25,015 bases of DNA, taken from positions 1 through 25,015 of the IMG/VR virus record IMGVR_UViG_3300005253_000214; one strand, given 5' to 3'. This DNA comes from a virus. The notes below the pieces were generated by a model that was not told the DNA's origin, made no database searches, and saw nothing but the letters and a program-made list of their open reading frames with translations. Positions 1 through 25,015 of the stretch are shown here, in pieces (position 1 is the first letter of the stretch; each line of letters starts with the position of its first letter). Position numbers and translations under genes: made by a program.

Positions 1-76
1 TCCTGTCCTTTTCTAAAAAAATCGGGGGGAAGGGACGGAGAATGGGGGTACTCCCGTCCGTATTCGCGAATACCAT
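1..76 (-). CDS. Possible leftward ORF running off the window edge
   Basis: An ATG at 76 (minus strand) is preceded by a purine-rich run (gagggaggggggt) that could act as a ribosome binding site, and the frame stays open for 25 codons to the window edge. No family can be recognised from so short a piece. It would continue the leftward order of the genes at 359-523 and 575-973. Against it, a hairpin-like inverted repeat (GGACGGGAG and CTCCGTCC) and a run of seven T on the minus strand lie inside it, which could instead be a terminator region. This is a candidate only. Confidence 0.25.
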   Translation of the reverse strand, partial: MVFANTDGSTPILRPFPPIFLEKDR

Positions 77-158
77 ACCCCCCTCCCTCGTGGGTCCGTT
101 CGGCCCGGTTCGCGGTCCTCGGGACCGGAGGGACCGGCTCAACTGATTCAACAGTCTA

Positions 159-218
159 ATGGATTCTGTTCGTGTTCCATGTGCCATTTGGCTCGCTCTG
201 CAATGGATTCCGCTCGTC
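159..218. repeat. Two iteron-like direct repeats with GGATTC core
   Basis: AATGGATTCTGTTCGT (159-174) and AATGGATTCCGCTCGT (203-218) match at 14 of 16 bases, 44 bp apart. A shorter relative, GGATTCTCGT, lies at 275-284, and GAGATTC at 251-257. All copies point the same way. The 44-bp spacing is not a multiple of three, so this is not a protein repeat. Confidence 0.5.
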
Positions 219-358
219 TGGGCCTTGGAACTTGTTCTTAAGTTCGCTTAGAGATTCCGAGCGGAGGTAAGAACGGATTCTCGTAAGCCGCCCACAATCA
301 ATCCTCCTGTGATCGTTTCTCAGGTAACGAATTAGGCTATGTCTGATCTAGTCTAGAT

Positions 359-523
359 TTATGTCATTCTTCGTTTGTTTCGTTCTTCGTTTGTTTCATC
401 CACTGGATCGTCTTCATGCAATCCACACGCTGGGCAGAATTCAATTTCTATGTCCGAATGGTGTTCTACTATGATTTGAGCTTTACATCTGGGGCATTGA
501 AATTTGGTTGTTGCTGGTGTCAT
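359..523 (-). CDS. Small zinc-ribbon protein (54 aa)
   Basis: The frame opens with ATG at 523 behind a strong AGGAG site (spacing about 6) and ends with TAA at 359-361. The 54-residue product has two CxxC knuckles, CPRC (10-13) and CPAC (30-33), sixteen residues apart, which is the layout of a single zinc ribbon. The tail (residues 38-54) is charged and encoded by a 16-bp direct repeat. Zinc ribbons of this size bind DNA, RNA or protein; the target cannot be told. It lies 51 bp downstream of the 132-aa gene on the same strand and is probably co-transcribed from the promoter near 1046-1074. The cysteine pattern and ribosome binding site make a chance ORF unlikely. Confidence 0.72.
   Translation of the reverse strand: MTPATTKFQCPRCKAQIIVEHHSDIEIEFCPACGLHEDDPVDETNEERNKRRMT
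367..397. repeat. Tandem repeat, two 15-bp copies with 16-bp period
   Basis: TTCTTCGTTTGTTTC occurs at 367-381 and again, exactly, at 383-397. It lies in the 3' end of the zinc-ribbon gene. Because the period is 16, the two copies are read in different frames. This suggests replication slippage or a nucleic-acid-level role. Confidence 0.8.
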
Positions 524-548
524 ATCGTTCTCCTGTGTGGGGGAATGA

Positions 549-566
549 GGGGGCGTTGCCGCCCCC
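549..566. other. GC-rich hairpin between two leftward genes
   Basis: GGGGGCG (549-555), loop TTGC, CGCCCCC (560-566) form a perfect 7-bp stem just past the stop of the 132-aa gene and before the ribosome binding site of the zinc-ribbon gene. No T-run follows on the minus strand, so it is not a classical intrinsic terminator. It could stabilise the upstream mRNA end or attenuate transcription. Confidence 0.55.
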
Positions 567-574
567 CGTGTTCC

Positions 575-973
575 TTAGCTGGTAACCGTGTTCAGGACCT
601 TACTAGCGGCCTTAATTGCCTTGGTGACTCCGGCGTTGTTCGTGTCGCCGCGCTTGATGCAGCCCCGGATGATGTTGCCTGCGTTCATACGCTTGGCACC
701 CGGATTGCGATCGATGTAGCGTGTTGCCAGTGTTCCTGGCTCCAGGCCCTTGAGCTTCTCGGCGGCCAACATCACCGCTTCCGGGCTTGCGCCCCGCAGA
801 ATCAGAGCTACCTTGTCGCCGTTATCCATGCTGAGGTTCCCGCTTGCCAGTTGGTAGGTATCGTAACCGGCTTTGTACTTCCGCAGTTGTTCGCTCTTGC
901 TGCGCTTCGGGGTGCCTTCGACTTCCGTGTCGCTTGCTTCTGTTGTGCTCGCTTGCTCTGTGTGCTCGTTCAT
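575..973 (-). CDS. Hypothetical protein, leftward control-region gene (132 aa)
   Basis: The start ATG at 973 is preceded by AGGAG with 8-base spacing. I do not recognise the family. The first 30 residues are acidic, Thr/Ser/Glu-rich and probably disordered. From about residue 30 a mixed charged, likely helical domain follows (KYKAGYDTYQLASGN onward), with a basic Asn/Arg-rich stretch near residues 87-107 (RNPGAKRMNAGNIIRG) that could contact nucleic acid. It is the first gene of the leftward block and faces the rightward operon across a 500-bp control region. That position is typical of a regulator or early protein, but no helix-turn-helix is evident and no function should be assigned. Confidence 0.75.
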   Translation of the reverse strand: MNEHTEQASTTEASDTEVEGTPKRSKSEQLRKYKAGYDTYQLASGNLSMDNGDKVALILRGASPEAVMLAAEKLKGLEPGTLATRYIDRNPGAKRMNAGNIIRGCIKRGDTNNAGVTKAIKAASKVLNTVTS

Positions 974-1045
974 GGTCGTACTCCTGTGTTCGGCCTAAAG
1001 AGCGATGGTTCCGGGCGGCAGGGCCGTGACTGCCAACCGACCCCC

Positions 1046-1074
1046 ATTATAGCACAGCGAGAGCCTCAGCACAA
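1046..1074 (-). promoter_or_regulatory. Leftward extended -10 promoter
   Basis: On the minus strand TGCTATAAT gives a perfect -10 (plus-strand ATTATA, 1046-1051) with the TGn extension. The -35 at 17-bp spacing is weak (TTGTGC, plus 1069-1074). Transcription would start about 60-70 bases before the ATG at 973 and serve the genes at 575-973 and 359-523. Confidence 0.6.
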
Positions 1075-1170
1075 GTATCGCGTTGGCAACCCGTTCTTGG
1101 CGGGGTCTGTGGCCGGGTGTTGCGCCGACGCTACAGCCGAGTTGCGCGAACCACAGAGGAACCGCGCGTG

Positions 1171-1393
1171 AACGCGTTTGTTAACCGTGCGCGAACGCGT
1201 CGGGTGACGGGTTAGGTGATGTGTTCCTCAACGCGTTCCAATTCTTCGCATATATGTATATGGTTTTTACCGCGAGCAAGGGAGTACCCCCCGACTGGAT
1301 GGGACCCGCTGTTCCGCGCTATGGGGGTAACGCACGGTCTCGCTTCCATTTTCTTGGCTCCCTTGTCGATTCTTTTTTTCCGCGCGTACGCGT
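1171..1393. repeat. Cluster of ACGCGT dyads, possible operators
   Basis: The 6-bp palindrome ACGCGT occurs at 1172, 1195, 1231 and 1388. The first and third are within the 8-bp dyad AACGCGTT and the second within GAACGCGT. The fourth is part of CGCGTACGCG. The only other copy I noticed in the window is near 6010. Placement just upstream of a strong promoter suggests protein binding sites; this is inference. Confidence 0.4.
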
Positions 1394-1411
1394 GCGTAGG
1401 GGAACGGGGGG

Positions 1412-1440
1412 TTGACAGAGAATCACGGGTGTGGTATACT
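1412..1440 (+). promoter_or_regulatory. Strong sigma-70-type promoter of the rightward block
   Basis: A perfect -35 TTGACA (1412-1417), 17-bp spacer and TATACT -10 (1435-1440) preceded by the extended TGG. It shares TTGACAGA and the 15-mer GGGTGTGGTATACTC with the promoter at 7251. Transcription should begin near 1447, which excludes the upstream ATG at 1431 as the start of the next gene. Confidence 0.92.
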
Positions 1441-1469
1441 CTCCAGATCGGATGAACTCGGAGTCAATC

Positions 1470-1697
1470 ATGGAAACCTTTGGAATCGGTAAAGCAATTA
1501 AGAACATGCGTAATGGTGCTAAAGTATCACGGCGCGGTTGGAATGGTCCGAATCAGTATTTAGGATTACAGCGCCCAGATGTAAATTCAAAGATGTCACT
1601 TCCGTATATTTACATTCGCACTGTTCATGGTGATCTTATACCTTGGTTGGCATCACAAACCGATCTATTGGCAGAGGATTGGGTTCTGGTAGAATAA
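1470..1697 (+). CDS. tad2-like: DUF2829 / Tad2-like anti-Thoeris protein
   Basis: The 75-residue product carries the hallmarks of DUF2829: AKVSRRGWNG (17-26), LPYIYIRT (44-51) and the near-invariant IPWLASQTDLLAEDW (57-71) at the C-terminus. Its length is normal for the family. Characterised DUF2829 members (Tad2) are small oligomeric sponges that bind the cyclic ADP-ribose-type signal of the Thoeris defence system and so keep the effector silent. That this copy does so is inferred from family membership. ATG 1470 is chosen because GGAG (1460-1463) precedes it at 6 bases and the further upstream ATG codons overlap the promoter or lack a site. It is the first gene behind the strong promoter, so early high expression is likely. 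It is followed after 4 bases by the 60-aa gene. Confidence 0.88.
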   Translation: METFGIGKAIKNMRNGAKVSRRGWNGPNQYLGLQRPDVNSKMSLPYIYIRTVHGDLIPWLASQTDLLAEDWVLVE

Positions 1698-1701
1698 CAA
1701 G

Positions 1702-1884
1702 GTGAGTAAATCATTTCTAGATCGTCGCCATGAACAACCGGATTATGAAATTGAAGTATGGATAACCGGTGTAAGAATACCCGATGGTATGGTTCATTGG
1801 AGCGTTTCTGTTCAGGGTGAAGATAATCCTATAGAAGCAGCGGGTATTCTTGAACGTGCTGCTGAAGTTTTAAGGGATAAGTAA
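1702..1884 (+). CDS. Hypothetical small protein (60 aa)
   Basis: This frame starts with GTG 4 bases past the Tad2-like stop, so translational coupling is likely; its own ribosome binding site is weak. I do not recognise the family. The product is acidic. The core (residues 15-39) alternates hydrophobic and polar residues like a small beta sheet (IEVWITGVRIPDG), and the last 20 residues form an amphipathic helix (IEAAGILERAAEVLRD). Being placed next to an anti-defence gene, it might be another host-takeover protein, but nothing in the sequence shows this. The coding look and tight spacing support a real gene. Confidence 0.6.
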   Translation: MSKSFLDRRHEQPDYEIEVWITGVRIPDGMVHWSVSVQGEDNPIEAAGILERAAEVLRDK

Positions 1885-1892
1885 GGTAACAG

Positions 1893-2093
1893 ATGCGTGA
1901 AACATTTTTCAGAGACCTTCCACCTTTAACAGTGGAAGAAGCCGCAAAGCCTCTGTCTCTTGAGGAACGTTGCTTTATACTTGACGAAAGGATGAAGGAA
2001 ATTGGCCGGGCAAGAACTTGTATTGATCAAAGAATCATTGCAGCCGAAAAGTGCGAAAGAGTTACTGGAGGAGGAACTCGGACCGCAGCTTAG
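1893..2093 (+). CDS. Hypothetical small protein overlapping terminase small subunit
   Basis: ATG at 1893 follows AAGG at a spacing of 6, and the gene begins 8 bases after the preceding stop. The 66-residue product is helical and charged (VEEAAKPLSLEERCFILDERMKEI), with a Gly/Thr-rich tail. No family is recognised. Its last 92 bases overlap the start of the terminase small subunit in another frame. Its tail from about residue 37 may therefore be constrained by the other gene. It could be a short accessory of packaging or an unrelated early protein. Confidence 0.55.
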   Translation: MRETFFRDLPPLTVEEAAKPLSLEERCFILDERMKEIGRARTCIDQRIIAAEKCERVTGGGTRTAA

Positions 2094-2520
2094 ATTGTTC
2101 TGTTATGAGTACCTTATCGATTTTGATCATCGTCGTGCCGCTGTTGCTGCTCAACGGTCTAGTGATTCTGGTATACGTCTCTTACGCAACCCAAACATCT
2201 CTCAATATATTAAGCTTCTCACTGACGAGTTGGTTGGTGAATCTCTCATTAGTCGCGATATGGTTCAGTATGAACTGTTACATAGATTCCTGCCTAAAGC
2301 TAGAGGTGATGAACCCATTGTGGGTGTCGATCGGGATGGTGTTGCTTGGTCTGGAAACGTTACGAATATGTCTGCATATGCTAAGGCGATTGAATTAATG
2401 GCCAAGCATAGTGGCTTTACCCTTCCGGAAATTGTCAAAGGTGGTTTGACCATTAATGTTAACCTCAAAGCTCTCGGAATAGATATCGAGGGTCAATTCA
2501 AGGAAATCGATGATGTCTGA
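2002..2520 (+). CDS. terS: Terminase small subunit
   Basis: The product (172 aa) matches the Terminase_2-type small subunit plan: a helix with FCYEYLIDFDHRRAAVAA (about residues 33-50), the LLRNPNISQYI segment (60-70), and a C-terminal region ending in a helix with AIELMAKHSGF (128-138). It would recognise the packaging site and regulate the large subunit. The start is TTG at 2002 with AAAGGA about 9 bases before. No ATG is available before the conserved core, so the exact start is uncertain. It overlaps the 66-aa ORF upstream and the 90-aa ORF downstream. The large subunit follows two small genes later. Confidence 0.8.
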   Translation: MAGQELVLIKESLQPKSAKELLEEELGPQLRLFCYEYLIDFDHRRAAVAAQRSSDSGIRLLRNPNISQYIKLLTDELVGESLISRDMVQYELLHRFLPKARGDEPIVGVDRDGVAWSGNVTNMSAYAKAIELMAKHSGFTLPEIVKGGLTINVNLKALGIDIEGQFKEIDDV

Positions 2521-2782
2521 CACAATTCTCGTAGTCGTTAAATCAGTTACTCACAGTGTGAAAGCGGCTCCAACTTCACGAATGCGTATTTCAAAAGCAT
2601 TGTATGATGAAGAAATGGCCCTTGCAAAACAACAAAAACGGGAACCAAAGTATTTTGCGGAACCTGATCAGGCTTGTGAGGGTATGACCGGGGCTGAATT
2701 ACAGGCCGCTCAAAAGAAAAGACGGGCTGAAGTTGCTGCCAAAATAATTGATAAAAGTGCAACTGAACTGGCTGCTGTCTAA
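2510..2782 (+). CDS. Hypothetical protein between terminase subunits (90 aa)
   Basis: Two ATG codons in a row (2510, 2513) follow AGGA at 5 and 8 bases; either may serve. The gene overlaps the end of the small terminase gene. The product is hydrophilic and mostly helical, with a Lys/Gln-rich middle (MALAKQQKREPKYF) and a Lys/Arg and Ala-rich C-terminal helix (AAQKKRRAEVAAKIID). No family is recognised. Its place between terS and terL suggests a packaging accessory, but this is only context. Confidence 0.7.
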   Translation: MMSDTILVVVKSVTHSVKAAPTSRMRISKALYDEEMALAKQQKREPKYFAEPDQACEGMTGAELQAAQKKRRAEVAAKIIDKSATELAAV

Positions 2783-2910
2783 TGGCTCATAAGAAGAAAA
2801 AATCAAAAGCCGCAAAAGCTCAAAAAGCAATAAGAAAGGTATTTAAGGAGACAGAAGCTGGTCGAAAGAAACGGGAAAAGGCAAGGAAAAAGGCCAGGAA
2901 GAAAAAGTAG
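2782..2910 (+). CDS. Very basic miniprotein (42 aa)
   Basis: ATG at 2782 overlaps the preceding stop (TAATG), and the TAG at 2908-2910 overlaps the GTG of the large terminase. The 42 residues are about half Lys or Arg, starting MAHKKKKSKAAKAQ and ending in a Lys/Arg/Ala helix, with no aromatic residue but one Phe. Such a protein would bind nucleic acid or an acidic partner; no family is recognised. The start/stop chain on both sides argues strongly for real translation. Compare the similar genes at 5983 and 23664. Confidence 0.72.
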   Translation: MAHKKKKSKAAKAQKAIRKVFKETEAGRKKREKARKKARKKK

Positions 2911-4316
2911 TGGCACTAGATTTGCCTTATGAGTGGCGTGCCAGAGACTATCAAGCACCCCTATTTAAATACATGTTTGAGGGGGGTCTTGAGCGGAAAC
3001 GTGGATGTTGTGTATGGCATAGACGTGGTGGCAAGGACAGTTGTTGTTTACAATTGTCCTCTGTATCATCACAAATGCGAGTCGGCACTATTTGGCATAT
3101 GTTGCCGACACTTAAGCAAGGGCGAAGAGTAATATGGGACGGTATCGACAGAGAAGGTCGCAGGATGATAGATCAGGCATTTCCCAAAGAAATGCGCGAT
3201 CTATCCTCCCCAATCAACAACTCGGATATGCAGATTCGTTTCCGCAATGGAAGCATATATCAGGTTGTAGGATCAGACAACTATGATTCCCTTATCGGAG
3301 CCAACCCAATTGGTGTTATTTTCTCTGAGTGGGCAGTCGCAGACCCTAAAGCTTGGGACTATATTCGTCCGATCTTGGCGGAAAACGATGGGTGGGCGTT
3401 ATTCATATACACCCCTAGAGGAAAAAATCACGGCAAAAAACTTCATGATATGGCTCAGGGTAATCCAAGGTGGTTCTCTAGCCTGCTTACAGTTGAAGAC
3501 ACATTTAGGCCAGACGGAACCCACGTTATCACTCCAAAAATTATCACTGAGGAGCGAGAAGATGGAATGTCTGAGGAGAAAATTCTTCAAGAGTATTTTT
3601 GCTCCTTTGAAGCGGGTATGGAAGGAGCATTTTACACTAATGAACTTAATCTTGCTCACGAAGAAGGTAGGGTCGGGGATTTTCCACATGATCCGTGTAA
3701 GCAAGTTCAAACTTGGTGGGATATAGGATTTCGTGATGCCACAGCAATTACTTTTACGCAGCGGGGCGATGATGGCAAACCAATCGTCATCGACTACCTC
3801 GAAGCCCGGAACAAGGCTCTTGATGAGTGGATTAGGGACGTCCGTTCTCTCCCCTATGATTATGAAGACCACAACGGACCGTTTGATCTCGAAAACACCG
3901 ATTGGACGACCGGCAAGACAAGGAGAGAATTCGCGCTTGGCCTCAACTTTGCGTTCGAGATTGTATCAAAACTCTCGGTTCAGGATGGGATTGAAGCCAC
4001 CCGAGCGATCATAAGGGTAGCAAGATTCAATGAGCCAAAGGTTGGAAGATTACTTGACGGTTTGTACTCTTATCGGCGGGAGTATGATGATAGGACTCAA
4101 CTATTTCGGGATAAACCGTTTCATGATTGGGCAAGTCACCCCGCAGATTCTGTGCGCTATCTCAGCGTTGGGTGGACAGATTACGGAAGAGGTTATAAAA
4201 TCAGTACCATTGACATGCATAAAGTTAAACCAGCAGTCGCAGGGAAAGCTAAAGCTCGCCAGAGGCAATCGGTAGCTGATATGTATCCATGGTTAATTGA
4301 CGGGACGATAAAATGA
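2910..4316 (+). CDS. terL: Terminase large subunit
   Basis: The packaging motor and nuclease, 468 aa. Walker A is HRRGGKDS (37-44), Walker B is VIFSE (137-141), and the coupling motif is YTPRGKNHGK (168-177). The C-terminal RNase-H-like nuclease starts with WWDIGFRDATAITF (270-283), with Asp272 as the first metal ligand, and a late HDWASHPADSVRY supplies further acidic residues. The length is normal. The start is GTG at 2910, overlapping the stop of the miniprotein gene (TAGTG), with AGGA about 10 bases before. Its stop overlaps the portal ATG (ATGA), so motor and portal are made together. Confidence 0.96.
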   Translation: MALDLPYEWRARDYQAPLFKYMFEGGLERKRGCCVWHRRGGKDSCCLQLSSVSSQMRVGTIWHMLPTLKQGRRVIWDGIDREGRRMIDQAFPKEMRDLSSPINNSDMQIRFRNGSIYQVVGSDNYDSLIGANPIGVIFSEWAVADPKAWDYIRPILAENDGWALFIYTPRGKNHGKKLHDMAQGNPRWFSSLLTVEDTFRPDGTHVITPKIITEEREDGMSEEKILQEYFCSFEAGMEGAFYTNELNLAHEEGRVGDFPHDPCKQVQTWWDIGFRDATAITFTQRGDDGKPIVIDYLEARNKALDEWIRDVRSLPYDYEDHNGPFDLENTDWTTGKTRREFALGLNFAFEIVSKLSVQDGIEATRAIIRVARFNEPKVGRLLDGLYSYRREYDDRTQLFRDKPFHDWASHPADSVRYLSVGWTDYGRGYKISTIDMHKVKPAVAGKAKARQRQSVADMYPWLIDGTIK

Positions 4317-5983
4317 ATGCCAAGGAAATTCGAGCGCGGTTTAATGTACTCGTATCTTTACGTAAAACTGTTGAAGATGTCTGGGAAGTTATTAATCATT
4401 TAGTTGTTCCATTCCGTGGTGACTTTTTCCGTGAGATAACTACAGAGCATGCTGTAACGTGGAGAGATAATCGTGAGATATTTGACTCTACGGCGGTGGA
4501 TGCGGCGAATACACTCGCTGCTTCTATACATGGTTCTCTTACCTCTCCTGCCATACGATGGTTCGAGTTGGCGTATCGTGATCTTGTTCTCAACGGAATA
4601 AAAGAGGCAAGAGAATGGTTAGAGAATGGAGCACATAAGTGCTTTCTAGCATTACAGGATTCAAACTTTAATCTCGAGGCCAATGAGACATATCTAGATT
4701 TAGTTTCATATGGTACTTCCGCCATTATCGAAGAAGTAGAAGAAAAGAATGGTGAATTTAAGAAATTAATCTTCCAATCCGTTCCAGTTGAGGAAACTTG
4801 GTTCGAACAGGATCATACTGGTCAAGCATATCGTTTCTATAGGCGATTTATGTGGACTCCAGTTCAAATAATTACTAAATTTGGGGATAAAGTTCCGCAA
4901 ACAATAAAAGATAAGGCTAAAACCCCTCAAGGTATGGATGTAAAAGAAGCTGTAATAATGTGCATCTATCCACGTGAAAATAAACAGGATGCTAATGTTA
5001 GTAAAATATTAGCTCCTAAACAACGTCCTTATGGTATGAAGTATATACTTCATAAGGATGCCTCTAGACTTGGGGAAGAGGGTGGATATTATGAGTTCCC
5101 AGCATTTATCCCTCGCTGGCGTAAGACTTCCAAATCTATGTGGGGCCATGGCCCAGCAATGATTGCATTGCCAGATATTCTGACAATTAACCAGCTGGTA
5201 GAGTTAATTCTAAAGGCTACTGAGAAGGTTGTTGATCCAGCTACAATGGTCTCTGAGAGGGGTTTATTATCTGATCTGGACTTGGAACCAGCTGGTATGA
5301 CTGTTGTACGGGACATTGAAAAATCTATGAAGCCATATGAATCTGGGGCAAAGTTCGATGTATCTCAACTGCAACGAGAGGAATTAAAACGATCAATTCG
5401 ATCAATATTCTTTGTTGATCAGTTGGAGCTTAAAGAATCCCCAGCAATGACAGCAACAGAGGTTCAAACTCGCTATGAACTCATGCAACGATTACTTGGA
5501 CCCACACTAGGTAGACTCCAATCCGACTATTTGGACCCCCTTGTACAACGAACGTTTAATATTCTGTATCGTGCCGGAGAACTTGGAGAGCCTCCTGGAG
5601 TTGTGTTCGAACATTCCAGTGAACTTGACATTATATACACCGGTCCTCTTGTCCGGGCACAACGTGCTGATATTGCCCAGGGTGTGACTCGATGGGTTGC
5701 CTCAGTTGCCGAGCTGGGTCAAATTGAACCTAAGGTTCTTGATGTTCCAGATTGGGATGCCATTGTCAAAGAACTTGGATCATTGGAGGGTGTACCAGCT
5801 AAACTAATGAATTCTGATAAGGTTATTAAGAAATTACGTAATGATCGTAAAGTTGAGCAAGAAAAAGTTCAGAAGGGACTTGAGGATGAGCAAGTTGGTA
5901 AAGGAATGGAGGCCATAGGTAAGGGTCAAGCAGCACTAGAAGAGGCCCCAGTAGGTGGACAAGTAATTGAGGAGGCAGCATAA
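4313..5983 (+). CDS. Portal protein (T7 gp8-type head-tail connector)
   Basis: The 556-residue product resembles the head-tail connector family of T7 gp8 in length and in its N-terminal signature: FDSTAVDAANTLAASIHG (57-74) followed by LTSPAIRWFEL (76-86). It forms the dodecameric ring at one vertex through which DNA is packaged and ejected, docking the terminase during assembly and the tail adaptor afterwards. Charged repeats near the C-terminus (KKLRNDRKVEQEKVQKGLEDEQ region) suggest a helical barrel or coiled coil. ATG at 4313 overlaps the terminase stop. The gene ends in TAATG with the next gene. Confidence 0.93.
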   Translation: MNAKEIRARFNVLVSLRKTVEDVWEVINHLVVPFRGDFFREITTEHAVTWRDNREIFDSTAVDAANTLAASIHGSLTSPAIRWFELAYRDLVLNGIKEAREWLENGAHKCFLALQDSNFNLEANETYLDLVSYGTSAIIEEVEEKNGEFKKLIFQSVPVEETWFEQDHTGQAYRFYRRFMWTPVQIITKFGDKVPQTIKDKAKTPQGMDVKEAVIMCIYPRENKQDANVSKILAPKQRPYGMKYILHKDASRLGEEGGYYEFPAFIPRWRKTSKSMWGHGPAMIALPDILTINQLVELILKATEKVVDPATMVSERGLLSDLDLEPAGMTVVRDIEKSMKPYESGAKFDVSQLQREELKRSIRSIFFVDQLELKESPAMTATEVQTRYELMQRLLGPTLGRLQSDYLDPLVQRTFNILYRAGELGEPPGVVFEHSSELDIIYTGPLVRAQRADIAQGVTRWVASVAELGQIEPKVLDVPDWDAIVKELGSLEGVPAKLMNSDKVIKKLRNDRKVEQEKVQKGLEDEQVGKGMEAIGKGQAALEEAPVGGQVIEEAA

Positions 5984-6174
5984 TGGCCAAACCTAAGAAA
6001 AAGAAACGTACGCGTCGACAACGTATTGATACTGCAGTAGAACAAGCAGTATCAGGTCCAAAAAAGCCGAAGCCAAAGCCGAAGCCTAAGAAGAATCCTT
6101 ATCCAGAAGGGTCTGCTAGGGCTAAGTTATGGAAACGTCGTGAAGCTAATAGGAAAAAGAAAAAGGGGAAATAA
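5983..6174 (+). CDS. Very basic miniprotein (63 aa)
   Basis: ATG at 5983 overlaps the portal stop (TAATG). The product is extremely basic, with Lys/Arg clusters at both ends and a central (KP)n stretch (PKKPKPKPKPKK, residues 26-37). It is followed by a PEGSARAKLWKRREAN motif. No family is recognised. It is likely disordered when free and could neutralise DNA or an acidic scaffold. The stop is followed at once by the GTG of the Bbp19-like gene. The TAATG coupling with the portal gene supports expression. Confidence 0.78.
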   Translation: MAKPKKKKRTRRQRIDTAVEQAVSGPKKPKPKPKPKKNPYPEGSARAKLWKRREANRKKKKGK

Positions 6175-6447
6175 GTGAACGAACAGAAGCAGCCTGATGT
6201 CTCAAAGAAACAAGCATTTGGGACTCTTGCGAAGAAAACTAAAAGGTTCCATAAGTTATTCACTTCGCCAATTGGTAAACAAGTCCTTCAAGATTTGGAG
6301 GATGAATTTAACCAGGATCAGATTTTTGATCCGAATTCGGATTCCGTGACAGCGCATAATCTTGGTCAACGGGATGTTGTAATTTATATAAATCAAATGA
6401 TAAGGAATAAGGACAATGCCGCCAGAAGATCAGAAATGGAGGGATAA
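6175..6447 (+). CDS. Bbp19-like phage protein
   Basis: The 90-residue product matches, by memory of the pattern, the short family typified by Bordetella phage BPP-1 Bbp19: KLFTSPIGKQVLQDLEDEF (28-46) followed by LGQRDVVIYI (63-72). In related podoviruses this gene also sits between portal and scaffold, and its role is not known to me; an assembly function is likely from context. The start is GTG at 6175, directly after the previous stop, with an AGGGGA ribosome site. Its 3' end overlaps the scaffold gene by 32 bases. Confidence 0.78.
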   Translation: MNEQKQPDVSKKQAFGTLAKKTKRFHKLFTSPIGKQVLQDLEDEFNQDQIFDPNSDSVTAHNLGQRDVVIYINQMIRNKDNAARRSEMEG

Positions 6448-7234
6448 TCTCCCTGCAGATTTAAAAGATCATGCTACATTAAAAGATATTAAGGATGTAG
6501 GTGGACTTGCTAAAAGTTTCGTGGACACTATGGCTGCTCAAGGTCAGATGATTCGTATTCCAGGTCCGGATGCTGGTGCAGAAGCTACTACAGCTTTTCA
6601 TCTTAAGTTGACCGAAAAAGTACCTGGTTTAATCCCGACACCAGACCCACAGAATGAGGAACAAATGACTGCGCTATTTAAGCGTATGGGTCGTCCGGAT
6701 GAAATTACTGGATATGAACATCCAGAGGGTGTTGACCCTTTGTTAATGGCTGATTTCGCGAAATTAGCGCATGGGCTAGGGGTAACTAAGAATCAATACT
6801 TAAAGATAGTAACTGCGCTTGCTGAGGTCACAACTAAGAAAAATGATGCTGTTAATGATGCATTTGTGGCGGCTATGCGTGGTTTAAAGCAAGAGTGGGG
6901 CATTGTCTATGAGGATAATGTTCAGCTTGTAAATTCGGTGATGAAGGGAACGGGTGCGCCAAAAGATATGCTTGAGCTAGCTGCAGATAACAAATTGCCA
7001 GCTGAGACAGTCAAGTGGCTTTTCAATATTGGGAAGCAATTAGGGACTGAGGGCATTAATTTTGATAAGGATGAATCTAGTACTACTCGTCTTGCTCCAT
7101 CAGAAGCTGCCGCTCAAGCTAAGGAATTAATTAATGATAGTAAAGGCCCGTATTGGGATGCGTCTCACCCTGATCATAAAGATTCTATACAACGGTATGT
7201 TGATTTAATGAGGGCAGCGGCTGCTGGAACTTAA
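6416..7234 (+). CDS. Capsid assembly scaffolding protein
   Basis: The 272-residue product has the layout of podovirus scaffolds placed between portal and capsid genes: an N-terminal LPADLKDHATLKDIKDVGGL (12-31), a segment QMIRIPGPDAGAEAT (44-58), a MGRPDEITGYEHPEG loop (91-105), and helical, charged remainder with a C-terminal helix (SIQRYVDLMRAAAAG). Scaffolds guide capsid protein into procapsids and leave before or during packaging. ATG at 6416 has AAGGA 8 bases before. The gene ends 16 bases before the second strong promoter, so it closes the first transcription segment, though no terminator is visible here. Confidence 0.85.
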   Translation: MPPEDQKWRDNLPADLKDHATLKDIKDVGGLAKSFVDTMAAQGQMIRIPGPDAGAEATTAFHLKLTEKVPGLIPTPDPQNEEQMTALFKRMGRPDEITGYEHPEGVDPLLMADFAKLAHGLGVTKNQYLKIVTALAEVTTKKNDAVNDAFVAAMRGLKQEWGIVYEDNVQLVNSVMKGTGAPKDMLELAADNKLPAETVKWLFNIGKQLGTEGINFDKDESSTTRLAPSEAAAQAKELINDSKGPYWDASHPDHKDSIQRYVDLMRAAAAGT

Positions 7235-7250
7235 TCAACTTATCAGGGGA

Positions 7251-7279
7251 TTGACAGACGAGCCGGGGTGTGGTATACT
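7251..7279 (+). promoter_or_regulatory. Strong promoter of the major capsid gene
   Basis: TTGACA (7251-7256), 17-bp spacer, TATACT (7274-7279) with the extended TGG. It is a near copy of the promoter at 1412: the first 8 and last 15 core positions agree, while the six bases between differ. An AGATCGG follows in both (7289-7295 here, 1445-1451 there). Transcription should start near 7286. Confidence 0.92.
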
Positions 7280-7285
7280 CCCCGT

Positions 7286-7423
7286 ATGAGATCGGTGGAG
7301 GGTTGCTCAATTCTGGGTCCTCCACTACCTCCGGTTATCTAGTTCGTAACTAGAAGCTGAGGGTCCGGTATTCCGGGTTGCTCCAAGCGCAAACATTTCT
7401 TTTCATTTGTGTAGGAGCTAATC
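7286..7423 (+). promoter_or_regulatory. Structured 5' leader of the capsid mRNA
   Basis: About 138 bases precede the capsid ATG. A 7-bp stem GTGGAGG (7295-7301) with CCTCCAC (7319-7325) and a perfect hairpin CTAGTT-CGT-AACTAG (7339-7353) are visible. The ribosome site AGGAG lies just before the ATG, outside these stems. A long leader with hairpins near the 5' end commonly protects abundant mRNA from decay; that role is inference. Confidence 0.6.
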
Positions 7424-8308
7424 ATGGTTAATACCGTCGACAATGTATTCGTAAACACATACGAATCCATTTTGCGACATCTGGCCCAGCAAATGCCCAC
7501 ACGTCTCCGAGGAAAGGTAACGGAACGTGGCGTAAACTCAGAGAAGCATAACTGGGAGCGTTTGGGTACTGCTGAGGCTCAAATTAAGACCACGCGGTTA
7601 CAAGCTACACCAACTCAAGATTTCCCGTGGTCCAGACGTGTATCAGTACCGCAAACGTATGATGTTGGTGATTCCACCGAGCAAGAAGACATTGTACAAA
7701 TGATCATCGATCCAAACTCGAATCTCGCACAATCGCAAGGTTATGCGATGAAACGTGCATACGACGATGAAATTATTGCAGCAGCGACCGGCACAGCGCT
7801 TGATGGGTTAGGTGCTGCTAATCCTTTCCCTGCAGCACAAAAAGTGTTCGGTGTGACGGTTGATGTGTACGATACTTCTCTTAACTTCGATCTCGTAACC
7901 CAAGTAACTGAAAAGTTCCTTGACAACGATATCGATCCCGATGAACTAAAATGCTTTGTCATTGGTCCAGTACAAGCTCGTAAGTTAATGCAACTTACAG
8001 AGGCTACTAGTGCTGACTACGTTTATGTCAAAGCGCTTGCTGAAAAGGGGTACGTCGAAAGTTGGATGGGATATCAGTGGATCGTTTCCACTCGATTAAA
8101 CCACCCAACGGCTCCTGGCACAGACATTGATTGCTTTGCTATGTCAAGAAAAGCACTCGGTTTGATGGTGGATCGGGACGTTACCTCGCGGATCGCGGAG
8201 GACCCAAGTATCAGTTTTGCATGGCGAATTTATTCGTTCATGACAATTGGTGCTGTAAGGGTCGAGGACGAGCATATTGTCCAGGTCCAATTGGCGGATA
8301 CGATTTAA
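7424..8308 (+). CDS. Major capsid protein
   Basis: The 294-residue product resembles the podovirus major capsid families with the HK97 fold: N-terminal arm, helical region with QQMPTRLRGKVTERGV (22-37), and a P-domain-like segment VTEKFLDNDIDPDELKCFVI. Later come YVESWMGYQWIVSTRL and a C-terminal beta-rich part (MTIGAVRVEDEHIVQVQL). It forms the icosahedral shell. ATG at 7424 follows TAGGAG at good spacing. The gene directly follows the scaffold and has its own promoter and terminator, so it forms a unit that can be expressed above its neighbours. Codon choice looks more varied and richer in C-ending codons than the AT-rich genes around, as expected of a highly expressed gene. Confidence 0.93.
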   Translation: MVNTVDNVFVNTYESILRHLAQQMPTRLRGKVTERGVNSEKHNWERLGTAEAQIKTTRLQATPTQDFPWSRRVSVPQTYDVGDSTEQEDIVQMIIDPNSNLAQSQGYAMKRAYDDEIIAAATGTALDGLGAANPFPAAQKVFGVTVDVYDTSLNFDLVTQVTEKFLDNDIDPDELKCFVIGPVQARKLMQLTEATSADYVYVKALAEKGYVESWMGYQWIVSTRLNHPTAPGTDIDCFAMSRKALGLMVDRDVTSRIAEDPSISFAWRIYSFMTIGAVRVEDEHIVQVQLADTI

Positions 8309-8334
8309 CCCGTACTTCTGGCGAAGTGTGAGTT

Positions 8335-8363
8335 GGGGTCCCGACATCGGGACCCCCTTTTTT
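8335..8363 (+). terminator. Strong intrinsic terminator after the capsid gene
   Basis: Perfect 9-bp stem GGGGTCCCG (8335-8343), loop ACAT, CGGGACCCC (8348-8356), then C and six T (8358-8363). It stands 27 bases after the capsid stop. Distal genes would need read-through or another promoter, as none is visible in the 11 bases before the next ATG. Confidence 0.95.
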
Positions 8364-8374
8364 AGGAGGATAAG

Positions 8375-9181
8375 ATGGGTGTTCGATTTTCAGTAGCTGG
8401 CCGTGATATTGTCGAGTCGGTAATAGTTGCATCTGCTCAAGATTTAACTATTGCTATAGCTGCAGCGGCTGGTGAAATTGCTATTATTGTCGGAGCTAAT
8501 CTTCTCAATACAAAAGATCGATTCCGAGTTGACCGTGCCATACAAGAAATGCGTGATGTATTGCGTGAAGATCAATGGCCAGAAGGTGCGTTTGCTACAA
8601 ATTTTGCCCATGAGGTAATCACCTTGGAGACAAAGGTGGGTTTAACAACAGGAAACGCTGCTGATATTGCAGCAGCTGTTTTAACTGAGGATTCTATTGC
8701 CTTAATTTATGGTAATCTTTTTGGTGCTGGTCAAGGTTCTTCCGTGAATTACGCTTCTGCTATTCGAAAACTTCGGGATGAAATTCGAAGACGACTTTCA
8801 TCTACAGGGGGTGCTGGACTTACCTCGGCTACTGGTATTCTTACAGCCAGTGCTAATCCTATAGTTGTTAGTACAGTAATTATTAATGGAAGAACCTATA
8901 CATTTGTAGCCGCTCCAGCAGTTGCCGATGATATTGATATTGGTGTAGCAGCTACAGATTCCTTGGATAATCTAATAGCGGCCATTAACAGAGGTCCCGG
9001 TGAAGGCACTCTTTATGGCACAGGGACCACTGAAAATCCCGATGTTAAAGCTGCTGCGGGTGCTAGTGATACGATTGATTTCACCGCTAAAGTCCCAGGT
9101 CCAGCTGGAAATTCTATTACAACTACTGAGGTAAGTGCACAATTATCTTGGGGTGCAGCTACCCTATTAGGGGGCACTTAA
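8375..9181 (+). CDS. Structural protein with C-terminal phage adhesin/decoration-type domain
   Basis: ATG 8375 has a perfect AGGAGG (8364-8369) that abuts the T-run of the terminator. In the 268-residue product, residues 1-145 are helical (charged RFRVDRAIQEMRDVLRE) and unassigned. Residues about 150-268 match a repeated domain of phage structural proteins: ATGILTASANP, INGRTYTFVAAPAV, DSLDNLIAAINRGPGEGTLY, TENPDV, and AGNSITTTE with a WGAATL ending. The domain is beta-rich and occurs in tail or head surface proteins. Its place right after the capsid gene fits a head-decoration or head-tail protein. Exact role unknown. Confidence 0.78.
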   Translation: MGVRFSVAGRDIVESVIVASAQDLTIAIAAAAGEIAIIVGANLLNTKDRFRVDRAIQEMRDVLREDQWPEGAFATNFAHEVITLETKVGLTTGNAADIAAAVLTEDSIALIYGNLFGAGQGSSVNYASAIRKLRDEIRRRLSSTGGAGLTSATGILTASANPIVVSTVIINGRTYTFVAAPAVADDIDIGVAATDSLDNLIAAINRGPGEGTLYGTGTTENPDVKAAAGASDTIDFTAKVPGPAGNSITTTEVSAQLSWGAATLLGGT

Positions 9182-9205
9182 TTAACCGTAAAAAGGAGAA
9201 GATTC

Positions 9206-9574
9206 ATGAGAGTCGGAGCAAATGCTAAACAGCATGCACGCATTAAAAAGTTACATGCAGCGGGTATGGACCCTGCTACTATCGCTGCTTCAATCCCAAT
9301 GACTGCTCAATCTCTAGAGCATATTTTGGCACATCTTGATGGACGTGAAGAAGTGGCTCTTGAGGTTGATGATAACCCAGCGGTTCAGGCATTGCGTGGA
9401 GAAAATGCTGATCTATTGGCACGGTTGGCTAAATATGAGGAGGTTGGACGTGGCGCACAAGAAGATGCACCTAAAGCGGACGAACCCAAAGCGGACGAAC
9501 CCAAAGCGGACGAAACCGTTAGGACCGAGGGGGAAGAAGCGGGTCAAGCGCAAGCGAGAGCGAAAGCAGAGTAA
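9206..9574 (+). CDS. Hypothetical protein with KADEP repeats (122 aa)
   Basis: ATG 9206 follows AAGGAGA. Residues 1-45 are helical with a helix-turn-helix-like look (MDPATIAASIPMTAQSLEHIL). Residues 60-80 form a short coiled coil (LRGENADLLARLAKYEEV). The tail is acidic and low in complexity, with three KADEP/KADET repeats (90-104). In tailed podoviruses a small gene at this place is often a head-completion protein, but no family is recognised. The tail is encoded by GC-rich DNA with a 15-bp tandem repeat, unlike the rest. Confidence 0.72.
   Translation: MRVGANAKQHARIKKLHAAGMDPATIAASIPMTAQSLEHILAHLDGREEVALEVDDNPAVQALRGENADLLARLAKYEEVGRGAQEDAPKADEPKADEPKADETVRTEGEEAGQAQARAKAE
9473..9517. repeat. 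Three tandem 15-bp repeats
   Basis: AAAGCGGACGAACCC occurs at 9473-9487 and 9488-9502 exactly, and with one change at 9503-9517. The period is five codons, so the frame is kept and the protein reads KADEP, KADEP, KADET. Copy number could change by slippage. Confidence 0.95.
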
Positions 9575-9632
9575 ACATTCACCAATGAGGTATTAATACG
9601 TTTTAAATATTCGTATCTAAAGGGAAATCTAT

Positions 9633-11090
9633 ATGAGCCTTACTTTACTTTATGAATTTGCGAAGAAAAAAACGCTCGCAGCTTCATTGGGGCTAGGGCC
9701 TACGCTCGGTATTGTTCGCACTACGAATGCTACGTATTTTGATACAGTAGGAGTTTTACAGACTGCCGGTTCTGGTGTAGCTAGATTCGATCATGATCCT
9801 GTAACGGGAGAGTCGCTAGGACTTTTTGTGGAGAAAGCACGAACTAATTTAATTCTAAGGTCAACTCTTGAAGGTGGCGATCCTCCAACTGGTTGGACAA
9901 AGCCCTTCGGGCCGGGAACCGCGATTTCACAAGCGTCAATACTAATTTCTGGCGGAACAGCAGTTCGATTTCAAGCGTCCACCGAGCGCCCATATTTATC
10001 GCAGGATATAACGCTTGCAGCATCTACTGAATATACCGTTACCGTGTATTTAGAGGACACTACAACAGCGCCTACCGGTTCAGTTCTTATTCGTCTTGGG
10101 TTTAGCGACGCAACTGGCGACTCTGATAAAGGTACAACTGACGCCGATGCCAATGGTCGAATCTCTTTGACCTTTACTACGGGTACAGACGTTACTGGTA
10201 GCATACGATTTGGCATAGGCGTCAATTCAAACGACAGTGGCGATATCGCTATGTCTGCCCCGCAGGTTGAAGCAGGAGCCTTCCCCACAAGCTACATCCC
10301 CACAACTACTGCAAGCGTTACCCGCAACGCCGATGTAGTGAGTACAGCGGATGTGAGTTGGTTTACATCAGCAACTAGCACGATTTATCTTGATGTACAC
10401 CAGCAGTTTGATACTGGTTTTAGTTCTATTTTTGATCTGACAGACAATTCATCTTCGGACAGATATTTATTTGAAAGACTGGTTGGTGATACAGCAAGGT
10501 ATCTCCAAGTTTCTGCTACAACAACGGTAGTCACTCTTACATCTGGTGTTGTATTTGGGGCAGACAGTACGGTAAGAATGGCGGCTACTATTGCACTTAA
10601 TGATGTTGAATTTTTTGTCAATGGAACAAGGATTGGAACCGGCGATCAAAGTGCTGCATTACCTGTAGGAATCACTGATCTTAATGTTGGTTCTGATCTT
10701 GCAGAGGCAAATCAGTTTAATGGCCACATCAAAGAACTCCGTTACTACAATGTCCGTAAGCCTAATCAATTCCTTGAAGATTTAAGTAACGGATTAATTA
10801 GTGCGGCTGTAAATTCATTAATTGATGCTCGATATAATACATTACGTCAACTTGTTCCATCTGCCCCCCCATATGTTAATGATATGCTTTTTGCATGGTT
10901 GTTAACAGAGGGGGGCACTGGTAATAGTCTTACGGATCGTTGGTACACCATGCTTATCAATAAAGTGGGTGTTACGCCTGGAACTATTAATGATATGTGG
11001 TTCCAGTTATTGGGTATTAATGGGCATACTCAGAATTCCCTTAATGATAGGGAATTAGCCTTTTGGGTATCTGAGGGTACTTTAATCTAA
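9633..11090 (+). CDS. Structural protein with carbohydrate-binding (LamG/concanavalin-like) domain
   Basis: The 485-residue product begins with a motif common in phage spike or fibre proteins: TTNATYFDTVGVLQTA (30-45), then FDHDPVTGESLGL (52-64) and EKARTNLI (67-74). Later come QVEAGAFPTSYIPT and TRNADVV. The middle is a beta-sandwich (about 235-375, SIFDLTDNSSSDRY ... HIKELRYYN) of LamG or concanavalin type. Proteins of this type decorate heads or tails and bind glycans. The C-terminal 75 residues hold two related segments (VNDMLFAWLL...SLTDR and INDMWFQLLG...SLNDR). ATG 9633 follows AAAGGGAAA. The stop overlaps the ATG of the nozzle gene. The 58 bases before it show nothing else. Confidence 0.8.
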   Translation: MSLTLLYEFAKKKTLAASLGLGPTLGIVRTTNATYFDTVGVLQTAGSGVARFDHDPVTGESLGLFVEKARTNLILRSTLEGGDPPTGWTKPFGPGTAISQASILISGGTAVRFQASTERPYLSQDITLAASTEYTVTVYLEDTTTAPTGSVLIRLGFSDATGDSDKGTTDADANGRISLTFTTGTDVTGSIRFGIGVNSNDSGDIAMSAPQVEAGAFPTSYIPTTTASVTRNADVVSTADVSWFTSATSTIYLDVHQQFDTGFSSIFDLTDNSSSDRYLFERLVGDTARYLQVSATTTVVTLTSGVVFGADSTVRMAATIALNDVEFFVNGTRIGTGDQSAALPVGITDLNVGSDLAEANQFNGHIKELRYYNVRKPNQFLEDLSNGLISAAVNSLIDARYNTLRQLVPSAPPYVNDMLFAWLLTEGGTGNSLTDRWYTMLINKVGVTPGTINDMWFQLLGINGHTQNSLNDRELAFWVSEGTLI

Positions 11091-13591
11091 TGGCACGTTT
11101 ATCCCCAATTCAGGAATCTTTTGCGTATGGGGAGATTGGAGAACGTCTCCGGTCTCGGGTTAGTATTGATCCGTATAAAGAGGGATTAAAAAGAGCGAGG
11201 AATTGGTATCCTTTAATTCAAGGGCCAATTCGTATGCGTGAGGGTTCCAGATTCATGGAACCAGTTGACCCTGATAATTGGACATCAGGCCAGCCCGGTG
11301 CTACGGGAATACGCTCATTTACATTTCAGCGTGGGTTAGATATTGATGCCATTATTGAGATTGGTGAAACTGACATAATTGTTCGTAATTCTGTTGATGG
11401 TAAACAAATAACTGGTGGTGTTACTGGTAATTTAATTTCTGATCCTCAATACGACATTGGGGGTGGACTTCCGAATGCATTTTGGGACCCGGATAGGGAT
11501 AAATATATTTTTAATACTGATCCAGGTAGAAATGCAAATGATTTAAATGGGCCTTATTTCTTTGGTACAGAGGATGCGTATATTAAAATGCAATCCGAAA
11601 CATCAGGTCCACCTACAGATGGAGTTCATAGCCCTGCACTTGAAAATGGTGCTTTACATCCAGTTATTCTCCCGGCTGGCTCTGAACTTGAACTTAATGA
11701 ATTGACTATAAGATGGAAAACAGTACTTGGTATTAAGAAAGTAACTGCATTAGGAGGATTACCATTAAGTGATCCAGTCGTAAGGGTATCGGTTGGTACA
11801 ACTAAAGGTGCCAATAATGTTTTTACAAGTGATATCACTATTAATGTTGATTTGATATGGCAGGATACTATTCTTAATTTCACTCCAGGTGCTAGTAATA
11901 ATACCCTATTTTTATCAGTGGGGATATTTTGGACTGGTGCTATTGATCCTGTACCTGATTTATTATTTCCGCCATCTCTTAATAATAGTTTACCACTTGA
12001 TGTGGGTGTATTAAAATGGATTGCACCCCTTTCAGGTGGTTCAGGAACTAATGTTGAATTTGTTTCCCCATATACAGCGGCACAGTTAGAATGTTTACAA
12101 TTTTGTATGGACCCCGGTGAACAGGTAGCTTATTTCACACATCCATTAGTTGAAACTAGGAGACTAAGATTAGCAGTTGGTGAATGGACATTTGAGACAC
12201 TTTCTAGTATTACTGTACCTACAGTTTTTCAGGGTCCGACACCTAATAATTGGGCTGTTGGTAATTTTCTGGAAGCATGTGCTTTTCATGAGGGTAGACT
12301 TTGGTTGGGGGGTTCTCCTAGTAATCCATCGACTTTATGGGCATCAGCGTCTGGAGACTATCAAAATTTTAACAATGTGGCTCCAACGTCTAAACAAGAC
12401 CCATTATTATTTCCATTATCATCGGCAGGTAGAATTAAAACTCTTACTAGTCGAAAAGAATTAGTAATACTTACTGATATTTCTGAGGTTATTGGAAAAT
12501 CGGTACAGGGTGTAATTGCTTTTGATGATTTTGCATTTCCAAAACAGACGGATTGGGGTTCTAATTGTGTTCAACCGATCACCGTGGGCCGTAACATGGT
12601 GTATACATCTGGTAGTCGTAAGAAAATCAGGACATTTCAAGATCAAGGTGGTACTAATTATGGTTGGGATGGAAATGAGCTAAGTTTATTAGCTGAGGAA
12701 ATATTTTCTAGCCCGGTTCGTCGTATGGTGTATCTTGATGAACCAGCTTATCAGGCATGTTTTTTATTGTCTGATGGTACTTTAGGTATGGCTACATTTT
12801 TCTATCCTGAGGATGCTATCGGGTGGTGGCGTTTTGGTACTGCATATAATGGTAATAGAACCTCAGGTGACGATACTCAACCCGGATTAGGAAATCAATC
12901 CCCTAATGCTATTCAAGCTCAAAATCAGGTTATGGACATTACTAAAATTAATACATCACAAGGTGCGAAACTTTGGATGATTATTAATCGAGTAGGTTTT
13001 TCGGGAACACAAAAACCGGGGCATGAAGTATTAGGTTTTGATACTGGATTAAAACCGGCTTTAGACTCATATTTTATTCGTTCAGTTGATCCTATTACTC
13101 TCACATGCTCGGATATTGATGAATTAACAGATCAAAGTATCAATGTGATAATCGAGCGTCAGGATTCTGTAAATTTAGATATATTTTCTTATACGGTACA
13201 TCCAAATATTACCATAATTGCAGGGGTATCGAGTGCATTTGAAGATTGGGCTGGTGGTCAAACAGCATATTTAGGACTTTTCTATGATAATGACTTTCAA
13301 CTATTATCTCTTGAGGGGGTTAATCCAAGAGGTACATCGCAGACAATGAAACGTAGGTGGCATAAAGTGTTTGCTAGATTAAATAATTCACCAGTACCTC
13401 TTATTGAGGGGGTAGCGGCGAAGGATCGAACTCCAGCAACGCCTATGGGTACAGGTGAACCTTTCATCACGGGTGATACAGAAATTGTTGATCTAGGTTC
13501 TGGTGAAGGGGATTTACTCTTTACTCAGGATAAATCGTTAATTACGGAAGTGACCGGTATATTTGGTAGAGTTTCTGGTGCGGAGGTATAA
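11090..13591 (+). CDS. Tail tubular protein B-like (nozzle) protein
   Basis: The 833-residue product opens with the typical start of podovirus nozzle proteins: FAYGEIGERLRSRVSIDPYK (11-30) followed by ARNWYPLIQGPIRMREGSRF (36-55). The T7 counterpart is gp12 (794 aa). The rest is beta-rich, as expected of a propeller-like nozzle, with FHEGRLWLGGSPSNPSTLWA near the middle (about residues 395-414). It would close the tail tube below the adaptor. TAATG overlaps link it to the genes on both sides. In T7 the adaptor gene precedes the nozzle gene; here the order is reversed. Confidence 0.85.
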   Translation: MARLSPIQESFAYGEIGERLRSRVSIDPYKEGLKRARNWYPLIQGPIRMREGSRFMEPVDPDNWTSGQPGATGIRSFTFQRGLDIDAIIEIGETDIIVRNSVDGKQITGGVTGNLISDPQYDIGGGLPNAFWDPDRDKYIFNTDPGRNANDLNGPYFFGTEDAYIKMQSETSGPPTDGVHSPALENGALHPVILPAGSELELNELTIRWKTVLGIKKVTALGGLPLSDPVVRVSVGTTKGANNVFTSDITINVDLIWQDTILNFTPGASNNTLFLSVGIFWTGAIDPVPDLLFPPSLNNSLPLDVGVLKWIAPLSGGSGTNVEFVSPYTAAQLECLQFCMDPGEQVAYFTHPLVETRRLRLAVGEWTFETLSSITVPTVFQGPTPNNWAVGNFLEACAFHEGRLWLGGSPSNPSTLWASASGDYQNFNNVAPTSKQDPLLFPLSSAGRIKTLTSRKELVILTDISEVIGKSVQGVIAFDDFAFPKQTDWGSNCVQPITVGRNMVYTSGSRKKIRTFQDQGGTNYGWDGNELSLLAEEIFSSPVRRMVYLDEPAYQACFLLSDGTLGMATFFYPEDAIGWWRFGTAYNGNRTSGDDTQPGLGNQSPNAIQAQNQVMDITKINTSQGAKLWMIINRVGFSGTQKPGHEVLGFDTGLKPALDSYFIRSVDPITLTCSDIDELTDQSINVIIERQDSVNLDIFSYTVHPNITIIAGVSSAFEDWAGGQTAYLGLFYDNDFQLLSLEGVNPRGTSQTMKRRWHKVFARLNNSPVPLIEGVAAKDRTPATPMGTGEPFITGDTEIVDLGSGEGDLLFTQDKSLITEVTGIFGRVSGAEV

Positions 13592-14196
13592 TGTCTAGTC
13601 CAACACAAATTGCAAATCTTGCTTTATCTTGGATGGGACAAGATTTAATTAATGACCTCGGGGATAATCAAAACGAGGCAGTTGTGATGAATGCTAATTA
13701 TGCTTTATCACGGGATAAGACATTAGAAGATGTTGCTTGGACTTTTGCAACTCAAAGAAAGATACTAGCCCCTTTAGCAGAAGCTCCTGAATTTGGTGGA
13801 GGTAATCAATTTACAATACCTGGTAATGTGTTACGAGTACATAGGGTATTTAGACCTGACCTTACATCGCAATCCACTTTAACTAGTGTAAATAAATTTC
13901 AAAATGCGGATTGGGTTAGAAATGGTCAAGTTATTATTGCTAGTGAGACTGTAATCTGGGCATTACTTATTGTGCAGGTTACAGATACGGCTTTGTTTTC
14001 TCCAGGATTCATACATGCTCTAGCGGCTAGATTAGCTGCGGATACAGCAATGACACTCACGGAAAGCTCAAAATTAGAAGAAAAAATGGAAGTTAGGTAT
14101 GAAAAGAAATTAAATGATGCCAAATATACTGATGGTAGTCAAGGTAGAACAGAAATTATTAAGAGCAGTAGACTCACTGGAACGAGGAAACGGTAA
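13591..14196 (+). CDS. Tail tubular protein A-like (adaptor) protein
   Basis: The 201-residue product has the size and start of the T7 gp11 family (196 aa): PTQIANLALSWMGQDLINDL (4-23), then the helix VMNANYALSRDKTLEDVAWTFA (32-53). A beta-strand region follows, with FTIPGNVLRVHRVF, and a C-terminal helix (AARLAADTAMTLTESSKLEEK). Twelve copies would sit between portal and nozzle. It starts at the TAATG of the nozzle stop and ends at the TAATG of the next gene. Confidence 0.88.
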   Translation: MSSPTQIANLALSWMGQDLINDLGDNQNEAVVMNANYALSRDKTLEDVAWTFATQRKILAPLAEAPEFGGGNQFTIPGNVLRVHRVFRPDLTSQSTLTSVNKFQNADWVRNGQVIIASETVIWALLIVQVTDTALFSPGFIHALAARLAADTAMTLTESSKLEEKMEVRYEKKLNDAKYTDGSQGRTEIIKSSRLTGTRKR

Positions 14197-14588
14197 TGGA
14201 ATGGGTGGCTGCGGCAGCGGGTATTGGTAAAGCGCTTTTCGGATTTATGGGTGCCGGTAAACAAAAAGATGTCGATAAAAGACAAACTGAATTATCTTAT
14301 TTAGATAATCTTGAAAAAATTCGACGCCGCGAATTCGAAATAAAACAAACTGAGGGCACTGCTAAGGCATTAAGTGAAACTGCGGGTGTTTTACACACTG
14401 GTGGGTCAACTGCTCAAATGTTTTTAGATACCATGGCAACAGAATTTCAAAAGGAATTAGATTGGATGAAGAGTTACGCTGAGGAAGCGCGTAAACTTGG
14501 TCTCAAAACTGCTGATGTTCGGTACCAAACTAATATACTTAGTTCCTTATCTGGTGGTGTAAATACTTATGCTGGGCTTTCTGGATGA
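14196..14588 (+). CDS. Small internal virion protein (gp14-like position)
   Basis: The 130-residue product starts with a hydrophobic Gly/Ala-rich segment (AAAAGIGKALFGFMGAGK, 5-22). A long, charged helix follows (residues 23-110), then a Gly/Ser tail. This layout, with its place between the adaptor and two larger internal proteins, fits the smallest ejection protein, which in T7 (gp14) inserts into the outer membrane as the first part of the DNA channel. There is no clear sequence match to T7 gp14, so the call rests on position and character. The stop overlaps the next ATG. Confidence 0.7.
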   Translation: MEWVAAAAGIGKALFGFMGAGKQKDVDKRQTELSYLDNLEKIRRREFEIKQTEGTAKALSETAGVLHTGGSTAQMFLDTMATEFQKELDWMKSYAEEARKLGLKTADVRYQTNILSSLSGGVNTYAGLSG

Positions 14589-16318
14589 AATTACCACATA
14601 TAGATGTTAGACCTGTTGGTGAATTTGCCAAGGGTAATATTCAGCAACCTAATTATCAGGCTTTAGGTGAAGCTGCAGGTGATGTAATAAGTGCTGGGGG
14701 CAATTTAGCTATAGCACTTCATAATAGGAAAATTGACTCTCAATATACAGCCGCTATGGGCGAAGCTGCTCAAGAATTATCTGTACTTAGGGCCAAACTT
14801 GAATCTTCAAATTCATTACCAGTAGAAGAAATACCTGATGATATTACTTATGAATCAAGTTTAACAATACTTGATCCGGATGGTGAGTCACGGGAAATTG
14901 ATAGACCAACTGTATTTACGCATGAAGTTGCGGATGAATGGTGGGATAAAAAGAGCCAAGAAATTATTGACCGTTATGCATCTAATATTTCAAGTGATAA
15001 GGCACGAGCAAAATTTATGGGTGAAATGGGTACTCGTTATGTTGCCCCTGGGGCAATGGCTATTGCAAAAGCTTCAATTACAAGGGCTAGAGCGCATAAC
15101 CAAGCGGTTGCTCAAAATACAATTCAGGAAATTTTAGCGTCTAATGCGCCCACTAGCGTTCGTGAGGAACAAGCCCGAGAAGTTATTGCTAGACAACTTC
15201 TTTTAGGAGCGGACCCACTTCAAATGTCTATACAACTTATGGCTATAGGGCCAAAAATTGATCGAATTGATGCTCAAAATGCTCTTAGAGCAGCTAGTAG
15301 TCTTGATGCCATTGATCAAGTTGAGGAAGAAATATGGACTGGTGGTAATCGAATGGCCCCATCTACAAGGGCTGCATTATCCGTTGAGGCGGATAAACGT
15401 CGTAATGACCTGAAAAAAGTAGAAACGGAACGTCAGGTTGAGGTTGAGGAAGATTTAACCGTAGCCTTTATTGATCCAAGTCAAAGTTTAACGCTTAATC
15501 AGGTTGCTAATGCCTTAGCTAGGGATGATATTTCCCGGGAAGTGGCTATGGTATTAAATAATGCTTTAACATCAGGTAGTTCCTCTGCTAAAGCTTCAAA
15601 TCCATTTACACTTAGTAGATGGCGAGGAGAGATAGCAAAACTTCCATGGACTGGTGCAAATAATCGGGTAAAAGAAAAAGCACGATTCATGAGAAGAGCT
15701 ATTCAAATGGCATCTATGGGTCTTAACCCTGATGGTACACCTACTGGTCAACCATCTACTATTTCAGGTGAAGATGTCTTTAGACTTATGAAGGATATCG
15801 ATCTTAAAGTTAAAACGGCATTAGAAACACCAGAATATCAAGATGCATGGGAAATGATAAGGACCCATACAGGCGTAACGACCGATATACTTGGCCAATT
15901 ATACGGTAACCAAGGTCAACGTGACGCAGCAATTCTATTCAAGCAGGCACTAGATAATTATATGGATTTATATGGTGTTGATGCAAAACCTGTAGATTTT
16001 TTTAATACTAATAAGGCGTCATTTGAGCCTGATAAATTTACACAGGGTGTAGACAAGAAATTTTACGATGAATTTCCTCAAGTTCGTAGTTTTATGAATG
16101 ATACAAAAGGGGAGATTACAGATTTTGATGAACAACGTCAGACGGCATTTATTAGATGGCTAAGAAATGCTGCTACTGGTGGAACTTTAGATCTTGAGCT
16201 TGCTAATGAAATGGCAGCAAAGTTTAAAGCATATTATCGGGGTCAGGGAATAGCACCCGGTGATGGTGAATTGGCATTAGAACCTGAAAATCCTTTATAT
16301 CACCAATTTGAGCGATAA
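14585..16318 (+). CDS. Internal virion protein (gp15-like position)
   Basis: The 577-residue product is largely alpha-helical and hydrophilic, with an N-terminal motif LPHIDVRPVGEF and a helix QPNYQALGEAAGDVISAGG (21-39). No transmembrane segment or enzyme motif is visible. In this class of phage the middle internal protein forms part of the periplasmic ejection conduit (T7 gp15, 747 aa); that role is inferred from order and secondary structure. ATG 14585 overlaps the previous stop (ATGA). It is followed after 2 bases by the large internal protein. Confidence 0.75.
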   Translation: MKLPHIDVRPVGEFAKGNIQQPNYQALGEAAGDVISAGGNLAIALHNRKIDSQYTAAMGEAAQELSVLRAKLESSNSLPVEEIPDDITYESSLTILDPDGESREIDRPTVFTHEVADEWWDKKSQEIIDRYASNISSDKARAKFMGEMGTRYVAPGAMAIAKASITRARAHNQAVAQNTIQEILASNAPTSVREEQAREVIARQLLLGADPLQMSIQLMAIGPKIDRIDAQNALRAASSLDAIDQVEEEIWTGGNRMAPSTRAALSVEADKRRNDLKKVETERQVEVEEDLTVAFIDPSQSLTLNQVANALARDDISREVAMVLNNALTSGSSSAKASNPFTLSRWRGEIAKLPWTGANNRVKEKARFMRRAIQMASMGLNPDGTPTGQPSTISGEDVFRLMKDIDLKVKTALETPEYQDAWEMIRTHTGVTTDILGQLYGNQGQRDAAILFKQALDNYMDLYGVDAKPVDFFNTNKASFEPDKFTQGVDKKFYDEFPQVRSFMNDTKGEITDFDEQRQTAFIRWLRNAATGGTLDLELANEMAAKFKAYYRGQGIAPGDGELALEPENPLYHQFER

Positions 16319-16320
16319 AT

Positions 16321-19300
16321 ATGAGTGCGTTAGACGACCTTTTTAAAGAGGCTGAAGACACTGAGAAGAAAGATTTACAAGCCGCTGGTCTTGATGATCA
16401 ATATAGCTTATGGCGCGAGTCAATGCCAAATGAGCGTGTCCCTAATGATGTTGTTTTGGACGCATTTCTATGGGGCAATGATATGGAGTCTGCTGCTCAA
16501 GATGGGAGGCTCTCCGTGTCCACGGGCGGGGCGGAGAGCGTACTCGGGGTAGATATACCGACCCCAGACCCCGAGGGCGAGGAGACCCCATCCGAGACGC
16601 CCGGAGATATATCGAAAGGGGACGCCGATGGACCGGACGAGCTAAAAATTGTAGAGGGCATGTGGCAACCGCCCAAAGAAGCCCAAGCTGAAAATTATAT
16701 CGAACCTACTACTAAGGAAATAATTAAGACCCCTGAATGGGCTGGGGACGCTGAAATTTTCTATAAGTTTATGGGTGAACCTGAATTACCAGATTACTAT
16801 GAAAATGTATCTGAGTGGGCTAAAGGCCAACTTTCTGGATTTAATTGGAATTTATTGGTGACATTCGCTATTTCGGGTAAAATTATGTCATCTAATGATC
16901 CCAAAACTGCTTTAGCTTTTTTGAATCTAATGAACATGTATGATCATTCAGATGGTGGGTGGGCAGAATTTGGTAGCGGCCTAGTTGGCATGGCCACTGA
17001 TCCCTCTACATATTTTGGTTTAGCAGTTGGTGGGTTAGCGGCTAAAGGAGCGGCTAAAGCTGCAGCTAAAACTGGCCTTAAGAGAATGATCCAGGGCGCT
17101 TTAGTCGGTGGATCAGCCGGAATTGCTGAAGGTGGTGCAATTGGTGGTGGATTTACTCTTGCTAGACAGAAAATTGAAAAAGAAGCAGGTGCGCGTGAAG
17201 AAGTTAATTATGGACAAGTAGCAATTGGTACAGCTATTGGTTCAGGTGCAGGGCTATTATTAGCCGGTGGTGGCGGAGCTTTAGTTGGTAGATATGCCGA
17301 TAAATTCGCAGCAGCCACTGAAAAAGCTATGGCTGATTCACTTGGGGGTAAGGTTCGTACAATAGCAGATTTATCAGAGGAACAGTTATTAGAAACTTTA
17401 CAAGCTATGCAAAGAGCGGCGGGAAGAGCCGGTGTGAGAGATGATGCAGCTGAGATGGCTCTTAAAATTTTAGAGGGGAAAGATGTCCCTCGTAATAAGA
17501 ACGGTTCAATTGATATAGATGCTGTCATTGAAAAAATTATTTCTACTGAAATTCCAGAAATTAAAACAGCTGATGTTGTTGAATTTCCAGGCAGTAAAGT
17601 ACCCTTAACCGAATCACAAAAACTTGCTCGACGTATTATTGAGATGGATGAACTTCAAGCTGGTGGTATAGTTACTAAAACCGTAAGTAGACCTGGCAGT
17701 ATTATTACAACCAATCAGGGTAAAGGTCGATACGAATTAGTGGGTCGTACCAAAAATGGTTGGTATCGTGCTATACATAAACGGACAGGTGAAGAGATAA
17801 ATATACGTCGTAAAGAATTCGATGTTGTTGAGGTATCACCAAAACCAGAATTTGCGGGTCCAATGTCTTTAGACCCATTTGGGGAAACAGCAGCCAAAGT
17901 TATGGCTATGGCTGAAGATATAAGTAGTAGTAAACTTAAAGAGGTTAATATTACGCACAGGGAACAATTAGCCATAGTTGATGACCTTAAAAAATTAGGT
18001 GTTGATATAACACAAAAGAAATTGGCTACTCATTGGACTGCAGCGGAAATGTTATTTTTACGTAATACCTATGATGCTCAAGCAAATGGTATAGCGGATA
18101 TGGCAAGGATTCTTAGTAGTGAAATGAGTCTTGGTAGTAGATTAGTGGATAAAGATTTAGCAAGATTTAATCAAGCTCATGCACAATTTGTGGCTACTAG
18201 AGATTTATTCTTTGGTGTATCTGGTAATGCTGCTCGCCAATTAAACATTTTAAGGTCCAGACCCACGGGGGAAGTATACCAATTCAGTCAAAGTCTTCTT
18301 GACAGTATAAATATGCAAGGAGGTAGAACTAATACTGAACGTGCCATTAAATTAATGGCGGAGTTTGTCAGAAGAGGCGATGTGGGTGAGAGTACTACTA
18401 AAAATATAAGTAAAGTAAGTAATACTATTTGGGGTACTCAATGGTCTGCAGCCGTTTTAAATGCTAGATATAATATGATGTTGTCTAGTTGGCGTACTCA
18501 TTTCTACAATTTTTCAGGCAATTCAGCTTCTGGCGTTTACCATCATTTAATGGTTACTCCATTTGCTGGTGCTATCAATAATTTAACATATGCATCAAGG
18601 TTGGCTTTCACTAAAATACCTGGTGTACCTCAGAAATATTTACCTGACCCTGCTGAAAGATTTACTACAGCAATATGGGGAATAGAATTAAAAGCTCATC
18701 TTTCTAGTGCTATGGATAGTCTTACATTAGCAAAAGAGATTGCTATGGGTCGAGACATAGGTGAGGGTAAAGTTTGGAATGAACTTGGTCTTAGATATAA
18801 TGTTATAAACGTACCTAATTCCGCATTCGCTAAATTAGGTACTACCCCAGTCAGATTACTTGAAGCTGGTGATGCTTTCTTTAAAAATCAATATTATAAT
18901 TCAAAGATGCATGGCTCAGCTGCACGTAAAGCTCGATATGAGGAAATACATGCAGGTGAGGATTTTCAAAAACGCTTTGAATGGTGGCTAGAAAATCCTG
19001 ATGCTACAATGGAGAAAGAAGCTAGAGAATTTGCGGCTAAAATGACATATACCAATGATCCCAATATTTATGGTGGGATATTTGCCACGTTAGCTAAAGG
19101 CATGCAAACCATGCAAAGTAAAAGTTTAGCATTTAATGCCCTTGTACCATTTGTTAGAACCCCAGCTAATCTTCTTAGCTTTTCTATGGAAATGACGGGC
19201 ATGAATATTTTAACATCGCCCTCTACTACTTATCGTGCTATTATGGGCAATAATCCATTGGAACGGCAGGAAGCATTAGCTCGAATAACCGTAGCGGTAG

Positions 19301-20430
19301 GACTATGGTATACTATTGGAGAATTACATAAGGAGGGAAAAATAACTGGAGCAGGGCCTAGGAATTGGGAGGAAGTTGAGGCATGGAAAGCTGCCGGATG
19401 GCAACAGAATTCTGAACTAGTTTGGGGTGTATGGGTTGATACGTCTCGTGCTGACCCAGCGGGTAGGTCTATAAATTTAATTGCTACCGTGTTTGATTAT
19501 ATGGCCTTAAATCCACTAGAGCAGGCAGATTCAATGATGGGGTGGATTGGTACAGGATTGTTATACACAGCAGATAATATAATAGATGAATCTTATTTGT
19601 CTACTGTGACGGATTTCATAGCTGCTATACAATCAAAGGAAACCAGTCGTACTAGATCAATATCAGCTAGTACTATAAATTCAGTGTTAGTACCAAATTT
19701 ACTACGTGACATTCGTCGTCCAACCGATGAAGTAATACGTAGTTCAGCTAGTGTTAATGCACTTGACCAAGTAATTAAGCAAATGAAAAATGCTACTCCT
19801 TGGGTGTCCGATACAATTGCTCCTAACCGTGATTGGAAAGGGGACCCTAAGCATTATTATGGTAATGCTTATGTTAGAGGATTAGTGCCTTTTAATATGA
19901 GAGACCCCGATGATGCTGACCCAGCTAGTATGGCAATAGCCTATGCCCGTATTGGTCCAAGTATGCCGGATAAGAGAATTGCAATGCCCGGTGGTGCTGG
20001 CAATTTTATCGATCTCTTTGCTATGGATAATGGTGATGGTTTTGTGTACGATAAGTATGTAGAATTTGTTGGTAAAGCTAGGCACGAAGCTGTGAATATT
20101 GCAATGAATGATTCTCGTTGGCAAAAACTTGTAGATACAAATAATATTGGCCCAGGATCAGATGGTGATACAATTCTTCGAGAAGCTTTAGCGATAGGCA
20201 GTCAACTTGGTCGGACAAGAATGCTTGAATTTTTGATTGACCATCATGGTAAAAATAGCCTATTTAAACGCCAGAATGGGGATACGGTCATGATTCACCA
20301 TACATTTAGTGTAGATCAATATGCAGAGACACTATTGGCTGTACGTCAAGAAAATATTCCAGTTCCTGATGAATTACCACAATATGATCTTCGTGAAAGA
20401 AGGGAAGGTCCGGAGTTCTTTAAGCCATGA
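16321..20430 (+). CDS. Large internal virion (ejection) protein (gp16-like position)
   Basis: At 1369 residues it is the largest product here and close in size to T7 gp16 (1318 aa). Residues 61-108 form an acidic Pro/Glu/Asp/Gly linker, encoded by GC-rich DNA. Two Gly/Ala-rich hydrophobic regions follow (about 219-280 and 301-323, AIGTAIGSGAGLLLAGGGGA) that could insert in the inner membrane. The rest is helical, with SSWRTHFYNFSGNSASGVYH near residues 722-741, a pattern seen in large phage internal proteins. T7 gp16 has an N-terminal lytic transglycosylase; I see no such catalytic motif here, so peptidoglycan opening may rest on another virion protein. ATG 16321 lies 2 bases after the previous stop. 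Confidence 0.8.
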   Translation: MSALDDLFKEAEDTEKKDLQAAGLDDQYSLWRESMPNERVPNDVVLDAFLWGNDMESAAQDGRLSVSTGGAESVLGVDIPTPDPEGEETPSETPGDISKGDADGPDELKIVEGMWQPPKEAQAENYIEPTTKEIIKTPEWAGDAEIFYKFMGEPELPDYYENVSEWAKGQLSGFNWNLLVTFAISGKIMSSNDPKTALAFLNLMNMYDHSDGGWAEFGSGLVGMATDPSTYFGLAVGGLAAKGAAKAAAKTGLKRMIQGALVGGSAGIAEGGAIGGGFTLARQKIEKEAGAREEVNYGQVAIGTAIGSGAGLLLAGGGGALVGRYADKFAAATEKAMADSLGGKVRTIADLSEEQLLETLQAMQRAAGRAGVRDDAAEMALKILEGKDVPRNKNGSIDIDAVIEKIISTEIPEIKTADVVEFPGSKVPLTESQKLARRIIEMDELQAGGIVTKTVSRPGSIITTNQGKGRYELVGRTKNGWYRAIHKRTGEEINIRRKEFDVVEVSPKPEFAGPMSLDPFGETAAKVMAMAEDISSSKLKEVNITHREQLAIVDDLKKLGVDITQKKLATHWTAAEMLFLRNTYDAQANGIADMARILSSEMSLGSRLVDKDLARFNQAHAQFVATRDLFFGVSGNAARQLNILRSRPTGEVYQFSQSLLDSINMQGGRTNTERAIKLMAEFVRRGDVGESTTKNISKVSNTIWGTQWSAAVLNARYNMMLSSWRTHFYNFSGNSASGVYHHLMVTPFAGAINNLTYASRLAFTKIPGVPQKYLPDPAERFTTAIWGIELKAHLSSAMDSLTLAKEIAMGRDIGEGKVWNELGLRYNVINVPNSAFAKLGTTPVRLLEAGDAFFKNQYYNSKMHGSAARKARYEEIHAGEDFQKRFEWWLENPDATMEKEAREFAAKMTYTNDPNIYGGIFATLAKGMQTMQSKSLAFNALVPFVRTPANLLSFSMEMTGMNILTSPSTTYRAIMGNNPLERQEALARITVAVGLWYTIGELHKEGKITGAGPRNWEEVEAWKAAGWQQNSELVWGVWVDTSRADPAGRSINLIATVFDYMALNPLEQADSMMGWIGTGLLYTADNIIDESYLSTVTDFIAAIQSKETSRTRSISASTINSVLVPNLLRDIRRPTDEVIRSSASVNALDQVIKQMKNATPWVSDTIAPNRDWKGDPKHYYGNAYVRGLVPFNMRDPDDADPASMAIAYARIGPSMPDKRIAMPGGAGNFIDLFAMDNGDGFVYDKYVEFVGKARHEAVNIAMNDSRWQKLVDTNNIGPGSDGDTILREALAIGSQLGRTRMLEFLIDHHGKNSLFKRQNGDTVMIHHTFSVDQYAETLLAVRQENIPVPDELPQYDLRERREGPEFFKP
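16501..16644. other. GC-rich patch encoding an acidic linker
   Basis: Within the AT-rich ejection gene this 144-bp stretch turns abruptly GC-rich (cgggcggggcggagagcg). It encodes residues 61-108, a low-complexity acidic linker (PDPEGEETPSETPGD). The frame is kept. It may be an in-frame insertion of other origin or a locally expanded linker. Confidence 0.7.
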
Positions 20431-22316
20431 CAATTCAAAATGTAACACCTTTTGTTGATTATGTGGGTAATGGTATAGTAACATCATTTAGCTTTAATTT
20501 TAGAGCGGATGATGTTACCTGGATCAATGTTAGTTTTACCGACAATTTTGACGGAATTAGTCTAAATACCGATCAGGACAATAATCCAGGCGGCTCAGCA
20601 GAATATAGTGCTGCTCCTCCTATCGGTACTGCAATTCGAATTGAACGAAATACACCAATTACCCAATTAATGGATTATACAAGATATGGTCCATTTGATT
20701 CTATGTCCCATGAGAATAATCTTGATAAATTAACAATGGAAATGCAGGAAGAGATAAATACTCGTGTGCAAGCTGATCAAGACATACAAGCAGGTATATT
20801 AGTTTTTCCAATATCTAGTAATGATATATCTTATGATATAACTGCTGCCGAAATTGATGCGCTCGTCACGCCTAGTGCTTTCAGGTATGCGCCGTATATA
20901 GGTCGTCGATACTCCACTAAGGCTGATTGGGAAAGCATCACGATAAACTTGTACGTGGCGACTACCGGCAGCGATAGTAATGATGGAGAGACCGTAGGGG
21001 CGCCCTTCGCCACCCTGCAAAAAGCGTTAGATACGATTGCAATGTTCAGCAACGCGCTCCCCGGAAAATGGCAAATCAACTGTGCTGCCGGAACATACAG
21101 CACCGCAGCAAACTCCGTATCCGATTGGCCGCTAGGGTTACTAACGAATAAACTTGTAGACATCGTTGGGCCGGATGTAAGCGGTCATCCAAACGTACCG
21201 ACCGCAATCTTCGATGGCACAAACTCATCGACTACCGGGTTCAGATGTTCCACTGGCGCAAAAGTAAAGTTAAAAGATTTGAAGTTTCAGAATTACACGA
21301 CAGCTAACGCTATTAGTGGTTCGGGTGTATGCACACTGGTTCTTGACAACGTACATACTGATGACGCAGATCACGGAGTAATTGCTACTACACAATGCAG
21401 ATTGTACGTTAATGGCGGGCTGTTTAATCTTGTAACACCCAACACCGCCTGTATTGCTTCGGAGTTCTTTAGCGTACACCACATAGGTTATTCCTTTAAC
21501 GAAACCACAGGAACCCCAACAGCGGGAACCGATCCAACATTAACCGGCGACGGTACGGGGATCGGAATGCTAGTCAAAGAATTTGCAAGTGGACACGTTG
21601 GTGCAGTTCTGAATAACTTTGCAACTGGCGCTGACATCAGCATCAACTCCAGAATACATTTTGATTCTGGCACAGACATTAAAAATAATGGTATAGGAGT
21701 AAAGGCCACCCACCAGTCAATGTTTATAGATTCCGGCATTACATGGAACACTGGGGGTGGAGACGCTAATACCAACAATGTGATGTTGCGTAACTTCTCT
21801 AGTCAGGCAAATGACGGCACTGCTGTTACTCCGAGAATGACAAAAAAAGAGTTGTTACTTTCTCAACATACCGGGACGACAGGCGAAACATTTTTACAGT
21901 CATTCACACTAAGGGTCGGAGAGTGGATGGGGTCTCGCAACAGTATTTACGAGGGACGTATTCTTCGGGTAAAGATGTATGGCAGCACCACAGGCACGGC
22001 AGGAACAAAAACGATCAGGTGGAGGATAAGCACGTCCGCAACAGGCGTGGCTGGAACCGTCGTCGGGATTGCTGCGATTGCGGCATCGCCCGCAGGAAAC
22101 TTTGTACATGAATTTGAATTGCACGTAAATGGTGCGTCCGCTCAGCGCACCCAAAGCAGCACCATTATAGATGGCGGCGCTATTCTTGTCGGTGGGTCTA
22201 CTCCATCAGTAGATATGAGTGTCGCGGCGGAACAATACATTAACCTGACTCTACAATTAGCGAACGGTGCTGACGCCGTTAATATAAATGCGCTGAGTTA
22301 CGAGGTTATTGGGTAA
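20427..22316 (+). CDS. Tailspike / tail fibre with T7 gp17-type anchor
   Basis: The 629-residue product begins with a T7 tail-fibre anchor domain (about 1-125: TPFVDYVGNGIVTSFSFNF, 7-25; IRIERNTPITQLMDY, 70-84). After a short linker (126-175) comes YVATTGSDSNDG (176-187), the usual entry to a right-handed beta-helix of the pectate-lyase type (to about 460), then a beta-rich C-terminal domain (about 470-629), probably trimerising or glycan binding. It would attach to the tail and bind or cut surface polysaccharide; no catalytic residues can be named. ATG 20427 overlaps the preceding stop. From about 20860 the DNA becomes richer in G and C, which suggests that the receptor part was exchanged. 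Confidence 0.9.
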   Translation: MTIQNVTPFVDYVGNGIVTSFSFNFRADDVTWINVSFTDNFDGISLNTDQDNNPGGSAEYSAAPPIGTAIRIERNTPITQLMDYTRYGPFDSMSHENNLDKLTMEMQEEINTRVQADQDIQAGILVFPISSNDISYDITAAEIDALVTPSAFRYAPYIGRRYSTKADWESITINLYVATTGSDSNDGETVGAPFATLQKALDTIAMFSNALPGKWQINCAAGTYSTAANSVSDWPLGLLTNKLVDIVGPDVSGHPNVPTAIFDGTNSSTTGFRCSTGAKVKLKDLKFQNYTTANAISGSGVCTLVLDNVHTDDADHGVIATTQCRLYVNGGLFNLVTPNTACIASEFFSVHHIGYSFNETTGTPTAGTDPTLTGDGTGIGMLVKEFASGHVGAVLNNFATGADISINSRIHFDSGTDIKNNGIGVKATHQSMFIDSGITWNTGGGDANTNNVMLRNFSSQANDGTAVTPRMTKKELLLSQHTGTTGETFLQSFTLRVGEWMGSRNSIYEGRILRVKMYGSTTGTAGTKTIRWRISTSATGVAGTVVGIAAIAASPAGNFVHEFELHVNGASAQRTQSSTIIDGGAILVGGSTPSVDMSVAAEQYINLTLQLANGADAVNINALSYEVIG

Positions 22317-22556
22317 ATACCTAGCTTCGGAACAGCCAATGAAACGATTACTACTTGAAAGACAACCCTCCGGCGTTAAAGAGACGCAAGGGTTTATATC
22401 GTTTTCCAGTGTTGTGCTTGCGTTAAAGGGGACAGAATGAAACTTGGTGAAAAACAAGATTTGAAATTGCATCATTTGATACAGTACCAGCCCACGTTAA
22501 AACATACGGTGGTGCTCGTATTACTTTAGTGTATAATCGAACATAAAGGAAATAAC
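22317..22556 (+). pseudogene. Region of gene remnants between tailspike and lysis genes
   Basis: No full gene lies here, but three pieces look like parts of genes. First, an ORF of 33 codons (22339-22440) starts MKRLLLERQPSG, like the beginning of a longer protein. Second, an ORF of 30 codons (22437-22529) starts MKLGEKQDL, closely like the endolysin start MRLGEKQEL at 22922, with a good AAGGGGA site, then loses similarity. Third, in another frame, EIASFDTVPAHV and GGARITLVYNRT end at a TAA (22544-22546), like the C-terminus of a structural protein. The order looks like the result of recombination between related phages. Translation of the short ORFs cannot be excluded. Confidence 0.55.
22364..22394 (+). 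terminator. Weak terminator-like hairpin after the tailspike
   Basis: AACCCT (22364-22369) pairs with AGGGTT (22389-22394), and inside it GCGT (22373-22376) pairs with ACGC (22384-22387). The following sequence (ttatatcgtttt) is only partly T-rich. It may slow or end transcription after the tailspike, but the case is weak. Confidence 0.3.
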
Positions 22557-22925
22557 ATGACAATTGATACTAAGCTAACAAAGGAACATGGGTATCGTAT
22601 GTCTTTAACGGTATTAATATCATATTTACCATTAATACCGGTATTTTGGTTATTAGTTAAACCTGTTTTAGTAACCGCTGTTAGTGAAGCTGTGGCCGCT
22701 GATATCCAAAATGAAGTTAAAGCTCAAGTAGCCCCACTCAATCAAGCCTTTATAGCTCTAACTAAGCAAAAGATAAGTTCGCTTCGTAAAGAAATCGCCA
22801 GAGAAGAATTTCGTAAAACTAATAATAGTAATTGGACTGTTGAGGATGCTGAGGATTTAGTTGAACTTCGTGAGGATTTAGAAGCTCAACGAGAAGCTTT
22901 AGCTGCGCTAAGGGGAACGGGATGA
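22557..22925 (+). CDS. Membrane-anchored coiled-coil protein, possible i-spanin
   Basis: The 122-residue product has one hydrophobic segment (about 16-40, LTVLISYLPLIPVFWLLV), then a long charged helix with coiled-coil character (about 47-120). An inner-membrane anchor with a periplasmic coiled coil, next to an endolysin and a holin, is the plan of Rz-type i-spanins, which fuse inner and outer membrane at lysis. No Rz1-like lipoprotein frame was identified inside or beside it, so the call is tentative; a holin regulator or antiholin is an alternative. ATG 22557 follows AAAGGAAA. Its stop overlaps the endolysin ATG (ATGA). Confidence 0.6.
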   Translation: MTIDTKLTKEHGYRMSLTVLISYLPLIPVFWLLVKPVLVTAVSEAVAADIQNEVKAQVAPLNQAFIALTKQKISSLRKEIAREEFRKTNNSNWTVEDAEDLVELREDLEAQREALAALRGTG

Positions 22926-23263
22926 GATTAGGTGAAAAACAAGAATTATTTGCTCAATTATACGCTGAGCATATAATCTGGTTACATACTTGTGGCTACG
23001 AAGTCCGATTAGGTGATGTATTTGCCCGAGAAGGGCATAGGGAAGGTAGTAATCACTATATTAAGCTCGCTGGGGATATTAATCTATTTAAAAATGGTGA
23101 ATATATAACCACAACGATGGGTCACCGTGAATCAGGTGAGAAATGGGAATCTCGCCATGAACTTTGCCGATGGGGCGGTAATTGGGATAAAGACGATCAC
23201 CCAGGGGAACCGGGTGAAGACGACGGAAATCATTATTCACTACTTCATAACGGGAGAATGTAA
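22922..23263 (+). CDS. Endolysin, M15 (VanY/L-Ala-D-Glu type) peptidase
   Basis: The 113-residue product shows M15 zinc-peptidase motifs: SNHYIKLAGDINLF (43-56), giving His45 and Asp52 as zinc ligands, and CRWGGNW (82-88) followed by DGNH (101-104), giving the third ligand His104 and the acidic residue Asp101. Relatives cut the peptide stems of peptidoglycan. No signal peptide is present, so export depends on the holin. The usual short D..HF ending is stretched here by an acidic Asp/Gly/Pro loop (89-102). The ATG overlaps the preceding stop, and its last base overlaps no further than the TAATG of the holin gene. Confidence 0.88.
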   Translation: MRLGEKQELFAQLYAEHIIWLHTCGYEVRLGDVFAREGHREGSNHYIKLAGDINLFKNGEYITTTMGHRESGEKWESRHELCRWGGNWDKDDHPGEPGEDDGNHYSLLHNGRM

Positions 23264-23664
23264 TGAGTTTTCTAAAAAATATGTTTGGTACGGGAGAAGC
23301 AGCGGTTAGCGGGGTTGTTGCTATTGGGCATGTACTCGATGGTTTATTTACTTCTAAAGATGAAAAATTAACACATGAAGAAGTAAGAATTCGATTAGCT
23401 CAACAGCCAGATTTAGCTCAAATAGAGCTTAACAAGATAGAAGCTTCAAGTAGGTTTTGGTTCGCGGCCAATTGGAGACCGTTTATGGGTTGGGTTGGGG
23501 GTCTAGGATTAGCTAACATGTTCTTAATCAATCCATGGATTCAATGGATTACTGATAAAGCTGGTCCAAACTTACCTGAGGACATAATTATGGAACTTAT
23601 CTATGCTCTCCTTGGCCTTGGTACACTTCGTACTATTGAAAAGATTCAAGGTAGGAGTAAATAA
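23263..23664 (+). CDS. Three-TM holin (GTA_holin_3TM type)
   Basis: The 133-residue product has three hydrophobic segments (about 12-29, 72-95 and 107-123) and the pattern typical of the GTA_holin_3TM family: ASSRFWFAANWRPFMGW (61-77) and YALLGLGTLRTIEK (114-127). A charged cytosolic region lies between the first two segments (EVRIRLAQQPDL). It would form holes in the inner membrane that release the M15 endolysin. ATG 23263 overlaps the endolysin stop, and its stop overlaps the next ATG. Confidence 0.87.
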   Translation: MSFLKNMFGTGEAAVSGVVAIGHVLDGLFTSKDEKLTHEEVRIRLAQQPDLAQIELNKIEASSRFWFAANWRPFMGWVGGLGLANMFLINPWIQWITDKAGPNLPEDIIMELIYALLGLGTLRTIEKIQGRSK

Positions 23665-23819
23665 TGCCATTTAAATCAGCAAAGCAAAGACGGGCTATGT
23701 ATGCAGCAGCTTCTGGAAGGGGCAAGATAGGTATTTCTAAAAAAGCTGCTAAGAAATTTATTAAACATTCGAAGCCGAAAAAGCGTCGCACATTAGGTCG
23801 TAACAGAAAGCGCCGATAG
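23664..23819 (+). CDS. Small basic phage protein (MPFKS..QRR type, 51 aa)
   Basis: ATG 23664 overlaps the holin stop (TAATG). The 51 residues begin MPFKSAKQRRAMYAAAS, a start shared by many tiny phage proteins of unknown role, then GISKKAAKKFIKHS, and end in a Lys/Arg-rich tail (PKKRRTLGRNRKRR). It probably binds nucleic acid or a negatively charged partner. It is the last gene of the rightward block. The overlap with the holin gene and the familiar N-terminus support it as real. Confidence 0.82.
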   Translation: MPFKSAKQRRAMYAAASGRGKIGISKKAAKKFIKHSKPKKRRTLGRNRKRR

Positions 23820-24072
23820 TTACAAGATGATAATTATTACCTACCGCTGCCCCGGTGTAATAAGTCCATATAACCTGATGAACACGAACCATGGCAATGC
23901 ATGGTTCATATTTTATCATTTTATCATGGACCCAATCTAATTCTTCCGTAGATGTGATGGCAATATCAATGAAGAGGAATCTTCTCCGGGAATGGAATCT
24001 GAATCTTGGTTCACCACTAGGTAATATTTCAGAAACTGTATTAGATTGTCTATGTCTATTTTGTCCTTCCAT
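23761..24072 (-). CDS. Possible overlapping leftward ORF (103 aa)
   Basis: ATG 24072 has AGGAG at 7 bases. The frame overlaps the nuclease gene by 136 bases and then crosses the gap between the converging blocks, ending antisense within the 51-aa gene. Beyond the nuclease stop the frame still reads like protein (ELDWVHDKMIKYEP, then VRVHQVIWTYYTGAAVGNNY). No family is recognised. It is either a short gene at the end of the leftward block or a chance frame; the strong ribosome site and sensible composition keep it open. Confidence 0.4.
   Translation of the reverse strand: MEGQNRHRQSNTVSEILPSGEPRFRFHSRRRFLFIDIAITSTEELDWVHDKMIKYEPCIAMVRVHQVIWTYYTGAAVGNNYHLVTIGAFCYDLMCDAFSASNV
23886..23907. terminator. 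Hairpin between converging blocks
   Basis: GAACCATG (23886-23893), loop GCAATG, CATGGTTC (23900-23907) form a perfect 8-bp stem, followed on the + strand by ATATTTTATCATTTTAT. It lies 66 bases after the last rightward stop and could end rightward transcription. The T-run is broken, so efficiency is doubtful, and no T-run supports the other direction. Confidence 0.45.
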
Positions 24073-24434
24073 ACCATTACTCCTGTCTCAAGCCATTCAA
24101 TAACCCTAGTTGTATGGACTAAATTTGGTACATCAGTTCCTGCAATTAGAACTATACCAATTGATTTACCTGGTAATTCAGCCTTTGCTAATACCCATGG
24201 TTGTCCACCAGCCTTTACTCGCTTTTTGAACCATGCACATTGAGCAGGCCGTAATCTAAATCCATGCCTATAGGATGAAGTGTATTTTAATTCAATCTTA
24301 TTATTATAACCATTAATACAATACTCAACGTCCGGGGTACCTACCGCTGTTTCATGGCTCTCAATTCTTTCGAAATGTCCAAACTTTTTGAGTTTAGGGT
24401 ATAAGTAATTCCACATTCGTTGTTCACCAGTCAT
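23937..24434 (-). CDS. VRR-NUC-like PD-(D/E)XK nuclease
   Basis: The 165-residue product has the core of small phage VRR-NUC or Holliday-junction-resolvase-like nucleases: an N-terminal helix (TGEQRMWNYLYPKLKKF) and Glu28 in ESHETAVGTPDVEY (25-38), with Asp35 as a metal ligand. IELKY (47-51) supplies Glu48 and Lys50, and RLRPAQCAWF (60-69) holds the conserved RPxQ that follows the core in this group. Such enzymes cut branched DNA during recombination or packaging. The last 20 residues are Ser-rich and unlike the core. Its ATG at 24434 overlaps the stop of the 85-aa gene (ATGA). Confidence 0.83.
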   Translation of the reverse strand: MTGEQRMWNYLYPKLKKFGHFERIESHETAVGTPDVEYCINGYNNKIELKYTSSYRHGFRLRPAQCAWFKKRVKAGGQPWVLAKAELPGKSIGIVLIAGTDVPNLVHTTRVIEWLETGVMVWKDKIDIDNLIQFLKYYLVVNQDSDSIPGEDSSSLILPSHLRKN

Positions 24435-24688
24435 AAATCTATCCCCCTAAATGCTTCATTAGTACGATTACGCCATTCCTCCTTTGGGAATGTACGTGCA
24501 TATAAAAATGCCGTTAATTCTCCAAGTCCAAATCCACCACGACAACCATCTTCAATCATTGCTTGTTGTGGGCTATAAATATAGCAATAAACTTCATAAG
24601 CGGCCATGTACACAACTTTGGGCACTGATGCTTGTTCATTATAACGTTTATTACTACGTTGTATTGGCCATATTTTCGGTTCACTCAT
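24431..24688 (-). CDS. Hypothetical protein (85 aa)
   Basis: ATG 24688 follows GGGGAG at about 8 bases and overlaps the stop of the phosphohydrolase gene (ATGA). The product has a middle hydrophobic stretch (VVYMAAYEVYCYIYSPQQAM, 25-44) and an ending that looks conserved (CRGGFGLGELTAFLYAR, 49-65, then FPKEEW). The pattern resembles unnamed small proteins of other phages, but I know no function. Its place between nucleotide and DNA enzymes points to the early/metabolic set. Confidence 0.75.
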   Translation of the reverse strand: MSEPKIWPIQRSNKRYNEQASVPKVVYMAAYEVYCYIYSPQQAMIEDGCRGGFGLGELTAFLYARTFPKEEWRNRTNEAFRGIDL

Positions 24689-25015
24689 ATTGTATACTCC
24701 CCATTTTCTAACTGGTCCATTACATCTGAAGCAGCCTCTTTAATATTATCAGGTATATCTGGATTACGTACCATAGCACTAAAATTTCTAAGCATAATAT
24801 GATATACCTCTATTGCATGTTGCCCTAACTTATGATCACGGAGCCAATGGATATCGGCTATTTTATCTGCTATATGGACAATTAAAGCTTCATCTGCCCC
24901 AAGAACCCTGCCCGTAATTTTGTGATACAGGTCATTAAGCTCCCACCCATTTGCTCTTGCACGTGCCTTGGTCGGGGTAGGGAAATCTCCAACTATAACC
25001 TCATCAAGGTCATGT
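24685..25015 (-). CDS. HD-domain phosphohydrolase, YfbR-like (partial, N-terminus missing)
   Basis: The frame enters from the right edge and ends at TGA (24685-24687), overlapping the next ATG. The 109 visible residues begin exactly at the catalytic HD and continue as HDLDEVIVGDFPTPTK (1-16), which matches the HD..E...GD.PTP.K block of E. coli YfbR (5'-deoxynucleotidase). ADKIADIHWL (49-58) supplies the later metal-binding Asp (Asp50). The first metal His and the substrate pocket residues lie beyond the window. Family members remove phosphate from deoxynucleotides; the relative DatZ destroys dATP in phages that use 2-aminoadenine. Which substrate applies here cannot be told. Confidence 0.82.
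   Translation of the reverse strand, partial: HDLDEVIVGDFPTPTKARARANGWELNDLYHKITGRVLGADEALIVHIADKIADIHWLRDHKLGQHAIEVYHIMLRNFSAMVRNPDIPDNIKEAASDVMDQLENGEYTI

Follow-up and report, generated by a model that had tools for sequence, protein, structure and literature searches.

Introduction

Receptor-binding modules determine which bacteria a phage infects, and their exchange is known. In lytic phages, exchange involving the tailspike anchor and the receptor-binding domain has been described, and the accessible part of that report proposes conserved motifs at the end of the anchor and in the downstream terminator as the swap sites (PMC10408124). Whether the joints of mosaic phage genomes stem from illegitimate or from relaxed homologous recombination is debated, as the accessible part of another report sets out (PMC3945230).

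Here, we analyze a gap of this sort in a stretch of 25,015 bases (the window) from the viral record IMGVR_UViG_3300005253_000214, which carries podovirus genes. The gap, 22317-22556, lies between a tailspike gene (20427-22316, plus strand) and the lysis cassette. We consider it probable, at about 0.72, that a tailspike replacement left it as its 3' joint, where a piece of a lysis gene boundary now adjoins what remains of the C-terminus of a displaced native gene.

Results

Gene context

The portal protein of the window matches Pfam Head-tail_con (1.3e-104), and a protein of 1369 residues matches a PHROG named internal virion protein. Alignment of the portal gave 106 viral relatives. We retained 80, and identity is 76-100% in the first 36 of these; by portal, the genus relatives stand at 77%. 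One portal, that of L024, a contig from metagenome 3300005663, is identical over all 503 matched residues, and judging from this sequence the two contigs possibly belong to the same population.

Downstream of the gap, the lysis cassette opens with a native membrane protein gene (22557-22925, plus strand), which we call spanin-like because of its position and a single N-terminal hydrophobic stretch; relatives of its product occur in 42 viral loci, with flanking genes that differ between loci. It is followed by a native, M15-peptidase-like endolysin gene (22922-23263, plus strand; PHROG endolysin, 2e-4; Pfam Peptidase_M15_4 at E 0.0016, under the curated cut-off) and by the holin gene (23263-23664), 3' of which a Lys/Arg-rich protein of 51 residues (23664-23819) falls into PHROG 16759, of unknown function. 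In 10 of 11 viral loci, the endolysin has relatives of 72-85% identity that extend over its full length, and endolysins resembling it were found in 2 of 50 portal-bearing records. Across L001-L010, the 113-residue endolysin has very different gene neighborhoods, adjoining tail, structural or other genes, as if the gene had moved on its own.

Tailspike anchor and body

The tailspike gene begins with an N-terminal anchor and linker (20427-20876, plus strand) that are native by several measures. Residues 1-120 are 48-49% identical to the anchors of two genus relatives, residues 1-108 match a PHROG tail protein (3.4e-16), and both the codon-usage score, which was trained on 14 genes of the window, and GC3 (0.25-0.61 and 0.10-0.37, respectively) are as in the other genes of the phage. 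Between 20787-20876 and 20877-20966, score and GC3 change from 0.61 and 0.17 to 0.04 and 0.57, and the composition stays foreign up to the stop codon. The foreign composition is thus confined exactly between the anchor and the gap, and the body of the tailspike, the receptor-binding part (20877-22316, plus strand), is foreign. The preliminary description of this DNA had read the gap as the joint left by replacement of a tailspike module, and a foreign body on a native anchor, with the break at 20877, bears this out.

The body has one relative of 44% identity in viral contigs (L016), with a different N-terminus and different neighbors, and weak relatives of 24-32% identity among the tailspike or tail genes of several phages. 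No relative of the body was found in genome contigs, and in phages none that covers 80% of the query; the lack of an identifiable donor lineage bears on the naming of the donor and not on whether a swap occurred. The linker region 20751-20981 was searched without a real match. An AlphaFold model of the tailspike, built from two sequences, has a mean pLDDT of 43.8, too weak for firm claims about the fold; its top Foldseek match (E 5.2e-5, TM just 0.17) is to a tail fibre of Agrobacterium phage 7-7-1 and is taken only as agreement of the model with a phage tail spike.

As the record is a virus contig and possibly a fragment, one may think of an assembly chimera of two phages from one metagenome. 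The native composition on both sides of the foreign tailspike speaks against this, since it would take two false joins, and each of them at a very short stretch of shared sequence; we regard such an artifact as very improbable.

A second copy of the spanin-like/endolysin boundary

The segment 22419-22462 aligns without gaps, over 44 nt and at 80% identity, with 22904-22947, the spanin-like/endolysin gene boundary. The local alignment score is 48, a value that none of 1842 comparisons between randomly drawn segments of the window, equal in size, reached (best score 31). The similarity is therefore beyond chance, and it lies in the correct frame and comes with a ribosome site. The end of the upstream frame is repeated as well (ALKGTE in the patch, ALRGTG in the copy at 22904, each before a stop), in both copies the upstream stop overlaps the next start as ATGA, and the starts read MKLGEKQ in the patch and MRLGEKQ in the endolysin at 22922. 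We thus describe 22419-22459 (plus strand) as a second, diverged copy of the boundary, comprising ALKGTE and stop, the ribosome site AAGGGG and MKLGEKQ; ALKGTE and MKLGEKQ have codon scores of 0.43 and 0.65. An open reading frame of 30 codons at 22437 (22437-22529, plus strand), with a good ribosome site and a start MKLGEKQDL that matches MRLGEKQEL at 22922, had been pointed out before and is confirmed; the duplication had been limited to the endolysin start, and is in fact wider by the end of the upstream frame.

The two copies differ at 8 positions in 40 nt, with 3 amino-acid changes as the result. Sets of 8 random substitutions were equally conservative in 155 of 20000 cases, and in 944 of 20000 when transitions alone were allowed. 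Within the limits of so small a sample, this suggests that the copy diverged as a working gene and hence probably came from another phage.

The repeat ends after GAAAAACAAGA (22459). Each of the ten endolysin starts listed, that of the window included, continues with E after KQ. The gap has D at this place, which indicates that the copy breaks there; beyond KQ, it has no further resemblance to the endolysin. Gapped similarity to the endolysin past 22459 was set aside as probably chance in AT-rich DNA, as the coding signal shifts frame there, and the similarity of 22456-22476 to 21274-21294 in the tailspike gene (81% of 21 nt) is likewise taken as chance. Together, the composition break and the end of the repeat place the incoming segment at about 20877-22459.

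A coding frame with native codon usage behind the repeat

At about 22456-22460, the coding signal passes from frame 0, that of MKLGEKQ, to frame 2. The open reading frame at 22437 scores 0.65 over 22437-22457 and -0.23 over the 23 codons 22458-22526, and looks coding in its first 7 codons only. Frame 2 holds scores of 0.43-0.60 up to its own stop: from 22451 to 22543 it reads KTRFEIASFDTVPAHVKTYGGARITLVYNRT, beginning with KTRF and ending with GGARITLVYNRT, followed by TAA (22544-22546), which lies 10 nt before the next ATG (22557). No start codon lies near the beginning of this frame, which is not shared with its neighbors.

Over its 31 codons, the frame scores 0.478, compared with a mean of 0.447 for 180 windows in true frames, and none of 360 off-frame windows reaches its score. 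Its two parts score 0.50 and 0.47, and the value is 0.48 when genes upstream of 20430 alone are used for training. Among 345 other non-gene open frames of the window (at least 31 codons, with stop), five reach this value. Three of these are antisense, and the other two, which end near 1879 and 2777, share the strand of the frame behind the repeat. The two plus-strand frames, which have high coding scores and are outside the gene list, may be unlisted real genes. With a GC3 of 0.13, the frame behind the repeat resembles native genes and differs from the tailspike body. Native-type codon score and GC3 together make 22451-22546 (plus strand) most likely the C-terminal end of a native gene. The two coding-like pieces meet at about 22451-22460. 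The preliminary description had also seen the C-terminus of another protein here; the separate, coding-like frame stands, and its attribution to the incoming phage has to give way to a remnant of the displaced native gene.

The two pieces could be real small genes of this phage, given the good ribosome site of the one and the coding look of the other (22451-22543). However, the first loses its coding look after 7 codons, the second lacks a nearby start, and neither piece occurs in 158 fetched loci, Pfam or PHROGs; we hold this for very unlikely.

The remnant looks undecayed. When native 31-codon windows were subjected to 20% random substitution, 6.8% remained stop-free and scored as high as the remnant, compared with 47.8% of unmutated ones. 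With the remnant undecayed, the patch had probably acquired its 20% divergence before it arrived, and the simulation speaks for a joint that is young compared with that divergence. This bears on the main rival to a second phage as the source of the patch, namely that illegitimate repair placed a copy of the boundary of this very phage (22904-22944) 485 nt farther upstream, next to the remnant, where the copy diverged later. In its favor, the ALRGTG-type upstream context is found in the window only among the ten endolysin starts listed, and the pattern of the spanin-like/endolysin boundary occurs in no other viral contig searched. It would, however, have to account for a divergence of 20%, mostly synonymous or conservative, right beside a remnant without decay, and we judge it unlikely.

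The probable displaced gene

An anchor profile search covered 50 of the 80 portal records (all 36 near ones and 14 others). The anchor was matched in 19 of the 50 and, within the near set, in 10 of 36, 6 of these 10 having two anchor genes. Regions were fetched from 15 records, and eight of these plus L020 were read in detail. In six genus relatives (L020, L104, L106, L108, L109 and L110), the anchor domain is shared by two tail genes some kilobases apart; the window has one such gene.

In the relatives examined, a last tail protein of about 150-340 residues usually precedes the lysis cassette, and in L004/L020 and L107 its gene directly precedes a spanin-like gene related to that of the window. 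In the window, the end of the remnant takes the place that the end of the last tail gene has in these records. By eye, the C-termini look alike (LVYNRT, VKYIRP, LRYTRP and NVYRFT, each before the stop), but in tests the similarity of the remnant to tail protein C-termini is weak, shuffled sequences doing as well in 133 of 3000 cases for L110, 498 of 3000 for L004 and 1398 of 3000 for L107. In profile rankings, for which 13,872 sequences were given, the remnant came 264th of 10,528 and 235th of 10,951 scored. The displaced gene was thus most likely the last tail gene, an assignment that draws mainly on position.

Position also bears on the idea that a related phage already had the composite of tailspike, patch and tail gene remnant, and that it reached the window as one unit. 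Whatever phage donated the patch must indeed have had codon use like that of this phage, as the scores of ALKGTE and MKLGEKQ indicate. Nevertheless, the remnant stops 10 nt before the native cassette, as expected for the end of a resident tail gene, and no relative with such a composite was found, so that we consider this origin improbable, more so than an internal copy.

The flank between tailspike and patch

The bases 22317-22418 (plus strand) would be the 3' flank of the incoming tailspike gene and are probably non-coding, as no plus frame was clearly coding with native or with tailspike-body codon tables. These 102 nt before the patch are unlike any spanin-like gene, and a further junction at 22418 is therefore possible. 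Within the flank, a hairpin (22364-22394, plus strand) is followed by a U-rich stretch. Its 51-nt fold has -13.2 kcal/mol and a z of -2.07, a modest margin over shuffled sequences (7 of 200 equal), and the terminator scan did not list it; tentatively, it may be the terminator of the incoming tailspike gene. An Rfam match to a snoRNA (E 0.37, under the gathering score) is put down to chance.

The open reading frame with MKRLLLERQPSG (22339-22440) also begins in the flank; it had been proposed as the apparent start of a third gene. This proposal is dropped: the frame has no evident ribosome site, no search match and no clear coding signal, its first 26 codons score 0.09, and its stop overlaps the duplicated start. 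Taken whole (22339-22437), the frame scores 0.18, which 2 of 360 off-frame windows reach, and most of this comes from the ALKGTE end, which is the patch.

Searches for intact copies of the pieces

Neither an intact donor gene nor an intact version of one of the pieces turned up in the phages, viral contigs and genome contigs searched. Across 50,697 phage records, tblastn with the remnant and the MKRLL frame gave no intact copy, blastn with 22317-22556 gave short matches in four records (E 0.9 or worse), and the DNA of 20400-25015 gave nothing useful. The pieces had no match in PHROGs or Pfam, and patterns made from the remnant were not found in viral contigs or genome contigs. In the 158 fetched loci (1.05 million bases), tblastn with the pieces found none (best remnant match E 0.61); the best DNA match, with 22 of 24 nt, lies at the start of the L007 endolysin gene.

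The preliminary description had proposed nucleotide and translated searches for longer genes that contain the pieces, and had counted a lack of hits as evidence against its reading. All were negative, and as pieces so short are hard to find even where relatives exist, these misses carry little weight. It had given the same standing to relatives that keep the short frames intact under constraint, and no such relatives were found. Overall, its interpretation holds for the swap, the duplicated start and the C-terminal remnant, is unsupported for the third gene, and has to be revised for the origin of the remnant.

Discussion

Our data suggest a model in which the ancestor had, in this order, an anchor, one or more tail genes, the last tail protein gene, the spanin-like gene, the endolysin gene and the holin gene. 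It would have gained a foreign tailspike body through an upstream crossover behind the anchor, at about 20877. Beyond the stop codon of the tailspike, the incoming DNA would have extended over about 100 nt of flank, perhaps with a terminator hairpin, and on into a 41-nt lysis boundary; the source of this boundary would be a second phage whose lysis cassette is related, and not this genome. Within GAAAAACAAGA (about 22451-22460), the incoming DNA would then have been joined, over a short stretch of homology or none at all, to the 28-31 codons that end the resident gene, presumably that of the last tail protein. Such a joint may have been tolerated because the upstream fusion is in frame and because an intact lysis cassette, with its own ribosome sites, starts 10 nt past the stop of the remnant.

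In the window, the position of each junction is defined to within tens of bases, and traces of the sequences on its two sides survive at the downstream joint. For an environmental podovirus group, this constrains how such swaps take place: behind the anchor, and ahead of the lysis genes at a joint almost free of homology. One could go further and propose that the spanin-like/endolysin boundary, with its ribosome site and first codons, serves as a recombination linker, and that tailspikes travel with a stub of the lysis cassette. If true, this would couple the exchange of host recognition to that of lysis genes, but we consider it rather unlikely, slightly more so than an internal copy of the boundary.

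Within the window, the closest comparison is with the phage's own endolysin gene, which shares with the second copy the MKLGEKQ-type start, the ribosome site and the ATGA overlap; the copy stops after 7 codons. The swaps described in lytic phages, as far as the accessible part of that report goes, are alike in that a conserved N-terminal anchor is kept and the receptor-binding part is exchanged (PMC10408124). The joint in the window differs in that it retains a fragment of a lysis gene start and the C-terminal codons of the displaced gene, and in that no donor was found; that report uses neither the word “remnant” nor the word “lysis”. With the recombinants in the accessible part of PMC3945230, it shares novel joints between phage sequences of different origin and the preservation of functional genes. 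Those recombinants are, however, lambdoid phages with long, diverged homology, whereas the joint in the window has only very short shared sequence. Since such swaps are already in the literature, the window is a new example and not a new kind of event: its joint is unusually legible, which makes it a useful but unsurprising instance of tailspike exchange.
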